The notes below the pieces were generated by a model, which ran no database searches, was not told the DNA's origin, and saw only the letters and a program-made list of their open reading frames with translations. A DNA stretch of 64,000 nucleotides from Pseudobacteriovorax antillogorgiicola (GTDB lineage: Bacteria; Bdellovibrionota_B; Oligoflexia; Oligoflexales; Oligoflexaceae), in assembly GCF_900177345.1 (NCBI RefSeq), contig NZ_FWZT01000012.1, positions 62,001 to 126,000 on the forward strand. Direction: 5' to 3'. Of this stretch, positions 1 through 64,000 are shown piece by piece. The stretch's first letter is position 1. Each line of letters begins with the position of its first letter. A program made the translations under genes and the position numbers.

Positions 1-1034
1 AGTACAACATTGGTATTCTAGCGTCTGGCGACCCTCTATTTTTTGGTATTGGCACTTTGCTGATCAAGCGAATTGGAATCGAAAATATCGACATCATTCC
101 GTCGCCTAGTTCAGTTCAGCTGGCCTTCGCAAAAATTGGCAAACCCTGGCAGGACTGTCGGTTTCTCTCCGTCCATGGTCGCCCCTTAGATGGGTTCGTC
201 AATAAGGTTCAAAGCCATCGAAAAGTCGCTGTTCTCACAGATCAGGACCGTTCCCCCCAGCAGATTGCACGCCGACTAATAGACTATAAAGATGAAGCTT
301 GGGCTTTTTGGGTCTGTGAAAACCTTGGTGGAGTTGATGAAAAAGTCACCCACTTTGATCATACTAGAGCCCTTGAAATACACCCTAGCTTTAGCCCACT
401 TAATGTATTGATCATGGAGCGCCCTCCATCGTGGCAGCCAAGACCCGGGATTTCTTTTCAAAGTGAGGAGGCATTTTCTAAACGAATGCCTAGGAAAGGC
501 TTGATCACCAAAAGTGAAGTTAGATTGCTAACGCTCGCCAAGCTCCAGATTCAGCAAGCCGATGTGGTCTGGGACATCGGAGCCGGATCTGGCTCCGTAG
601 CCATCGAAGCAGCCAAGTGCTGCCCTGAAGGCTTTGTCTATGCCGTAGAGTGTGATCCTCAGGGGATTCCTTTCTGCCAGGAGAATATATTTTCGCATCA
701 AGTAGACAACGTTCACTTGCTTGAAGATCGTGCCCCAGAATGCTTCGAAAAGCTGCCTGACCCAGACGCTATATTTGTTGGAGGTAGCAAAGGTTCCTTG
801 CAACAGATTATATCTAAAGGCATGGAGCGACTAAAACCGCAGGGGCGATTGCTTGTGAATGCAGTGACCCTCGATAATGTTGCCGAAGCTCGACAAGCAT
901 TTCAGCAACTCGGAATCCTACCTGAAATGGTCATGATTCAAGTATCAAGGGGCGTTCCATTGGCCGGCAAATACCTCAAGTACGAAGCGCTCAATCCCAT
1001 TCACATGTTTTCAGTGACCAAAGGAGAGTCATAA
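1..1034 (+). CDS. cbiET: Precorrin-6Y/cobalt-precorrin-7 C5,C15-methyltransferase (decarboxylating), CbiE-CbiT fusion, 5' end outside window
   Basis: The frame is open from base 3, so the gene starts upstream of the window; 343 residues are visible. The visible N-terminal part is a tetrapyrrole methylase (CbiE) and includes the motif ASGDPLFFGIG at the very start. From about visible residue 170 a CbiT-type SAM methyltransferase follows, with the glycine-rich loop VWDIGAGSGSVAIEAA. The fused enzyme methylates C5 and C15 of the corrin ring and decarboxylates the C12 side chain. The TTG at 57 lies inside the conserved CbiE region and is not the start. The stop codon TAA overlaps the ATG of the next gene by one base. 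Confidence 0.93.
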   Translation, partial: YNIGILASGDPLFFGIGTLLIKRIGIENIDIIPSPSSVQLAFAKIGKPWQDCRFLSVHGRPLDGFVNKVQSHRKVAVLTDQDRSPQQIARRLIDYKDEAWAFWVCENLGGVDEKVTHFDHTRALEIHPSFSPLNVLIMERPPSWQPRPGISFQSEEAFSKRMPRKGLITKSEVRLLTLAKLQIQQADVVWDIGAGSGSVAIEAAKCCPEGFVYAVECDPQGIPFCQENIFSHQVDNVHLLEDRAPECFEKLPDPDAIFVGGSKGSLQQIISKGMERLKPQGRLLVNAVTLDNVAEARQAFQQLGILPEMVMIQVSRGVPLAGKYLKYEALNPIHMFSVTKGES

Positions 1035-1786
1035 TGCAGATGCAGAAAGGCAAACTCTACGGGGTCGGAGTGGGGCCCGGTGCTCCAGACCTTCTCACCT
1101 TGCGTGCGCTTAAGGTTTTACAATCTGTTGATGTCTTAGCCATTCCCCGACCAAACCCTTGGTCAAAATCCTTGGCTTGGCGGATTGCTGAACCCAACCT
1201 AGAAGATCGAGGCGATCAGGAGAAGCTATTTCTCACTTTCCCTATGACGAAAGACCCCGATGTTCTTGTCCCAGCATGGCAAACGGCCTTCGATGAGATT
1301 GGTGAGCGCCTCGATCAGGGAAAAAATGTGGCTTTCCTAACTCAGGGCGACTGCATGGTCTATAGCACCTTTATCTACCTTTACGATCACGCCCGAGAAA
1401 ACTGGCCGGAAGTTACTATTGAAGTTGTCCCTGCTGTGTCATCGATCAGTGCTGTACCTTCGGCCATCGGCACTCCCCTAGTGGATGGTCAAGAGCGAGT
1501 CGCAGTGCTACCTGCGACTTACGGAACTGAGGACTTGAAAAAAGTCTTACAGGACTTTGACTCTGTGGTGCTGATGAAGGTTGGGTCGGTGATGGACAAG
1601 GTTATAAATGTTCTCGAAGACGAACAACTCCTAGAGAAGGCAGTTTATGTGGAGCGGGCAACAAGCAATCAAGAGCGTATTGTCAGAGACCTCAGGTCGC
1701 TAAAGAACGACAAATGCGTTTACTTCTCAATGGTCGTAGTAAACAAAAAGGAAAGAGCTGGAATACTTCAGGGGAGGGTCCATTGA
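1034..1786 (+). CDS. cbiL: Precorrin-2/cobalt-factor II C20-methyltransferase
   Basis: A 250-residue tetrapyrrole methylase of the CbiL/CobI type, about the usual family length. The SAM-binding N-terminus reads LYGVGVGPGAPDLLTLRA, and residues near 100 carry the family motif FLTQGDCMVYSTF. It methylates C20 of (cobalt-)precorrin-2, the step that commits the ring to cobalamin. The start ATG overlaps the upstream stop by one base, and the stop TGA overlaps the TTG start of cbiG. Sequence alone cannot say whether it prefers the cobalt-loaded substrate; the CbiG neighbour favours that. Confidence 0.92.
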   Translation: MQMQKGKLYGVGVGPGAPDLLTLRALKVLQSVDVLAIPRPNPWSKSLAWRIAEPNLEDRGDQEKLFLTFPMTKDPDVLVPAWQTAFDEIGERLDQGKNVAFLTQGDCMVYSTFIYLYDHARENWPEVTIEVVPAVSSISAVPSAIGTPLVDGQERVAVLPATYGTEDLKKVLQDFDSVVLMKVGSVMDKVINVLEDEQLLEKAVYVERATSNQERIVRDLRSLKNDKCVYFSMVVVNKKERAGILQGRVH

Positions 1787-2901
1787 GCCTACGGAAGCCT
1801 TTTGCAATCTATGGAATTACAAAGCATGGCTTAAAAACCGCTGCCCGCATCAAAGCCGCCTTTCCAGAGGCAGATCTATATGTTTCGAAGAAACTGATGG
1901 GTCAAGCCCCAGCGGACAGCTTGGAACTACCACTTCCCTTCAGCCCTTTGCTTAGAGAAACTTTCCCAGCTTATGACTGCCATATTTTTGTAGTGAGCGT
2001 CGGGGCAGTGGTTCGGATGATTGCACCACTGCTTCAGAATAAAAAAACCGATCCCTCAGTTCTTTGTATTGATGACGCCAATCGTTTCACGATTTGTCTG
2101 TTATCGGGTCATGTAGGGCGAGGCAATGAGTTTACGAGTCGGGTGGCTGAGGCTCTAGGCAATCAAGCCGTGATCACTACCGCTTCGGATTCCATCGGAA
2201 CCCTTACTGTTGATATTTTGGGACGTAAGCTTGGCTGGGTCTTGGAAGACGATCATCACAATGTCACCCGTGGTTGTGCTGCGGTTGTCAACGAAGAGCG
2301 GGTACTGATTGTTCAAGAAACAGGTGAACCAGATTTTTGGCCTCTCGATAAGAAGCTACCACCCGGAGTAGACTACTGTCATAGCCTAGATCATGTACCA
2401 GCACAAACGTTTGATATGCACCTCATCGTATCGGACCGGGATATCCCCAATTTATATCCATATCTCTACAGAAATGCTGTGGTCTACCGCCCTAAGAGCC
2501 TGATCCTAGGTATTGGCTGCGACAGAGGGACTCCATTTGAACTCCTAGAACGTGGTATTCATGGGATCCTCAAAGAATTTAAGCTCAGCTGGAAGTCAAT
2601 AAAGGGGTTAGCTACCATCAGTATCAAAGCCGATGAGCCGGGTCTAGTCGAGCTCGGTAAACGCTACAACTGGCCTTTGATCGCCTACGAACCGAAAGCA
2701 CTGGACGATATGGAAGGCGTCGAGAACCCATCAGAACTTGTTAAGAAGTATACCGGCAGCCGAACCGTAGCGGAGGGTGCAGCACTCAAGCGATCAGGTG
2801 CAACGAGTTTACTTGTCAGTAAACAAAAATATACGGAGCCAAACATCGCTAAGAACATGACTCTAGCTATCTGTAGACTCCCGTTTGATAAAAGGAATTA
2901 G
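1783..2901 (+). CDS. cbiG: Cobalt-precorrin-5A hydrolase
   Basis: A 372-residue CbiG protein. It opens the delta-lactone of cobalt-precorrin-5A, releasing acetaldehyde and starting ring contraction in the oxygen-independent pathway. The N-terminal and central parts contain VVSVGAVVRMIAPLL and LSGHVGRGNEFTSRVAEALG, typical of CbiG. The C-terminal domain begins near LILGIGCDRGTP and ends with GATSLLVSKQKY. I chose the TTG at 1783 because a GGGAGG Shine-Dalgarno sequence lies just upstream and TTGA overlaps the cbiL stop. An earlier in-frame ATG at 1714 would add 23 non-conserved residues inside cbiL. Confidence 0.9.
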   Translation: MSLRKPFAIYGITKHGLKTAARIKAAFPEADLYVSKKLMGQAPADSLELPLPFSPLLRETFPAYDCHIFVVSVGAVVRMIAPLLQNKKTDPSVLCIDDANRFTICLLSGHVGRGNEFTSRVAEALGNQAVITTASDSIGTLTVDILGRKLGWVLEDDHHNVTRGCAAVVNEERVLIVQETGEPDFWPLDKKLPPGVDYCHSLDHVPAQTFDMHLIVSDRDIPNLYPYLYRNAVVYRPKSLILGIGCDRGTPFELLERGIHGILKEFKLSWKSIKGLATISIKADEPGLVELGKRYNWPLIAYEPKALDDMEGVENPSELVKKYTGSRTVAEGAALKRSGATSLLVSKQKYTEPNIAKNMTLAICRLPFDKRN

Positions 2902-2902
2902 C

Positions 2903-3736
2903 ATGGAGCAAAGCAAAATGGGCAAACTCTATGTTGTGGGTATCGGACCTGGTGCTCATGAGCATATTTCGCCAGCAGCCCTAGCAGCGATCGAGGAAGC
3001 TGATCTCGTCGTCGGCTATCAAACCTACATGTTACTCGTGAGAAAGCTTATCAAAGGCAAGGATAAGGTACAAACTGGTATGACCGAAGAAATTGGTCGG
3101 GCTCGAATGGCAGTTGACGAAGCCGCGAATGGTAAGGTTGTCGCTATTATCTCATCGGGAGATGCTGGGGTATATGGCATGGCGACTCTGATGTTTGAAG
3201 TCCTTAAGGAACGAGGCTGGCAGCAGGGTGATGCACCTGACATTCAAGTGATCCCTGGCATGACAGCGCTCAATGCCTGCGCATCCCTGGTAGGAGCACC
3301 TCTAGGTCATGACTCTTGCATGATCTCGCTTAGTGATCTATTGACACCATGGGATATCATCGAGCGTCGCATCGAAGCTGCAGCTTCGTCAGATTTTGTT
3401 ATCGGTCTCTATAACCCCGCAAGTGGCCGGCGCCAACGGCAAATTGTTCGCGCCCAACAGATCGTGTCTCAATACCGCGACCCTACGACTCCAGTAGCGC
3501 TTATTAAAAGCGCTTACAGACATCGTCAAAAAGTAGTTAAAACTGATCTCGAACATATGATCGACTATGAAATTGGGATGCTAACCACGGTGCTAATAGG
3601 TTCGACCCAAACCTACATGTACGAAGGCTATATGGTCACTCCCCGTGGGTATCACCATAAATACGATTTGGAAAGCGGGACTGCAAACCCTGGACAACGG
3701 CCTGGCTTCGGCCTAAACACTGAGACTTTATCATAG
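2903..3736 (+). CDS. cbiH: Precorrin-3B/cobalt-factor III C17-methyltransferase
   Basis: A 277-residue tetrapyrrole methylase. The N-terminus is LYVVGIGPGAHEHISPAA, and it contains ISSGDAGVYGMA and VIPGMTALNACASLVGAPLGHD. The motif FVIGLYNPASGRR is diagnostic for CobJ/CbiH, which methylates C17 and contracts the ring. ATG 2903 is preceded by AAAGGAA and follows the cbiG stop by one base. A TTG at 2885 would add six residues without a good ribosome site. Confidence 0.92.
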   Translation: MEQSKMGKLYVVGIGPGAHEHISPAALAAIEEADLVVGYQTYMLLVRKLIKGKDKVQTGMTEEIGRARMAVDEAANGKVVAIISSGDAGVYGMATLMFEVLKERGWQQGDAPDIQVIPGMTALNACASLVGAPLGHDSCMISLSDLLTPWDIIERRIEAAASSDFVIGLYNPASGRRQRQIVRAQQIVSQYRDPTTPVALIKSAYRHRQKVVKTDLEHMIDYEIGMLTTVLIGSTQTYMYEGYMVTPRGYHHKYDLESGTANPGQRPGFGLNTETLS

Positions 3737-3748
3737 TAGGAGAATATT

Positions 3749-4150
3749 ATGGCGTTGATCGGACGTATCGCTGGCGCGATCTTGCTTAGAACAGAAGAGA
3801 AGTCCTATCTTATCGGCGATCTCAAAGAACCCTGTTCTTTCGAGGATCGAGGGTTTCACCCTCCCCTTGAGCGAGATGTAATCAAACACCCCTTTGTTGA
3901 AATCCAAACCAACGGTAAGGATGTGATTTGCGATGATGACTACGAGCTAGTGGTAACTGAAGATAGCTCTCTCCCATCGAAGATCGTTGATCGCTTTTTG
4001 ATATTCCGCAATGGTTCTATCAGTGAAAGACTCTGGGGGTTGGTCACAGAGTCTTCAGAGGCTGAAGGAAAAAGGGTCAACGCTGAATGGCTCATGCAAA
4101 CTCCCGATGATGTTTGGGAGATCGTTAGAGATTCAGTACTGCGCTGCTAG
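3749..4150 (+). CDS. Unknown 133-aa protein embedded in the cobalamin operon
   Basis: I do not recognise this protein. It is 133 residues, with no signal peptide, no membrane segment and no nucleotide-binding motif. The N-terminus MALIGRIAGAILLRTEEKS is mildly hydrophobic, the middle is acidic (DVICDDDYELVVTED), and two cysteines occur at about residue 28 and in the final pair RC. It has an AGGAGA ribosome site before ATG 3749. It sits 12 bases after cbiH and 9 bases before cbiF, on the same strand with no terminator, so it must be co-transcribed with corrin-ring genes. A role in corrin synthesis is inference from position only. Confidence 0.8.
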   Translation: MALIGRIAGAILLRTEEKSYLIGDLKEPCSFEDRGFHPPLERDVIKHPFVEIQTNGKDVICDDDYELVVTEDSSLPSKIVDRFLIFRNGSISERLWGLVTESSEAEGKRVNAEWLMQTPDDVWEIVRDSVLRC

Positions 4151-4159
4151 GAGATTAAG

Positions 4160-4939
4160 ATGAAGGTATATATTATCGGAGCCGGGCCAGGAGACCCAGA
4201 GCTAATCACGGTGAAAGGTCAGAAGCTGATCAGCACTTGCCCAGTGGTCCTCTATACAGGGTCGCTAGTTCCCCCTGAGGTTATCACCATGGCGAGTGGT
4301 GATGCAAAGGTACTCAATTCAGCTGGGATGACACTCGATGAGATCATGACCGTGATTCAAGAAGCTGCCGACAGTGGTCACGACGTCGCTCGGGTGCACA
4401 CCGGTGATCCCTCAATATTTGGTTCAACAGCTGAGCAAATGCGGCGGATGGATCGACTTGGAATCAGCTATGAGATCGTTCCTGGTGTTTCTTCATTTGT
4501 CGCGGCAGCCGCAGCATTGAACAAAGAACTTACCCTACCGGAAATTTCACAAACGGTGATCATCAGTCGCGGCGAAGGACGAACCCCAGTGCCTTCAAGC
4601 GAACGTTTGGAAGTGCTTGCTCAATCAGGAGCAACCCTTGCTTTGTTCCTAAGCATCACGTTAATCCGAAAAGTGACCCGACAACTGATTCCGTTTTATG
4701 GCGAAGACTGCCCTGTGGCAGTCGTCCATAAGGCAAGCTGCCCTGAACAGATCATCGTGAAGGGCACTTTGAAAGATATTACAAAGAAAGTAACAGAAGC
4801 TAGGATCACGAGCCAATCGATGATTCTGATTGGCAAAGTCTTGGATACTCACGACTTCGCGGAGTCACGCCTCTACGCAGCCGACTTCAGTCACGGCTAT
4901 CGCAAGGCTGAGGTCCAAACTGTTGAGTCTAAATCATGA
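4160..4939 (+). CDS. cbiF: Precorrin-4/cobalt-precorrin-4 C11-methyltransferase
   Basis: A 259-residue CobM/CbiF protein. It has the N-terminal SAM-binding pattern VYIIGAGPGDPELITVKG, the family motif YTGSLVPPEV, HTGDPSIFGSTAEQMRRM near residue 90, and VPGVSSFVAAAAALNKELTLPE. It methylates C11. ATG 4160 has an AGGAG site nine bases upstream. The stop TGA overlaps the ATG of the next gene (ATGA), indicating translational coupling. Confidence 0.94.
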   Translation: MKVYIIGAGPGDPELITVKGQKLISTCPVVLYTGSLVPPEVITMASGDAKVLNSAGMTLDEIMTVIQEAADSGHDVARVHTGDPSIFGSTAEQMRRMDRLGISYEIVPGVSSFVAAAAALNKELTLPEISQTVIISRGEGRTPVPSSERLEVLAQSGATLALFLSITLIRKVTRQLIPFYGEDCPVAVVHKASCPEQIIVKGTLKDITKKVTEARITSQSMILIGKVLDTHDFAESRLYAADFSHGYRKAEVQTVESKS

Positions 4940-6426
4940 GCCTTGTTTATCTAGTTGGGGGCGGCCCTGGAGACCCGCGTTTGCTGACTCTGAGAGCCAA
5001 GGACCTAATAAGTAAGGCAGACCTACTTGCTTACGATGACTTGATTCATCCCCAGATTCTTAGCTTTGCACCTCCCAGTGCCAAACTACTTGCCATTGGA
5101 TATCGGGGTCTTCGTCAGCGTCATGGCTCGGCTCCATTGCTGCATCCAGAAGTGATCGAGGCTGCAAAGGCAGGCAAGACGGTTGTGCGCCTCAAATCTG
5201 GCGATCCGATGATTTTCGGGCGCGCATGGGATGAAGCGAAACTTCTAGAACAGCATAGTATCGCCGTAGAAGTAATTCCGGGAGTCACTGCGGCTGCAGG
5301 AGCGGCAGCTAGTTTCGGCTTGCCGCTGACCCTAAGAGGGATCAGCTCAGGAGTTACCATTGAAACAGGCCATCAAGGAACACAGCAGAGGGACCTCCAA
5401 GAGAACACTCGGGTCGTGTACATGCCTAGGGCAGGAATCAAAGACTATTGCCAGAAGCTATTGGCCAGCAGTCGTTTTTGTTATGATACTCCAGCGATTT
5501 ATGTTACAGCTGCATCGACTCCCCTAGAAGAGCAATACCCGACAACACTTGGTCAGCTTGCTAGCACTATTCATAACTACCGCGGCGGCAGCCCAGGAAT
5601 CGCGATTATTGGTGAAACTGTCAGCTACCGCTTGCGATCTCGGCAACAGGCCCCTCAAGATCGCCCTCTTAGATCAAAACGAATCCTGGTTGGGCGCTTA
5701 AGACCAGGGAATTCTCGCCTCGCAAGAAAGCTGCGAGATCTGGGGGCTGATGTGATTGAAGCGCCTCATGTGAAGTCGGCTCCATTGCAAGACTATGATT
5801 CCTTTGACAAAGCCATCCAGAATCATCACACAAACGAAGTTTGGTTTTTCGCGTCCTCAGAATGTGTGGTGATGTTTTTTCAAAGGCTAGAAAGCCTTCA
5901 ACAGGACATCCGAAACTTCAAGGCTGAGTTTGCAGTTGCTGGGGAGGAGGCCAGTCGCGAACTTAGAAAATATGGAATTCAAGCCAACTCAACAAGCCAT
6001 GGCCTTTGTGAAGACGATTTAGCAAAACACAAGGATACATGTTTCAATAAGTCCATCAAGATCCTTAGCTCTACAAATAGCAAGCCTCTATGGTTAGAGC
6101 ATATTCGACCATGGGCCGCCGAAATCGAGACAATCCCATGTTATGAGCGCACCTTCCAAGCGACAAGGCTAGTATCTCCACCACCGCACTACCTAGCGTT
6201 GCCAAGTTCAACGGTAGTAAAGGCTCTCTGCGACTTCGACTATGGGTTTGATATAACTCAAGTGACCGCTTTTGCTATCGGCCCCAAGACTTACCAAGCA
6301 GCAAAGGCGCGAGGCATCAAAGATGTTTTTATGAGCGAGCATGATCAAATTGAAAGTCTCGTCGACTCCATTGTCAAATATCAACAAACAAGCATGAAGA
6401 CTATCGAGGAAACTTATTATGAATGA
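4936..6426 (+). CDS. cobA-hemD: Uroporphyrinogen-III C-methyltransferase fused to uroporphyrinogen-III synthase
   Basis: A 496-residue two-domain protein. Residues 1-240 are a SUMT-type methylase (YLVGGGPGDPRLLTLRA, LKSGDPMIFGR, VIPGVTAAAGAAASFGLPLT), which makes precorrin-2 from uroporphyrinogen III. Residues about 245-490 resemble a HemD uroporphyrinogen-III synthase: a LVGRLRPGNSRLARKLRDLG start, a central FFASSECVVMFF segment and a late FAIGPKTYQAAKARG segment. The HemD half is divergent, so that call is less certain. There is no CysG-type dehydrogenase/ferrochelatase domain. ATG 4936 overlaps the cbiF stop; the 3' end overlaps cobO by 8 bases. Fusing ring synthesis to the branch-point methylase would channel substrate to B12. 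Confidence 0.88.
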   Translation: MSLVYLVGGGPGDPRLLTLRAKDLISKADLLAYDDLIHPQILSFAPPSAKLLAIGYRGLRQRHGSAPLLHPEVIEAAKAGKTVVRLKSGDPMIFGRAWDEAKLLEQHSIAVEVIPGVTAAAGAAASFGLPLTLRGISSGVTIETGHQGTQQRDLQENTRVVYMPRAGIKDYCQKLLASSRFCYDTPAIYVTAASTPLEEQYPTTLGQLASTIHNYRGGSPGIAIIGETVSYRLRSRQQAPQDRPLRSKRILVGRLRPGNSRLARKLRDLGADVIEAPHVKSAPLQDYDSFDKAIQNHHTNEVWFFASSECVVMFFQRLESLQQDIRNFKAEFAVAGEEASRELRKYGIQANSTSHGLCEDDLAKHKDTCFNKSIKILSSTNSKPLWLEHIRPWAAEIETIPCYERTFQATRLVSPPPHYLALPSSTVVKALCDFDYGFDITQVTAFAIGPKTYQAAKARGIKDVFMSEHDQIESLVDSIVKYQQTSMKTIEETYYE

Positions 6427-6946
6427 AAGCCAGAAAGGGCTGCTCGTCGTATACACAGGACCAGGCAAAGGCAAGACCACAGCTGCATTTGGTATGGCAT
6501 TCCGTGCTTTAGGAAGAGGATTAAAGGTTGGTATTGTTCAGTTTATCAAAGGCAAGTGGCCCACGGGAGAACGACGGTTTGCCGAAACTCTGGATGGAGT
6601 GGACATGTTCGTTATGGGCAAGGGCTTCACCTGGGAGAGTGATGACATCTCTCAAGATAAAAAAGCTGCTGCTGAAGCATGGCAACAGAGCCTCAACTTA
6701 ATTAAAAATGGTCAACACCCGATCGTAATCCTCGATGAAATTACATACGCCATGAATTATGGATTTATTGATAAGAATGAGGTCAAAGACGCTCTGATGA
6801 ACCGACCACCCCACGTAACCGTGGTTGTCACCGGCCGCAATGCGCCTCAGGCGATCTTAGATCACGCTGACCTCATTACAGAGATGCAAGCTGTCCGCCA
6901 CCCTTTCACTCAAGGAGGCAAGGCGCTTATAGGAGTCGATTACTGA
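6419..6946 (+). CDS. cobO: Cob(I)yrinic acid a,c-diamide adenosyltransferase
   Basis: A 175-residue CobO/BtuR-type corrinoid adenosyltransferase. The P-loop GPGKGKTTAAFGMAFRALGR lies at residues 11-30. It is followed by the family motif VGIVQFIKGKWPTGE and the Walker-B-like stretch IVILDEITYAMNYG near residue 105. It transfers the 5'-deoxyadenosyl group of ATP to reduced cobalt. ATG 6419 overlaps the preceding gene by 8 bases, and its stop overlaps cbiA by one base (TGATG). Confidence 0.94.
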   Translation: MNESQKGLLVVYTGPGKGKTTAAFGMAFRALGRGLKVGIVQFIKGKWPTGERRFAETLDGVDMFVMGKGFTWESDDISQDKKAAAEAWQQSLNLIKNGQHPIVILDEITYAMNYGFIDKNEVKDALMNRPPHVTVVVTGRNAPQAILDHADLITEMQAVRHPFTQGGKALIGVDY

Positions 6947-8307
6947 TGGCTCAAATTCCAAGGTTGGTCGTTGCTGGTTTATCCAGTGGCGTCGGCAAAA
7001 CAACTTGTATGGTTGGTCTAACCATTGCTTTGAGACGTCGCGGACTAAAGGTCGCGAGTTTTAAATGCGGCCCTGACTATCTTGACCCAAGTTACCATCA
7101 TCGAGCCAGTCAACAGACCTGTCACAATTTAGATGGCTGGATCATGGGGCAAGATGCCATTCTCGAAACCTTTCAACGTGCTAGCCGAGACGCAGATATT
7201 GCTCTGATTGAAGGAGTGATGGGTTTATTTGATGGTGCTAGCCCTCGTAGTCCCGCTGGCTCTTCGGCGGAGATTGCACGCTGGCTACAAGCCCCTGTTC
7301 TCGTCACAGTTGACGCATCAGGCATGGCAAGAACCATTGCCGCCATCGAATCGGGTTTGTTGCATTTCGAGCCTGATTTGCCGGTGGCAGGCCTTATTAC
7401 CAATTTCGTAGGTTCCCAAAGCCATAAAAATCTGCTGCAGGAAGCGCTTCGCCAACTTCCAGTGATTGGTGGTCTACCAAAGAGGCCTGACCTCGCTTTT
7501 CCGGAGCGACATCTGGGCTTGAGCACCGCTAGGGAGCAAGCCGTCCCCCAGGCACAACTGGAAGCGTGGGCAGATATGGTGGAAGAATGGTTTGATATTG
7601 AGCAAATCCTGGAGATTGCTGGAAACGCACCATCCCTCCCTACCGCAAGTGACGTCATGGAACAGCCTTCTTCTACTCGCTGCCGTATTGCCTACGCTTG
7701 GGACGAAGCCTTTCACTTCTATTACGAAGATAACCTAGCTCGCTTGCGACGCTTAGGCGTTGAACTCGTCCCATTTTCCCCAATCCATGACTCAAGAATT
7801 CCAGACGCTGATGGCCTTTATCTAGGAGGAGGTTATCCTGAACTTTTTGCCACCGAGCTGGCAAACAATAGTGCAATGCTGGCTAGCATTCACAGCTTCG
7901 CTGAACGAGGCAAGCCCATTTACGGAGAATGTGGAGGATTGATTTACCTTTGTGAAAGCCTCCAAGACCTAGATGGCAAAACCCACTCTATGCTTGGGCT
8001 TTTGCCCGGCTATGTAACGATGAAGGACAAACTACAAGCCCTTGGTTATGTTGAAGTTGAAACTCAAGACCCAAGCTTCTTAGGGGATGCAGGAACCCGA
8101 TTCCGTGGCCATCAGTTTCGGTATTCCACTATTGTCATGGATGGTTCGATCACAGAAAGCTATAAGCTACGCAAACGACGAAACCAGGAGCTTAGTCGTG
8201 AAGGCTTTCGCAAGGGACAAATCCTTGGCAGCTATGTCCATGCTCATTGGGCATCAAACCCTCAGATATGCGAGAATTTCATCCAAGCCTGCGAGGCTTT
8301 TCGATGA
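6946..8307 (+). CDS. cbiA: Cobyrinic/hydrogenobyrinic acid a,c-diamide synthase
   Basis: A 453-residue glutamine-dependent amidotransferase that amidates the a and c side chains. The N-terminal synthetase domain carries the P-loop GLSSGVGKTT (residues 10-20) and SFKCGPDYLDPSYH. The C-terminal class I amidotransferase domain carries GLYLGGGYPELFA and the catalytic cysteine in GECGGLIYL near residue 330. Length fits the family (about 450). It overlaps cobO by one base and cbiZ by four (ATGA). The 161-residue antisense frame at 7173-7658 is a shadow of this gene. Confidence 0.94.
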   Translation: MAQIPRLVVAGLSSGVGKTTCMVGLTIALRRRGLKVASFKCGPDYLDPSYHHRASQQTCHNLDGWIMGQDAILETFQRASRDADIALIEGVMGLFDGASPRSPAGSSAEIARWLQAPVLVTVDASGMARTIAAIESGLLHFEPDLPVAGLITNFVGSQSHKNLLQEALRQLPVIGGLPKRPDLAFPERHLGLSTAREQAVPQAQLEAWADMVEEWFDIEQILEIAGNAPSLPTASDVMEQPSSTRCRIAYAWDEAFHFYYEDNLARLRRLGVELVPFSPIHDSRIPDADGLYLGGGYPELFATELANNSAMLASIHSFAERGKPIYGECGGLIYLCESLQDLDGKTHSMLGLLPGYVTMKDKLQALGYVEVETQDPSFLGDAGTRFRGHQFRYSTIVMDGSITESYKLRKRRNQELSREGFRKGQILGSYVHAHWASNPQICENFIQACEAFR

Positions 8308-9005
8308 TAGCAGAATCCGAACAAACCAAAAGCTCAACTCAAGAGCACATGCAGCGGCTGCTGCACGTTCCCTTTCAAAATCCTTGCCGCGTGGCCTCCT
8401 GGGCGATCCTCAACGGCGGTCTGAAACAAGCTTCAGGAGTCGCTTGGCTAAGAGTTTGCTCCGATGACTTACAGCCTCCCGTTGATCCAGCCGCTTTCTT
8501 ACACGATCAGCTCAGTTACGCTGGTCTAGGCAACTGTGTGGGCCTAATGACTAGTGCCCGTTTGGAAAACGCATGCCATCGCCAACAATCATTTGGAAAC
8601 TACTGGATCAAAGCCACAGCAACAGCAGGGCTTGGCAATGCCATGAGAATCGGGGATAACCCGTCACCATCGGGCCGCATTGGAACCATCAACATTGCTG
8701 TTGAGTGTAGCCATGGACTAACGGATGAAGCCCTTATAGAAGGGCTTGCTATGATTACTGAGGCGAAGGTCGCAGCTGTCTTCGATCATCGTATCAGTAG
8801 CTACATGAGCCCTAGACAGGCTACGGGTACAGGAACTGATTGCTGCGTGATAGCTGCCCCCATCACCGAAAAACAGCACTATTACTGCGGCAAACACACA
8901 ACTTTAGGCCACCTTATCGGCGAAGGTGTCTACCATGCTGTTGCCGGTAGCATTTCCAAGTGGATCAAGGACAACCCAAACCATCGCCTTCTAGGAGGAT
9001 TCTGA
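8304..9005 (+). CDS. cbiZ: Adenosylcobinamide amidohydrolase
   Basis: A 233-residue CbiZ-family protein. Hallmarks are AGLGNAMRIGD, GTINIAVECSHGLTDEALIE, a TEAKVAAVFD segment and ATGTGTDCCVIAAP near the C-terminus. CbiZ removes the aminopropanol side chain of adenosylcobinamide to give adenosylcobyric acid, a salvage reaction that lets corrinoids with other side chains be reused. I chose ATG 8304, which overlaps the cbiA stop (ATGA). The ATG at 8247 lies well inside cbiA. Having CbiZ inside a de novo operon that also has cobU is notable. Confidence 0.88.
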   Translation: MIAESEQTKSSTQEHMQRLLHVPFQNPCRVASWAILNGGLKQASGVAWLRVCSDDLQPPVDPAAFLHDQLSYAGLGNCVGLMTSARLENACHRQQSFGNYWIKATATAGLGNAMRIGDNPSPSGRIGTINIAVECSHGLTDEALIEGLAMITEAKVAAVFDHRISSYMSPRQATGTGTDCCVIAAPITEKQHYYCGKHTTLGHLIGEGVYHAVAGSISKWIKDNPNHRLLGGF

Positions 9006-9541
9006 TGTCCCAGATCTTTCTCGTTAGCGGTGGTTGTCGATCCGGTAAGAGCCGCTTTGCCCTAAGCCTTGCCGAGACTTATGAGCGAGCCATATACCTG
9101 GCAACTGCTCAAGTCTATGATGATGAAATGGCTGATCGGGTTCTGCGTCATCAACAGGAAAGACCCTCTCATATGCGAACCATTGAAGAGCCTTTGAAGT
9201 TAGAGGCTCTGCTCGAAACATCTTTGGATTGCGATGTTCTCATCTGGGACTGCTTGACTCTTTGGCTATCGAACATGCTCTGTGAAGGCCACAGCATCGA
9301 TCAAACCCTTGAGCAACTGCAAGGGATTTTAAGCATTCTCGGTAGCCAATCATACGATAGCATCATCGTTAGCAACGAGGTAGGTCTCGGTATCGTGCCC
9401 GAATCAGCACTGGGCAGGCAATTTAGAGACCTCGCTGGCTGGGCGCACCAAATGATTGTGCCACTTGCTAAGGAGGCCTATTTACTAGCCATGGGTGTAC
9501 CGATAGGCTTAAAAGCCTTGCAAAAGAGTCAGCAGTTATGA
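9005..9541 (+). CDS. cobU: Adenosylcobinamide kinase / adenosylcobinamide-phosphate guanylyltransferase
   Basis: A 178-residue CobU/CobP protein. The P-loop SGGCRSGKSRFA lies at residues 7-18, followed by YLATAQVYDDEMADRVLRHQ with the guanylylated-histidine region, RTIEEPLKLEALL and WDCLTLWLSNML. It phosphorylates adenosylcobinamide and then activates it with GTP. ATG 9005 has a strong AGGAGG ribosome site and overlaps the cbiZ stop by one base. The in-frame start at 8960 lacks a site and lies inside cbiZ. The stop overlaps cbiB by four bases. Confidence 0.95.
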   Translation: MSQIFLVSGGCRSGKSRFALSLAETYERAIYLATAQVYDDEMADRVLRHQQERPSHMRTIEEPLKLEALLETSLDCDVLIWDCLTLWLSNMLCEGHSIDQTLEQLQGILSILGSQSYDSIIVSNEVGLGIVPESALGRQFRDLAGWAHQMIVPLAKEAYLLAMGVPIGLKALQKSQQL

Positions 9542-10470
9542 ATGATCCAAGTCTTCTGCTTACTATCTTAGCGCTTAGCCTACTTCTAGATCAAGTGATT
9601 GGTGAATACCCGAATCGCTGGCACCCAGTGGTATGGATTGGCCGAAGTATCCGTTGGATGAGACAGCTTGTTCCACATGGAGACCCCGTCATTGCCTATT
9701 TATGGGGATTGGTGATCGCCTTATTCGTACCTGCTGTCTGGGCAGGCCTCGTTGCTCTTTTGTCATACCTATTCGATCATTGGCCATGGCTATGGGTTTT
9801 GCTGGGTACCTATGTTCTCAAAGCCAGCTTTGCTCTCGAAGCCCTTGGCCTAGCCAGCAAAACTGTAGGGCACCATCTAGACCAAGGGCAACTGGAACAG
9901 GCTCGCTTTGAGCTGCGTAGTCTCTGTAGTCGCGATGCCAGCCAACTTTCAGAAGAACAGTTGATTGGAGCCTCAGTGTCTTCCATTGCTGAGAATTTAT
10001 CGGATAGCTTCGTCGCACCCCTATTTTACTTTCTTATATTTGGATTACCAGGTGCTATTGCCTATCGAGCCATCAATACTTTAGATGCCATGCTTGGCTA
10101 TTGGGACGAACGGCGTTGGATTGGTCACTTCTCTGCCAAACTTGACGACTTGGTGAACTATGTGCCAGCTCGTATCACCGCCCTGCTCATCACGGCAGTT
10201 GCCACCATAGAATCAAGAGACTCAAAGAGCTTTCCAATTATGATTCGCGACCATTTTTTAACACCGAGCCCCAATGGTGGTTGGCCCATGGCCGCCATGG
10301 CTGGAGCCCTAGGGATCCAACTGAGTAAGCCTGGCGCTTATAAGCTTGGAGATCCTGAGCAAGGTCTTAGCTTCCAATCCTTAGGTGAATCATGGCGGCT
10401 CGCTAAACGTGCTGGCCTACTATTTTTCGGCGTCAGTGTCATGTTACTGGGAGTACAGCTTGCAACTTGA
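9538..10470 (+). CDS. cbiB: Adenosylcobinamide-phosphate synthase
   Basis: A 310-residue integral membrane protein of the CbiB/CobD family. Several hydrophobic helices are visible, the first near LLLTILALSLLLDQ and another near LWGLVIALFVPAVWAGLVALL. Conserved motifs are DQVIGEYPNRWHPVVWIGR at the N-terminus and ASVSSIAENLSDSFVAPLFYF in the middle. It attaches the aminopropanol (phosphate) side chain to adenosylcobyric acid at the inner membrane. It overlaps cobU by four bases and the likely cobD start by 11 bases. Confidence 0.94.
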   Translation: MNDPSLLLTILALSLLLDQVIGEYPNRWHPVVWIGRSIRWMRQLVPHGDPVIAYLWGLVIALFVPAVWAGLVALLSYLFDHWPWLWVLLGTYVLKASFALEALGLASKTVGHHLDQGQLEQARFELRSLCSRDASQLSEEQLIGASVSSIAENLSDSFVAPLFYFLIFGLPGAIAYRAINTLDAMLGYWDERRWIGHFSAKLDDLVNYVPARITALLITAVATIESRDSKSFPIMIRDHFLTPSPNGGWPMAAMAGALGIQLSKPGAYKLGDPEQGLSFQSLGESWRLAKRAGLLFFGVSVMLLGVQLAT

Positions 10471-11500
10471 ATCTCGCATACATGGAGGCATCGCACAGTA
10501 TCAGGCTTCCCATCATACTTTGGATTTTAGTGTTAACATCAACCCATACGGCCCCAGCCGTAGAATGGAACAGGTCATCAGGCAAGCAAAATATGATGAG
10601 TATCCAGATCCACATTGCTTCAAACTTAGAAAGGCTATTAGCCAGTGGCATCACTGCGATATTAATCAGATTCACATCGGTAATGGGGCTGCTGAAATTT
10701 TTTGGTCTCTAGCATCCACAAGGCAGGAGAGTGGCGGCATCGCTTTAATCTTAGAGCCCACTTTCAGCGAATTTTCTGTAGCCTGTCGTCAAAGGGGTTA
10801 TGACCTTAGGGAAGTGAGAAGTCAATCTTCTCACGGATTCAAGCATGGGATCCCTTCGATTGAGCAAGCCCTGACGTCCTTCAAACCAGTATTTACCTAT
10901 ATCTGTAATCCCAATAGCCCCACTGGGACATATATACCAGGCCATCAGATCCGCTCTCTCGCCACTCGTTTCTCAGAAAGCATTTTTGTTCTTGATCAAG
11001 CATTTATTCATATGAGTCCCTTTAGCCAAGATGCAAGGCAAGACTACCCTGAAAATGTGGTTCAAATTTTTTCATTTACTAAGGATCATAGCATTCCTGG
11101 AATTAGGCTAGGCTACGCTAAGGGATCTCCATCAATAATTCGAAACATAAGTCACCAGACGCCAACATGGAATGTTAGCTCTCTGGCTCAAGCAGCTGGA
11201 TTGCAAGCCTGCCGGGAATCAAACTTTGTCAGCCAATCCTACCTTCAGGTTCAAAGCAACCAAGACTACCTATTGCGTGTCATCGAAGACCTCGGCATTC
11301 CCTGGCACGTTGGTCATTGCCCCTTCGTTCTACTTAATGTTGGAAATGCTGATAGGCTGCAACAAAATCTGTTACACCATGAGATCTTGGTGCGATCTTG
11401 CTCCTCTTACAAGCTACCGGGCTGGATAAGAGTTTTCCCAAGACCCAAGCCGGATATCGATCAGCTAATCCACGCTTTGAAAAAGGTAGTCGAATCATGA
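10460..11500 (+). CDS. cobD: L-threonine-O-3-phosphate decarboxylase-like PLP enzyme
   Basis: A 346-residue class I/II aminotransferase-fold protein. The N-terminus contains LDFSVNINPYGPS, and ICNPNSPTGTYIPGHQI is the PLP-site asparagine motif. The Schiff-base lysine sits in FSFTKDHSIPGIRLGYA near residue 215. By family and position it makes (R)-1-amino-2-propanol phosphate for CbiB. I chose the TTG at 10460 because GGGAG lies six bases upstream and conservation begins just after it. The ATG at 10385 would sit deep inside cbiB. The stop overlaps the cbiP ATG. Confidence 0.88.
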   Translation: MQLESRIHGGIAQYQASHHTLDFSVNINPYGPSRRMEQVIRQAKYDEYPDPHCFKLRKAISQWHHCDINQIHIGNGAAEIFWSLASTRQESGGIALILEPTFSEFSVACRQRGYDLREVRSQSSHGFKHGIPSIEQALTSFKPVFTYICNPNSPTGTYIPGHQIRSLATRFSESIFVLDQAFIHMSPFSQDARQDYPENVVQIFSFTKDHSIPGIRLGYAKGSPSIIRNISHQTPTWNVSSLAQAAGLQACRESNFVSQSYLQVQSNQDYLLRVIEDLGIPWHVGHCPFVLLNVGNADRLQQNLLHHEILVRSCSSYKLPGWIRVFPRPKPDIDQLIHALKKVVES

Positions 11501-13017
11501 AATGCCCTGTTTTGATGGTACAAGGAACCGCCTCATCGGTGGGTAAAAGTTTGCTAGTAACCGGCCTTTGTCGCTTATTCAAACAGAGAGGTCTTCGTGT
11601 TGCCCCATTCAAAGCGCAAAACATGGCTCTTAACTCATACGTAACTCCTGATGGCGCCGAAATCGGACGCGCTCAAGCAGTGCAAGCAGATGCAGCCGGA
11701 GTGACTCCCACCGCTACGATGAACCCCATTTTACTAAAACCAGAAGGAGACCGCTGGTCTCAGGTGGTGATCCTTGGCAAGGTTCACCAAAGCATGACAG
11801 CCCTTGATTATCACAGACTGAAGCCTGAACTTCGTCAAACAATCGGTCAGAGCCTCGATCAGCTTCGGGAAACTCATGATCTCGTCATCATTGAAGGAGC
11901 TGGCAGTCCTGCTGAAATCAATCTGAAAGCCAATGACATCGTGAATATGTTCGTCGCCAAACAAGCTCAGGCCCCGGTGCTGCTTGTGGGTGATATTGAT
12001 CGCGGGGGAGTATTTGCATCTTTTGTGGGAACAATGGAGTTGCTTGATGCCGATGAACGGAACCTTGTGGCTGGTTTCGTGATCAATAAATTTCGCGGCG
12101 ACAAGAGCCTGCTCGACCCTGGGCTGGACTTTCTCGATGACCGCACCGGTCGCCCTAGCCTGGGCGTGGTTCCTTATGTGAAGAATCTGCGCTTGGCTGA
12201 AGAAGATTCTATCGCCTTAAGCGAACGTCCCAACTTCTTAAGTGACTCTCCAAGGAAGATCGATATTGCTATTATCAGGCTTCCCAGAATCTCAAATTAT
12301 GACGAATTCGATGCTTTGGAACATGAACTGGGAGTCCATGTTGCTTATGTGAGTGATGGCCAAAGTATTTTGGATGCCGACCTCCTTATCATCCCTGGTT
12401 CAAAGTCGACGAGTACAGATCTCGCATGGCTTTACGAAACTGAGCTGGCTGCGGCGATCCAAGAGCGAGCACGACAACAGCGCCCCATCATAGGAATCTG
12501 TGGGGGCTGTCAGATATTAGGCCAACGTGTAAGTGATCCTAATGGCATCGAATCATCAATCGCTGAAATTCAAGGCCTGGGCGTCTTACCCCATGAAACC
12601 GTGATGGAAAGACACAAGTTGACCACCCAAGCCCGAGTTAAACTGGAGCAATCGATGTTTGGCTTAGATACGGGCCAATCCTATAGAGGCTACGAAATCC
12701 ATTTGGGCAAACTGATTCGTCACAATCAAGCAGGGCCCATTTTTTCCATACATGAGCGCAACCAAGAAGACTGTCTGGTGACTGATGGCAGTTATCAAGA
12801 TTCTGTCATGGGCACACTGATCCATGGATTGTTTGATGAGGATCATTTCCGTCGTCCCATTCTCGCCTACCTAGCGGCACTAAAAGGACTTACATGGGCA
12901 GGCGCGGAAGCTCTTGTCAGCCGTGATATGGAATATGATCGCCTAGCAAAAACTTTGGAAGAACACCTCGATATGCATGCTATAGATGCGATTATCGAAA
13001 AACAGAGGACCACATGA
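11497..13017 (+). CDS. cbiP: Cobyric acid synthase (glutamine-hydrolysing)
   Basis: A 506-residue CobQ/CbiP amidotransferase that amidates side chains b, d, e and g. The P-loop region QGTASSVGKSLLVTGLCR is at residues 6-23, followed by PFKAQNMALNSYVT. VGDIDRGGVFASFVGT and IPGSKSTSTDL are typical of the family, and the glutaminase cysteine is in GICGGCQILG near residue 335. ATG 11497 overlaps the cobD stop (ATGA), and the protein then begins exactly at the conserved KCPVLMVQG. The ATG at 11398 would add 33 residues from another gene's frame. Confidence 0.95.
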   Translation: MKCPVLMVQGTASSVGKSLLVTGLCRLFKQRGLRVAPFKAQNMALNSYVTPDGAEIGRAQAVQADAAGVTPTATMNPILLKPEGDRWSQVVILGKVHQSMTALDYHRLKPELRQTIGQSLDQLRETHDLVIIEGAGSPAEINLKANDIVNMFVAKQAQAPVLLVGDIDRGGVFASFVGTMELLDADERNLVAGFVINKFRGDKSLLDPGLDFLDDRTGRPSLGVVPYVKNLRLAEEDSIALSERPNFLSDSPRKIDIAIIRLPRISNYDEFDALEHELGVHVAYVSDGQSILDADLLIIPGSKSTSTDLAWLYETELAAAIQERARQQRPIIGICGGCQILGQRVSDPNGIESSIAEIQGLGVLPHETVMERHKLTTQARVKLEQSMFGLDTGQSYRGYEIHLGKLIRHNQAGPIFSIHERNQEDCLVTDGSYQDSVMGTLIHGLFDEDHFRRPILAYLAALKGLTWAGAEALVSRDMEYDRLAKTLEEHLDMHAIDAIIEKQRTT

Positions 13018-14036
13018 TCAAACCGTTGAATCGATCCTTAGAGACTGAAATTCAAAAACGAATCGATGAGAAAACCAAACCACTAGGATCTCTGGGTCAA
13101 CTAGAACACCTAGCAAAGCAGATAGCTCTGATACAAGGCACCTTGAACCCGAAATTAAACATGCCCTCTCTCATCCTTTTCGCAGGAGATCACGGGCTTG
13201 TGGATGAGGGCATTAGCCCCTATCCCCAGCAAGTTACTGTGGAGATGCTAAAGAACTTTGTTGCTGGTGGTGCTGCCATCAACTGCTTCGCTAGGCAGCA
13301 TGACTTGGACCTCAGCTTGATCGACTGTGGAACTAAGATTGCTTTTTCTCACCCACAAGTCATTCCCGCACGCCAAGGGCCTGGTACCAAGAACAGTTTG
13401 AAAGGCCCTGCGATGACAAATGAACAGCTCAAGTCTGCCGTTGAACACGGACGAAAGCTGGTCCTCGCCCGAAAGAAGGTTGGTAGCAACGTGATTGGCT
13501 TTGGGGAAATGGGCATCGGCAATTCTTCTGCAGCCGCCCTTATCACCAGCCGACTTTGTGATGTACCCCTAGAAGCCTGTGTCGGCCGGGGAACTGGCTG
13601 CGATGATAGGCAGCTAAGGCAGAAGAGTCAGGTTCTTCGAGCTGTTCTTGAGAACCATTCTACGGCTCAAAGCCCACTTGAAGTGATGCAAGCCTTTGGA
13701 GGCTTCGAAATGGCCACAGCTCTCGGAGCCATTCTAGCTGCTGCGGAAGAAGGCATCTTGATTCTGATGGATGGTTTCATCATGAGTGCTGTCGGCCTTG
13801 CAGCGGTTACGCTACAGCCACATGTTTTAGAGTACATGGTCTTCTGTCATCGCTCTGCCTCTCCCGGGCATCGCATCATCTTAGAAACCCTCGGTGTCGA
13901 GCCCGTTCTCGATCTAAGCATGAGACTCGGCGAAGGTACGGGCATTGCCGTTGCCTACCCCCTTTTGGAGTCTGCGGTTTGCTTCCTTAATTCCATGGCA
14001 AGCTTTAAAGAGGCAGAAGTGAGCCGATCACTATGA
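13014..14036 (+). CDS. cobT: Nicotinate-nucleotide:dimethylbenzimidazole phosphoribosyltransferase
   Basis: A 340-residue CobT protein that makes alpha-ribazole phosphate for the lower ligand. Conserved stretches are IDEKTKPLGSLGQLE at the N-terminus, FAGDHGLVDEGISPYPQQVT, GEMGIGNSSAAA, and the catalytic glutamate region LRLGEGTGIAVAYPLL near residue 305. No BluB or bza gene for making the benzimidazole is visible here. It overlaps cbiP and cobS by four bases each. Confidence 0.95.
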   Translation: MIKPLNRSLETEIQKRIDEKTKPLGSLGQLEHLAKQIALIQGTLNPKLNMPSLILFAGDHGLVDEGISPYPQQVTVEMLKNFVAGGAAINCFARQHDLDLSLIDCGTKIAFSHPQVIPARQGPGTKNSLKGPAMTNEQLKSAVEHGRKLVLARKKVGSNVIGFGEMGIGNSSAAALITSRLCDVPLEACVGRGTGCDDRQLRQKSQVLRAVLENHSTAQSPLEVMQAFGGFEMATALGAILAAAEEGILILMDGFIMSAVGLAAVTLQPHVLEYMVFCHRSASPGHRIILETLGVEPVLDLSMRLGEGTGIAVAYPLLESAVCFLNSMASFKEAEVSRSL

Positions 14037-14806
14037 AATTTGGTCAAAATTCACGATGGCTGCTTGTGAGCCTTAGCTTTTTTACACGCATACCAATAGA
14101 CCTTTCAGAGTTGCAAAAGGAGGACCTAGAGCGCTCCCTGCGATACTTTCCCTTAGTTGGGCTGATCCTAGGAGCCATTCTAGCCCTGAGTTATACGGCC
14201 ATGATTCAGATTTGGTCTCGTGATATTGCAATCATTCTTACATTGATTCTGAGCCTCGCGTTAACAGGTGGGCTCCATGAAGACGGCCTTGCCGATTCCG
14301 CCGATGGCCTATTCGGGGCATTTGAAAAAGAAAAAGTTCTCGCTATTATGAAGGATTCTCGCCTCGGTTCGTACGGAGCCTTATCTCTCATTGCTAGCTT
14401 TATTTTGAAGTATCTTTGCTTAAAGGAGATGGCCGACCCACTAGTGCCCTGGGCTTTTGTGATCGCCCACCCTCTGAGTCGGCTCGCTGCCTGTACTCTT
14501 ACTTGGTACCTGCCCTATGCTCGATCGACTCCCAGCTATGCGAAGAACCTATTAAGCCATAGCCAGAAGCAGGACCGCTGGTTTCAAGGTGTCGCAGGAA
14601 CGACTCCTCTTATACTACTACCCTTTACTCAGATTGCAGCCCTACTGACACTTGGGCTTGGCCTTATCCTAGTGACTAAAATGTGGCTATCTAAACGAAT
14701 TGGTGGTTACACGGGTGACTGCCTCGGGGCGACTCAGCAGTGTGCCGAAATCACAATTTTTCTCTTTTTATGTTCAAACCTTACTGGTTGGAGCGGGGTT
14801 TTTTAA
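14033..14806 (+). CDS. cobS: Adenosylcobinamide-GDP ribazoletransferase (cobalamin-5'-phosphate synthase)
   Basis: A 257-residue polytopic membrane protein. The signature HEDGLADSADGLFGA near residue 83 is the acidic catalytic motif of CobS, followed by IMKDSRLGSYGAL. It joins activated cobinamide to alpha-ribazole (phosphate), the last assembly step. It ends the run of overlapping genes. The GTG-free four-base ATGA overlap with cobT sets the start. Confidence 0.95.
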   Translation: MKFGQNSRWLLVSLSFFTRIPIDLSELQKEDLERSLRYFPLVGLILGAILALSYTAMIQIWSRDIAIILTLILSLALTGGLHEDGLADSADGLFGAFEKEKVLAIMKDSRLGSYGALSLIASFILKYLCLKEMADPLVPWAFVIAHPLSRLAACTLTWYLPYARSTPSYAKNLLSHSQKQDRWFQGVAGTTPLILLPFTQIAALLTLGLGLILVTKMWLSKRIGGYTGDCLGATQQCAEITIFLFLCSNLTGWSGVF

Positions 14807-14824
14807 AGCCTTGTTGGAAGGCTT
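14806..14824 (+). terminator. Weak hairpin after cobS
   Basis: AAGCCTT at 14806-14812 can pair with AAGGCTT at 14818-14824 around a five-base loop, right after the cobS stop. No run of T follows on the plus strand, so it is at best a weak or factor-dependent terminator for the cobalamin operon. Confidence 0.3.
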
Positions 14825-14862
14825 GTGACGCCATTTTATGTTCATTTTGAGCGCTACACTGA

Positions 14863-14877
14863 GTTCAAGTCTTGAAC
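14863..14877. promoter_or_regulatory. Perfect dyad, possible operator
   Basis: GTTCAAG-T-CTTGAAC is a perfect 7+7 inverted repeat with a one-base centre. It lies 62 bases before the ATG at 14939, in the 132-base gap after the cobalamin operon. The size and symmetry fit a dimeric repressor site, but no regulator is identified. Confidence 0.35.
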
Positions 14878-14938
14878 AAGCAACCCCTCCATGGTAACCA
14901 CACCGCATCGTAACACACAAGTTTAGGAGTCTCTGCTT

Positions 14939-15988
14939 ATGAAAAACATCCTTCTCTCAATGATTTTAGTAGCTTCTGCAAGTGCTGCAAGTGCAGGGTC
15001 GAAGGTAGATGCTGTGAAATTCAAGCCCGGCAAAGCCCCCAAGCTCGAGGGCGCTCTGGCACCCAACCAACTGCTCAAAGACGCTGAGTATTTAGGTGCT
15101 GGCCTGCTGGATGGCCCTGAAGATATTGCTATTGGCCCCGATGGCTGGATCTACACAGGAACCGCTGATGGTTATGTGAAACGTGTTTCATTCGACGGCA
15201 CAGTAGAAAATGTAACCTACACAGGTGGTCATCCCTTAGGAATGGACTTTGATGCTGAAGGCAACCTCATTGTTGCGGAGCCATATTCTGGACTTCTCAA
15301 AGTAACTCCCAACGGTGACGTATCAGTTCTTGCAGATCAAGCTGAGGGCGTCCCTTTCCGCCTTACAGATGACGTAAAGGTTGCTTCAGATGGCATGATT
15401 TACTTTACTGATGCCAGTTATAAGTTTCCTCTTGAAGACTTCGAACTCGATGTTCTTGAAGCTCGCGGCAACGGTCGTTTAATGAGCTATAACCCTGGCA
15501 CAGGCCTTGTTGAGGTTCTTGTAGAGGGCCTTTACTTCGCCAATGGTGTTGCATTGAGCCAAGACGAAGACTTCATTCTTGTGAATGAAACATCACGCTA
15601 CCGAATGACTCGCTACTGGCTCAAAGGTGAAAAGGCTGGAACAGCTGAAGTATTCTTGAGCAATCTACCAGGAAGCCCTGATGGACTAGCTCGGGATAGC
15701 GATGGCAACTTCTTGATTGCCTTCTTCTCGACTCGTAGCAAGTTGATCGACTTTCTTCAGATGTTTCCGAAGCTCAAAAACCTACTTTCAAATTTACCTC
15801 GAAACCTATTCCCTCAGCCTGCTGCCTATGGATTCGTGGTCGTTGTATCACCGGAGGGAGAATTCATCCGGAGCTACCACGATACCAATGGATCTGTCGC
15901 TTCTGCCGTGACTGCTGTGGAGGAGTACCAAGGACAATTGATCATGGGCACCCTAAGAGGTGAGCAAATCATGATCGTCGACAAATAA
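14939..15988 (+). CDS. Exported strictosidine-synthase/SMP-30-like beta-propeller protein
   Basis: A 349-residue protein with a Sec signal peptide, MKNILLSMILVASASAASAG. Repeated propeller-blade patterns follow: PEDIAIGPDGWIYTG, GHPLGMDFDAEGNLIVA, DDVKVASDGMIYFTDAS, and FANGVALSQDEDFILVNE with TSRYRMTRYWLKG. The DASYKF...GRLMSYNPGTG region matches the strictosidine synthase conserved domain seen in gluconolactonase/lactonase-like enzymes. It probably acts in the periplasm; the substrate cannot be told from sequence. AGGAG precedes ATG 14939 and a strong terminator follows. It separates the cobalamin operon from the cobC-like gene but has no evident cobalamin role. Confidence 0.8.
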   Translation: MKNILLSMILVASASAASAGSKVDAVKFKPGKAPKLEGALAPNQLLKDAEYLGAGLLDGPEDIAIGPDGWIYTGTADGYVKRVSFDGTVENVTYTGGHPLGMDFDAEGNLIVAEPYSGLLKVTPNGDVSVLADQAEGVPFRLTDDVKVASDGMIYFTDASYKFPLEDFELDVLEARGNGRLMSYNPGTGLVEVLVEGLYFANGVALSQDEDFILVNETSRYRMTRYWLKGEKAGTAEVFLSNLPGSPDGLARDSDGNFLIAFFSTRSKLIDFLQMFPKLKNLLSNLPRNLFPQPAAYGFVVVVSPEGEFIRSYHDTNGSVASAVTAVEEYQGQLIMGTLRGEQIMIVDK

Positions 15989-15998
15989 TTAGAGCATC

Positions 15999-16034
15999 GC
16001 TGCCTCGTCCGATCTTGGGCGAGGCAGCTTTTTT
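15999..16034 (+). terminator. Rho-independent terminator
   Basis: GCTGCCTCG (15999-16007) pairs perfectly with CGAGGCAGC (16020-16028), followed directly by six T at 16029-16034. It lies 11 bases after the stop of the exported propeller gene and only 18 bases before the next ATG. Confidence 0.92.
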
Positions 16035-16051
16035 ACGCTGGTTTTCTGCTT

Positions 16052-16594
16052 ATGATTTTTTATCTTCGTCATACTACAATCGAAAACCTCCAAAGTCTAT
16101 GCTATGGGCAAAGCGAAATGCCGCTCGCTGACAGCTACCTGCAAGAGCTTGATCATATTGCAGAGGAACTTAGTAAGCTTAATATCGAACAGGTTTTCTC
16201 TAGTCCTTCCAAGCGATGCCTCAGGCTCGCTCATGATCTTTTTCCACAAAAGCAAGTTTGTGTTGACGACAGGCTTCGTGAGCTAAATTTTGGGCGCTGG
16301 GAACAGAAGCCCTGGGGTGAAATTGCCAAAGACCAAATCGATGTTTGGGCAAGCAACTTTGTGCATCAAAGTCCTCCAGGTGGAGAATCATTTGAAAGTT
16401 TAGTTAATCGACTACAGGATTTTCACGAGGAGCATCGACAACAATCCGTTTCACTAGCGGTTTCACATGGTGGTGTGCTACGAGCAGTTCACTGCCTCAA
16501 GCATCGTCGCGGACTTGAGAAAGCATTCGATCATACTTGCAAATATGGCTCAATTATTGGCTACGAGTCAGATCTTTCCTCAGAAGTGCAATAG
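16052..16594 (+). CDS. cobC: Histidine phosphatase family protein, probable alpha-ribazole phosphatase
   Basis: A 180-residue phosphoglycerate-mutase-fold phosphatase. The catalytic motif is YLRHT at residues 4-8, with FSSPSKRCLRLA, RELNFGRWEQKPW (the CobC-type E-x-x-FG-x-WE motif) and AVSHGGVLRAV near residue 140. CobC removes the phosphate from alpha-ribazole phosphate or cobalamin phosphate, the step matching cobT and cobS upstream. It starts after a strong terminator, so it needs its own promoter or read-through. No clear Shine-Dalgarno is seen before ATG 16052. Its 3' end overlaps the opposing PilZ-like gene by 41 bases. Confidence 0.8.
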   Translation: MIFYLRHTTIENLQSLCYGQSEMPLADSYLQELDHIAEELSKLNIEQVFSSPSKRCLRLAHDLFPQKQVCVDDRLRELNFGRWEQKPWGEIAKDQIDVWASNFVHQSPPGGESFESLVNRLQDFHEEHRQQSVSLAVSHGGVLRAVHCLKHRRGLEKAFDHTCKYGSIIGYESDLSSEVQ

Positions 16595-17327
16595 CTGCAA
16601 CGATCAATTGGTCAAATACTTTTGTTTTTCCTATCTGCCGGAACCCCAAAATCACCAGCAAGCAGTTGCGCAGAATTTGCTTTTTGTCACCGATCAGTAG
16701 GACCCGCTCTGGAGAGCTTGAAACTGTGATCGCCTTATGGGAAAACACTGTATACTCACGATAGAAACCTTGTATATACGAGATATTCACCTCATCAAGC
16801 TCTCCTGTGAGAGAGGTGGATGTGTGAACTTCAACCACCCCATTGAAGGATGAATAAGAACTCCAGGCAGGGCTTTGAAAAAAGGAGCTAACCTGGCTCT
16901 TTACCAAGGTCTTGAGAAATAGACCTGCATCGAGGTAGTACAAGGCTTCATCCAAAAGCTTGCGAAGCTCGGGCTGGTCGGGAAAGGCAAAACCGATCAA
17001 TTCACCTTGAACATAGTGGATCGACATTGGGAGTTCAGTACTTTTGCCAAGAATATAGAGATTCGCGCGGTAGACTTTTTTTTCCAGGTAATCGATGGCG
17101 AAGCGCTTTTCATTTGATTCGATACATGTCCCGCCATTACTAACATTCACTAGTGGGAAGGATGATCCCTCTAAAACAAGGTAGAAGCCATCGATTCCTC
17201 GCAGGTGATGACGATGAAATTGTCTCTTGCTCGCCCCCGACCACATTGTATCGGGTGCTGCCTCAAATTTTCCTTTTTGCCTCAGATAGCGGCCAATATT
17301 CTTTGCAAATCGCGTGAAATTCGACAT
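16554..17327 (-). CDS. PilZ-like domain protein
   Basis: A 257-residue soluble protein. The segment FPLVNVSNGGTCIES resembles the (D/N)-x-S-x-x-G core of PilZ domains. It is followed by a strand-rich stretch and YVQGELIGFAFPDQPELRKLLDEAL, a common PilZ ending. The classic RxxxR is not obvious, although RKQFHRHH-like basic residues lie upstream, so c-di-GMP binding is unproven. The C-terminal 130 residues match nothing I know. AGAGGA precedes the ATG at 17327. It is near an HPt gene on the same strand. Confidence 0.5.
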   Translation of the reverse strand: MSNFTRFAKNIGRYLRQKGKFEAAPDTMWSGASKRQFHRHHLRGIDGFYLVLEGSSFPLVNVSNGGTCIESNEKRFAIDYLEKKVYRANLYILGKSTELPMSIHYVQGELIGFAFPDQPELRKLLDEALYYLDAGLFLKTLVKSQVSSFFQSPAWSSYSSFNGVVEVHTSTSLTGELDEVNISYIQGFYREYTVFSHKAITVSSSPERVLLIGDKKQILRNCLLVILGFRQIGKTKVFDQLIVAAIALLRKDLTRSQ

Positions 17328-17414
17328 GAGTCCTCTATTATCTATTTCTTAGAATTCTATCGAATGTCGCGAAGCTTTTCTATATCAAGGCTGGTAGGAG
17401 AAATACGAACGAGC

Positions 17415-17813
17415 TCAGGCTTGAGCACTCAATCCTTCTAAAAATCGATCCAGCGATTGCAGGGTGCGCTGGTAAGACTCATTCAAACGCTGCAGGTTCC
17501 ACTGCCTTCGGGCCATGTATAGCTGACTATCATGAAGGACCTGCTGCTCTTGGCTTTCAACCAACTCTGCAAAACGGGTCGCCCCCACATTCAACGCACT
17601 GCCTTTCATTCGATGGAGCCAATAGGATATATTCGCTCCATCGTCATCCACCTGGATGGATTTGATCGATGCCAGCCCTTCTTCGGAAGAACGACGAAAC
17701 AACTTACAGATATCCAGGATTAAACTCGTGTTCTTTCGCAAATTCCAAACACGCAGCAGTACGCTCTCGTCTAGAAAGTACTCACTTGGCTGATTCACAA
17801 TCTCAGGGCCCAC
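17415..17813 (-). CDS. HPt (histidine phosphotransfer) domain protein
   Basis: A protein of about 132 residues, almost entirely one HPt domain. The phospho-accepting histidine is in YWLHRMKGSALNVGATRFAEL (H-x-x-K-G-S-A), followed by an amphipathic helix. Such proteins relay phosphate between receiver domains and hybrid kinases. I prefer the GTG at 17813, with GGGAG five bases upstream; the GTG at 17825 is a possible alternative adding four residues. No kinase is adjacent; the receiver-like protein at 18041 is divergently transcribed nearby. Confidence 0.78.
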   Translation of the reverse strand: MGPEIVNQPSEYFLDESVLLRVWNLRKNTSLILDICKLFRRSSEEGLASIKSIQVDDDGANISYWLHRMKGSALNVGATRFAELVESQEQQVLHDSQLYMARRQWNLQRLNESYQRTLQSLDRFLEGLSAQA

Positions 17814-18040
17814 GATAACTCCCACTAGACCAAGCTTTCATGGCAGAGTTCGCCGGAAACGAACCTTTAATCAAGCATTTTCGGTAGTTGGCAATCTAGC
17901 ATGGCTTTCCTCGCTAAGCAATAGTGGCTGAATTAGTCGGCGATATCCGCTTGTTACGGACAACAGTCAACTATTTCCCATAAATTCCGAACTAAAGAAG
18001 CAACGAGAAGCTCTACAAGATAAGTGGCCGGACTGACACT

Positions 18041-19069
18041 ATGCAGAAGAATCGCATATTATTCTATGACTCTGACAACCGAAACCGACGGGATGGCGTT
18101 CGTATTCTCGCTGCCTCAGGCAGTCAGGTTATTGCCGCTAAGTCCCTTCGGGAACTCGAAAGCCTGAGTCTCCAGTATAAATACAACCTTTACATTCTTG
18201 ATATCGAAGGCCATAAGCACCTGAATTCCAAAGGGCTACTGCAACCAGAGCCTCATGCAATCATCATGGCGAAATCTGGCCTCAATTCCATCTATCCCTA
18301 TTTGGAGAATATGGAAAGATTTACAAACTTCATCGCCAAAGATCGTCATAATCGCCTCAGTAGCCGCGATCTTTTAGGAACAGTGTCAAAGATCCTCCAC
18401 CGCGATATTTTTGGTATGAAGAAGTACTTGGGCTGGGGTGCTCACACCATGACCTTCCACGTCCGAGACTCCGAAAATCGCCAAGAATATATTGAATGTC
18501 TGAAGGATCAATGCCGGAATATGGGCCTCAGGCGCTCGATTTTAAACGACGTTGAGACGGTTACTGAAGAGTTTCTGATGAACGCGATTTACGATGCACC
18601 AGTAGATAGGCAAAGAAATAGGCTCTTCAATCACCTGAAGCGAACGAATCGAATCCAGCTGACTCCCGAACAGGCTGCCCGCCTTGAGTTTGGCAGCGAT
18701 GGGAAGCGGCTGGCGATTTCAGTTACCGATCCATTCGGCTCGATTACAAGAGACCACGTGATGAGCTACTTGAGCAAATGTTTTCAAGGAGAAAACATCA
18801 CCAACCTTGACGACTCCATTAGTGGTGGTGCTGGCTTAGGGCTCTACTTCTGTTTCAACCATGTTCACAGCTTGATCATCAATGTGGACCCTTTAAATCG
18901 TACTGAATTCATTGGCATCATTGATATCGACAGCTCTGTCCGCGAATCGAAAAAGCAGAAAACCAATTTTCACTTCTTTAATACTAACAACAAATCGAGA
19001 GAGTTCCTCTTAGGCGACGACCATAACGAAGAGTCAGACACTGCAACTCACCCCGATTCAGTTGCCTAA
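18041..19069 (+). CDS. Receiver-like domain fused to GHKL (histidine-kinase-type) ATPase
   Basis: A 342-residue protein. Residues 1-115 look like a response-regulator receiver: acidic pair in YDSDNR, candidate phospho-Asp in LYILDIEG, small hydroxyl residue in IMAKSG and lysine in FIAKDR. Residues about 150-300 are a GHKL ATPase with N-box VTEEFLMNAIYDAP, G1 box VTDPFGSI and G2 box SGGAGLGLYFCF. No dimerisation/phospho-acceptor histidine helix is evident, so it is more like an anti-sigma kinase (RsbW/SpoIIAB type) controlled by a receiver than a sensor kinase. The acidic C-terminal tail is probably disordered. The ribosome site before ATG 18041 is weak. Confidence 0.75.
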   Translation: MQKNRILFYDSDNRNRRDGVRILAASGSQVIAAKSLRELESLSLQYKYNLYILDIEGHKHLNSKGLLQPEPHAIIMAKSGLNSIYPYLENMERFTNFIAKDRHNRLSSRDLLGTVSKILHRDIFGMKKYLGWGAHTMTFHVRDSENRQEYIECLKDQCRNMGLRRSILNDVETVTEEFLMNAIYDAPVDRQRNRLFNHLKRTNRIQLTPEQAARLEFGSDGKRLAISVTDPFGSITRDHVMSYLSKCFQGENITNLDDSISGGAGLGLYFCFNHVHSLIINVDPLNRTEFIGIIDIDSSVRESKKQKTNFHFFNTNNKSREFLLGDDHNEESDTATHPDSVA

Positions 19070-19179
19070 CACATCCCGTACTGCAACTCTCCGCTAGGGC
19101 CTGATAGCACCGGGAAAGCTCTTGTCACAGATCTTGATTGATGCTGTAATGGCGACTCACATTTGCAGAGGAGCCAGGG

Positions 19180-20052
19180 TTGAATTTTCCGAGTGAAATC
19201 AAATTGTTTCAGGATTACATCGAAGTCCAATTGCGACAGCTTGCTCAAACCCGCTACAACAGCGCGTCGCCCGTTCACGGTGCTTGTCAATACGCACTAG
19301 ATGGCCGTGGCAAGCGAATACGCCCCCTTTTAACGCTCCTAGCCAGCAGCGGGCTCGAAGGCAAGCAAAGTGCTGCCTTAGGGCCAGCAATGGCGGTGGA
19401 AATGATTCACACCTACTCTTTAATTCATGATGACCTCCCATGTATGGACGATGACGACATGCGCCGGGGGCGACCCACCGTCCACAAGCAATTTGACGAG
19501 CCCACAGCCTTGCTGGCCGGAGATGCACTGCTCACAGACGCTTTTCACATAGCTCTAAACCCGGATATTCCACATAAGTTTCAGTCACAGATTATATCGA
19601 GCCTCGCTGATGCTGGGGGTGGTCGTGGAATGGTTCTCGGTCAGGACCAAGATATGTTCTGGACCGGAAAAGACTCCTTCACCATCGAGAATCTTAATTT
19701 CATCCATAGTCACAAGACAGGGAAGTTAATTGCCTGTGCTTGTAAGGTGGGAGCCCTTGCAGCCGAAGCAGATGATGATACTGCAAATCGCTTCTATGAT
19801 TTCGGTCTCAATCTGGGGATTGCGTTTCAGGTCATCGACGACTTGCTCGACGACACTGAAGGCACCGGGAAGTCAAAGGGCAAGGATTTAGCTCAGGGTA
19901 AGCTCACATATCTTGCCTTGATGACTGCTGCTGATGCTCGCAAGATGGCCGAGGAATTGACCCAGAAGGCCTTTGTTAATTTAGAGCCGTTTGGGGATCG
20001 TGTGAAGCTCATCAGAGGCTTGGGAGAAGCCCTACTCAACCGCAGCTACTAA
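19180..20052 (+). CDS. ispA: Polyprenyl (farnesyl/geranylgeranyl) diphosphate synthase
   Basis: A 290-residue trans-prenyltransferase. The first aspartate-rich motif is DDLPCMDDDDMRRGRPTVHK (DD-x4-D, near residue 85) and the second is QVIDDLLDDTEGTGK near residue 220. GKRIRPLL lies at the N-terminus. Length and the x4 spacing match bacterial farnesyl diphosphate synthase (IspA), which supplies quinone and undecaprenyl precursors. The TTG start at 19180 is supported by AGAGGAG seven bases upstream. No dxs gene is adjacent here. Confidence 0.92.
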   Translation: MNFPSEIKLFQDYIEVQLRQLAQTRYNSASPVHGACQYALDGRGKRIRPLLTLLASSGLEGKQSAALGPAMAVEMIHTYSLIHDDLPCMDDDDMRRGRPTVHKQFDEPTALLAGDALLTDAFHIALNPDIPHKFQSQIISSLADAGGGRGMVLGQDQDMFWTGKDSFTIENLNFIHSHKTGKLIACACKVGALAAEADDDTANRFYDFGLNLGIAFQVIDDLLDDTEGTGKSKGKDLAQGKLTYLALMTAADARKMAEELTQKAFVNLEPFGDRVKLIRGLGEALLNRSY

Positions 20053-20076
20053 GAAGAGCTATTGAGATGTTCTGCG

Positions 20077-20928
20077 CTAGCTTTTCCACCTGTTATGAAG
20101 CCAGAAATAATGGTCTGGATACTTGCGGACTGCTTTCTCGACTTCCTTGTTAAACAAGACTGAGTGATCGAGAATATCTTGCTCGGTATTATCACTAGTC
20201 TCAAGGTTGATAGCCGGCATCACTTCCAGAACATGCTTGCCTACCGACTTGCGGTGCATAAAGGCAGGAACAATCGGAGCTTGTCGGCGTTGCCAAATGG
20301 CAGCAAAGCTGGTGTTCGTCTTGGCTGGAGTCCCGAAAAAAGGTAGTCTCGGCTCCCCCGGACGTGCCTGATCCATGACAAACCCAACGATCTCATTGCG
20401 ATCTAAGATATCGACTATTGCCTTGAAGCCATCGCCTTTCTTTTGTCTTTTGACCCACAAGAACTCATTGTGCTCACGATTCTCCTCGACAAAACGATTC
20501 ATCCCTCCACCACCAACCTTTTTGACCAGAACGTGGGCTGGAGCAATGTTTCTGGTGATGTAGGAACCCATAGCCTCCCAATTTCCAAGGTGGAAGCACA
20601 GTATGTAGACCCCCTGCCCCTGCTCTAAGGCTTGACGGAGATTCTCCTCTCCTTGAATATCTACATTGGCAGAAATGTCATGGTACTTGGATCGGATAAA
20701 CTCAAAGGCTGTCAAGACGAAGTTCTTATAGGAATCACGAGCTATAGCCAAACGTTCGTGGGGTTCATAGACGTCCCCCAGTGCAATCTCTAAGTTTTTT
20801 ACGACCAAAGCCCGACGCAGGCGCAAGATGTCAAAGCAAAGGGTGGCAAGGCCACCTGCGATACGATCCAGCCAAGAAGCCGGAACAGCAGAGAGGAGTG
20901 CAGCAAACAAAGACATTACAACGTACAT
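20077..20928 (-). CDS. Lipid A biosynthesis acyltransferase (LpxL/HtrB family)
   Basis: A 283-residue inner-membrane acyltransferase with an N-terminal hydrophobic helix (YVVMSLFAALLSAVPASW). It has the catalytic HX4E motif in CFHLGNWEAMGSY, and VGFVMDQARPGEPRLPFFGTPAKT resembles the substrate region of LpxL/LpxM. It would add secondary acyl chains to lipid A. I chose ATG at 20928, preceded by an AGAGGGAT site. The ATG at 20958 lacks a site and adds ten residues. Its stop lies 24 bases from the convergent ispA stop. Confidence 0.88.
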   Translation of the reverse strand: MYVVMSLFAALLSAVPASWLDRIAGGLATLCFDILRLRRALVVKNLEIALGDVYEPHERLAIARDSYKNFVLTAFEFIRSKYHDISANVDIQGEENLRQALEQGQGVYILCFHLGNWEAMGSYITRNIAPAHVLVKKVGGGGMNRFVEENREHNEFLWVKRQKKGDGFKAIVDILDRNEIVGFVMDQARPGEPRLPFFGTPAKTNTSFAAIWQRRQAPIVPAFMHRKSVGKHVLEVMPAINLETSDNTEQDILDHSVLFNKEVEKAVRKYPDHYFWLHNRWKS

Positions 20929-20998
20929 GGAGATCCCTCTAAAGTGTTTCGTAGGCATGACGCATGTTGGTTTATTTCACGGATTAGTCAAGTCCTTG

Positions 20999-21026
20999 TT
21001 GAATCCATACAAAAATATGGTATTCT
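20999..21026 (+). promoter_or_regulatory. Candidate sigma-70 promoter of uvrA
   Basis: TTGAAT (20999-21004) and TATTCT (21021-21026) are 16 bases apart, with TGG just before the -10 as an extended element. It lies 26 bases before the uvrA ATG. No LexA-type box is evident. Confidence 0.4.
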
Positions 21027-21051
21027 ACCTAGCTCATAATGGAGGCGGAGT

Positions 21052-23913
21052 ATGACACGCAAGAAGACAGGCTTCGATGATCAACTCGAAGTTAAGGGAG
21101 CTGAAGAGCACAACCTTAAGCACATCAACCTTACCATCCCCAAACAAAAGCTCGTTGTCTTTACCGGCGTTTCAGGATCTGGCAAATCTTCCATGGCCTT
21201 CGACACTATATTCGCCGAGGGGCAAAGGCGCTACGTAGAGTCTTTAAGTTCCTATGCCAGGCAGTTTTTAGGGCAAATGGACAAACCCAAATATGAAACA
21301 ATCCGAGGCTTGTCTCCCACCATATCAATTGAGCAAAAAGCTGCCAGTAAAAACCCACGGTCCACTGTGGGAACTATCACTGAAGTTTATGATTATTTAA
21401 GGGTCCTCTACGCTCGCATTGGCATTCAACATTGCCATAAATGCGGTGAAGAGGTTGGCCGTGGAGACCCGGAATCCATGGCCAATCAGATTTTAGAGCT
21501 GGAACCGAAGACAAAAGTTTTACTCCTTGCTCCCATTATCGAAAATCGAAAGGGGGAGCACAAAGATTTGCTTGAGGAGCTGAAAAAGGAAGGCTATCTC
21601 CGTGTTCGCGTCAACGGTGTCGTCAGCAACATCGACGATGTACAAGCTTTAACGAAACATAAGAAGCACACCATCGAGGTCGTGGTTGATCGACTAGCCA
21701 TCAAGAAGCGAGCCCCTGAGTTTCGTACCCGCCTCCGAGATTCTGTAGAAACTACTGTAAAACTTGGCAAAGGCCAGCTGGTGGTGCATGTCGTCGACGG
21801 TAAGGACATGCGCATGAGCGAGGCACGGAGCTGCTGCGGCTTTGCCTTCCCTGAACTTGATCCACCCTTGTTTTCCTTCAACTCCCCCCAAGGGATGTGC
21901 ACCGACTGTAACGGGCTTGGTACGGTGATGGCCATGGACCCCGACAAATTCATTCCTGACCAGAACTTGAGTATCCGCGAAGGGGCCGTTGTACCCTGGC
22001 AGAACTACTTTACCAATGGCGGTGAAGATAAGGGCGGATCGTGGAGTAAGGAGCGCTTCCTAGCGATGGAGACACAATGGGGAATAGACTTTGACACACC
22101 TTGGAAGAGTCTACCTAAGAAGCAAAAGGATTTGATCCTCCATGGTGGCGATAAGACTCTCACCATCTCTTGGGAAGGAGAAAAGAGTGCCGGTACTTGG
22201 ACGCACGAGTACGAGGGGCTGCTCCACAGCTATATGCGTCGCTACTTGAAGACTAAGTCAGACTCCATGAAAACCTGGTATCAGAAGTATATGTCTTCAA
22301 GTCCTTGCAGCAGCTGTCAGGGTATGCGATTGAAGGACGAGGTTTTGACAGTCTTTGTCGCTGAAAAATCCATCATGGATATCTGCGCTTTATCCATCGA
22401 AGACGCGCTCAAGTTCTTCAAGAGCCTGAAACTCACGGGCAATCAACAACTCATTGCTAAAGAATTGATTAAAGAGATCATCAACCGACTTGAGTTTTTG
22501 GTGAACGTTGGGCTTGGTTATTTGAATATGAATCGCCACGGGCCAACCTTATCCGGTGGCGAGGCTCAACGGATACGTCTGGCATCTCAGATAGGTTGCG
22601 AGTTGACAGGTGTCTTATACATTCTCGATGAGCCGTCTATCGGGCTTCACCAACGTGATAACCGAAAGCTGCTGCATACCCTTTGCAAGCTCCGCGATTT
22701 GGGTAATTCCTTGATCGTCGTAGAGCACGACCAGGAGACCATTGAAGAGGCTGACTACGTTGTCGATTTCGGCCCTGGGGCCGGGGTAGAAGGTGGACAG
22801 ATTACAGCACACGGTACACCAGCCCAGATCAAGCGAGCACGGACTTCAGTTACAGGCAAGTATCTCAGTGGCAAGCTGAACATCGAAGTTCCTGAAGAGA
22901 GACGTCATGTGACGCCGTCTAGTCCGCGAATTAGAATCATCGGCGCCAAAGAAAACAACCTGAGAAATATTACCGTCGATATTCCCTTGGGAGTCATGAC
23001 TGCAGTAACTGGAGTCTCGGGTGCAGGCAAATCGACCTTGATCAATCAAATCCTCTACCCCGCTATTGCTAAGAAGCTCCATCATAGTGAGCGAGCTGTG
23101 GGCTCCCACGATAAGATCGAGGGTATCCAGCATATCGATAAAATCATCAACATCGACCAGAAGCCCATTGGCCGAACCCCTCGAAGCAATCCAGCTACGT
23201 ATACTAAGGTATTTGACTTGATTCGAGACTTCTACGCCTTGCTTCCAGAATCGAAGCTGCGAGGCTATAAAAAAGGCCGTTTCAGCTTCAATGTCAAAGG
23301 AGGCCGGTGCGAAAACTGTCAGGGAGATGGTTCTATTAAAGTCGAGATGCACTTCCTTGCAGATGTTTTCGTGCCTTGTGAAGTTTGCCAAGGCCGCCGC
23401 TTCAATGATTCGACCTGCGAGATTTTGTACAAAGGACGTTCCATTGCAGATGTGCTAGATCTTTCGGTGGCCGAAGCCTGTGACGTTTTTGCCAACCACC
23501 CTAAGATTCTCGAAGTCTTAACCACCCTTATGGATGTCGGTCTGTCCTATATCAAGTTAGGTCAATCGGCAACGACGCTTTCCGGAGGAGAGGCCCAACG
23601 AATCAAACTCGCTCGCGAGCTTGCGAAGCGCGACACAGGCCGAACCCTGTATATTCTGGACGAGCCGACCACTGGCCTTCATTTTCATGACATTGCTCAG
23701 TTGTTGAGGGTCTTACAAAGATTAGCGGACAACGGTAATACTATCGTGATTATCGAGCATAACCTTGATGTTATTAAATGCGCTGACTGGATCGTCGATA
23801 TTGGCCCTGAAGGCGGACACCGTGGTGGCAAGCTGGTGGCCCAAGGGACACCTGAGAAAGTAGCAAGGTTGAAGCGATCTGTGACTGGGGAATATCTGAA
23901 AGATTATTTGTGA
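21052..23913 (+). CDS. uvrA: Excinuclease ABC subunit A
   Basis: A 953-residue UvrA (E. coli 940), the damage-sensing ATPase of nucleotide excision repair. The first ABC module has Walker A GVSGSGKSSMAFDTIF near residue 38 and signature LSGGEAQRIRLASQIG near residue 510. The second has GVSGAGKSTLINQIL near residue 660 and LSGGEAQRIKLARELAKR near residue 845. Zinc motifs are visible as CHKCGEEV, CTDCNGLG and CENCQGDG...CEVCQGRRF. ATG 21052 has a GGAGGCGGAG ribosome site. The 3' end overlaps the opposing gene by 10 bases. Confidence 0.98.
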   Translation: MTRKKTGFDDQLEVKGAEEHNLKHINLTIPKQKLVVFTGVSGSGKSSMAFDTIFAEGQRRYVESLSSYARQFLGQMDKPKYETIRGLSPTISIEQKAASKNPRSTVGTITEVYDYLRVLYARIGIQHCHKCGEEVGRGDPESMANQILELEPKTKVLLLAPIIENRKGEHKDLLEELKKEGYLRVRVNGVVSNIDDVQALTKHKKHTIEVVVDRLAIKKRAPEFRTRLRDSVETTVKLGKGQLVVHVVDGKDMRMSEARSCCGFAFPELDPPLFSFNSPQGMCTDCNGLGTVMAMDPDKFIPDQNLSIREGAVVPWQNYFTNGGEDKGGSWSKERFLAMETQWGIDFDTPWKSLPKKQKDLILHGGDKTLTISWEGEKSAGTWTHEYEGLLHSYMRRYLKTKSDSMKTWYQKYMSSSPCSSCQGMRLKDEVLTVFVAEKSIMDICALSIEDALKFFKSLKLTGNQQLIAKELIKEIINRLEFLVNVGLGYLNMNRHGPTLSGGEAQRIRLASQIGCELTGVLYILDEPSIGLHQRDNRKLLHTLCKLRDLGNSLIVVEHDQETIEEADYVVDFGPGAGVEGGQITAHGTPAQIKRARTSVTGKYLSGKLNIEVPEERRHVTPSSPRIRIIGAKENNLRNITVDIPLGVMTAVTGVSGAGKSTLINQILYPAIAKKLHHSERAVGSHDKIEGIQHIDKIINIDQKPIGRTPRSNPATYTKVFDLIRDFYALLPESKLRGYKKGRFSFNVKGGRCENCQGDGSIKVEMHFLADVFVPCEVCQGRRFNDSTCEILYKGRSIADVLDLSVAEACDVFANHPKILEVLTTLMDVGLSYIKLGQSATTLSGGEAQRIKLARELAKRDTGRTLYILDEPTTGLHFHDIAQLLRVLQRLADNGNTIVIIEHNLDVIKCADWIVDIGPEGGHRGGKLVAQGTPEKVARLKRSVTGEYLKDYL

Positions 23914-24653
23914 GCTGCTGTAGTACGACCAAGCTTGCGGAAGACCCGATCGATAATAAGCGTTCTCTGCTCCAAGGGAACTTGTTGAAAGCCACGATTA
24001 AACTCCTCTATGAGGACGTCGTACTTTCCTTTTTTTCCAGCGAGGTAGAAATCAACTCTCATATCCTGAAATGAAATGATATTGAGCTTCTTAAAGGCTT
24101 TTGGGTGGTCGAGCTTCAGAAGCTTGGCCGTTTCTAGATTCAGGGCTATGGCGGATATGCGTTTTTTCAAGAGCCTTTCCAGGTTCACCTCATGACTGCC
24201 ATAAACCAGATCCACCAAGCCTTTTCTTACCTTACCCTCCAACGGCTCCGGGAAGCGGAAGCCTAGCTTTGTTCCCACTGCTTTACCATGAAGTTTGACG
24301 AGAGCGTCTTTTTGGAACTTATCCTTCTGACGAGTTATCAACCCAATATAGCTGTAGAAAATCGGTGCTGAAAACTGAAGTGATTTCCGTCGCTCCGGAG
24401 TTGAAATAATCCCAGCTACTAAACCTCGACCCAGTGTTGCTTCGGCGAGAGCTCTTTTAAACGGCAGAACTTGAAACTGCGACTTAATCCCTACCCGATC
24501 GAATGCAGCGCTGATCAAGCTTGGAATGATTCCCTCAACGGTTTCTCGACCATCAACTCCCGAGATGGGCAGATTGCCAGGATAGACATAGACGGTTTCA
24601 CCTTGGACAAGCGATGCCCAGAACCCCCAAACAAAGAAACAAAGATACCTCAA
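23904..24653 (-). CDS. Periplasmic solute-binding protein, SBP_bac_3-like
   Basis: A 249-residue secreted protein with signal peptide MRYLCFFVWGFWASLVQGE. The mature part fits family 3 amino-acid-type binding proteins: GIIPSLISAAFDRVGI, FKRALAEATLGRGLVAGIIST and FSAPIFYSYIGLI. No ABC permease or ATPase gene is adjacent, so it may be an orphan sensor or scavenger. The TTG start at 24653 has AGGT seven bases upstream. It converges on uvrA with a 10-base overlap. Confidence 0.75.
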   Translation of the reverse strand: MRYLCFFVWGFWASLVQGETVYVYPGNLPISGVDGRETVEGIIPSLISAAFDRVGIKSQFQVLPFKRALAEATLGRGLVAGIISTPERRKSLQFSAPIFYSYIGLITRQKDKFQKDALVKLHGKAVGTKLGFRFPEPLEGKVRKGLVDLVYGSHEVNLERLLKKRISAIALNLETAKLLKLDHPKAFKKLNIISFQDMRVDFYLAGKKGKYDVLIEEFNRGFQQVPLEQRTLIIDRVFRKLGRTTAAHK

Positions 24654-24895
24654 AGTTTGTACCTACCACGCATAATAGTCAGGTTAAGATATTCTGAGTA
24701 TAGACTATCACTAAACCTGTGAATACACGAAAGAGTCCTGTATGGGATTGCCGATGGTGTGTAGGACCAGCCCTACAGTGGGCAGACAATGACTTCGTAA
24801 TTTCAATAAGTTACGTTCATGGAACGGCTGTTGCAAAATCCATAGTAGCGGGCGAGCTGCTCGCAACCCTTAGACGCAATGCAGGAGGAATCAGT

Positions 24896-25189
24896 ATGAC
24901 TAGCGAAGAACTTATCAAGAGTGTCGAGACGACGCTAGACGAAGCCAACAGTCGTGTGGCAGAACTATCAAAAAATATCGCGACTAAATTTGACGAAGCA
25001 ACTGAAGCGAGCAAAACGAAAATTACCGGCACCATCGCGGATCTTAAAAGCAAACGAGACATCGCGGAAGAAAAGCTAGAAGAACTCCGAAACTCTTCAG
25101 CGAGTGCTTCTGAAGATGTCAAAATTGGGGTCAAGTTTGCATGGGACGACCTGAAGACCGCTGTAAATAGCGCAAGCGAAAGATTCTAA
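24896..25189 (+). CDS. Small coiled-coil protein of unknown function
   Basis: A 97-residue soluble, highly charged, alanine-rich protein predicted to be one long helix (ELIKSVETTLDEANSRVAEL, DIAEEKLEELRNSSASASED). It has no cysteine and a single tryptophan. ATG 24896 follows a strong GGAGG site; the longer frame from 24719 has no ribosome site and an unrelated composition. It precedes dps by 71 bases. Helical proteins of this style are often stress-induced or apolipoprotein/phasin-like, but I cannot name a family. Confidence 0.75.
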   Translation: MTSEELIKSVETTLDEANSRVAELSKNIATKFDEATEASKTKITGTIADLKSKRDIAEEKLEELRNSSASASEDVKIGVKFAWDDLKTAVNSASERF

Positions 25190-25216
25190 GTCGGATTCGT
25201 TTCGATTTTAGATCTG

Positions 25217-25222
25217 TATACT
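25217..25222 (+). promoter_or_regulatory. Candidate -10 element of dps
   Basis: TATACT at 25217-25222 lies 38 bases before the dps ATG. The expected -35 position reads GATTCG, which is poor. This fits a promoter depending on an activator or alternative sigma factor, but the call is weak. Confidence 0.3.
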
Positions 25223-25260
25223 TTGGAACCTAAGCTAATTTCGAATAAGGAGCCTAAATT

Positions 25261-25761
25261 ATGACTATGGCACTTAATCACTTTCAACCTAAACCATCCG
25301 ATAAAATCGGTCAGGACAGCAAACGATTGGCTACGGCAAAGGTCCTCAACCAAGTGCTTGCCGATTCGTTTGCCATCTACACCAAAACGCTAAATTACCA
25401 CTGGAATGTGGAGGGTGGCAAGTTTATTGGGATTCACGAACTCACCGATAAGCAGTATCATAACCTGTTTGAGGCGATCGATGAAATTGGGGAACGTATC
25501 CGAGCCCTAGGATTCTATACGCCAGGTTCGATGAAAGCATTCCTGGACCTAACCACAATTGTCGAAGCTGATGCTGGTGAGACCAATGCTCAGACCATGC
25601 TCGAAGATTTGGAACGGGATCATATGCATATTGTCTCAAAACTTCGAGAGGGCGTGGCTATTGCAGAACAAAATAATGACTCCACCACCGCCGATATGCT
25701 CAGTGAGAGGAGTGAGTTCCACGAAGAAGCAGCCTGGATGCTTCGTAGTTTAAGCAAGTAA
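25261..25761 (+). CDS. dps: Dps-family ferritin-like DNA protection protein
   Basis: A 166-residue Dps protein. The ferroxidase-site pattern is visible: NYHWNVEGGKFIGIHELTD supplies H, and the helix YHNLFEAIDEIGERIRALG supplies D and E. It oxidises and stores iron and shields DNA in starvation or oxidative stress. The N-terminal tail (FQPKPSDKIGQDSKR) is short and mildly basic. AAGGAG precedes ATG 25261. Confidence 0.93.
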   Translation: MTMALNHFQPKPSDKIGQDSKRLATAKVLNQVLADSFAIYTKTLNYHWNVEGGKFIGIHELTDKQYHNLFEAIDEIGERIRALGFYTPGSMKAFLDLTTIVEADAGETNAQTMLEDLERDHMHIVSKLREGVAIAEQNNDSTTADMLSERSEFHEEAAWMLRSLSK

Positions 25762-25835
25762 CTTTTCGAAGCTCATGGCCGTAGTTTGTACTGAGGTGAC
25801 AAGATTCACCAGGTAAGTGGCATGACTTCAAGAGC

Positions 25836-25903
25836 GAGAGAGCTTAGAAGAGCTTGAATTAAATATATTGGCGTCAGAGTACTTCAAGCTGGAAAGCTCT
25901 CTC
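25836..25903 (+). other. Long two-part hairpin in the leader of the OmpA-like lipoprotein gene
   Basis: GAGAGAGCTT (25836-25845) pairs with AAGCTCTCTC (25894-25903). Inside it, AGCTTGAA (25851-25858) pairs with TTCAAGCT (25883-25890). A 5x3 internal loop and a 24-base apical loop result. There is no T run. It lies between dps and the ATG at 25930, so it is either the dps 3' end structure or the next gene's leader. Confidence 0.6.
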
Positions 25904-25929
25904 CCCGACTTACTAATGGAGACACAAGG

Positions 25930-26682
25930 ATGCGGATCATCACAGTTAACCTCATATCATTATTCGTTCTAGTCGGCTGTTCTAGCCTTCCCAAGAACTC
26001 CCCGGAAGAATTCTATGAAGCTAAACAAGCTATTTCAGCAATGGAGCGCCATGACGTTGACGAGATCTTCCCGAGACTGGCCAAGGAGAGTAAAAACACT
26101 TACGAAGAATCTTTAGACCTCCTGAACCGGTACATTGCAACTGGAGCCCTGAGCACACGCGATTTGGCAATAAAAAAAGCTGATGAAGCACGGGAAATGG
26201 CAACTGAAACCAGGCTCATGACCAAGGCCGTTCAATCTTGGGATCGAGACTACGGCGAGTTTCGAAAAGCCAGTGAAGCAGCACCACGTGTATCCAAGAA
26301 CTCTGACTTAGAAGACATTCAGAACCACGCCTTTGTTTCGACCATCGCATTCTTTGAGTCTGGGGATGCTACACAGGCAGTTATGAATCATAAAGAACTA
26401 TCAGCACTCACGAGCTTACTCAGCATGGACAGCCGCGCCCGAGTCGAGCTTACAGGCTATGCTGATCCTAGAGGTACAATGCCTCAAAATAGACAGCTCG
26501 CCTTAGAGCGCGCCACTAAGATATCGCAGCTACTCCAGGAATCGGGAATTTCAGGTGACCAGATCCGAGTAAGTAGCGCGGGGGAAGTCACTCACTTAAG
26601 CCCTAAAGCCAGTGACGCGACCCTACAGTTGGCAAGAAAAGTAGAAGCAAAGCTCACTTTCAATAACAGTCGAAATAAATAG
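25930..26682 (+). CDS. OmpA-family lipoprotein
   Basis: A 250-residue lipoprotein. The signal ends in the lipobox LVGCSS near residue 17. A helical middle (QAISAMERHDVDEIF, KADEAREMATETRLM) is followed from about residue 135 by an OmpA-like peptidoglycan-binding domain: VELTGYADPRGTMPQNRQLA, ERATKISQLLQESGI and IRVSSAGE. It would tether the outer membrane to peptidoglycan. A following 62-residue gene starts nine bases after the stop and is likely co-transcribed. Confidence 0.85.
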   Translation: MRIITVNLISLFVLVGCSSLPKNSPEEFYEAKQAISAMERHDVDEIFPRLAKESKNTYEESLDLLNRYIATGALSTRDLAIKKADEAREMATETRLMTKAVQSWDRDYGEFRKASEAAPRVSKNSDLEDIQNHAFVSTIAFFESGDATQAVMNHKELSALTSLLSMDSRARVELTGYADPRGTMPQNRQLALERATKISQLLQESGISGDQIRVSSAGEVTHLSPKASDATLQLARKVEAKLTFNNSRNK

Positions 26683-26691
26683 GAGTTGACC

Positions 26692-26880
26692 ATGGATTTT
26701 GTCGATAGATTTATAGAACACCGCCGTGGAGCTAAGAAAACGGTGGTCCAGACTCAAAATAAATTCGAAGAGTCTAAATCTTTAAAGGAATCTATGTCAG
26801 TCAAACAAAAAGCCGAACAGAGCATAAGAGCAAAACTCCGGCCCCTATTTTTGAGGCCATTGGAGCTTTTATCATCCTAA
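26692..26880 (+). CDS. Small basic protein of unknown function
   Basis: A 62-residue lysine/arginine-rich protein (MDFVDRFIEHRRGAKKTVV, then KQKAEQSIRAKLRPLF). There is no signal peptide, cysteine or known motif. The ATG at 26692 follows TAGGAG by five bases; the TTG at 26686 is too close to that site. It is probably in one operon with the OmpA-type lipoprotein. The stop lies 16 bases before the convergent glpX stop. Confidence 0.6.
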   Translation: MDFVDRFIEHRRGAKKTVVQTQNKFEESKSLKESMSVKQKAEQSIRAKLRPLFLRPLELLSS

Positions 26881-26896
26881 CCAGAAAGCCTGGCCC

Positions 26897-27856
26897 TTAC
26901 CAGCCGTAGTTTGGCTTCTTAGAGAAATGATGACGGCTTGTAATTTCCCGAATGGTGCCTGACTCAGAACGCATGACGATCGAGTGGGTCGTGGCACCAT
27001 AAGAGTTATAGCGAACACCCTTTAAGTAACTGCCATTGGTAACCCCAGTAGCCACGAACATAACATTACCACTAGCAAGCTCCTCATGAGAGTAAATCTG
27101 GTCGAAGTCTGTGATGCCCATCTTTCGAGCCCGCTCTTTCTCGTCTTCTTTACGGAACTTGAGGATACCCTGCATTTCGCCACCAAGACATCGTAGCGCT
27201 GCTGCTGCAATCACGCCTTCTGGAGCCCCTCCAACTCCCATGAGTAAGTCAACTCCCGTTTCACCTTGGGCCGTCGCAATTGCAGCTGAAACATCACCAT
27301 CACCGATCAAGCGAATTCGCGCTCCAGCCTCTCGTACTTCTGCAATTAGATCTTCATGTCTGGGGCGGTCCAAGATGATAACCATAAGGTCTTCCACATC
27401 CCGCCCTGTAGCCTCTGCTAGCTTCTTTACATTCCAAGTCGGCGATTCGCGGATATCAATAACCCCGCGCCCTTGAGGGCCGCAGGCCAACTTTTGCATA
27501 TAAGTATCGGGTGCGTGAAGAAAGTTCCCTTCTTCTGCAGCAGCAATCACAGCCAGTGCCTCACTTCGACCCTGAGCTGTGATTGAAGTTCCTTCCAAGG
27601 GGTCACATGCAATATCAATTTTGGGTCCTTGACCAGACCCCACCTTTTCCCCAATATACAGCATAGGAGCTTCGTCTCGCTCACCCTCGCCTATTTTGAT
27701 GGTGCCGTCGAAACTGATTGAATCAAAAGCCTTTCGCATCGATTCAACGGCTGCATGATCCGCCGCCTTTTCATCTCCACGACCAATCCAACGACCACAA
27801 GACAACGCCGCCGCTTCCGTAACCCGAACAAATTCTAACGCTAAGTTTCTATCCAT
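26897..27856 (-). CDS. glpX: Fructose-1,6-bisphosphatase, class II
   Basis: A 319-residue GlpX, the metal-dependent gluconeogenic phosphatase. It has GEGERDEAPMLYIGEKVG, the metal-site motif DPLEGTSITAQGRSEALAVI, and GVGGAPEGVIAAAALRCLGG, all typical. The ATG at 27856 (MDRNLALEFVRVTE) is where family conservation starts and has AAAGGG upstream. The in-frame ATG at 27904 adds 16 unconserved residues. Confidence 0.95.
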   Translation of the reverse strand: MDRNLALEFVRVTEAAALSCGRWIGRGDEKAADHAAVESMRKAFDSISFDGTIKIGEGERDEAPMLYIGEKVGSGQGPKIDIACDPLEGTSITAQGRSEALAVIAAAEEGNFLHAPDTYMQKLACGPQGRGVIDIRESPTWNVKKLAEATGRDVEDLMVIILDRPRHEDLIAEVREAGARIRLIGDGDVSAAIATAQGETGVDLLMGVGGAPEGVIAAAALRCLGGEMQGILKFRKEDEKERARKMGITDFDQIYSHEELASGNVMFVATGVTNGSYLKGVRYNSYGATTHSIVMRSESGTIREITSRHHFSKKPNYGW

Positions 27857-28124
27857 CTGCCAACCCTTTTTAAGAATTATGGAAGTTGCTCCGCAACCAG
27901 ACAAAGCATGACCCTGTCACATGTCCACCTTTATCGCGAATAATGACTCAAAAGTCAACGAACGAGCCTTTTGTCAATCGCCTTGGCACGAAAGCTCTGA
28001 AAACTTACAACATTCTCACCCAAGTTCATCAAAATCTACTCCCATCAAGGGTTTTAGCTGGAAATATTACAAGTAATAGATCGTAACTCAGCGGCTTCCA
28101 TTACCCTCTTCGCCAATGTATTTC

Positions 28125-29126
28125 CTATATCTGATCAATTCTTTTCCGAAGCTTTTCTGTGATCTTTTTTCCCTGGACGACAAACGCTTCCTTAGTTTTA
28201 CCCTGATAATCTTCTCCGAAAAGGTCGTAGTAGCTTTCAAAAATCGGCATATTTTGATTCATGAGGTCTTTGTCTGTACATGAGAAGCGAAAGCTAAAAA
28301 AGTTGGTATAGTCCCCAGGATAGATGACCATTCCCTGGAGAGCCCTAGCTGTGATCGAATAAAAGTTCTCCCGAGAAGCTTTGTGGGGCCTAGAATAGTG
28401 GATCAAATCGCTTTTTAGATCTTGATCGACCTGGTAAAAGCTAATGGAATCGTAGCGCATCCTAAGGCAAACATACTTGGCGATAGCCTTCCCTTGATTT
28501 GTCACACCGATCCGCAAAAGACAGTCGTAGTGATTACCATTGCTGGTGTCTGCCTCAACGTGCTCGACCTCAACCCCCCAAAAGACACCTATTTCAGGAA
28601 TATTCCGCTTCCCGAAGATAAACTCTAATTCGAAGTGTTCAGCAATCTTAAACGACTCTCCATAGCGCATGTAATAATGCTTCAAACCCTCGGATTCCGC
28701 ACGGTGAGGAGCCCTTGAAGACTTAGGAATATAGGAGACGACATACCCCAAGTCTCGCCGTTCATCCTCGAAGATGACTAAGTTTTCTGCTCCTTCCACG
28801 GATGGAGAAACAAGCCGAGAAATGTAGCTGTCTAGGTACTCTGCGAAACCACGGACATAGTGAATGGGATGTTTGGTACGCTCACTATTACCACTGCCAG
28901 GGGCACCGATTCCCCAGATGATAATACCGCTATCACTGTTGGCAAAGCCCGACAGCGCTTTCGAATAGTTTTTTCGATCTTCATCTGACAACCTAACCTC
29001 TCTAGGATGAGCCTTCCTTTTGAAATCGAGATGAAGGTCTTCCCGAACACCTTCCGCAACCCAACGATTGAGAAGTGAAAGGCCTTGATCAACAAACTGG
29101 TCAAAAAGGTCCCGCGCAGCATCCAT
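28125..29126 (-). CDS. Schlafen AlbA_2-domain protein
   Basis: A 333-residue protein whose N-terminal 140 residues form an AlbA_2/Schlafen domain: EDLHLDFKRKAHPRE (E-x4-DFK motif), KALSGFANSDSGIIIWGI and a later HYYMRYGESFKIAEH. Such domains are found in divergent ATP-binding/transcription-regulator-like proteins, in Schlafen nucleases and in some defence loci. The C-terminal 190 residues carry no motif I recognise. It is a single gene with no obvious operon partner. Only a weak ribosome site precedes the ATG. Confidence 0.75.
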   Translation of the reverse strand: MDAARDLFDQFVDQGLSLLNRWVAEGVREDLHLDFKRKAHPREVRLSDEDRKNYSKALSGFANSDSGIIIWGIGAPGSGNSERTKHPIHYVRGFAEYLDSYISRLVSPSVEGAENLVIFEDERRDLGYVVSYIPKSSRAPHRAESEGLKHYYMRYGESFKIAEHFELEFIFGKRNIPEIGVFWGVEVEHVEADTSNGNHYDCLLRIGVTNQGKAIAKYVCLRMRYDSISFYQVDQDLKSDLIHYSRPHKASRENFYSITARALQGMVIYPGDYTNFFSFRFSCTDKDLMNQNMPIFESYYDLFGEDYQGKTKEAFVVQGKKITEKLRKRIDQI

Positions 29127-29369
29127 AAGCTAGATCCCAAACATCGCAATCATCGTGTGAACTTGTTTTTATTCTAGGGTATCTATAAGCAAAAGAAAGA
29201 CAAAGAAACATTTATGAATGATTCAATGAACTTACAAGTAATGCTGTCTTTTATGCCCTCATCTGAATCTGGAAAAGAGCCGTGTAACCAGCCTTTTTAA
29301 CACTGTAAAGTAGGAGGCACTCACTTCTTGAAGATAAATTGCCGATAAATAAGAAGGGAGGATTCCGCA

Positions 29370-30236
29370 ATGAAAGCCACTTTGACCCATATTTTCTTGG
29401 GCCTTAGCCTAATCGCGTCTTGTCAGCCAAAGATCGAAGATCAACGAGACTCGGAGCCGAAGGCAATCCCAGTCGCAGCCGACAGTGAAGCTGCGATTGC
29501 CCCCAGTAATGTGAGCGGTGCCTACCTTTCTTGTGCAGAGCAAGAGGGCTCCTCTGAACTAACAATGAAATGCTCCTTGAGGGAAACCCAAAGTGGGCGA
29601 CAGATAGCCTTTCCCGAAGCATACGACAGCTTCTACTGGGATATTCAACGACAAGATCCACGCCTTAGACTGACTCAACGAGTCGGTGTCAACAGTGGTG
29701 AGCTTACTGTAACCTTCCAGGGAGTCCCGTTAGACGAAGCTCGACAGCTCGCTCAAAATAGCCAGATCAAACTTCAGCTTTTCGGTAACCTAGGCAGCTA
29801 CTTCGTGTCCGACATCATTGGCTCGGAATATGGAGTTCCCGCAAGCAAGGACTTCATTATTTTCCAACTGGGTGGCGCTGTGTTCAATCACTACGTGGAA
29901 GGCTCTACTCCTCTCAAACTACCAACGGCCTTTGCTCCTTACTCTGGTATTCAAGGTTGCTACTTAGCCTGTTACTCCAATAACAACTCAGGTGCGATAT
30001 ATGAGATCGATCAAGGGATTTTCGTGAAAGGTCAATACCGTGTGGAAGGGTATTATGACAGTAATATCTGCCGCCCGGTTGGCGATGAAACCCAGGAGAT
30101 TTCGGAGATTCAGCTATACTCCAACTATTGCCGCGATCACGTGCCTGCTTGTGCTGATGGTGAATGTTGGGCGGGTGGTGATACTGGTGGATGGTTTGGG
30201 CTTCTGCCACCTCCTGTGACAGTAAGCTCTCGCTAA
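29370..30236 (+). CDS. Lipoprotein of unknown function
   Basis: A 288-residue lipoprotein. The signal MKATLTHIFLGLSLIASC ends in lipobox IASC, followed by a low-complexity linker. The mature part has about ten cysteines, several paired near the C-terminus (GCYLACYS, NYCRDHVPACADGECWAGG), suggesting disulfides. The tail is glycine/tryptophan-rich. I recognise no domain. GGAGG lies upstream of the ATG. Confidence 0.7.
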   Translation: MKATLTHIFLGLSLIASCQPKIEDQRDSEPKAIPVAADSEAAIAPSNVSGAYLSCAEQEGSSELTMKCSLRETQSGRQIAFPEAYDSFYWDIQRQDPRLRLTQRVGVNSGELTVTFQGVPLDEARQLAQNSQIKLQLFGNLGSYFVSDIIGSEYGVPASKDFIIFQLGGAVFNHYVEGSTPLKLPTAFAPYSGIQGCYLACYSNNNSGAIYEIDQGIFVKGQYRVEGYYDSNICRPVGDETQEISEIQLYSNYCRDHVPACADGECWAGGDTGGWFGLLPPPVTVSSR

Positions 30237-30267
30237 GCTAGGCCATTTAACATACTTGCCTAGACCC

Positions 30268-30501
30268 CTAGGCGATCATACCAACCATATCATAATCGTT
30301 TAGAGCAGCCCTAGCTTGCTCACGATCCTGACTGCGGACAGAAACGGAAAACGATTTAAAACCGGCGAATGCCATATTAAGAGAGTTGCCCATGCTTTCG
30401 TAGACTTCTGAAACACGGGCTTGCAAACCTGCTCTGACTAGGTAGGAATGGACGACTTTCGCTTTTTCCATGCTATCGGACTTAAACACGATTGTTTCCA
30501 T
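30268..30501 (-). CDS. DUF2007-like small protein
   Basis: A 77-residue protein, METIVFKSDSMEKAKVVHSY followed by AGLQARVSEVYESMGNSLNM and VRSQDREQARAALNDYD. This is the ACT-like fold pattern of DUF2007 'putative signal transducing' proteins (a strand, an 'A...LR..GI.a' helix, a final 'd...A...l' helix). ATG 30501 has AAAGAGG upstream; the start at 30528 does not. Confidence 0.65.
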   Translation of the reverse strand: METIVFKSDSMEKAKVVHSYLVRAGLQARVSEVYESMGNSLNMAFAGFKSFSVSVRSQDREQARAALNDYDMVGMIA

Positions 30502-30632
30502 AAGAACCTCTTTGCGGTTGCTTTGCATCAGAAACGGTCATATCACACAAATGGTTGAGGTAGCTATTTAAGAATATGAAATCATTGAATAAATACACCC
30601 AGTTTATCTTAACCAAACAGCCAATAGAATGT

Positions 30633-30657
30633 AAAAAGGGAGGTTTAAAAACCTCCC
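30633..30657 (-). terminator. Rho-independent terminator of the NifA-like regulator
   Basis: On the minus strand, GGGAGGTTT and AAACCTCCC (30657-30638) form a nine-base stem followed by TTTTT (complement of 30633-30637). It lies 29 bases after the stop of the gene at 30686. Confidence 0.85.
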
Positions 30658-30685
30658 TCCAAACAGGAACTTAAGTGCCTAAGAT

Positions 30686-32251
30686 CTAGGAATTTTGCTT
30701 CTTGAACTTCCTAGGGTCGATTTTGTATTTCTTAGCACGCAAGCCCATAACTCGTTCTGTCAGCCCCAGTTCTCTAGCTGCTTTCGCCATATTTCCTTTT
30801 GTTTCTTTTAGGGCATCCAAAATAAGTTCTTTTTCCATGGAATCTAAAGTTGACTGCAGGTTGCTGCCTGCGTTCTTAGAGGTGTTCTCAGCCGTCTGCA
30901 AGCTTGGGGGCAGATGGTGACCACGAATCACTCCTTCATTGCTAAGTAAGACGGCTCGCTCAATACAGTTTTCTAGTTCCCGCACATTACCAGGCCAGTG
31001 ATAGCTGCTAAGCATGTCGATTGCTGGAGTTGAAATCCTGCGAATCGTTTTGTTGTGGACCTTACGATACTTTTCAACAAAGTAATCGGTGATGGGAATA
31101 ATGTCTGTCTTGCGCTCCCGCAATGGTGGAATGCTAATGGGGAAAACATTCAGGCGGTAGTAAAGATCTTGACGAAAATCACCTTTGTCGATCATCACTT
31201 CCAAATTTTGATTGGTTGCTGTTATCACTCGTACATCACACTTGATCGTGCTTTCTCCCCCAAGCCTTTCGAACTCCCTTTCTTGAAGAACCCTAAGCAA
31301 CTTGATTTGCGTTGTAAGAGAGATATCGCCTATCTCATCAAGGAAAATCGTACCACCGTTGGCAAGTTCAAAGCGGCCTTTCTTTTGAGCCTGCGCTCCA
31401 GTAAATGCACCTTTTTCATGACCGAACAACTCACTTTCAAGAAGGGTTTCCGGTAACGCTGCACAGTTTACTTTGATAAAGGGCTTCTCTCGCCTCGGGC
31501 TGTTCTTGTGCAAGGCATCAGCGATCAACTCCTTGCCCACTCCGCTTTCCCCTAAAATTAAAACGGACGTGTCTGTCGCAGCAACCTGCTCTAGAAGGCC
31601 AAAGACGCGCCCCATAGACTTTGAGTTGCCTATGATTGGCGACCGCTCAAAATCCCGAGGCATTGCTTGTTCATTGGCCTTTTCAGGTTCCAATTGCTGA
31701 TCCGGGTAGAAGCGATTGATCATAGCGCACTGAGCAAACATTAGCGCCAGAACCGACAAAAAGTTCATCTCGGCCTTAGGATCGAATGGTCCATAGCAGA
31801 CTTTGACAAAACTTAGGGTTCCCATTTTAAGCTCGCCAAGCTTGATAGGTAGACATAAGGCGTAGAGTTGAGCCTCGCGATCAACTTTGAACAAGCCTTG
31901 CTGTTTAACCTTGCTGACGGTTACGGGAACCATTTTCTGACGCCAGGTACTAAGAACTGATTTGGTTGCCACGCTCACTGTGTCCTCGATGGCAGGATCG
32001 ATAGGGCTTTCCCCCTTTAATCGAATCTCCTTACCAATATCAACGACACCGTCGATGAAATTGATACGGCCGCCAATAAGGTTGCAGCGCTTTTCCAAGA
32101 TGGTGAGAACGTCACGAATAGCTGCTTTGAAGCCATCGTTTCGTTCCAAGACGTGAGTTGCTAGCTTTAAGACCTCGATCTGGTTTTCTCGACCAGAAAA
32201 ATCATCGAACGTACGGGCTAGCATCGAGGTCGACTCTAATTCAGGGTTCAT
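30686..32251 (-). CDS. NifA-like sigma-54-dependent transcriptional activator (GAF-AAA+-Fis)
   Basis: A 521-residue enhancer-binding protein. Residues about 25-180 are a GAF-type sensor with NifA-like layout ([20 protein letters not shown]). The AAA+ domain follows the linker [15 protein letters not shown], with Walker A GESGVGKE, the sigma-54 contact loop [13 protein letters not shown] and Walker [13 protein letters not shown]. The C-terminal Fis helix-turn-helix is [25 protein letters not shown] precedes ATG 32251. It is divergent from the MoxR/VWA pair across a 369-base gap. No nitrogenase genes are present, so NifA function itself is not implied. Confidence 0.92.
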
Positions 32252-32620
32252 AATAAACTCCCTTTATTTGACCTGATCTTGTTTCCGAACCATTGTTGTG
32301 GATTGGCCAACCCGTCACAAAAAATCCAACTAATTTGTTGTTGTACTTATAGCCTCAATTTCTGCCGCGATCGACCAATTTATGGAAAAAAGCAACAATT
32401 TTATATCAGATTTATCTACATTCTTGTAGGTTTTAATCTGTGAAAAGTTCAACAGTCCCGTGTTTTACAAAGATTTTCCTAAATCTACATCATTTTGCCT
32501 GGATAAATGTTGTAAATTTTCAGAATTTCCGTGCTGTAAGATGCTATATTGACTAGCTGTTTTTTTGATCTTCACCTCGTTAAGATTCAAATGCTTTTGA
32601 TAACTGCGAGGTAGTAGCCA
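32252..32620. promoter_or_regulatory. Divergent intergenic region between NifA-like gene and MoxR gene
   Basis: 369 bases, AT-rich, without a gene. I find no sigma-54 GG-N10-GC element. A hairpin at its right end covers the ribosome site of the MoxR gene (listed separately). Promoters for both divergent genes must lie here. Confidence 0.6.
32574..32612 (+). promoter_or_regulatory. Hairpin masking the ribosome-binding site of the MoxR gene
   Basis: ACCTCG (32574-32579) pairs with CGAGGT (32607-32612), and TTA (32580-32582) continues with TAA (32601-32603) across a three-base bulge. The 3' arm contains GAGGT, the Shine-Dalgarno of the ATG at 32621. The stem is AT-containing and moderate in strength, as in thermosensor or ligand-gated leaders. 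Confidence 0.5.
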
Positions 32621-33463
32621 ATGTCCCAAAACATGTCATTTCAAAGTAGTAATTCATACATAGCTTCAGACGAGCTAATAGAAATTGTTAATGTCGCGGT
32701 TGATTTAGAGCGCCCCCTTCTTATTCGCGGTGAACCAGGTACTGGAAAAACCCTACTAGCTAGAGCAGTGGCAGAATCCCTGCAAATGCCGCTACTAACT
32801 TGGCATGTAAAGTCCACGTCAAAGGCCCAGGATGGGCTCTACGTTTACGACACCGTGCAACGTTTGAATGACTCACGCTTCGGCAGTGGAGACGTGAGTA
32901 ATATAAAGGACTACATCAAGCTAGGTCCTCTAGGCCAAGCATTTCAAGGTGATCAACGAACCATCGTTCTCATTGACGAAATCGACAAGGCTGATATTGA
33001 GTTTCCTAATGACCTGCTTCACGAATTGGATGCAATGAGCTTTCACATCCCAGAAACAGGAGAAACGATCGCTGCACAGAAAAGGCCGGTCATCATTATC
33101 ACATCCAATGCTGAAAAGGAGCTTCCCGACGCATTTTTGCGGCGTTGTGTGTTTCATTACATATCGTTTCCTGATCAGGCGCAAATGGAAAAGATAGTAA
33201 AAGTACACCATCCGGACATCGAACAAAAATTGATCGATCAATGCCTAGTCAAGTTCTACTGGCTCAGGGAGCAGGATCAAATTCGCAAAAAACCTTCGAC
33301 ATCAGAGTTAGTCGATTGGATCGGTGCCTTGGCGCGATCAGGAATTCCCTTGAAAAGGCTCGAAAAGGACATTCCTTTCATGGGTATTCTGCTGAAGAAA
33401 GAGCAAGACTTGCAGGCACTCAACAATCGCGGTGCCCCGTCCGGCCGATCACGGTTTCTTTAA
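32621..33463 (+). CDS. MoxR-family AAA+ ATPase
   Basis: A 280-residue ATPase. Walker A is RGEPGTGKTLLARAVAE near residue 37, Walker B IVLIDEIDKAD near residue 116, with sensor region IITSNAEKELPDAFLRRC. MoxR ATPases act as chaperones with VWA proteins, often in metal-cofactor insertion (CoxD/CoxE). The partner VWA gene starts 25 bases after the stop, so they form an operon. Confidence 0.9.
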   Translation: MSQNMSFQSSNSYIASDELIEIVNVAVDLERPLLIRGEPGTGKTLLARAVAESLQMPLLTWHVKSTSKAQDGLYVYDTVQRLNDSRFGSGDVSNIKDYIKLGPLGQAFQGDQRTIVLIDEIDKADIEFPNDLLHELDAMSFHIPETGETIAAQKRPVIIITSNAEKELPDAFLRRCVFHYISFPDQAQMEKIVKVHHPDIEQKLIDQCLVKFYWLREQDQIRKKPSTSELVDWIGALARSGIPLKRLEKDIPFMGILLKKEQDLQALNNRGAPSGRSRFL

Positions 33464-33487
33464 CAGCACTTCCGGAAAGGCTAACTG

Positions 33488-34663
33488 ATGTTCATTGAAT
33501 TTATGTTCCACTTAAGGGACCGTGGCCTAAAGGTAGGAACAAGCGAGTGGCTTACTTTAATTGAAGCCCTTGCAAGGGGGCATGCAGATGAGTCGGTGAC
33601 CAAATTCTATTTTTTAGCACGTTCGATTTGTTGCTTGTCAGAAATGGAGTTCGACAGCTTTGACCAAAGCTTTATGGAATTTTTTCACGACGTGGAAGTG
33701 ACTCAATCCATCAAAGACGACTTTTACGAGTGGCTTAAAGAGGCGAAACCACCCCGCCATCTGACAGAAGAGCAAAAAGCCATGATGGAAGCGCTGAATC
33801 TGAAAGAAGTGCGCGATCTATTTGAACAGCGTCTGAAGGAGCAGCAGGAAAGACATGATGGTGGCAACCGGTGGATCGGCACTGGAGGAGCAAGCCCCTT
33901 TGGACACGGAGGCTTTAACCCTGCGGGTATCCGTGTGGGCGGTCCAGGCAAACACGGCATGGCCATGCAAATTGCTGCCCGAAGGCAGTTCAAGAATTTC
34001 CGCAAGGATTTGGTTTTAGACACACGGCAGATTGGGCTGGCCTTAAAAAAACTTCGCCAGTGGGGTCGCGAAGGCAGCCGTGAGGAGCTAGATATTGAAG
34101 CGACAATCGACGCGACTGGCAAAAATGCTGGTGAGATTGAGCTTATTTTTAAACCAGAACGCCGAAACACTGTGAAGCTTCTCCTATTGATGGACGTCGG
34201 TGGTTCCATGACCTACCATAGTCGGGTCTGTGAACTGCTATTTTCTGCCGCTTTTAACTCTGCACATTTCAAACAGTTCAAACACTACTACTTCCACAAC
34301 TGTCCCTACGAGACTCTCTATAGCGATATCGAGATGGAAGAAGGCAGCCAAACTCTTGATGTCCTAAGGGAACTGGATGATTCCTGGTTTGTGTTTGTTG
34401 TGGGTGATGCAGCCATGAGCCCCTATGAACTAACGGAAGTAGGTGGTGCCATCGACTATTACCATCAAAATACCGAGCCTGGAATCCTTTGGGTCAAGCG
34501 GATCAAGGACCACTTTCCGAGGTCTGTATGGTTGAATCCTGAGCCGCGGAGCTATTGGCAAATCCCTTCCAATATGATCGTCCGCAAGGTGTTTCCCGAA
34601 ATGTTTCCTATGACTATTGAAGGTATCGAGGAGGCAATTGCTGAATTAAAACGACCTCGCTAG
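33488..34663 (+). CDS. VWA-domain protein, CoxE-like partner of the MoxR ATPase
   Basis: A 391-residue protein. The N-terminal half is helical, with a glycine-rich linker near residues 130-155 (GGNRWIGTGGASPFGHGGFN). The C-terminal von Willebrand A domain begins at VKLLLLMDVGGSMTYHSR, whose DVGGS MIDAS motif replaces DxSxS as is usual in this CoxE-like subgroup. VVGDAAMSPYELTEVGGAID follows. It should be the adaptor of the upstream ATPase; the client is unknown. Its stop overlaps the convergent cytochrome gene by four bases. Confidence 0.88.
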   Translation: MFIEFMFHLRDRGLKVGTSEWLTLIEALARGHADESVTKFYFLARSICCLSEMEFDSFDQSFMEFFHDVEVTQSIKDDFYEWLKEAKPPRHLTEEQKAMMEALNLKEVRDLFEQRLKEQQERHDGGNRWIGTGGASPFGHGGFNPAGIRVGGPGKHGMAMQIAARRQFKNFRKDLVLDTRQIGLALKKLRQWGREGSREELDIEATIDATGKNAGEIELIFKPERRNTVKLLLLMDVGGSMTYHSRVCELLFSAAFNSAHFKQFKHYYFHNCPYETLYSDIEMEEGSQTLDVLRELDDSWFVFVVGDAAMSPYELTEVGGAIDYYHQNTEPGILWVKRIKDHFPRSVWLNPEPRSYWQIPSNMIVRKVFPEMFPMTIEGIEEAIAELKRPR

Positions 34664-35148
34664 AGAAAATTATTCGCCTGCCAGTCATTTAAAAGTTTAA
34701 GGATTGCGTCGCGGGCTATGCGATCACCACCGGGTGGCATTGGATTGACATCATCATTGACTCTACCCAAGAATCCGTTTGTTACTGGGTCAGGGTCGCT
34801 TCCAAGGGCAGCTTGTAGCGTCGCTTGAGTATCGAGTGGTAGGAAAGCTGCGGCTCCGGCACCGTTATGACACCCGACACAGGCATCCTGTATGATAGGT
34901 GCAACAACTTCGACGTAAGTTACGGTCAACACCGCATCGTTATCCACATTTTCTTGATTGCCTTCATCAGCAGTATCTGCCGAGTCTTGGTTGGTATCGG
35001 AATCTTGCTGGCCAGCTTCAGCGTCAGAGCTGAGCCCGCTAGGACGCGAACTTGATGATGGAAGAACTCTTTGGTTTTCGCCTTCTGCACAGGCGCTCGC
35101 CAAAAGCAGATAGATAAGTAATAAAGATAGCTTCATATTGGTCCCCAT
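34660..35148 (-). CDS. Lipoprotein with single c-type haem (cytochrome c-like)
   Basis: A 162-residue protein. The signal MKLSLLLIYLLLASAC leads to a probable lipid-modified cysteine, then a Ser/Asp/Gln-rich linker of about 60 residues. The C-terminal domain has haem motif ACVGCHNG and a likely axial methionine in NPMPPGGD. Haem-binding PSD/planctomycete-cytochrome-like domains have this CxxCH...MPPG layout. I chose ATG 35148 (AGAGG upstream); 35136 is also possible. Confidence 0.75.
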   Translation of the reverse strand: MGTNMKLSLLLIYLLLASACAEGENQRVLPSSSSRPSGLSSDAEAGQQDSDTNQDSADTADEGNQENVDNDAVLTVTYVEVVAPIIQDACVGCHNGAGAAAFLPLDTQATLQAALGSDPDPVTNGFLGRVNDDVNPMPPGGDRIARDAILKLLNDWQANNFL

Positions 35149-35267
35149 GTTACCTCTCGCCATTCACGTTATCGGGCAGCTAGGGCTGAAGCTTGAAAAC
35201 TTCCTCTAAGAGGCTGCTATCGCTGTCTTTTTAAGACAGAATCCAAACTTTTTTTCGCGTTTTTAAA

Positions 35268-35957
35268 TCACTGGCTAAGAGGCTTTCGAAATCCCGCTGG
35301 TAAGGCCTCTAATTGCTGGGTGCTTTCAAGAATAATAAGAACCTGGCTTCGATTCTCATACCCTTCCAACGCCAGGAAATCGGGAAGAAATAAACAGAAA
35401 TCACGGCGAGTTATAAGGCTATATAGGGGGTAGAAGAGAGGTAGTGTTGATTGGATCTTGTCTTCCTGCTGACAAGCCATCGCCAAGGGGTGTTGGGACT
35501 CTACAACCAAAGTTTTTTCTTCTTCAGGGGGAGAGCTGAGAAAGTACGGACTCATTAGCAATAAAACCAAAACAACCCCCAAGCTCCGTGCGAGATTGGA
35601 GTCATTGGAAAGCCTCTTGCCAGCCCTATAAATGAGAGGTGAGATGGCAGTCGCTAAAGCTACACCTGCCAGAATAAAAAACCATCGAAAGCTGGTGCCC
35701 GCCGCTCCTTGGCGATAGTAGCCAAGAATCAATGCAATGTAGGCAACGATTGGAGACCCATGGAATAAGAAAGCAAAGCGGGGGCTTCGATCACGCCAAA
35801 AATATCTAAACCCGCGAGCGAGGGCCATGCAAAAAACAAAGAAAAGAAGGCTTGGAAACGCAATAATCACGATTTCAACAAAGGAACTCTTAGGGTTTAA
35901 GAGCAATTGAAAAAGCAGCAAAACAAAGAAAATAATCGGACTGATGAAAGTCTGCAA
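35268..35957 (-). CDS. Inner-membrane protein of unknown function
   Basis: A 229-residue protein with about five hydrophobic helices: an N-terminal IIFFVLLLFQLLL, then IVIIAFPSLLFFVFCMALA, SPIVAYIALILGYY, WFFILAGVALATAIS and LGVVLVLLLMSPYFL. A C-terminal soluble tail of about 75 residues follows and contains two cysteines. I do not recognise the family. The TTG start at 35957 has GGGAG upstream. Confidence 0.6.
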   Translation of the reverse strand: MQTFISPIIFFVLLLFQLLLNPKSSFVEIVIIAFPSLLFFVFCMALARGFRYFWRDRSPRFAFLFHGSPIVAYIALILGYYRQGAAGTSFRWFFILAGVALATAISPLIYRAGKRLSNDSNLARSLGVVLVLLLMSPYFLSSPPEEEKTLVVESQHPLAMACQQEDKIQSTLPLFYPLYSLITRRDFCLFLPDFLALEGYENRSQVLIILESTQQLEALPAGFRKPLSQ

Positions 35958-36038
35958 ACACTGTACTCCCGGTTTCCTGATTGAAGCGCCAAAACCGAGA
36001 CGCTACCAAAACCCTAGCCACGAAACAAGCATTTGCAG

Positions 36039-36059
36039 CGTGGCCCCAAAGGGGTCACG
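36039..36059. other. GC-rich hairpin between two minus-strand genes
   Basis: CGTGGCCCC (36039-36047) pairs with GGGGTCACG (36051-36059) with one G-T pair and an AAA loop. There is no T run on either strand. It lies between the PilZ gene stop and the membrane-protein start and could attenuate read-through. Confidence 0.4.
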
Positions 36060-36086
36060 GTTATTTCCAATAAAATCAGTAATTTA

Positions 36087-36800
36087 TTATGCAGCTAAAC
36101 TAACTTTCGCGCTGGATATTGCGGTGTGCTCGATATTCGAAATGAGATGATCCCATGCGACCTGCTCATCATGGGTGAATTCAACAAACCTGACAGCATA
36201 ATAGCGAGTGGCCGTATCTCGAACCCCTTCCTGATAATGGCGAACCACTTTACAAAGAGATTGCAAAGGCTGAGCGCTAAAGGTCCGATCGGTGTCGAGC
36301 CTAACCTCAAGTAACGTATTATCGATAAATGGGATTGTACCAAATGGATGAGGAGAGCAAAGAAGCATCCCCGTCTTTGAGATATCAACCCCTTCCAGTA
36401 AATAAGAGTCTGCTGAACCAAAGGTTTTTGATTGCACGTGAATCCTCGGGTTCATGATAAACCGAGCGTATTGCAAATGACTTCCCAAGCGCTCAAATTT
36501 GATTCGCCCAGAACGGGGGTCGATCTCTAAAACCCTACTGAGATCCACATCTTTGTCGACGCAAGTCAAACGATAACGATAGAGTTTCTTGTGCTGATGA
36601 TGAGATTTTGCGATGACCTGAAAGAGAATTCTACCACTTCGGTGGGTTTCCATGACTACGTGGGTCCCCTCAATCATATTCTCGGGAGAGATAATACCGA
36701 GACTGAAGGTCGAAAACTCAAATGGCTCGTACTCAATCACTTCGTCAGAGATCGCTCCTCGCATATTCCCTAACGATTTGTCTAGATTTACTAAGCTCAT
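36087..36800 (-). CDS. PilZ-domain protein
   Basis: A 237-residue soluble protein. The N-terminal half is strand-rich (FSLGIISPENMIEGTHVVME). From about residue 115 a PilZ domain follows: RFIMNPRIHVQSK, then LLEGVDISKTGMLLCSPHPF, with the D-x-S-x-x-G core, and YYAVRFVEFTHDE at the end. The canonical RxxxR is only approximated, so c-di-GMP binding is likely but unproven. AGAGGAG precedes the ATG. Confidence 0.75.
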   Translation of the reverse strand: MSLVNLDKSLGNMRGAISDEVIEYEPFEFSTFSLGIISPENMIEGTHVVMETHRSGRILFQVIAKSHHQHKKLYRYRLTCVDKDVDLSRVLEIDPRSGRIKFERLGSHLQYARFIMNPRIHVQSKTFGSADSYLLEGVDISKTGMLLCSPHPFGTIPFIDNTLLEVRLDTDRTFSAQPLQSLCKVVRHYQEGVRDTATRYYAVRFVEFTHDEQVAWDHLISNIEHTAISSAKVSLAA

Positions 36801-36916
36801 GGACGCACTCCTCTAGTTCCAGCCTACACTTAGATTCGGCGTTCTGAGTTCCTAACTTTAATGAATTAAAATGTGGTTTTTAAAGGGAATACCAAGCATC
36901 TCGTCTAGGGTGGGGC

Positions 36917-36950
36917 AAAAAAAAATGCTGAAAGCTCAAGCTTTCAGCAT
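36917..36950 (-). terminator. Rho-independent terminator
   Basis: On the minus strand, a 12-base perfect stem (36950-36939 with 36936-36925) with a two-base loop is followed by eight or nine T (complement of 36917-36925). It terminates the small gene at 36977. Confidence 0.92.
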
Positions 36951-36976
36951 CGGTCTTATTCGAACCTTGGATTCAG

Positions 36977-37249
36977 CTACGCAAGTCTAAGCTTCCTTAC
37001 TTGCCTAGCAGGAACGTCATCAATGCGATGAGCGTTCGGCTTTGGATTAACATTCTTGAAAGCCTTTGGCTGAGTGCCATAAAGAGCTTTCACAGCATGC
37101 TCATCCTTTTCAATGATGGGCCGGGGAGGAAACCAGCTTGAGTAGCTGTTAAAACTTGAGAGCTGATCCCCGCCTTTCATTCGCCTGATAACGTCCGCAT
37201 TCCTGTCTTTACGTAATGTTTGAACCTTGGTGAATGATGTCTTAGTCAT
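36977..37249 (-). CDS. Small basic protein of unknown function
   Basis: A 90-residue lysine/arginine-rich protein with an aromatic patch (SYSSWFPPRPIIEKDEHAV). No signal peptide or known motif. The ATG at 37249 has a strong AGGAGAGG site; longer in-frame starts up to 37354 do not. A strong terminator lies downstream, so it is a stand-alone gene. Confidence 0.65.
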   Translation of the reverse strand: MTKTSFTKVQTLRKDRNADVIRRMKGGDQLSSFNSYSSWFPPRPIIEKDEHAVKALYGTQPKAFKNVNPKPNAHRIDDVPARQVRKLRLA

Positions 37250-37405
37250 ATACGCCTCTCCTACCATAAAAGACGTAAATCTCATCGGAACTCTTACCAA
37301 AGGCTTTAGAGCTGCGATAACCCATGTGGACGAGTAAGTCAGATTCTCCCGCAACTCTCGCTAGTTAGGCGATTCATTTCATTTGAAAACATTTCGCTCA
37401 GGACC

Positions 37406-37957
37406 CTAAATTCCGACTCCTACCCCGAGGAGGATTCCTAAATTGTCCGAACTCTCGCTGATACCGTCCGCCTCCAGCTCGATGGTAGACTTTTCAACTT
37501 CCAGCATCAGACCCACTAAAGGGATGGGTGAATATTTTAAACCAGCGGCCAATTTCGTGCCGCTAGCATCAAGGTCCGTATCAACCGAAGCTAAGGTTCG
37601 GGTGTATTCACCAGATACAACATATGCAAGTTTTGCATATGGTTTTAGTCCTGCGATGCCAATGGGTAACCATGCTGTTACGTCGACGGAGATCTCTGAA
37701 CCTTTCAAACCACTGACAAGTCCATCTTCCCCGAGATCAACATTTGCCATGGTGAGACCAAACCCAACAGGGACTAGAGGTATAGGATCAAGGTAAACGG
37801 ACATTTTAGTTTCCGTACCTGAAAAATCGTAGCTAGTATCACTAAAGTCAATTGATGCGGACCGCTGCCCGACAAGTATCTGCCCTTCTATTAAACCGTA
37901 ACTTTGACTCGACATGACCAGGGCAGAAACTACTGCCAAACCACGCAACATTCGCAT
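37406..37957 (-). CDS. Outer-membrane beta-barrel-like protein
   Basis: A 183-residue protein with signal peptide MRMLRGLAVVSALVMSSQSYG. The mature part alternates polar and hydrophobic residues in strand-sized blocks (ASIDFSDTSYDFSG, LKPYAKLAYVVSGEYTRTL, GTKLAAGLKYSPI, VGLMLEVEKSTIEL) and ends LGILLGVGVGI. This fits a small eight-stranded barrel of the OmpW/outer-membrane-protein type. The usual C-terminal aromatic residue is missing. AGGAGG precedes the ATG. Confidence 0.65.
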   Translation of the reverse strand: MRMLRGLAVVSALVMSSQSYGLIEGQILVGQRSASIDFSDTSYDFSGTETKMSVYLDPIPLVPVGFGLTMANVDLGEDGLVSGLKGSEISVDVTAWLPIGIAGLKPYAKLAYVVSGEYTRTLASVDTDLDASGTKLAAGLKYSPIPLVGLMLEVEKSTIELEADGISESSDNLGILLGVGVGI

Positions 37958-38256
37958 ATTTGACCTCCTTAAGAAAGTTAGTACTCCTTATTTAACATGA
38001 CCCATGGATTAATATCTAGAATCTTTGGCGGTTTTTATTGAGAAAAGAGGTAGGTTAGAACCGATGGTGGCAATGAAAATAGTAACCAAGCCTGGTGATG
38101 CCAGGCTTGGTTAACTCAATGAAGAAGGTCAGGAGAACCTTTCACAATCAACGGGTCTGATAAAGTTATGCCGCACCACGGATTAAAAACTGATGAATTA
38201 ATTTCGAGAGCATTGTATCTGAATCTTTTAAACTACTTAGAAAGTGCGCCTCCGTC
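37958..38256. promoter_or_regulatory. Divergent intergenic region with a perfect 12-bp hairpin
   Basis: 299 bases between the divergent barrel gene and glycosyltransferase gene. AACCAAGCCTGG (38084-38095) and CCAGGCTTGGTT (38101-38112) form a perfect hairpin with loop TGATG. There is no T run. It could be the end of an unannotated short transcript or a protein-binding dyad. Confidence 0.5.
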
Positions 38257-39375
38257 ATGATCCAAGATGAATCACTATTAAGAGTCCTTCACATCGATAC
38301 AGAATCAACTTGGAGAGGCGGAGAAAACCAGATGAGACTTCTGATGGAAGGGGGCCGCAATGACGCAAAATGGTATCTGGCCACTCCACCAGATAGTGTC
38401 GCTGCAACGAAACTCAGTTCCATCGCTACTGTGCTTCCCACAGTTTTTCGAGGCCTGCAATTTCTTGCCAGCGCCCGGCGATTAGCAGGTTTCTGCCGCG
38501 AACAGAACATCCAGATCATCGACTGCCAAACCTCGAAGGCCCACTCTATCGCTCTTCTCATTCGTAAATTCAACCCACTGGTGAAAGTTGTGGTTCATCG
38601 GCGAGTAGACTTCACACCTTCTGGCTCCTGGATCAATCGGAAGAAGTATCTCAGCACAGCTATCGATCGCTACGTTTCCATTTCGGATGCGATTCATGAG
38701 ATTCTTCAAAATTATGGGATCCCCGATAAGCGTCTATCAGTGGTGAAAAGCGCTGTGGATCCGAGCCCGTTTAGAGCACTGGATCATGAGACCTGCCGGA
38801 AAAAATTAGCCCATGAGCTGAATCTACCAAGCGACATTCCCTGGATTATTAACGTCGCCTACCATACCGAGCAGAAGGGCATGGAAACTCTGATCAGAGG
38901 GCTACAAAAACTCAAGACTCGCACTCCAGATTTTGTTTGCCTTCTCGCGGGTAGTGGCCACCTAACAGAGCAACTAAAAATCATGACTCATGAATACAGA
39001 CTAGATTCGCAGGTTCGATTTCTCGGTATTCGCAAAGATGTTCCAGAGCTCTTAGTTGCTGGTGATATTTTTGCTTTACCCTCGAATTACGAGGGCCTTG
39101 GCACAAGTATCCTCGATGCCCTTCATAGTCGTTGCGCTGTGGCGGCGTCACGGATTGGTGGAATTCCCGAAATGATCCAGCATGATCGCACTGGCCTTCT
39201 CTCAGAGGTGGGGGATGACTCACAGTTAGCCATTAACTTGGAGCGGTTGATACGTGATCCGCTCACCCGGCGGGAGCTGGCTGCTGCTGGAGAAGCGTTC
39301 ATCAGCGACAAGTTTTCAATTGCTCGCATGGTCGAAGGCAACTTAGCTGTCTATCGCGACGTCCTTGCCACCTGA
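38257..39375 (+). CDS. Glycosyltransferase family 4
   Basis: A 372-residue GT-B-fold glycosyltransferase. The N-terminus LHIDTESTWRGGENQMRLL is typical of GT4 acceptor-domain starts. The nucleotide-sugar domain shows KSAVDPSPF, VAYHTEQKGMETLIRGLQKL, LLAGSGHL and ALPSNYEGLGTSILDALHSR (E-x7-E-type motif), then GGIPEMIQHDRTGLL. It likely builds a surface polysaccharide or LPS; donor and acceptor are unknown. It stands alone, with no other sugar genes around it. Confidence 0.88.
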   Translation: MIQDESLLRVLHIDTESTWRGGENQMRLLMEGGRNDAKWYLATPPDSVAATKLSSIATVLPTVFRGLQFLASARRLAGFCREQNIQIIDCQTSKAHSIALLIRKFNPLVKVVVHRRVDFTPSGSWINRKKYLSTAIDRYVSISDAIHEILQNYGIPDKRLSVVKSAVDPSPFRALDHETCRKKLAHELNLPSDIPWIINVAYHTEQKGMETLIRGLQKLKTRTPDFVCLLAGSGHLTEQLKIMTHEYRLDSQVRFLGIRKDVPELLVAGDIFALPSNYEGLGTSILDALHSRCAVAASRIGGIPEMIQHDRTGLLSEVGDDSQLAINLERLIRDPLTRRELAAAGEAFISDKFSIARMVEGNLAVYRDVLAT

Positions 39376-39437
39376 TGCCAAGGCAAGCATTGCCTATCAA
39401 ACCATAGACTCACCCACCGAAACGCCCTACTGGGACA

Positions 39438-41366
39438 ATGTCGGAGTTTATGTCTGTGAACGTCTTACTTATCATTGGGATTTGGCTAACCTCTGCCCTT
39501 GCACAAGGTCAGGCGAGCACGCTACTTGTCGATGAAAGGCCGATCACCTATCGAGACATGACGCCCTATATGGAGTTCTTTTGCACCCAAGATAGGCTGA
39601 ACCTGCAGCAAGCTATGAGCCACCCAAACTATCAGAGCAGTCTGTCCCCAGTGCATTTTAGCTACCGCATTAAAGAAGAGTGTTGGATGAGAGTCACGGT
39701 CGACAATCAATCCGCTGTTCGCAAAACACTTCTCTTTGAGCATCAGCAGGCCCTCACCAGTGAGATTCAGCTCCTCCAAGAGCAAAGACCAATCCAAACT
39801 ATTGGCTACGAACACCCCTTTGACCAGAGGCAAGTGAAGTTCTCTCGCCCAACATTCTCGGTGGACATAAAGCCAGGTTTGCAAACGATTTATTTCAAAC
39901 AGCGCTCAAAAGATCAAATGTGGCTCCACTTTCATATTTGGACTCCCGAACCATTTCACGAAGCCTTAGCGCTCCGGTACTTTGTCAATGGTGGTTTCGT
40001 TTTATTAGCTCTGGGCCTAGCTTGCTATAACCTGATTCAGTTTTCTATTTACCCCAAGGTATCCCTGATCTTCTACGTCTCCTATCTCATTTTTTCTGCG
40101 ATGAGCCATAGTTTTGTGAATGGCTACCTAAAGCAGTTTATATGGCAAAACCAGAATCTCTACTCCAATCACTTCGGCCTTCTTTCAGTGCAATTGGCAT
40201 TCCTATCAGCCTACGGCTTTGTCTATACGTTTCTTAACCTCAAACAAAAAATGCCAAAAGCAACCTGGGGAGTTTTGCTATTTTCAAGTATTGCAATCGC
40301 TGCCATCTTTTTGAATAGCTTGGGTTACTACACCATTATTGGTGCTATCAACTTAGTCCTTCTGGTCTTCGGCTCGTTCTATCTCTTATTTCTAAGCCTC
40401 ATACTGGCAATTCGTGGCGATCGTCAGGCCAAGTATTTTTCAGCATCTTGGGGCTGCATGATTGCAGGTGTCATTGTGATTTCATTGACCCTATTTGGTG
40501 TTTTGCCTTCCCATCCCTTGACAAGTCACGCGAATCTTTTGGGCGGTAGCCTGCAAATGATTCTTATGAGCTTCGGGATCGCTGACCAGGTGAAGCAGTT
40601 TCAGATTCGGATGAAACAGGAGAAAGAACATGCATTCGACCAACTGCAAAAGATGGTCTACCCTCATCAACTCAAAAAAATCAGCCAGGGGATCAACATC
40701 GAAGATACCATGCCTTGTCGGAGTGCAAGGGCTGTGGTGATATGTTTCGATATTGTCAACAGTAGCCAGCTAGATCCTAGTTGGTCCAAAGAATTTGTCT
40801 CTAAGGTGCTTGGGCGATGCCAAGAGTTGATGGAAGCCAATTTCGACAGCGATACCCTCAGTGCTCGTGCCTATAGAATTAAGGAGCTTGGTGATGGTTT
40901 CTTATGCTCCGTTGGCTTCCCTTTCCAAACTCTCGACGACAACAGTCTCGAAGACTCTGCTATAGACCTAGCCCTGGAGTTTGTAGACGCTTTCGAAGAG
41001 ACAGCACAGGCCTACCAACACACCAACAATCTTTTGTGCTCCGTTGGCATCGCCCGCGGTGACATTGAAGGTTTTTTTACGGTCTCTGGAGCTTGTCACT
41101 ACGAGCTTTTTGGTAAGGGTATTATCCTGGCTACGCGCTATGAGAACATTCGCAAGAAGTTTGGTATTCAGCGGAGCAAACACCTTGTTACCCTACAAGA
41201 AGAAGTCTATATGGCCCTCAGCGCAGATCGCGGAAGTGCTTTCAAGCGCTACGATTTGCACCGAGACCTGATCAGGGACGATCATGGGGCCACTTGTTTC
41301 TATTTTAGAAATATTAAGGCAGCAAATCGCTCGTTCACCCCCCTTGCACTTGCAGATGGATTCTAA
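39438..41366 (+). CDS. 7TMR-DISM receptor-type adenylate cyclase
   Basis: A 642-residue protein. A signal peptide (LLIIGIWLTSALAQGQA) is followed by a periplasmic 7TMR-DISMED2-like domain to about residue 175. Seven hydrophobic helices follow at about 180-385 (FVNGGFVLLALGLACYN and others). After a short coiled coil, a class III cyclase domain starts at ARAVVICFDIVNSSQL (metal Asp), with KELGDGFLCSVGF carrying Lys and the second metal Asp, and CSVGIARGDIEGF. The Lys favours ATP over GTP. It should sense an envelope or periplasmic ligand and make cAMP. Start could be 39438 or 39450. Confidence 0.88.
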   Translation: MSEFMSVNVLLIIGIWLTSALAQGQASTLLVDERPITYRDMTPYMEFFCTQDRLNLQQAMSHPNYQSSLSPVHFSYRIKEECWMRVTVDNQSAVRKTLLFEHQQALTSEIQLLQEQRPIQTIGYEHPFDQRQVKFSRPTFSVDIKPGLQTIYFKQRSKDQMWLHFHIWTPEPFHEALALRYFVNGGFVLLALGLACYNLIQFSIYPKVSLIFYVSYLIFSAMSHSFVNGYLKQFIWQNQNLYSNHFGLLSVQLAFLSAYGFVYTFLNLKQKMPKATWGVLLFSSIAIAAIFLNSLGYYTIIGAINLVLLVFGSFYLLFLSLILAIRGDRQAKYFSASWGCMIAGVIVISLTLFGVLPSHPLTSHANLLGGSLQMILMSFGIADQVKQFQIRMKQEKEHAFDQLQKMVYPHQLKKISQGINIEDTMPCRSARAVVICFDIVNSSQLDPSWSKEFVSKVLGRCQELMEANFDSDTLSARAYRIKELGDGFLCSVGFPFQTLDDNSLEDSAIDLALEFVDAFEETAQAYQHTNNLLCSVGIARGDIEGFFTVSGACHYELFGKGIILATRYENIRKKFGIQRSKHLVTLQEEVYMALSADRGSAFKRYDLHRDLIRDDHGATCFYFRNIKAANRSFTPLALADGF

Positions 41367-41518
41367 GCTGGCCAAACCTCAACCCTGCAAAAAAAGGTTA
41401 ACGATTCAATGACTTGAGGAACTCCTATCATCGCTCACTCAAGCTTCACCTGAAGTGGCCGATCAGAAAGAAGAGTCCCTCACTCCGAAATGGGGCCGGA
41501 TATAAGACAGGAGGTCTT

Positions 41519-42277
41519 ATGGATCTTAAGATAAAAAATAGAACCTATGTCGCGGCACTCCGAGCGCAGCGTCGTATCGCGCGCCAAACGTCTAGACCCA
41601 GTCTAGAGTATGACGATATATCCAACCTTTCTCAGTCATCTAAGACGTCAGACAAAAAAAACCAACATACCAACCATGACGCTGGAGACATCAAACAAGC
41701 CCAAAAAACTGCAGGTTTAATCCAAAAACTCAGGGATCTAGCAGAAAGCCAAGACCCCGCCAGTACAGAAGCGGATACCGAGGCTGCAAGGGAATATATG
41801 GGTCTTCAGGACGAGATCTATCGCATTGCCCACACGATCGACAAGAACGCTAAGTGGATAGAGCACAGTAACTACGAGGATAGCTTTGTGGAAATTCGCG
41901 AGGATTATGGCAACAACTCCTTTAGCTTCGAAGAGCAGCAGAGCTCCAAGGTTATTCGAATCGACCTCAATGAAGACAAAGGCTTTTCTGCAAAGGAGTT
42001 TCCGCACCAAGCTAGCAAGGAACCTCCCCAAGAGCCCATTTATCGATTGGACAACGCTCTTTTCGATCTAAACTCTTATCGTGAGTACATTGGTAACCTG
42101 AACCAAAAAGCTCGTGATGCAAAACCACAAAAACGTCAAATCGACCAGGATCTTGACTTCTCCAAAGAGTCGGCGTCGTTCATACACGAAACCCTCCGTT
42201 GCCCCGTTGAGTCACGAGATGGTAACGGCACCGAAAAGCCAACCGATCTGGCTTTAAGCCTTCTGAACAATACCTAA
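41519..42277 (+). CDS. Hydrophilic protein of unknown function
   Basis: A 252-residue soluble protein, rich in Gln, Asn, Asp, Lys and Ser, and probably largely disordered. The N-terminal basic helix is LKIKNRTYVAALRAQRRIAR. A low-complexity stretch (residues 35-60) is followed by a helical segment TAGLIQKLRDLAESQD and an acidic strand region. No domain is recognised. The ATG at 41519 has AGGAGG upstream; the longer frame from 41414 has none. Confidence 0.65.
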   Translation: MDLKIKNRTYVAALRAQRRIARQTSRPSLEYDDISNLSQSSKTSDKKNQHTNHDAGDIKQAQKTAGLIQKLRDLAESQDPASTEADTEAAREYMGLQDEIYRIAHTIDKNAKWIEHSNYEDSFVEIREDYGNNSFSFEEQQSSKVIRIDLNEDKGFSAKEFPHQASKEPPQEPIYRLDNALFDLNSYREYIGNLNQKARDAKPQKRQIDQDLDFSKESASFIHETLRCPVESRDGNGTEKPTDLALSLLNNT

Positions 42278-42383
42278 ACCTTCTTAGATCTACCTTGAGC
42301 TATCCCGAAGAAAAGTCTATGTTGCCAAGCTAGCCAAGATTATCTTGCTGATATTTATTAACGGAACAAAAACGGGGTCGACG

Positions 42384-43895
42384 TTGAGCCAACTAGACTT
42401 AATGACAAAAATAGTATCACTTTGTAAACGCCGGGGATTTGTTTTTCAAAGTAGCGAAATCTATGGTGGTTTAAAATCTTCTTACGACTACGGCCCCCTT
42501 GGTGTTGAACTCAAACGCAATATAGCCGCGGAATGGTGGCGGTCCATGGTGACAGAGAGAGAAGACGTTGTCGGCTTGGATGCCTCGATCATCATGCATC
42601 CCAAGGTATGGGAAACTTCCGGCCATGTGTCTGGCTTCTCTGATCCATTAGTAGACTGCTTGAATTGTAAGGAACGTTTTCGTGCTGACAAGGCACCAAA
42701 GAAAGAGCCTGGTGAGTCTGTAAGCTTCCGCGAAGGAGGGCGATCCGATGGCAAGAAACTCGAAGCCGCGGTCACCGACAAAGGGTATGTTTGCCCCGTA
42801 TGTGGTAGCCCCCATATGAGCGATGAGCGACAGTTCAACGGCATGTTTAAAACATCCCTTGGCCCTGTCGATCCACTGGATAAGTTTATCAAAGGAATTC
42901 AAGGTAAAGACTTGAGTCAGAAAGAGCTTAGGGCTCAGTTAGAAGAAGCATTGGCATCAACCAATGTCTACTTACGCCCCGAGACAGCCCAAGCGATGTT
43001 CGTTCAATTTTTGAACGTGCAACAAACATCGAGCATGAAAGTACCCTTTGGAATCGCTCAGCAAGGAAAATCGTTTCGCAACGAGATTGTAGTTGAGCAC
43101 TTTATCTTCAGATCCTGCGAATTTGAACAAATGGAAATGGAGTTTTTTGTTGAGCCTGGTACTCAAAAAGAGTGGCTTGAGTATTGGACCAAGACACGAC
43201 TCGATTGGTACAAGTCTTTTGCAAACTCCCCAGAAAAGTTCGTCCTTCGTCGCCACGATTCCGATGAGCTAGCCCACTACTCTGACGATTGCTATGACGT
43301 TGAATACGAGTATCCTTGGGGATTCGACGAGCTTGAAGGCGTGGCGTCCCGTACCGACTACGATTTGAGCCGTCATGCAGCTGCTACTGGAGCAAAACTG
43401 AGTTACTTCGATCAAAGCAAGCCAGACCCGGAAACCGGTAAGAACGGCTGGCGCTATACTCCTTATGTGATCGAACCTGCAGCTGGACTAACACGATCCC
43501 TCCTCGCCTTTCTTCTTGACGCTTACACAGAAGAAAAAGGAGTCGATAAGAATGGCAAGGAAAAGGTTCGAGTGGTACTCAAGCTTCATCCGAAACTTGC
43601 GCCAATTAAAGTCGCAGTTCTGCCATTGATGAAGAAGGACGGGCACCCCGAAAAGGCCCGAGAGATCGTGCAGGCATTCCGCAAGGCTGGAGTTGCTGTG
43701 AAGTATGACGAGCAGCAGGCAATTGGCAAGCGCTATGCTAAACACGATGAAATTGGAACACCGTTCTGCCTCACAGTTGATGGCGACACCATGGAAGATG
43801 GAACCATAACAATCCGCGACCGTGATACCACTGAACAAGAGCGCGTCTCAGTCGAGGAAGCGATTGCAAGAGTGGTACAACGCCTCAATTCCTGA
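42384..43895 (+). CDS. glyS: Glycyl-tRNA synthetase (single-chain, dimeric type)
   Basis: A class II aminoacyl-tRNA synthetase of about 503 residues. It has CKRRGFVFQSSEIYGGLKSS, YDYGPLGVELKRN, a zinc-type CPVCGSPHMSDERQFNGMF, LRPETAQAMFVQF, FGIAQQGKSFRNEI (motif 2) and VIEPAAGLTRSLLAFLLDAY (motif 3). The C-terminal anticodon domain is near LAPIKVAVLPLMKKDGH. This is the eukaryote/Thermus-like single-chain type, not the alpha2beta2 GlyQ/GlyS. The TTG at 42384 gives the usual short N-terminus; the ATG at 42402 is the alternative. Neither has a strong ribosome site. Confidence 0.95.
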   Translation: MSQLDLMTKIVSLCKRRGFVFQSSEIYGGLKSSYDYGPLGVELKRNIAAEWWRSMVTEREDVVGLDASIIMHPKVWETSGHVSGFSDPLVDCLNCKERFRADKAPKKEPGESVSFREGGRSDGKKLEAAVTDKGYVCPVCGSPHMSDERQFNGMFKTSLGPVDPLDKFIKGIQGKDLSQKELRAQLEEALASTNVYLRPETAQAMFVQFLNVQQTSSMKVPFGIAQQGKSFRNEIVVEHFIFRSCEFEQMEMEFFVEPGTQKEWLEYWTKTRLDWYKSFANSPEKFVLRRHDSDELAHYSDDCYDVEYEYPWGFDELEGVASRTDYDLSRHAAATGAKLSYFDQSKPDPETGKNGWRYTPYVIEPAAGLTRSLLAFLLDAYTEEKGVDKNGKEKVRVVLKLHPKLAPIKVAVLPLMKKDGHPEKAREIVQAFRKAGVAVKYDEQQAIGKRYAKHDEIGTPFCLTVDGDTMEDGTITIRDRDTTEQERVSVEEAIARVVQRLNS

Positions 43896-43927
43896 TATTA
43901 TAGAACAAGTCTAGCTATTTAAATTTG

Positions 43928-44008
43928 TAGCGCTCACAGTGTGAGCTGCTACACCAGGTTTTTGCCTGGCAATAGGCATTTGAATAGAACGCCTCGGCTC
44001 TGCCGAGG
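43928..44008 (+). ncRNA. Run of three stem-loops between glyS and the next gene (candidate structured leader or small RNA)
   Basis: Stem 1 is TAGC-GCTCAC (43928-43937) with GTGAGC-T-GCTA (43941-43951), with one bulge. Stem 2 is CCAGG (43954-43958) with CCTGG (43965-43969). Stem 3 is CCTCGGC (43992-43998) with GCCGAGG (44002-44008). None is followed by a T run. They fill most of the 131-base gap and lie in the leader of the basic protein at 44027. Confidence 0.4.
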
Positions 44009-44026
44009 GCGCAAAATAAGGTTAAT

Positions 44027-44434
44027 ATGAACCAGCGAAATCAGCAGCAGCGGAACAAGGACCGACCCAGCAAAGAAAAGTCGAGCAACTCTAAGGAACG
44101 AAGTTCCCGCAACAGACGACGTCGACGTCCGAATCGAGGCCGAAGTCGCGACCCACAAAGTGCTCCCAAAGCTGACCCTGCACCAAAACCAGTGAAGCAC
44201 ATCCCGAAACGTTACGGCGTTGTGTTTTATGATTCGTTTAACGCTGCCAAAGAAGACAGGGAAAACCTCCTCGAAAAAGCCCGAGAGGTTGATCAGCTGA
44301 ATATCGTCGTGCGGGCTGAGGGACCGATGGATGATCCTGAGCTACTTCAATACGGCAAGCTATACGCTGGAGCCGCTTGGGCCTTGATCCACGATCGAAG
44401 GGTTGAGGAAGGCTGGTATAACGAACCTCACTAA
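44027..44434 (+). CDS. Protein with arginine/serine-rich N-terminus, possible RNA-binding protein
   Basis: A 135-residue protein. Residues 1-60 are a disordered, very basic tail rich in Arg, Ser, Lys, Asn and Gln (SRNRRRRRPNRGRSRD). Residues 63-135 form a compact domain beginning RYGVVFYDSFNAAKED and containing DQLNIVVRAEGPMDDPELL and YAGAAWALIHDRR. I do not know the domain. Arg-rich tails of this kind usually bind RNA or DNA; that is inference. AAGG precedes the ATG. Confidence 0.65.
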   Translation: MNQRNQQQRNKDRPSKEKSSNSKERSSRNRRRRRPNRGRSRDPQSAPKADPAPKPVKHIPKRYGVVFYDSFNAAKEDRENLLEKAREVDQLNIVVRAEGPMDDPELLQYGKLYAGAAWALIHDRRVEEGWYNEPH

Positions 44435-44439
44435 ACTGC

Positions 44440-44476
44440 AAAAAATTCTGGGCTGCTATGGCTCTTATAGCAGCCC
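44440..44476 (-). terminator. Probable terminator for the GspC-like gene
   Basis: GGGCTGCTAT (44450-44459) pairs with ATAGCAGCCC (44467-44476). On the minus strand the stem is followed by GAA and then six T. It lies between two convergent genes and may serve both, though the T run is on the minus-strand side. Confidence 0.6.
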
Positions 44477-44564
44477 ATGAAGACTAGTATAGCAAGGAGT
44501 CCTATATCATCTAGAAATGCTTCTATATGATAATAACCAAAGTTGGCCAATTGGCCAAGCAAAC

Positions 44565-45143
44565 TTAGTATTCCTGAACCATATCGAATTCTTGACTATC
44601 TTCAGGGACACTTTCTGACTCTTGGGAAAGGCTCTCGTACTCTTGCTCCACGGGCTCACAAGGCGGATTATCACAGGAGCTCTCAGCGCGGTTAGGAAAG
44701 GCGTCCTTCGGAACCGGTTTAAAAATATCCAAGGGCTTACGCTTGGCTTTATCTTCCAATCGCTCCCACGCTAAATTTGTTTTCACAAGAATTTCATCCG
44801 GCTCAATATCGTCTAGAGTGTTCGGTGACACAGCGACATTAGTATCCTCGGCAGGTCCTTCAAGCTGCGTGATTTGGAAGTCTTGGCTACCATCAGATAC
44901 CACAATAAAGTTCCTTCCCAGCTCTACCAAACGCAGGTTTGTGTTAGGTATATAGTCGGCCCCATATAGCGTGTAGGTCTTCCGCTCCCTTTGATCCCGA
45001 AGGACTAGCACACTTCGTTCGAGCGGTTGATTTTGATCTACTATCAAACCCACAAGCTTCAGACCAGGCAAAGTTGGCGCAGAGTAAGCCCAAGCATTCG
45101 GATCACTACCAATCAACATGAAAAGAACGACGAACTTTAGCAC
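44565..45143 (-). CDS. Secreted protein with GspC/PulC-like homology region
   Basis: A 192-residue protein with signal peptide MLKFVVLFMLIGSDPNAWA. The next 75 residues (LKLVGLIVDQNQPLERSVLV, then YTLYGADYIPNTNLRLVELG and FIVVSDGSQDFQI) follow the strand pattern of the type II secretion GspC HR domain: 'LvGvi...s.Aii.d....y.vGd.i.....l..I..d.Vvl...'. The N-terminal transmembrane anchor and C-terminal PDZ of true GspC are lacking. The tail is acidic and glutamine-rich. No other type II secretion gene is nearby. Confidence 0.5.
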   Translation of the reverse strand: MLKFVVLFMLIGSDPNAWAYSAPTLPGLKLVGLIVDQNQPLERSVLVLRDQRERKTYTLYGADYIPNTNLRLVELGRNFIVVSDGSQDFQITQLEGPAEDTNVAVSPNTLDDIEPDEILVKTNLAWERLEDKAKRKPLDIFKPVPKDAFPNRAESSCDNPPCEPVEQEYESLSQESESVPEDSQEFDMVQEY

Positions 45144-45229
45144 AGCTTAACTCCTTTGGTTCCTTAAACGCGTCGGCAAAACCAGGAGAAACCTAATAGG
45201 GAAAAAGTTCCGATCGCCAAATTGAATCG

Positions 45230-45257
45230 TTGAAATTCACCTAAAATGAGATAAGAT
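45230..45257 (+). promoter_or_regulatory. Candidate sigma-70 promoter of the ArsR gene
   Basis: TTGAAA (45230-45235) and TAAGAT (45252-45257) are separated by 16 bases. The predicted start of transcription lies about 30 bases before the TTG start codon at 45293. Confidence 0.4.
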
Positions 45258-45292
45258 CCACCGCAGAATTAGTCTATTGACGGGAGCCATCG

Positions 45293-45619
45293 TTGGAGCA
45301 AAATACATCCACGCGGCGCTTTAAGCTGCTGGCAAATGAACACCGCTTGCAAACCATGCAACTGCTATGGACGAAGGAAATGAATGTTTCTGAGCTTGCT
45401 TTGCGGCTAAATATCGAACAAAGCCTTCTGAGTCATCATCTCAGCCTTCTGCGACAAGAAGGCCTTGTTGACACCAAGCGAGATGGCAAAGAAATTTACT
45501 ACTCACTTCCCCAGGACATCCGCGGCGCTTCACCGGGTGCCCTCAATCTTGGCTGCTGTGAAATTGCCTTCGATCCAGAAAACGAGAAGGAAGCCAGTTT
45601 ACCTACGCTAGAAAGTTAG
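45293..45619 (+). CDS. ArsR-family transcriptional regulator
   Basis: A 108-residue winged-helix repressor. It shows FKLLANEHRLQTMQLLW, MNVSELALRLNIEQSLLSHH as recognition helix-turn-helix, and LSLLRQEGLVDTKRDGKEIYYSL as wing. There is no CxC metal motif (ELCVCDL) in the third helix. A late CC pair (NLGCCEIAFD) occurs after the wing, so the signal is not classic arsenite/cadmium sensing. The TTG start is supported by GGGAG six bases upstream. It precedes a small membrane protein by 54 bases. Confidence 0.88.
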   Translation: MEQNTSTRRFKLLANEHRLQTMQLLWTKEMNVSELALRLNIEQSLLSHHLSLLRQEGLVDTKRDGKEIYYSLPQDIRGASPGALNLGCCEIAFDPENEKEASLPTLES

Positions 45620-45673
45620 GGATAATAGCATTCGATATCGCAGGCCTGATCATTACCAAGCTTGGAGTGAGAA

Positions 45674-46060
45674 ATGCTATTTTACGAAGAGGCCGGGTTT
45701 CGCATCTATTGCTTCGTTTTACTTTGCCTCTACCTCATCACCGGGTTTTATGGTGTGCTTTGGGTTTCAGATGAATTTGACTACGAAAGATCGTTATTTT
45801 ACGGCTTTTTCGCAGTGCCCTTCAGCCTACTTTTTTACGCCCAGACGTGGTATCGACCTCGTTGGTGGCAAACCCACCCCGTTAGTTTTTGGACAACCAT
45901 CATCATCCTCCTGCTGAGTTTTTCTTGGGGTAATTTTCTGTGGCTCAATGGTATCAGTGGCTCAGAAAAAGCCGTTGTCAACGTCACGATCAACGATGCA
46001 GCCTACGAAATTACCCATAGGCGCGGGGGCTTGGATTGGCTCTACAAGCCCCGTTGGTAA
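45674..46060 (+). CDS. Small membrane protein of unknown function
   Basis: A 128-residue protein with three hydrophobic helices: GFRIYCFVLLCLYLITGFYG, LFYGFFAVPFSLLFYAQTWY and FWTTIIILLLSFSWGNFLWL. A polar C-terminal tail follows. The family is not recognised. TTGGAG lies ten bases before the ATG. It is downstream of the ArsR gene on the same strand and may be its target. It converges on pepA with a 13-base gap. Confidence 0.6.
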   Translation: MLFYEEAGFRIYCFVLLCLYLITGFYGVLWVSDEFDYERSLFYGFFAVPFSLLFYAQTWYRPRWWQTHPVSFWTTIIILLLSFSWGNFLWLNGISGSEKAVVNVTINDAAYEITHRRGGLDWLYKPRW

Positions 46061-46073
46061 AGTTCAACCTTCT

Positions 46074-47558
46074 TTACTTGCTAAAGAAGTCCTGAGTTAT
46101 CTGAGACACCAAGCGCACCCCATAGCCAGTACATTCGGTTCCCACATGGGCAAGACCACCTGAGTTTTCAGAAGCTGCTAGATCTATATGAATCCATGGA
46201 ATGCTGTCGTCCACAAACTCCTTCAAAAAGTAGGCCGCTTCAATGTGATCAACCCCTCCTGAAACTCGACATTGCTTGAGATCAGCAATATCAGATTTCA
46301 GACATTCACCGAAATCCTCGTCAAGGGGGAATGGCCAGACTCTTTCTCCAGACTTGCGGCCTGCTTCGATAATCAAAGAGTGCAAATCGTCTCGATTGGT
46401 GAAGGCTCCCGAATAGGTCGTGCCAATTGCTCCTACACAGGCTCCGGTCAGAGTCGCGAAATCTAGCATGAGGTCAGCCTTTTCCTTTGACGCTAGGTGC
46501 AAGGTATCAGCAAGGACCATCCGACCTTCAGCATCGGTATGCACCACTTCAATAGACTTGCCATTCAAAGCCACCACAACATCATTGGGTCGATAGGCTC
46601 GATCACCAATCGAGTTGTCTGAAATTGCCAGATAACAAGTTACGCGATAAGGCCAAGCTTCTTTCACAGCGAGCTGAAATGATGCTAAAGCAAGTGCTGA
46701 ACCGCCCATATCACCGTGCATCCCGAACATCGAGCCCGCAGATTTCAGGTTGGTTCCTCCAGTGTCGTAGGTGATGCCTTTACCCACTAGAACTAAGTGC
46801 TTGCTAGCTCCGTCTGGCTCATAGCTGAGTTTCAATATGCCAGCGTCATGCTCAGGGGAGCCTTGAGCAACAGCGATAAAGGCTCCAGCCTTCATGTCCA
46901 GAAGACGATCGAAGTCGTAGAATTCAACATCAACATTCCACTCCTTCGCCATGTCTCTCACATCGTTGATGTAGGTCTCAGGAGTCAGATCATTGCCTGC
47001 TCGCAGCGAGAGATGCCGAACGAGGTTCGTGGCCTCTGCCGTGGCCTGAGCCTTTTTTACAACTGCTGATAGTGCGTCGGAATCATGCCCGACCACATCC
47101 CATTGGAAGTCTTTTTCCTGCTTACTTTCCTTCGTTCCGTACTTTTTGAATTTGTAATCTTGAACGACTAATGCCGAGGTGAAGACATCAGCGATACCCT
47201 CTGCATTCTTCACAAAACGTAAATCTAACAAAAGGTTCTTGGCCCCCCCGTCTTTCACTTTACCAAGAAGCTCTCTGGCATCGCTCAAGCTTTGGAAAGT
47301 GTTTCTTTTCTCGCTGGTAAAGACCACCCCCACACGGAGAGTAGGACTCAGATCGAAAGAAAGGGAGTCACCGGATTTACCCTTGCAGTCTGCCCGCTTT
47401 GCTACGGTCATAATTGCATCTTTTAGTTCTGCGGGTATTGGTTCAAGCACCTCATCCATAGACTGCCCAAGTTCTGGCAACGTCAGTAGTACTGCGTCAT
47501 AGGACTCCAGGTCAGGATTGGATTTTTCGTCCAAGACTCTACAACTTTTCACTGTCAT
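46074..47558 (-). CDS. pepA: Leucyl aminopeptidase (M17 family)
   Basis: A 494-residue cytosolic metallo-aminopeptidase. The two-metal site is intact: GKGITYDTGG (Lys, Asp), MHGDMGGSA (Asp) and VVHTDAEGRMVLAD (Asp, Glu) with the catalytic Arg. The N-terminal 160 residues are the usual macro-like domain. It releases N-terminal residues from peptides. ATG 47558 has GGGAA upstream; the TTG at 47561 is one codon earlier. Confidence 0.93.
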   Translation of the reverse strand: MTVKSCRVLDEKSNPDLESYDAVLLTLPELGQSMDEVLEPIPAELKDAIMTVAKRADCKGKSGDSLSFDLSPTLRVGVVFTSEKRNTFQSLSDARELLGKVKDGGAKNLLLDLRFVKNAEGIADVFTSALVVQDYKFKKYGTKESKQEKDFQWDVVGHDSDALSAVVKKAQATAEATNLVRHLSLRAGNDLTPETYINDVRDMAKEWNVDVEFYDFDRLLDMKAGAFIAVAQGSPEHDAGILKLSYEPDGASKHLVLVGKGITYDTGGTNLKSAGSMFGMHGDMGGSALALASFQLAVKEAWPYRVTCYLAISDNSIGDRAYRPNDVVVALNGKSIEVVHTDAEGRMVLADTLHLASKEKADLMLDFATLTGACVGAIGTTYSGAFTNRDDLHSLIIEAGRKSGERVWPFPLDEDFGECLKSDIADLKQCRVSGGVDHIEAAYFLKEFVDDSIPWIHIDLAASENSGGLAHVGTECTGYGVRLVSQITQDFFSK

Positions 47559-47785
47559 CAAATTCCCTTTCTCTTTATGATAAGGTTGTGTAGGTAGTCC
47601 CCAAGTGAGGCCGTTCGTATGCTGTCGGCACCCAATTTCAAGATGCGTCTCCAGGAACAGAGTGACATAATAAATCCCACGAGACTGAAGCCAAGTGAAA
47701 TCTCAGGCGGCTCCTGGAAGAGCAGTTTGCCAGGGTTGACTCATCATCACAAACCATTACGTCGATAACGGTTGGAACCCATAGA

Positions 47786-48751
47786 ATGGTTAAGTTAACA
47801 AGAAAACTCAAGCAAGAGCTGACAGAGCCAAAAAGTCAAGATCCTGACTTACTTAAGCAGTCCTACTGTGCTCTACAGCAAAAGCTTAGCTGTTGCGACG
47901 GTGTAGGCTACCGGCTCAACCTGAAGGGCGCTTACACTCAAGCAAGCCTATGCGACTGTGTCAGTTCATGCAAGTCTTGCTTTGGTCGAGTCCGTCGCAT
48001 GGTGGACGGCGTTTCATGTCCCTGCCGTACTCCTAACCCATCTCGAATTGTCAATATACTCAATATGGCTGGCATCCCGTCTCGATATGGAACTGCCAAG
48101 CTTGATAAATTTAGCAATTTTACAGGCAACGGTCGTGAGATCCTACAAGCCATCGCAGTGTGGCTCAGGGAGTTTAGCTTAGAGCAACCCAAAGGTCTGC
48201 TCCTTGGTGGCCCTGTGGGCGTTGGGAAAACATTTCTTCTATCGGCTATCGCCAAGAACTTCGCTGCTCGGGGACTCACTGTCCGCTTCGTTGACTTCTT
48301 CCAGCTTCTCAACGAGCTAAAGGCGGCTTACTCTGATGCCAAGTCTGACGCCAACGTTCTCAAGCCTTTGATCAATGTGGATGTTCTTATCATTGACGAG
48401 ATGGGCAAGGGCCGCAACAGCGATTGGGAGATGTCCATTCTGGATCAGGTTGTCATGGGGCGCTACAATCAAAACAAAATCGTCGTAGCCTCCACCAATT
48501 ACGACTTGAAACCTCAAAAAATGGTGCCTTTGGCTCAAAAAGACCTGCTTAACGAAGGTATGAGTGGTGGCTTTAACCTTGATAGTTATGAACCATTAGA
48601 AACACGGATCGGTCAGCGGATATACTCCAGGCTTGTGGAAACCTGTATGATCATGGAGCTTTCTGGTAACGATTTCCGAAGGCAATTCATGGAAAGCCAT
48701 AAGTCTATGTTAAAATCATCGCCCCAGCCAGTGGAGCGGCGAATCACGTGA
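47786..48751 (+). CDS. DnaC/IstB-like AAA+ ATPase with N-terminal cysteine-rich (zinc-finger-like) region
   Basis: A 321-residue protein. Residues 30-85 hold ten cysteines in pairs: SCCDGVGYRL, LCDCVSSCKSCFGRV and SCPCRTPNP, resembling a DnaJ-type CxxCxGxG zinc module. The ATPase domain has Walker A GGPVGVGKTFLLSAIA near residue 145, Walker B VDVLIIDEMGKG near residue 205 and sensor IVVASTNYDLKP. DnaC-type ATPases load the replicative helicase; IstB types serve transposases, but no transposase is near. It overlaps the next gene by four bases, which in turn overlaps hemJ. Confidence 0.82.
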   Translation: MVKLTRKLKQELTEPKSQDPDLLKQSYCALQQKLSCCDGVGYRLNLKGAYTQASLCDCVSSCKSCFGRVRRMVDGVSCPCRTPNPSRIVNILNMAGIPSRYGTAKLDKFSNFTGNGREILQAIAVWLREFSLEQPKGLLLGGPVGVGKTFLLSAIAKNFAARGLTVRFVDFFQLLNELKAAYSDAKSDANVLKPLINVDVLIIDEMGKGRNSDWEMSILDQVVMGRYNQNKIVVASTNYDLKPQKMVPLAQKDLLNEGMSGGFNLDSYEPLETRIGQRIYSRLVETCMIMELSGNDFRRQFMESHKSMLKSSPQPVERRIT

Positions 48752-49536
48752 TTTCTCAACGGGGCTGCATTCTCAAGTCCCTCGCCAACCCAATGCTCAA
48801 TGGGATCCTCTTGGGCCTTGAGTGGCGAGACTATGAACTGCTTGCAAATGACAAACTTTTACCCTGTTGTGAAGGCCGCGGCTTCACCGAAGACCCTCAA
48901 CACGCGACTCAAATCCGTTGTTCCCTGGTTAAGCGAGTGCGAGCCACAGAAGCCATCCTATACCAGTATATGAAAACGTGGTCCCACTGCCGAGACCTAG
49001 CACCGCACAGCATCCACGCCAGCCATAGCGCGCGACTTCTACGACAAGTTGCAGAATCCTTGAAAGGCTATCGTCCACAAGGCTCTGTTGTCAACGGCCG
49101 GCAAGGAAAGCCTTCCGACTTTTGGGCCATGGCTCTTGCATCCACCTGGCGCTTTGGAATTCACTCCCATGTGGTTACCCTGAGCAAGGCAACCCCAAAG
49201 ACCTTGCTCCCTAGCCCGGATAAAGAAAACGATACTCTAGCTATTTTTGTCGAACAGGTGGATAAACTCTGGGACGACAAACAGGCTGCAGCCTTGGAAG
49301 CAATTGTAAACTACGCTTACAACAGCAACGCCCTGCTATGGATTGAATTCTGTAAAGAGCAGAGCCACAAGGTAGAGGCCGATAGTTTCTCTTTAGAAGC
49401 TAACTTCAAACGACGGATTTCCAACGTTAAGAGCCGATCTCCTTATGAGTTCCTTGATCAGGACTGTGTCTCTAGGCTAAAAAGCCTTTGCTCATTTCCC
49501 AAGTCATTTGCTGAAGAAGGATTTGTTTATGATTGA
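48748..49536 (+). CDS. Unknown 262-aa protein coupled to the DnaC-like ATPase
   Basis: I do not recognise the family. The GTG start at 48748 overlaps the ATPase stop (GTGA), so the two are translationally coupled. Near residue 38 it has LLPCCEGRGF, matching the CC(D/E)G-x-G(Y/F) motif of the upstream ATPase. The rest is helical and Trp/His-rich (DFWAMALASTWRFGIHSHVV, LLWIEFCKEQSHKVE). There is no signal peptide or membrane helix. A helicase-loading or replication-restart partner is an inference from coupling. Confidence 0.75.
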   Translation: MISQRGCILKSLANPMLNGILLGLEWRDYELLANDKLLPCCEGRGFTEDPQHATQIRCSLVKRVRATEAILYQYMKTWSHCRDLAPHSIHASHSARLLRQVAESLKGYRPQGSVVNGRQGKPSDFWAMALASTWRFGIHSHVVTLSKATPKTLLPSPDKENDTLAIFVEQVDKLWDDKQAAALEAIVNYAYNSNALLWIEFCKEQSHKVEADSFSLEANFKRRISNVKSRSPYEFLDQDCVSRLKSLCSFPKSFAEEGFVYD

Positions 49537-49969
49537 ATGGTATCGAGAAATACTTGCACTCCATGTTGTGGCGATTATCAGTTGGATGGCCGGAATTCTC
49601 TATCTCTATCGACTCTTGGTATACGCTGCCGAGAGTAGCAAGGATCATGAAAAGGTTGAAAGCCTGCTACAAATCATGTCGCGCAGGCTTTTGAAAGCGA
49701 TCACCTTGCCAGCCATGGTCGTATCCTGGATCGCTGGGCTTACCATGATTAGTATCAACCCTGGTCTACTTTCGATGCCTTGGATGCATGTAAAGCTTAC
49801 TAGTGTGGTTTTATTATCAGGATTCACAATGTATGCGGGCAAGCAAGTTCGCTTGTTTAATGAAGGTAAGCCTATTCTATCAGGAAAGGCTTTTCGATTT
49901 CTTAATGAAGCCCCTACCCTACTCATGATCATCATCGTAATTATGGTCATCGTCAGGCCTTGGGCTTAG
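49529..49969 (+). CDS. hemJ: Protoporphyrinogen oxidase HemJ (UPF0093)
   Basis: A 146-residue membrane protein with four helices. Conserved motifs are the first-helix LALHVVAIISWMAGILYLYR (His and Arg), LPAMVVSWIAGLTMI, PWMHVKLTSVVLLSGF and the C-terminal FRFLNEAPTLLMIIIVIMVI. HemJ oxidises protoporphyrinogen IX at the inner membrane, the penultimate haem step. ATG 49529 has AGAAGGA upstream and overlaps the preceding gene by eight bases. Co-expression with the DnaC-like gene has no obvious functional link. Confidence 0.92.
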   Translation: MIEWYREILALHVVAIISWMAGILYLYRLLVYAAESSKDHEKVESLLQIMSRRLLKAITLPAMVVSWIAGLTMISINPGLLSMPWMHVKLTSVVLLSGFTMYAGKQVRLFNEGKPILSGKAFRFLNEAPTLLMIIIVIMVIVRPWA

Positions 49970-50001
49970 GCCTGACTCTAAAAGCCAGACCTAAACAAAG
50001 A

Positions 50002-50436
50002 TTACTTCATTGCTACACATTCTAATGCTGATTGGTTGGTATCGATCAGCTTTTTGGCTTTTTCCTGGCAGAAGGATGGATCAGAATTCGCGGACCAAAG
50101 AACATGGTCAGGCTTGTTCTCTGATGGCTTATCATAGTGAACCTCACATTTCTCGCCTTGGTCATTGGCATAGCTGATCCATATGCGGCGAACGATTTCA
50201 ACCTTCTCTTTTTTGGTTTCTTGGGTGTTGGGGTCCGTTTTCTGCTCCCAGCGAAATCCACGACACTCAGTTTTCATTGTCGGTAGGCTGCCACTAGCCT
50301 CTTCTGTGCTTGCTTCGGTGCTTGTTGCCTCTTCAGAGCTTTCCTGTTCCATAGCGTTATCGTCACTCTGACCTTCTTGAGCTAAACTAAGGCTTGATAG
50401 GCTCAAGCCAAGAACTAGTGCAATTTTCCGTTTCAT
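50002..50436 (-). CDS. Secreted protein of unknown function
   Basis: A 144-residue protein with signal peptide MKRKIALVLGLSLSSLSLAQ. A low-complexity Glu/Ser/Thr/Ala linker follows (residues 20-50), then a domain with four cysteines (TECRGFRWEQK, EKCEVHYDK, SFCQEKAKKL, LECVAMK), probably two disulfides. The family is not recognised. ATG 50436 has GGAAG upstream. Confidence 0.65.
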   Translation of the reverse strand: MKRKIALVLGLSLSSLSLAQEGQSDDNAMEQESSEEATSTEASTEEASGSLPTMKTECRGFRWEQKTDPNTQETKKEKVEIVRRIWISYANDQGEKCEVHYDKPSENKPDHVLWSANSDPSFCQEKAKKLIDTNQSALECVAMK

Positions 50437-50940
50437 ATCGACTTCCAACTCTCCATTGTTAAACGAGACGCCTTATTTTTGCATAAGACATAGTCACAGC
50501 GAAGGGCAAAAACTACCCAATTCTCGAACAAAGTAACGTTTGGTGGGCATTAGGGCAAGTCGAACTAGAATCGATCAGAACAAAGCCGTGTTCAATACAT
50601 AGTATTAGATAGACGTCGATAAATTCCTAAAACAAGGAACCGAATTCAAACTGTTTGCCAGAAACTTCAAAATGTATTTAGAATTTTCGAAGTGAGGCTA
50701 AAAAACTCCGCAATCACTTAATTTCAATCATTTCCTTTTTATCGAACCACGAACATGTGGTGAATCAAAGCTAATCAAGAAGCACTTTTCGGTTAATTGA
50801 TCAAAATTTCCAATCGCTCCTGGGCCATACTTATGTTGTTATAAGGAGAGAGTTATGGCGCCATTCAGAAGATCACATCTGTGAACAACTGTCACTAATG
50901 TTTAATTTCAAGCGATCTAGCTTGTCATACGAGGTGTCAT
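50437..50940. promoter_or_regulatory. Divergent intergenic region (504 bases)
   Basis: AT-rich and without a normal-length gene between the secreted protein and the hibernation factor. The only coding-like element is the 9-codon ORF at 50855. I see no terminator and no convincing -35/-10 pair. Confidence 0.5.
50855..50884 (+). CDS. Nine-residue leader peptide candidate (MAPFRRSHL)
   Basis: ATG at 50855 follows AAGGAGAGAG, the best ribosome site in the region, and runs nine codons to TGA. It ends 56 bases before the hibernation-factor ATG, on the same strand. Such mini-ORFs can regulate a downstream gene by translation. No attenuator hairpin is obvious between them. Confidence 0.35.
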   Translation: MAPFRRSHL

Positions 50941-51372
50941 ATGGATTTTCAGTTCTATTTTAAAAAAATGGAAAGCTCCGAAGCACTCAAACTACTCGCC
51001 CGCAAGAAACTAACTGATCAACTATTTAAAATCATGGGAACCCCTTCAAAAGTTCATCTAACCTTTTTTGTTGAAGGCAATGCACAAAGCGCTCACTGTT
51101 CCATCACAACACGAAACGGCACGAAGTTATATGCAGAGGCAACAAGCGATAATATGTACAACGCCATTGACCTTCTCTGCCATAAACTCTTCGCTCAGGT
51201 TCAACGATGTAAAACCAGGGTCCTATCCAAGCAGAAGCGGCGATTTCCCCAGATCGCCCTGCTCAACACTGAATCCGCAGAAGCTACCAACGACGAGTAC
51301 GCTATCGACGCTGGTGATATTATTAAAATGGAAGCTGCACTAAGGCCTTATCGCGAGAGATTTCTCAACTAG
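50941..51372 (+). CDS. hpf: Ribosome hibernation promoting factor (HPF/RaiA family)
   Basis: A 143-residue protein with the HPF/RaiA beta-alpha-beta-beta-beta-alpha fold: MDFQFYFKKMESSEALKLLA, then VHLTFFVEGNAQSAHCSITT, and TSDNMYNAIDLLCHKLFAQV with the diagnostic D-x-Y-x-A-I-D segment. It is longer than short HPF (about 95-110) but shorter than long HPF (about 190), with no recognisable C-terminal dimer domain. It binds 30S subunits in stationary phase to make inactive ribosomes. GAGGTG precedes the ATG. Confidence 0.85.
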   Translation: MDFQFYFKKMESSEALKLLARKKLTDQLFKIMGTPSKVHLTFFVEGNAQSAHCSITTRNGTKLYAEATSDNMYNAIDLLCHKLFAQVQRCKTRVLSKQKRRFPQIALLNTESAEATNDEYAIDAGDIIKMEAALRPYRERFLN

Positions 51373-51462
51373 AATCGTAGTTTATCAATAAAATCCTTAC
51401 ATTTTTTGAGCTTTCTCCGATGACCAACAAGACACCATAGCAAAATCGGAGAAAGCTCTTAC

Positions 51463-52422
51463 ATGGGAAAGGATGCTTTAGGAAAGGCTCTTATCGTAGC
51501 GAACTCTGCTGAGAACCTGATGTGCTACAACCAGATCCTTCGTCGCACGTTTAAGACTAAAAACTCCCCTACCTTTGATAGTACTCTCGATCTGCTCGAT
51601 GATTTCGAGCCTGATGTAATTATCATAGACGAGATCATTTTCAAATCTTCCGCACTAGAAATATCTCAGGCAATTCGTAGTGATACCGTAGCTAAACACT
51701 ATCAAGGAATTGTAATTATCGCGGAGCCAAAGACTCCGGATTTGGAAAACCTCAAGCGAGAGAGTGGTGCTGATTATGTGATTCGGCAAAGCCATGTTAA
51801 CGATATCCTAGAGATGATAGCCCTATCCGCATTACGGGTGAAAGATTTAGAAAATACAAGCCAGGCCTTAATTACCAAACTCGCGATGACTAAGGAAATG
51901 GTGAAAGAGCTTGAGGGACAAGACAGTATCACCCGGCTGTACAACCTTCCTTACATCAATCTACTCCTCGAAAAAGAATTTGTTCGCACCATTCGATTCA
52001 ATGCTCCACTATCAGCGGTTATCATTAGTATCGACCAATTTATTCAGATTAGTCATACAGAAGGGCCTAAGGTGTGCATCAAGATCATTCAGCAGCTCGG
52101 AGAAGTACTCAAGAATGAGTTCCGAGACGATGATAAGTTGGGTCGAAGCTGGGGCGGAGAGTTTGTAGGAATTCTTCCGGAAACCGATCATGAAGGTGCT
52201 ATGATTCTTGCTAGAAGAATCAAAAATATGGTAGCTGAGCGGCAGTATGGGCCCGAAGAAAATAAACGTACCATCACCATTTCTCAGGGCATAGGCAGCT
52301 TCAATCCAATGCGGCCAGTTATAAGCGATATTCACGACCTTCTGCTAGAGGCAGAATCGAACCTTTCCGAAGCCAAGAAGATTGGTGTGAATCTTATCTG
52401 CTATCAGAAAAATACAGCCTAG
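51463..52422 (+). CDS. Degenerate receiver plus degenerate GGDEF protein
   Basis: A 319-residue protein. Residues 8-125 are receiver-like with candidate Asp in VIIIDEII, but the usual C-terminal Lys-Pro is replaced (DYVIRQSHV). Residues 155-315 are a GGDEF domain (LTRLYN-like start ITRLYNLPYINLLLEKEF). The signature aligns as RSWGGEFVGILPET, so GGDEF becomes WGGEF with the metal Asp replaced by Gly. The synthase is probably inactive, and the domain may bind GTP or c-di-GMP as a sensor. It converges on the barrel gene with an 8-base gap. Confidence 0.8.
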   Translation: MGKDALGKALIVANSAENLMCYNQILRRTFKTKNSPTFDSTLDLLDDFEPDVIIIDEIIFKSSALEISQAIRSDTVAKHYQGIVIIAEPKTPDLENLKRESGADYVIRQSHVNDILEMIALSALRVKDLENTSQALITKLAMTKEMVKELEGQDSITRLYNLPYINLLLEKEFVRTIRFNAPLSAVIISIDQFIQISHTEGPKVCIKIIQQLGEVLKNEFRDDDKLGRSWGGEFVGILPETDHEGAMILARRIKNMVAERQYGPEENKRTITISQGIGSFNPMRPVISDIHDLLLEAESNLSEAKKIGVNLICYQKNTA

Positions 52423-52430
52423 GAGCTTCT

Positions 52431-53162
52431 TTAAAGACGTGAAGACTCACCACCTAGACGATAAAGGATGCTGATATTTACCCCAGACCAGCTCGAAGCT
52501 CCTTCTACTTGCTTCTTGACGTTATCCCGGGCTTCTGCTGTGTTGTTGGTGTAGGCTTCATCAAGAAGAAAAGAGCGAGACATTTGTAGCAAAGAAAACT
52601 CGATTCCCCACTTATCCCAAAAGTAGGAATAGCCGAGCTTGGCGCCGAGAGTCATGCCCAAATGTGAATAGTCACTGGTCAGTGAGCTCGTGACAGAATC
52701 ATCTTCCGAATCCGAGCCCTGGGGACGAATATCGCCACTCCAAGTATTCAGCTGACCACCTACTTCGTAGTAAAAGGAGCCAAAACTGGTGAAATAGTGG
52801 CGAAAGCCGAGGGATAAAGTTCGCGCCTTACTGTCTATGTAATAGCTCGTCCCCTTGCTGTCTGTGTCGGTAAATTCAAAATTTCCTCCTCCTAGGCTCG
52901 CCACCCAAATCATATTGGGGCCCTGAGACCAGGCTGCCGACAGGTTGAGAAATTGCCAGGGGTTGACGTTCCCAAAGCCAAGACTGAGCCAGGACTGAAA
53001 CGACTGCCGGAGTTCGGACTGAGTATAACCGAGAATCTCATCATCATCAGTCAGCTCAACTGCTGATGCATCCACCGGACCTGACTGATCAGCATAGCAA
53101 ATTGACGTAAAATCAAGCTGAAGTATTAGCAAGACAAAGACAAAAAAACGGTGCAAAATCAT
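52431..53162 (-). CDS. Outer-membrane beta-barrel-like protein
   Basis: A 243-residue protein with signal peptide (FFVFVLLILQLDFTSICYA). After a 35-residue acidic linker the mature part is strand-rich with aromatic girdle residues (SQGPNMIWVASLGGGNFEFT, ARTLSLGFRHYFTSFGSFYY, LGAKLGYSYFWDKWGIEFSL, VNISILYRLGG). It fits a small porin-like barrel; the family is not recognised. GGGGG lies immediately before the ATG, so the true start may be one or two codons later. Confidence 0.65.
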   Translation of the reverse strand: MILHRFFVFVLLILQLDFTSICYADQSGPVDASAVELTDDDEILGYTQSELRQSFQSWLSLGFGNVNPWQFLNLSAAWSQGPNMIWVASLGGGNFEFTDTDSKGTSYYIDSKARTLSLGFRHYFTSFGSFYYEVGGQLNTWSGDIRPQGSDSEDDSVTSSLTSDYSHLGMTLGAKLGYSYFWDKWGIEFSLLQMSRSFLLDEAYTNNTAEARDNVKKQVEGASSWSGVNISILYRLGGESSRL

Positions 53163-53229
53163 CCCCCTGTATGGTTGAACACCCTGATTTTAAGGGAGAT
53201 AAGGGATTTTGTCCTTTTATTTTTGAAGA

Positions 53230-54225
53230 TTAGGCGGGAGCCTTGACCTTTTGCCCCCTGATGAGTTCCCCCATCACTTCAAACGAGCGCTTATCCAGAT
53301 ATTCCAAAGCATTCTGCTCGATGAAACTGAGAGCCTGTTCGAACTCAACTGGCTTCTGATAAGGGCGGGGGCTAGTCAGGGCATCGAATACGTCGCAAAA
53401 AGCCACGATTTTAACTTCCTGTAGTAACTCTGAGCCTTTGATACCATGGGGGTAGCCATGTCCATCGACGCGTTCATGATGATGAAGCACGATCTCGCTG
53501 GTAACCGGGCTTAACGGCACCTCCCGAAGTAGCTCCATGCCGTGGAGAGGGTGTTGCTTGATTTCAAACCATTCCCGCTCGTTCAAGCGCTCGCTTTTTT
53601 CCAATGTTTCCTTGCTCACTTTCAGATGGCCGATGTCGTGGACCAAACACCCTAGGATGATATCGTGAAGATGCTGGCTAGTTTGACACCCTAACTTAAT
53701 GGATATGACAGCTCCGTAGGCTGCTGTTCTCATGCTGTGGTGAAAGGAGTAGTAGTCATGTTCGCTCAGGGCTTGAAGCAGCTCGATGAGGGTCGGATTT
53801 TGACTGACGGTTTCCATCACCAGGGTTGTTGCTTCCTCAGCCATCTCATGCTGCTCGGGGGCCAAGTCCACATTGGAAACCCAGTCACGATAGGTTTGCA
53901 GCAGTAGAGATACACGATCCTGTTGTTCCTGCTGAACGCGATCGCTATGAAGTAGGGTTACAGGGTCCATGGACTGCTGAGCAAGCAATTGTAAAACCTT
54001 ATCATCGTTAGATTTACTATAGAACAAGACGCTAAATCCATCATGATTCAACCGCTCAATCTCGCTCAAAGACCATTCGTAGGGCCCTTCGGCATAGAGA
54101 ACAGGCTTGCCAGCTATATCGAGGTAGAGTTCAAAATCTGTTTTCCGCCCCTTCAGCTCGGTGACGTCTAAAGGGCAGAGATTCTCAATATTTTCATGGG
54201 TCTCACTGGGATTCATACTCTTCAT
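53230..54225 (-). CDS. HD-GYP domain c-di-GMP phosphodiesterase
   Basis: A 331-residue protein. The N-terminal 130 residues are a divergent domain of unknown type (DFELYLDIAGKPVLYAEGPY). The HD-GYP domain has HSMRTAAYGAVISIKLG, the HD pair CLVHDIGHLKVS, HPLHGMELL, and HHERVDGHGYPHGIKG with the GYP motif, then FCDVFDALTSPRPYQ. All metal ligands appear intact, so it should hydrolyse c-di-GMP. I chose ATG 54225 (AAGGTG upstream); a GTG at 54228 is one codon earlier. Confidence 0.93.
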   Translation of the reverse strand: MKSMNPSETHENIENLCPLDVTELKGRKTDFELYLDIAGKPVLYAEGPYEWSLSEIERLNHDGFSVLFYSKSNDDKVLQLLAQQSMDPVTLLHSDRVQQEQQDRVSLLLQTYRDWVSNVDLAPEQHEMAEEATTLVMETVSQNPTLIELLQALSEHDYYSFHHSMRTAAYGAVISIKLGCQTSQHLHDIILGCLVHDIGHLKVSKETLEKSERLNEREWFEIKQHPLHGMELLREVPLSPVTSEIVLHHHERVDGHGYPHGIKGSELLQEVKIVAFCDVFDALTSPRPYQKPVEFEQALSFIEQNALEYLDKRSFEVMGELIRGQKVKAPA

Positions 54226-55017
54226 CACACACCTTGTCTTTGTGAAACGACAGCAATTTCAAAACTGCTTTCTTACCATCCGCGTACAGACCCTCTATCG
54301 GATCGCGCTTTAGCTAATATTAGTGGCGTTGCCGCCACGGGAAAAACCAGCCTCAGGAGTCATCCCTTGAGACTAAGGGAAATCGGTGGAGAGCGGGAAT
54401 TGTGATTGTTTTACCGTTTCAAAATAGGGGTATAGAAGGTTCTCTTGGGAGTTCCTGGAAAGTATTCTGATAGTTAGAATTTATAATTCTTACTGATAGG
54501 TATAAGTTTCAGCACACAATTTCGAGACTGAGGTAAAGTATAGGTTCTTTCGCGCTGAAAGAACCAACAAAAAAGCTTCCCTTAATAGTCACCGGCCTTT
54601 GGAATTACATGGTAATATACTTTTTATTCCTCCCGTTGATCGGATTAATAAAGTATCTTGGTATGGAAAGTCTTTACTCCGCCCACAATGTTATTGTTCA
54701 AGTGAGTGCATTCGAGCTGTCGACCAAGGAAAGAATGATCGCAGCACGGTGTTATCTGAACTATCTGATTTAGAAGCGATGTAGACGATCCAATCCCAAA
54801 AGCCCCCGAGAAAAGACGGCAGTAGCGAATAGACCTATACAACGACTATTGTGCCTCAATACATCTAATTATTGGTCAGATGTTTAATAGTCAAGCAGCA
54901 CTAAAACATTTTAATCCACGACGGCTAAGTTTCTTCATCTAAAACCTTGCTCTAGAAGGTGTCATCAATTACTTTTACCCAGTCTAGAGATATGGACCAC
55001 TTGGTTTGGGGTAAGGG
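54226..55017. promoter_or_regulatory. Divergent intergenic region (792 bases)
   Basis: Between the HD-GYP and alpha-2-macroglobulin genes. It holds the structured HD-GYP leader and a perfect nine-base hairpin GGTTCTTTC/GAAAGAACC (54543-54551 with 54557-54565, loop GCGCT) without a T run. The rest is AT-rich. A 61-codon frame at 54599 has no coding character. Confidence 0.55.
54314..54380 (-). promoter_or_regulatory. Structured leader of the HD-GYP gene with GNRA hairpin and competing stems
   Basis: On the minus strand, GTGGCG (54338-54333) and CGCCAC (54328-54323) close a GCAA tetraloop. Beside it is the palindrome CTAATATTAG (54314-54323). Further 5', two exclusive pairings share bases: 54352-54357 with 54365-54371, or 54363-54368 with 54375-54380. 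It matches no riboswitch I know. It lies 90-155 bases before the HD-GYP start. Confidence 0.4.
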
Positions 55018-58000
55018 ATGTTGAAATATGTTTTGGGAACCATAATTGTACTCTTAGGGGTTGCTTGCGAGCGAGGCGAGACGGATATGCCAAGCTCCTC
55101 AAACGGATCAGCCTCCAATCAATCGCAGGGTTTGTTTACCCTAGTAGAATCGCTTCCTGAAGGAGAGATACTCCGTACCAGTAAGATTGAGGTCAAGTTC
55201 AAGAAACCCATCCAAGAGTCTTCAACGGGGACTGTAACCCCTAGCTGGGAATTCGAACCCAAGATTGATGGTACGAGTCAATGGCTAGACGGAAAAACAC
55301 TTCTATTCAGCCCAGATAAACCGTTAAAACCAAGTCAAAAATATATAGGAAAGCTGAGGCTGGGGGACTCCCCTAGTCAACTCCTTAACTTCAGTTTTCA
55401 AGTTCTACGGCAGAACATAGATCTTAAATTCGAAGATCTCAAGCTGCTCCCAAATTCACAGTCTTATGTTCTTCAAGGAGAGGTGAGCACATCCCAATTC
55501 AGCGAAGACGGATTGGTGGAAGATTTCATTAAAGCTCACCAGTCGGGCACTCCCCTAGCCCTCACTTGGGATCATAGAGAAGGTGGTCGATACCACCGAT
55601 TTACCATCGCTGATATCGCTCGAAAAAATGAAGTTAGTGCCCTAGAGCTAGAGTGGAACGGTGAAGCTCTGGGGGCGAAGACTTCTGGACGCAAACGAAT
55701 CGAAGTTCCTCCTCTCAATATGCTCACTGTTATTTCGGCAAAAACATTTACGAGAGAGCAAAGTTATGTAGAACTGTCGTTTTCCCAAGCTGTTGACCCA
55801 AACCAGGACATGACTGGCCTCGTTCGCTTGGATGGTGTGTCTCTCAAGCCAGTGGTGGAAGGCAGCATTATCAAACTTTTCGTAGATGAAACTTTCAATG
55901 AGACGAAGACGTTGCGGGTGTCGGAAGGGCTCAAAGGGGCCGATGGCTCAACCCTTAAGGCTCCTTTTGAACAAGCTCTCACCTTCCAAGCTTTAAAGCC
56001 AGGAATCCGATTTCACGAACAAGCGAACATTATTCCTTACGCAAACCAAGCCCTTTTGCCGTTTGAGTCAGTTCAGCTTCATTCCATCCAAGTCACAGCC
56101 TTTAGAATAGACGAACGAAATATTCCACAATTTCTTCAAGTCAACAATCTCGACGATGGATATGAACTCAAGCGAGTGGGACGCTTCGTGTGGCGCAAAA
56201 CAGTAACCTTGCAAGGTGATGTTTCCAGCTGGCAGAGACGGTTCATCGATGTTACAGAGGTTACACAGAAATACCCTGGCAGCTTATTCCGATTTATCTT
56301 GACAGCCAATCGAGGGAATTCCAGCTATAGCTGTCAGCCTAACGAATCTTCACCATCTACGGAACCTGGATATAAAGACAGCGATCAACAAGCTGGATAT
56401 AGCGCTTGGAACTCCTATGTGCCTGTCCAAAGTTGGAACCATCGACACGATCCTTGTCATGATAGTTACTATCAAAGTAAGCAATTCCTTCGTAAAGAAA
56501 AAAATATCTTCGTTTCAGACATAGGAGTCATTGCAAAAGCTAATGAAAAAAATCAATTTGATCTAGTTGTAAACAGTTTCCGAGACTCTGAGCCAGTTTC
56601 AGGGGCTAGCTTGGCATTCTATAATTTTCAAAATCAACTGATGCATACTGGTGAAAGTGACCAGCAGGGCTTCTACAGTGTCGAGCTGCCCTCTAGGCCA
56701 TTCCTCATCGTCGCTTCAAAAGGTAAGAACAAATCTTACTTGAAGGTCAATAGCCGATCCCAGTTATCGGTAGCACACTTTGACGTTAGCGGACACAAGG
56801 TCCAAAAGGGACTCAATGGCTTCATCTATGGAGAACGCGGTGTATGGCGACCAGGAGACGATATTTATCTAACTTTTATCGGCTTAGGTAAACCTCAGGG
56901 TAGCCAAGTGACCCTAGACTTCTTCAACCCATCTGGGGTCCTCGTCAACACTTACAATCCCAGTCGAGCTTTGAATGATTTTTATAGCTTCAAAATAAGT
57001 ACTGATAAAGGGGCCAAAACAGGCAACTGGAAGGCTACTGTCAACTACGGTGGTGTTGCGTTCCACAAAACCATAAAAGTTGAGATGGTGAGACCGAATC
57101 GCTTGAAGATGAATCTCAGCACCGAAGACACCTTAGTATTGGGCCGTGAGACCTCGATGAAACTCGAAAGTCAGTGGCTTCACGGGGCACCCGCGAGCCA
57201 ACTAAAGGCTGACGTTAAAGTTAAGCTCAAACCAAACGGCTTAGGATTTGAAAGCTTTGATAGATTTACTTTCCAAGATCCTTCGCGACGTTTTGAGCTT
57301 TCTCAAGCCAAGACAATATTCGAAGGCAAGCTCAATGAGACAGGAGCCGCTTCATTTAAGACCCGCCTTGTAAAAGTTGAAGATGCTCCAGGTCGCTTGA
57401 ATGCGTCATTCGAATTACGAGTCTTTGAAAAGTCTGGTGCCTTTAGTATTGGAAGCAAATCGGTGGATGTTCACCCCTATAGCCACTATGTAGGCATTCA
57501 AGTTCCCAAAGGGGACGAAGCCCGAGGGATGTTACTCACAGATAAAGAGCACCCTCTTAGTATCGTGACTGTCGATCGATTTGGACAGCCAAGCCCCGGC
57601 AGGAAGATTTCTGTGAATCTTTTCAAGATTTCTTGGAAGTGGTGGTGGGATAAATCAAAAGACAATTGGGCAAACTTTTCCAGTTCGAGGCATGTTCAAT
57701 CAATCCTAAGCGGTCAGCTCCGGTCAAAAGGTAAAAACGCACAGGCTAATTGGCCATTTCAGATCAAGTATCCAGACTGGGGACGCTATCTTATCAAAGC
57801 ATGTGATGTTGAGTCGGGGCACTGCGCGGCAAAAGTTATCTATATGGACTGGCCTGGTTGGGCTGGGCGAGCAGCTGAAAAAGGCTCCGACGCTGCCACG
57901 CGACTCCAGATAAGTAGTAGTAAGAAATCGTGGACAGTGGGTGAAGACGCCGAGGTGTTTTTTCCTGCAACGACTCATGGCCGGTTTCTGCTGAGCCTGG

Positions 58001-60495
58001 AAAACGGTAGCGAGGTACTCGATAAAAGGTGGATCGAGGCAAAGCCAGGAAAGAATCGCGTCAGCTTTAAGATTAGTCCGGAAATGGCGCCAAATATCTT
58101 TGCTCATATCACGTTGATCCAACCCTATAGTGATCGAGAAAACGATCATCCACTGCGGATGTATGGGGTTATTCCCATCCTTGTCAATAATCCCGAAACA
58201 ACTCTTTCGCCTGTGATTACTACAAGTGATGTTTGGAAACCTAATTCACCCGTTGAAATCGAAATTTCAGAAGAAAATGCCAAGGCTATGACATACACCA
58301 TAGCAGTGGTAGATGAGGGGTTGCTGGGACTTACAAATTACTCAAGCCCAAATCCACATGGCCACTTCTATCAAAAAGCGGCACTGGGGGTAAAAACTTG
58401 GGATCAATTTGATCACGTAATAGGAGCCTACGGAGCAGAACTAGAACAGATCATCGGGATTGGTGGTGACGGCAACGCAAACAAAGAAGCCACTGAGAAT
58501 GATGCCAATAGATTTCCCCCTTTTATAAGGTTCTTAGGCCCATTTAGTCTAGCAGCAGGCGATAAGCAAGAGCACCTTGTTGAAATCCCGAACTATATGG
58601 GAGAAGCCAGAATTATGGTCACTGCGGGGGCTGAGCGAGCATTTGGCAATCAGGAAAAGTCAGTTCCAGTTAAAGATGATGTGGTTTTATTGGTAGATGG
58701 TCCCCGAGTTCTAAGGCCGGGAGAAGTCGCCCACTTACCTGTTTCGGTATTCAACACCGCGGATGTAGATAGTCAAGTAAATCTTAAGTTTAAGTCTAAC
58801 GCAAGATTAAAACTTTTGGGTCTCGCAGATATGACACTAGATATCAGAAAGGGTGAGGATAAAGTCGCATTGATTCCCGTACAAGTATCCGAGGGAACCA
58901 AACCTGGCACTCTGGAAGTGATTGCTGAAGCGAGAGGCCAAGTCTACCAACAAAAGATATCCATACCCATCGAGATACCCAATCCAGTTATACAAAGGGT
59001 TTCACAACAAGCCATAGAGAAGGGTGGCTCTTGGAATGTCGACCTTGAGCCGTTTGGAATTGAAGGAAGCAACGAACTTTTGGTTGAAGCATCCAGCATT
59101 CCTCCGTTGCAACTAGATCGACGCCTTCATTATCTCATAAAATACCCTCATGGCTGCTTGGAGCAGACCACATCAGGAGCGTTTCCTCAACTCTATGTTG
59201 ATCGTCTCATGGACTTGGATGAAACCGTTAAAAAAAGTATCGAAGTTCATATTAAGTCTGCCATTGCTAAGATAGCCAGTTTTCAAACCTCATCCGGTGC
59301 GTTTACACGGTGGATGGGAGATGATGAAATTGATCCTTGGGCCAGCATCTATGCGGCCCACTTTCTTCTAGAAGCAGAAACTGCTGGATATCATGTTTCA
59401 GCAGAGCTGCGGCACCGTTGGGTTAATTTTCAAAAGGATCAAGCTAATCGTTGGACTCCTCTGCGTACCGGCCAGTCACAGCTCATCCAGGCCTATCGAC
59501 TGGCAGTTCTAGCTCTCGCCAAACAAGCCGATTTAGGGGCCATGAATAGATTGCGTGAGATTATACGACCTAGGAGTGCTGCGAGCGCTCAGCTAGCGAC
59601 AGCGTACGCCATCATTGGTCAGAAAGAAGTGGCTACCGACCTACTCTCCAGCGATAGCATACATCTTAGCAGCTATCGAGAACACAAAGAAACCTACGGT
59701 TCAAGACTTAGAGATCAGGCTATCCTACTAATGAGCTATGGCGCACTCAGTAATCGGACACTGGGTATGAAACTTGTAAAAGAGATGAGCGATGAACTAA
59801 ATAGCGGGAGCTGGCTATCCACCCAAGAGACCGCATTTGCACTCATGGCCATTGCCAAGTTTTTGGGCCCAGAAGAGATGTCGAAGAAACTTTCTATAGC
59901 AATGAACATTGGTGAGCAAACGGAAACAATCATAAGCGATCGAGCCATATGGCAGAAACAATATCCTGACTTTAGGAAACCACTTCTAGCTGTATTCGAA
60001 AATAAGTCCACGAACCCTGTATTTCTTAACATCGTTCGTCGCGGCACTCCTCCTATGGGAGACGAACAAGCATTAAATCAAGGCCTTGAAATGACTTTAA
60101 AACTGGTCGTTGATCAAAAGGAGCTTAACGCTCTAAGTGGAGATCTCAGAGTTAGGCATGGCTCAGATCTACAGGCTAAAGTCACGATCAGGAACCCTAG
60201 CCGCAAAGATTACAAAAGCATTGCTCTAACTCATATTTTTCCATCTGGATTCGAAGTCAAGAATGAGCGGCTTCAAACTGAAAAATCCGAAACAGACCAA
60301 GCTGATTATGTCGACATCCGGGACGACCGAACTCTCACCTACTTTGATCTTCCTAGCGGTGGCCAGAAAAGTTTTAACGTGGATTTTAATGCCGCATATC
60401 CTGGGCGATTCTACTACCCTGCAATCCAGTCTGAATTGATGTATGAGGGAGAAATCAATAGCAATACAAAAGGTTTTTGGATTGATATTGAGTAA
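55018..60495 (+). CDS. Bacterial alpha-2-macroglobulin lipoprotein
   Basis: A 1825-residue periplasmic protein. The signal ends in lipobox LLGVAC (residue 17), so it is membrane-anchored. The N-terminal third is a string of macroglobulin beta domains; NGFIYGERGVWRPGDDIYLT (near residue 600) is the conserved MG-domain segment. The thioester motif HGCLEQTT is intact, with the reactive Cys at about residue 1380, followed by the alpha-alpha barrel of the complement-like domain. It should trap foreign proteases covalently. It is directly followed by pbpC, the classic yfhM-pbpC pairing. GGGGTAAGGG precedes ATG 55018. Confidence 0.95.
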   Translation: MLKYVLGTIIVLLGVACERGETDMPSSSNGSASNQSQGLFTLVESLPEGEILRTSKIEVKFKKPIQESSTGTVTPSWEFEPKIDGTSQWLDGKTLLFSPDKPLKPSQKYIGKLRLGDSPSQLLNFSFQVLRQNIDLKFEDLKLLPNSQSYVLQGEVSTSQFSEDGLVEDFIKAHQSGTPLALTWDHREGGRYHRFTIADIARKNEVSALELEWNGEALGAKTSGRKRIEVPPLNMLTVISAKTFTREQSYVELSFSQAVDPNQDMTGLVRLDGVSLKPVVEGSIIKLFVDETFNETKTLRVSEGLKGADGSTLKAPFEQALTFQALKPGIRFHEQANIIPYANQALLPFESVQLHSIQVTAFRIDERNIPQFLQVNNLDDGYELKRVGRFVWRKTVTLQGDVSSWQRRFIDVTEVTQKYPGSLFRFILTANRGNSSYSCQPNESSPSTEPGYKDSDQQAGYSAWNSYVPVQSWNHRHDPCHDSYYQSKQFLRKEKNIFVSDIGVIAKANEKNQFDLVVNSFRDSEPVSGASLAFYNFQNQLMHTGESDQQGFYSVELPSRPFLIVASKGKNKSYLKVNSRSQLSVAHFDVSGHKVQKGLNGFIYGERGVWRPGDDIYLTFIGLGKPQGSQVTLDFFNPSGVLVNTYNPSRALNDFYSFKISTDKGAKTGNWKATVNYGGVAFHKTIKVEMVRPNRLKMNLSTEDTLVLGRETSMKLESQWLHGAPASQLKADVKVKLKPNGLGFESFDRFTFQDPSRRFELSQAKTIFEGKLNETGAASFKTRLVKVEDAPGRLNASFELRVFEKSGAFSIGSKSVDVHPYSHYVGIQVPKGDEARGMLLTDKEHPLSIVTVDRFGQPSPGRKISVNLFKISWKWWWDKSKDNWANFSSSRHVQSILSGQLRSKGKNAQANWPFQIKYPDWGRYLIKACDVESGHCAAKVIYMDWPGWAGRAAEKGSDAATRLQISSSKKSWTVGEDAEVFFPATTHGRFLLSLENGSEVLDKRWIEAKPGKNRVSFKISPEMAPNIFAHITLIQPYSDRENDHPLRMYGVIPILVNNPETTLSPVITTSDVWKPNSPVEIEISEENAKAMTYTIAVVDEGLLGLTNYSSPNPHGHFYQKAALGVKTWDQFDHVIGAYGAELEQIIGIGGDGNANKEATENDANRFPPFIRFLGPFSLAAGDKQEHLVEIPNYMGEARIMVTAGAERAFGNQEKSVPVKDDVVLLVDGPRVLRPGEVAHLPVSVFNTADVDSQVNLKFKSNARLKLLGLADMTLDIRKGEDKVALIPVQVSEGTKPGTLEVIAEARGQVYQQKISIPIEIPNPVIQRVSQQAIEKGGSWNVDLEPFGIEGSNELLVEASSIPPLQLDRRLHYLIKYPHGCLEQTTSGAFPQLYVDRLMDLDETVKKSIEVHIKSAIAKIASFQTSSGAFTRWMGDDEIDPWASIYAAHFLLEAETAGYHVSAELRHRWVNFQKDQANRWTPLRTGQSQLIQAYRLAVLALAKQADLGAMNRLREIIRPRSAASAQLATAYAIIGQKEVATDLLSSDSIHLSSYREHKETYGSRLRDQAILLMSYGALSNRTLGMKLVKEMSDELNSGSWLSTQETAFALMAIAKFLGPEEMSKKLSIAMNIGEQTETIISDRAIWQKQYPDFRKPLLAVFENKSTNPVFLNIVRRGTPPMGDEQALNQGLEMTLKLVVDQKELNALSGDLRVRHGSDLQAKVTIRNPSRKDYKSIALTHIFPSGFEVKNERLQTEKSETDQADYVDIRDDRTLTYFDLPSGGQKSFNVDFNAAYPGRFYYPAIQSELMYEGEINSNTKGFWIDIE

Positions 60496-60496
60496 C

Positions 60497-62812
60497 ATGA
60501 TAAGGACGAAATCTTGCTTTCTTTGCTTGGTGCTCGCAATGTTATGCCTGAGCTACATTTGCATAAGCCCGAGCAAGGCAAGCTACTTTGGCAAAACGGC
60601 CTACAGCAAAGTCCTCCTCTCAGACAAAGATCAACTGATTAGTGCAAGGATTGCTGCTGATGGTCAGTGGCGTATCCCTCATGTGGGGAACCTTTCCGAT
60701 AAGTATAAGAAAGCAGTTCTCCTATTCGAGGATAGGAATTTTTCCTGGCACTGGGGATTCGATCCCATTGCTCTCGCCAGAGCTGCGTTTCTAAACTTAA
60801 AACATGGAACAATTGTCAGTGGTGGCTCTACAATTACTATGCAATTGGCACGCTTAGCTCGAAACAACCCTCCACGCACCTATTGGGAAAAGTTTCGTGA
60901 GGTCCTCTTGGCAGTCGACTTAGAGATCAAATTTAGCAAAGACGAGATCTTAGAACTTTATAGCAATCACGTGCCTGTAGGAGGTAATCATATTGGGGTC
61001 ACCACAGGTGCTTTCTATTACTTTGGTAGGCCTCTTGACCAGTTAACCTGGGCGGAATCAGCACTTTTAGCTGTACTTCCTAATAGCCCTGGCCTTCTGC
61101 ATTTATCGAAAAACCGAGATATCTTGAAGGCAAAGCGAGATCGGCTGCTAACCCGACTCCAAGATGAAGGGTACATGAGTTTGCAAGATCTGGAGCTCTC
61201 AAAACTCGAACCATTGCCTATTCGAAACTTCCCAATTTCGCAAGGTAGCCACCACCTTCTGAACACGTTGTCCGCTCAGAACTTGAAAACGAATACATTT
61301 CATAGCTATATCAATCAACCTCTACAGAATCGGCTCTATCAGATAAGTAAAAGTTTTAGCGGTGTGCTCTCTGGAAACCACATTAATAATCTAGCTATTC
61401 TTGTTCTAGATCAAAAGAGAAGGGTTATAGGATATATTGGTAATAGCCCTCTGGATGAACTGAAAGAAGGTCGTTTCGTCGACATCGTTCAACGGCCACG
61501 TAGCACAGGCAGCCTGCTTAAACCCTTTTTGTATGGCCTCATGCTTGATAGTTCGTTAATCACGCCAATGACCTTGGTACAGGACATCCCTCGCAGCTTT
61601 GGGCGTTTTAGGCCAGAGAACTTCGATCGAAGCTATCGAGGTGCTGTGCCCAGCCAAGAAGCGTTGATAAAGTCTCTTAACATCCCCTTTGCCAATATGC
61701 TCAAATCCTATGGTATTGATCGTTTTCACTACTTTTTGAAATCTAGCGGCATAACGACTCTTAACCAACCAGCATCTCACTATGGTTTATCGCTAATTTT
61801 GGGTGGTGCAGAAAGCACATTATTCCAGCTCAGTGATTTATATAGTCGTATGGCATACCAGGTTTCAAACCAAGATAAGGATACTATACCTGCGATTTCA
61901 TTGCACAAAGGACAAACAGAAAAACAATCCGTAGGCTTTAAGATGAGCCTCGGAGCGTCTTTCCTAACCATTCAAGCGATGCAAGAAGTCGTACGTCCTG
62001 GAGTGGAAGCTCATTGGCAAAAGTTTCTAGGGGGGCGAAATATTGCTTGGAAAACAGGGACAAGTCATGGATTTCGCGATGCCTGGGCAATCGGTGTCAG
62101 CCCTGAATTTACCGTGGGTGTTTGGGTTGGCAATGCTGATGGCACTGGTCGTCCAGAACTCACGGGAATAAAGCAAGCTGCCCCAATTCTATTTCAGGCT
62201 CTTCATTCTCTTCCTGACCAAAAATCATTTGATATTCCTTGGTTTGACCTGAAAACAATTGCGGTATGCCGTGAGAATGGATATCGAGCAAGCCAAGGGT
62301 GCGAGGAAGCCGACGTTGAAGTACCCGCCAAAAGCAGATTTCAAAAAACTAGCCCGCACCACAAACTTGTACAATTGGATTCTAGCGGACAGTATCAGGT
62401 GCATAGTCAGTGCGAGTCGGTCTACAATATGAAACAACGTCTGATATTTAGCCTCCCACCAATAGAAGCTCACTATTTTCGTCGATATCACAGCTGGTAT
62501 AAAGGCACTCCACCTTTTCGCAAAGACTGTAACGACTCGCTATCGGCTGTAGAAGTTATGAGCTTTATATACCCTTTCCCCAGCAGTAACATCTATGTGC
62601 CAAATGACTTTGGTGGAAGAAGCGCCACAGTTTTCAAAGTCGCACACAAACAGTCTAAACAAACCTTAGAATGGTATCTAGATCGAGAATATCTTGGAAA
62701 AACCAAACTCTTTCATGAAATGGCGATCGATCCCAAGCCTGGTCGCCATAGAATAACGGTAGTGGATTTGCAAGGCCGACGAATCTCTAGATTCTTTGAG
62801 ATTCTAGATTGA
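60497..62812 (+). CDS. pbpC: Penicillin-binding protein 1C
   Basis: A 771-residue bifunctional enzyme. The N-terminal signal anchor is CFLCLVLAMLCLSYICIS. The transglycosylase domain has catalytic Glu78 in LLFEDRNFSWHWGFDP and GGSTITMQLARLARN. The transpeptidase has the active serine in GSLLKPFLYG near residue 340 and KTGTSHGFRDAWAIG near residue 520. A C-terminal BiPBP_C-like beta domain follows (FIYPFPSSNIYVPNDFGG). ATG 60497 starts two bases after the preceding stop, with a weak site; it fits the signal anchor better than 60443. PBP1C is thought to repair peptidoglycan at sites of protease attack guarded by the macroglobulin. Confidence 0.95.
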   Translation: MIRTKSCFLCLVLAMLCLSYICISPSKASYFGKTAYSKVLLSDKDQLISARIAADGQWRIPHVGNLSDKYKKAVLLFEDRNFSWHWGFDPIALARAAFLNLKHGTIVSGGSTITMQLARLARNNPPRTYWEKFREVLLAVDLEIKFSKDEILELYSNHVPVGGNHIGVTTGAFYYFGRPLDQLTWAESALLAVLPNSPGLLHLSKNRDILKAKRDRLLTRLQDEGYMSLQDLELSKLEPLPIRNFPISQGSHHLLNTLSAQNLKTNTFHSYINQPLQNRLYQISKSFSGVLSGNHINNLAILVLDQKRRVIGYIGNSPLDELKEGRFVDIVQRPRSTGSLLKPFLYGLMLDSSLITPMTLVQDIPRSFGRFRPENFDRSYRGAVPSQEALIKSLNIPFANMLKSYGIDRFHYFLKSSGITTLNQPASHYGLSLILGGAESTLFQLSDLYSRMAYQVSNQDKDTIPAISLHKGQTEKQSVGFKMSLGASFLTIQAMQEVVRPGVEAHWQKFLGGRNIAWKTGTSHGFRDAWAIGVSPEFTVGVWVGNADGTGRPELTGIKQAAPILFQALHSLPDQKSFDIPWFDLKTIAVCRENGYRASQGCEEADVEVPAKSRFQKTSPHHKLVQLDSSGQYQVHSQCESVYNMKQRLIFSLPPIEAHYFRRYHSWYKGTPPFRKDCNDSLSAVEVMSFIYPFPSSNIYVPNDFGGRSATVFKVAHKQSKQTLEWYLDREYLGKTKLFHEMAIDPKPGRHRITVVDLQGRRISRFFEILD

Positions 62813-62881
62813 ACAACAAAACACATTTTCCGGCAGCTCGTCGACTTGCTTGTATTGTAAATTCATCGGATGTGATACTAC

Positions 62882-63472
62882 CTATAGCAGACCTAAAGAT
62901 TTCTGTATTTTAAAGGCCCTCTTTGCTACTGACTTTCGAGAATCTTCAGTATAGCTTTCTAACATGGGTTTCAGCCACCTTCTTAGCGCTGCATCATCCG
63001 CAGCCCAGTGTCCTAAAGTCTCAATTGTATTATTGATGACAATCCAATCATCACATGCCTTCAGTATCTCTTTTAGATTAGCTACAGCATCCTCCTTATT
63101 CTTAGCGCTAAGTTGTTCTTCTAACTTAAAACAAAGTAGAGAGTATGTCCAAAGAGCTGATGGTTGCTGTAGTCTCATGACTCGCTTCGAAAATTTCGGG
63201 TACCACTTCTTAAACCAATCCGGATGTGCCAGGAAAAGTCGTTTAAAAGAACTCGATATCCTAAGCCTTACGACTTCATCATCACTATTATAGCCTTGAT
63301 AAAGTTCATCTATTCTTTCGGGATTTTTCAAAATCAGCTTCACAACTTCTTCCGTTCGCCCCAGGGAATTTGGATGCCCTCCTGCTAGCATCTCGCAAAT
63401 GGATTCTGTCATACTTAGCCTCCCGTCAAAATTACCAATTAGCTTTTCCAATTCCCTTGAATCCTCCAGCAT
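62882..63472 (-). CDS. Helical-repeat (HEAT-like) protein of unknown function
   Basis: A 196-residue soluble, all-helical protein with HEAT-like helix pairs: GYNSDDEVVRLRISSSFKRL, DWIVINNTIETLGHWAADDA and DSRKSVAKRAFKIQ. Each shows the 'D..VR..a...L' pattern of repeats. Such proteins are scaffolds. The region is more AT-rich than the genes before it. No clear ribosome site precedes the ATG at 63472. Confidence 0.6.
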   Translation of the reverse strand: MLEDSRELEKLIGNFDGRLSMTESICEMLAGGHPNSLGRTEEVVKLILKNPERIDELYQGYNSDDEVVRLRISSSFKRLFLAHPDWFKKWYPKFSKRVMRLQQPSALWTYSLLCFKLEEQLSAKNKEDAVANLKEILKACDDWIVINNTIETLGHWAADDAALRRWLKPMLESYTEDSRKSVAKRAFKIQKSLGLL

Positions 63473-63562
63473 TCGTAACTACCCAAATGAGGATATAGGA
63501 CCAATCTCATATTACCCAACTATGGTTTTGCTCGCAGAAAATTGTAGGCGATAGTAGCGTCT

Positions 63563-64000
63563 CTAGCTTTCTTGTGAACCGCAATGCTTCATCTCCGGTG
63601 CGTACGGATTATGAACTTTCGACATTTTCTTAGAGTTCTGAACCCATTTCATCTTAACCATGGGACAAGTGTACCCCTTGTAAGTGTTTCCGAGGTTATA
63701 GGTGTGGATCAAGTGAATTAATGTCATTGAAACTGAATGGTAGCTCATATTATTAATCTTACGGTCATTCTGAGCTTTAATGTCATTCAACTTCTGCAGT
63801 GAATACTGGAGCTTCCTCGAAATTTTGGGATCTTTGATTTGGGATAGAGATAAACTTAATTCACCGGCATATTTCTCTACCTTCCCAGCATTATAGTCAA
63901 AAAAACTAGTATGTAGATTTTCATTTATTTCTAGGGCTGCGAGTAAATACTTCTTGGTCTCGGGGTCAAGGTTTATCCTATCCGCATTTTTGGCACTCGT
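63563..64000 (-). CDS. DUF3347-like protein, 5' end beyond the window
   Basis: The minus-strand frame ending at 63563 is open to the window edge, giving at least 145 residues; the TTG at 63790 is internal. The upstream part reads as a helical region (ETKKYLLAALEINENLHTSF, DPKISRKLQYSLQKL). The C-terminus YTCPMVKMKWVQNSKKM followed by HNPYAPEMKHCG matches the CPM-x-W...NPY...M-x-CG ending of DUF3347 domains, which occur near heavy-metal efflux systems. The two Cys and Met residues would suit copper binding. The signal peptide, if any, is outside the window. Confidence 0.65.
   Translation of the reverse strand, partial: TSAKNADRINLDPETKKYLLAALEINENLHTSFFDYNAGKVEKYAGELSLSLSQIKDPKISRKLQYSLQKLNDIKAQNDRKINNMSYHSVSMTLIHLIHTYNLGNTYKGYTCPMVKMKWVQNSKKMSKVHNPYAPEMKHCGSQES

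Follow-up and report, generated by a model that had tools for sequence, protein, structure and literature searches.

A gene in the corrin-ring operon of Pseudobacteriovorax antillogorgiicola encodes a 133-aa member of an undescribed protein family, and we propose, with a probability of roughly 0.6 and with some latitude as to mechanism, that its product is an accessory subunit of CbiH. In Leptospira interrogans a member of the family forms the C-terminal domain of the enzyme itself. The gene occupies positions 3749..4150 on the forward strand of the window, i.e., the whole stretch of 64,000 nucleotides analyzed here, which begins at position 62001 of contig 12. That the protein has a role in corrin synthesis is nearly certain, and a partnership with CbiH appears highly probable from the comparison of loci. 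What defines corrin synthesis is the contraction of the ring, and it is to this step that an undescribed family, apparently with a new fold, would have been added.

The gene and its operon

The reading frame starts with ATG, is preceded by the ribosome-binding site AGGAG (3738..3742, forward strand, read from the sequence) and is separated by 12 bases from the stop of cbiH and by 9 bases from the start of cbiF at 4160. The first-pass annotation, made from the letters alone, had placed the gene in this interval with these very gaps and a good ribosome site, and all of this was borne out exactly. No promoter-like site was found on the strand of the gene in the cbiH-cbiF interval. Homologues of similar length exist in 28 further genomes and dN/dS between relatives ranges from 0.08 to 0.60, mostly below 0.35, so that the frame can be taken as a real coding gene.

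The surrounding genes are all on the forward strand. They include the bifunctional cbiET (57..1034, the gene start preceding the window; curated profiles), the C20-methyltransferase gene cbiL (1034..1786; curated profile), cbiG, for cobalt-precorrin-5A hydrolase (1774..2901; Pfam profile), and cbiH/cobJ, for C17 methylation and ring contraction (2903..3736; TIGR01466, 324.8 bits; PDB 2zvb, E 2.9e-79), whose product is the proposed partner. Downstream lie the usual neighbour cbiF/cobM, for the C11-methyltransferase (4160..4939; TIGR01465, 337.9 bits), and a cobA-hemD fusion of the same operon (4936..6426; Pfam profile); the scores of both CbiH/CobJ and CbiF/CobM exceed the cut-offs of their profiles. 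Moreover, the adenosylcobinamide amidohydrolase gene cbiZ (PF01955) occurs at 8247-9005 of the window, within an operon for de novo synthesis, an arrangement likewise seen in Leptospira and at two Myxococcales loci (L055 and L056).

Just upstream of the window, and given here in the coordinates of locus L017, stand cbiX fused to a thioredoxin-like 2Fe-2S domain, a gene for the uncharacterised DUF3209 (PF11483; 8892-9266), which adjoins cbiX, a gene for an FAD/NAD reductase of the FNR type (FAD_binding_6; 9300-10016), which lies beside cbiD about 2 kb before the window start and corresponds to Leptospira LB_163, then cbiD (10026-11147) and cbiC (11144-11797). A cobalamin riboswitch (RF00174, 106 bits; L017:7406-7603) directly precedes the start of cbiX, and the operon, including the 133-aa gene, is therefore probably regulated by B12. 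The first-pass annotation had also raised the replacement of a mutase step not seen in the window; such a replacement is unlikely, since the mutase gene cbiC is present just outside it.

An undescribed family that accompanies cbiH

The 133-aa protein had been described as matching no corrin enzyme, and the searches agree: there was no match in Pfam at E<=1, only a sub-threshold one in NCBIfam, nothing significant among PDB sequences, no match in PHROGs for the window protein and one relative, and no homologue in the viral contigs searched. Two weak PDB sequence matches, 8zdo and 5fx0 (E 0.67 and 1.1), were dismissed as chance, and weak partial matches in genomes of the class and of Myxococcota (E 0.01-0.9) were rejected as family members. 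A scan of genome contigs with the single sequence returned nothing; an alignment of four members from the window's own taxonomic family, used as seed, recovered 23 loci, and later searches added two Leptospirales, two Planctomycetota and L. interrogans, for a total of 29 genomes. These belong to Oligoflexaceae, Sorangium and other Myxococcota or deltaproteobacteria, Planctomycetota, one Acidobacteriales MAG and Leptospirales. The family is rare in the phylum samples, with one convincing score among 237 Myxococcota, one member among 297 Acidobacteriota and three among 392 Planctomycetota; in 72,556 plasmid records homologues were met in Leptospira only, and within Leptospirales the same six of 30 genomes carry both CbiF and the family.

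At most loci the order is cbiX, DUF3209, reductase, cbiD, cbiC, cbiET, cbiL, cbiG, cbiH, the 133-aa gene and cbiF, so the place between cbiH and cbiF that the first-pass annotation wished to see examined is conserved in several phyla. In all 29 genomes cbiH lies directly upstream wherever the contig extends that far, and at 11 loci the start of the 133-aa gene and the stop of cbiH share one base. The gene usually next downstream is cbiF, at a spacing of up to 100 bases; at L045, L046 and L049, all from Sorangium, cbiF is not downstream and different genes follow, with cbiH still upstream, and at L051 only cbiH, the 133-aa gene and cbiF were recognised within 16 kb. The two findings that would have told against a corrin role did not materialise: the searches yielded no convincing homologue away from corrin genes, and profile and structural comparisons gave no membership in an unrelated family.

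A covalent tie is found in L. interrogans, where CobJ (WP_000715695.1, 497 aa) consists of CbiH at about residues 1-270, a linker and then a domain of the family at about 363-497 (A2 profile match, E 2e-30). Thus, the family is attached to the C-terminal side of CbiH covalently in this species and through operon adjacency at the other loci. The published tables give this protein, LB_157, as a methyltransferase only (PMC4758666), and the present analysis gives meaning to an unremarked domain. In L. interrogans the genes of the operon are transcribed together (PMC5243855), and infectious Leptospira are predicted to obtain B12 by way of the corrin operon (PMC4758666). Long open frames at L055, L056 and L103 had raised the suspicion of in-frame fusions to CbiH, but they are not in the cbiH frame, and the genes, which lie in GC-rich DNA, are therefore separate.

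Furthermore, the distances within the family correlate with those of CbiH (0.917), CbiG (0.887) and CbiF (0.802), values reached in none of 2000 permutations, and this correlation is partly due to shared descent of the operon, CbiG being nearly as high as CbiH. As far as comparison of genes can establish it, linkage to cbiH, start-stop overlap, fusion, co-inheritance and purifying selection are demonstrated. Because the protein adjoins cbiH and is fused to CbiH in one species, it is probably a helper of ring contraction in several bacterial lineages that are distant from one another. The first-pass annotation had left the choice between a replacement enzyme and an accessory factor; the accessory half gains ground, and specifically for CbiH, given the L. 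interrogans fusion and the retention of cbiH at loci that lack a downstream cbiF, and the replacement half is weaker. The protein would not be part of every CbiH reaction, since close relatives of the window CbiH (48-58% identical) in Manganitrophus, Methylibium, Sphaerotilus, Methylomonas and Thermus apparently work without it, no family member being found on the same record.

Possible mechanism and competing explanations

Nearly all members share the residues R6, G9, G23, K26, G35, R87, N88, S92, E93, R94, W114, P119, R127, L131 and C133. Several of them fall in the signature RNGSISERLW (codons 87-96; 4007..4036, forward strand), where R87, S92, E93 and R94 are conserved in every homologue inspected and N88 gives way to T in a single Planctomycetota member. 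According to sequence comparison, C133, whose codon lies at 4145..4147 on the same strand, is the only invariant cysteine of the family and the last or next-to-last residue in all homologues inspected, the fused Leptospira domain included; a KEPC cysteine is frequent, lost in some Sorangium and in Pseudobacteriovorax, and shifted in Leptospira. The HMM search and structure prediction envisaged in the first-pass annotation gave no family match and two confident AlphaFold models, one of the window protein (pLDDT 92.1, pTM 0.86) and one of a Leptospirales member (pLDDT 93.9, pTM 0.87), with three strands at the N terminus, some short strands, two helices and, at the C terminus, a helix that ends at the cysteine. 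Foldseek found no match for either model among PDB and viral structures (best E 1.2), and the models thus suggest a fold that is new with respect to that comparison set. They offer no structural relative from which a chemistry could be guessed, and the protein bears no recognisable cofactor motif, both of which tell against the proposed mechanism.

The reaction of CbiH, methylation at C17 of cobalt-factor III with contraction of the macrocycle, yields cobalt-precorrin-4. The action of its ring contraction on cobalt-factor III is documented (PMC7242693). The 133-aa protein would dock on CbiH, where the conserved basic residues R6, K26, R87, R94 and R127 may bind the cobalt tetrapyrrole with its eight carboxylates, a proposal made because basic residues conserved at several positions are well suited to a polycarboxylate. 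The thiol of C133 could then be offered to cobalt as a ligand or redox group, either securing the right cobalt state during contraction or protecting the labile product and handing it to CbiF; electrons might come, more speculatively, from the FAD/NAD reductase and the CbiX 2Fe-2S domain of the same operon. We put forward this tetrapyrrole-binding and thiol mechanism tentatively, at somewhat less than even odds. The broader picture, in which a protein of new fold would hold the cobalt tetrapyrrole on CbiH and provide cobalt with a cysteine ligand or thiol, as a distinct early-cobalt variant of ring contraction with a dedicated CbiX-ferredoxin and FAD-reductase electron chain in organisms without CbiJ, seems rather unlikely to hold as a whole.

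CbiJ (PF02571) was sought in the whole P. antillogorgiicola genome and not found, and it is the sole standard corrin-ring enzyme of the anaerobic pathway of which this is true. Likewise, none of the 18 carrier genomes tested has it, while G054, a relative of the same class with corrin genes and no member of the family, does. Such a pattern could point to the 133-aa protein as the cobalt-precorrin-6A reductase or part of it, a non-orthologous replacement of CbiJ that would perhaps act with the FAD/NAD reductase; indeed, the reductase and the 133-aa gene occur together in every full carrier operon, and the reductase is in none of the carrier-free corrin operons inspected. We nevertheless consider this reading quite improbable. 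CbiJ also went undetected in the control B12 producers Haloferax volcanii and Methanosarcina acetivorans, where the 133-aa protein is not known, and the replicons of Thermus, Methylibium and Manganitrophus, the only part of these genomes searched, hold neither CbiJ nor the family. Besides, the protein is small, shows in the two confident models a small beta sheet with helices rather than a Rossmann-type NAD(P)H-binding fold, and matches no nucleotide-binding structure; it has no CbiJ/CobK match to PF02571 at E<=1, nor has any of 24 family members, and the family is fused to CbiH and not to CbiD or CbiET, which flank the step. The reductase encoded beside cbiD suits the role better and is the stronger candidate for the CbiJ step. 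Its deletion in two Leptospira strains that kept most of the cluster (PMC4758666) calls for caution on that role, and several of those Leptospira clusters are also decaying. The replacement of a reductase, conceived in the first-pass annotation, is accordingly the weaker reading. The family and the uncharacterised reductase together make the question of the missing CbiJ directly testable.

In a separate observation, corrin operons of Thermus and betaproteobacteria (L090, L093 and L095) were found on replicons that have neither CbiJ nor the FAD/NAD reductase.

A more general function can also be envisaged, namely that of a chaperone for cobalt or for Fe-S or thiol groups, or of a redox adaptor, that serves the pathway as a whole (for example from CbiX-ferredoxin to CbiH) and does not bind tetrapyrrole. 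The invariant C-terminal cysteine, the frequent KEPC cysteine, the presence of both the CbiX-2Fe-2S fusion and the FAD/NAD reductase alongside the gene, and the ferredoxin that occupies the slot after cbiH in other lineages would all be in keeping with it. However, with a single invariant cysteine, and with that of KEPC lost or shifted in some members, the protein has no classical metal or cluster site, and a function of this kind is improbable as well.

Transfer of the product from CbiH to CbiF, which would channel cobalt-precorrin-4 and leave CbiH catalysis itself unaffected, would account for a gene placed at nearly all loci between those of two consecutive steps; yet at the three Sorangium loci it is cbiH and not cbiF that adjoins the gene, the fusion partner is CbiH and CbiF gives the lowest of the distance correlations, and we regard this explanation as distinctly improbable. 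Finally, the operon has a patchy distribution among phyla and is probably transferred as a unit, which would allow the gene to be a passenger of horizontal transfer with no corrin role, an idea made extremely improbable by the fusion to CbiH, by the purifying selection on the family and its invariant polar residues, and by its persistence where operons have been rearranged.

Comparison with known systems

With CbiJ, a NADH-dependent enzyme of about 230 aa, the 133-aa protein is connected by a possible pathway gap, the former being absent wherever the latter occurs among the genomes tested, whereas the two have no similarity in sequence or fold. DUF3209 resembles the 133-aa protein in being small, uncharacterised and encoded in cobalamin operons beside CbiX-ferredoxin; it was seen here only in such operons, in haloarchaea as well as in Thermus and other bacteria. 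It is, however, a separate family with this wider range and its own Pfam model, is encoded by another gene of the operon, and its profile does not match the 133-aa protein.

The proposed accessory subunit of CbiH can also be compared with domains attached to CbiH elsewhere. In CbiH60 the C-terminal extension carries an iron-sulphur centre. This protein of Bacillus (Priestia) megaterium joins CbiH to an extra C-terminal domain, and the Leptospira fusion has the same layout. CbiH60 is a characterised anaerobic ring-contraction enzyme (Moore et al. 2013, J Biol Chem 288:297, as cited in PMC7242693). The 133-aa domain differs from the extension in its single invariant cysteine, which is not the iron-sulphur cysteine set of CbiH60, and in having no cluster motif and no detectable similarity to known domains. 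On a plasmid of Methylomonas sp. LL1 (L092:9004-10368), CobJ/CbiH carries a fused ChuX/HutX domain for haem utilisation (PF06228, 43 bits) and is followed by a 2Fe-2S ferredoxin gene. Here too an accessory domain, of a tetrapyrrole-handling type, is attached behind CbiH, the operon is of the CbiG type and its replicon lacks CbiJ. In this it resembles the 133-aa family, which by contrast matches neither the ChuX/HutX/HemS models (PF06228, PF05171) nor, by Foldseek, their folds. A ferredoxin gene adjoins cobJ in Methylomonas, Sphaerotilus and Halorubrum, and the family has neither the profile of the thioredoxin-like 2Fe-2S ferredoxins (PF01257) nor their four-cysteine motif. Since haem domains and ferredoxins are thus attached to CbiH in other lineages, the 133-aa protein can be read as another occupant of the same slot for a CbiH helper.
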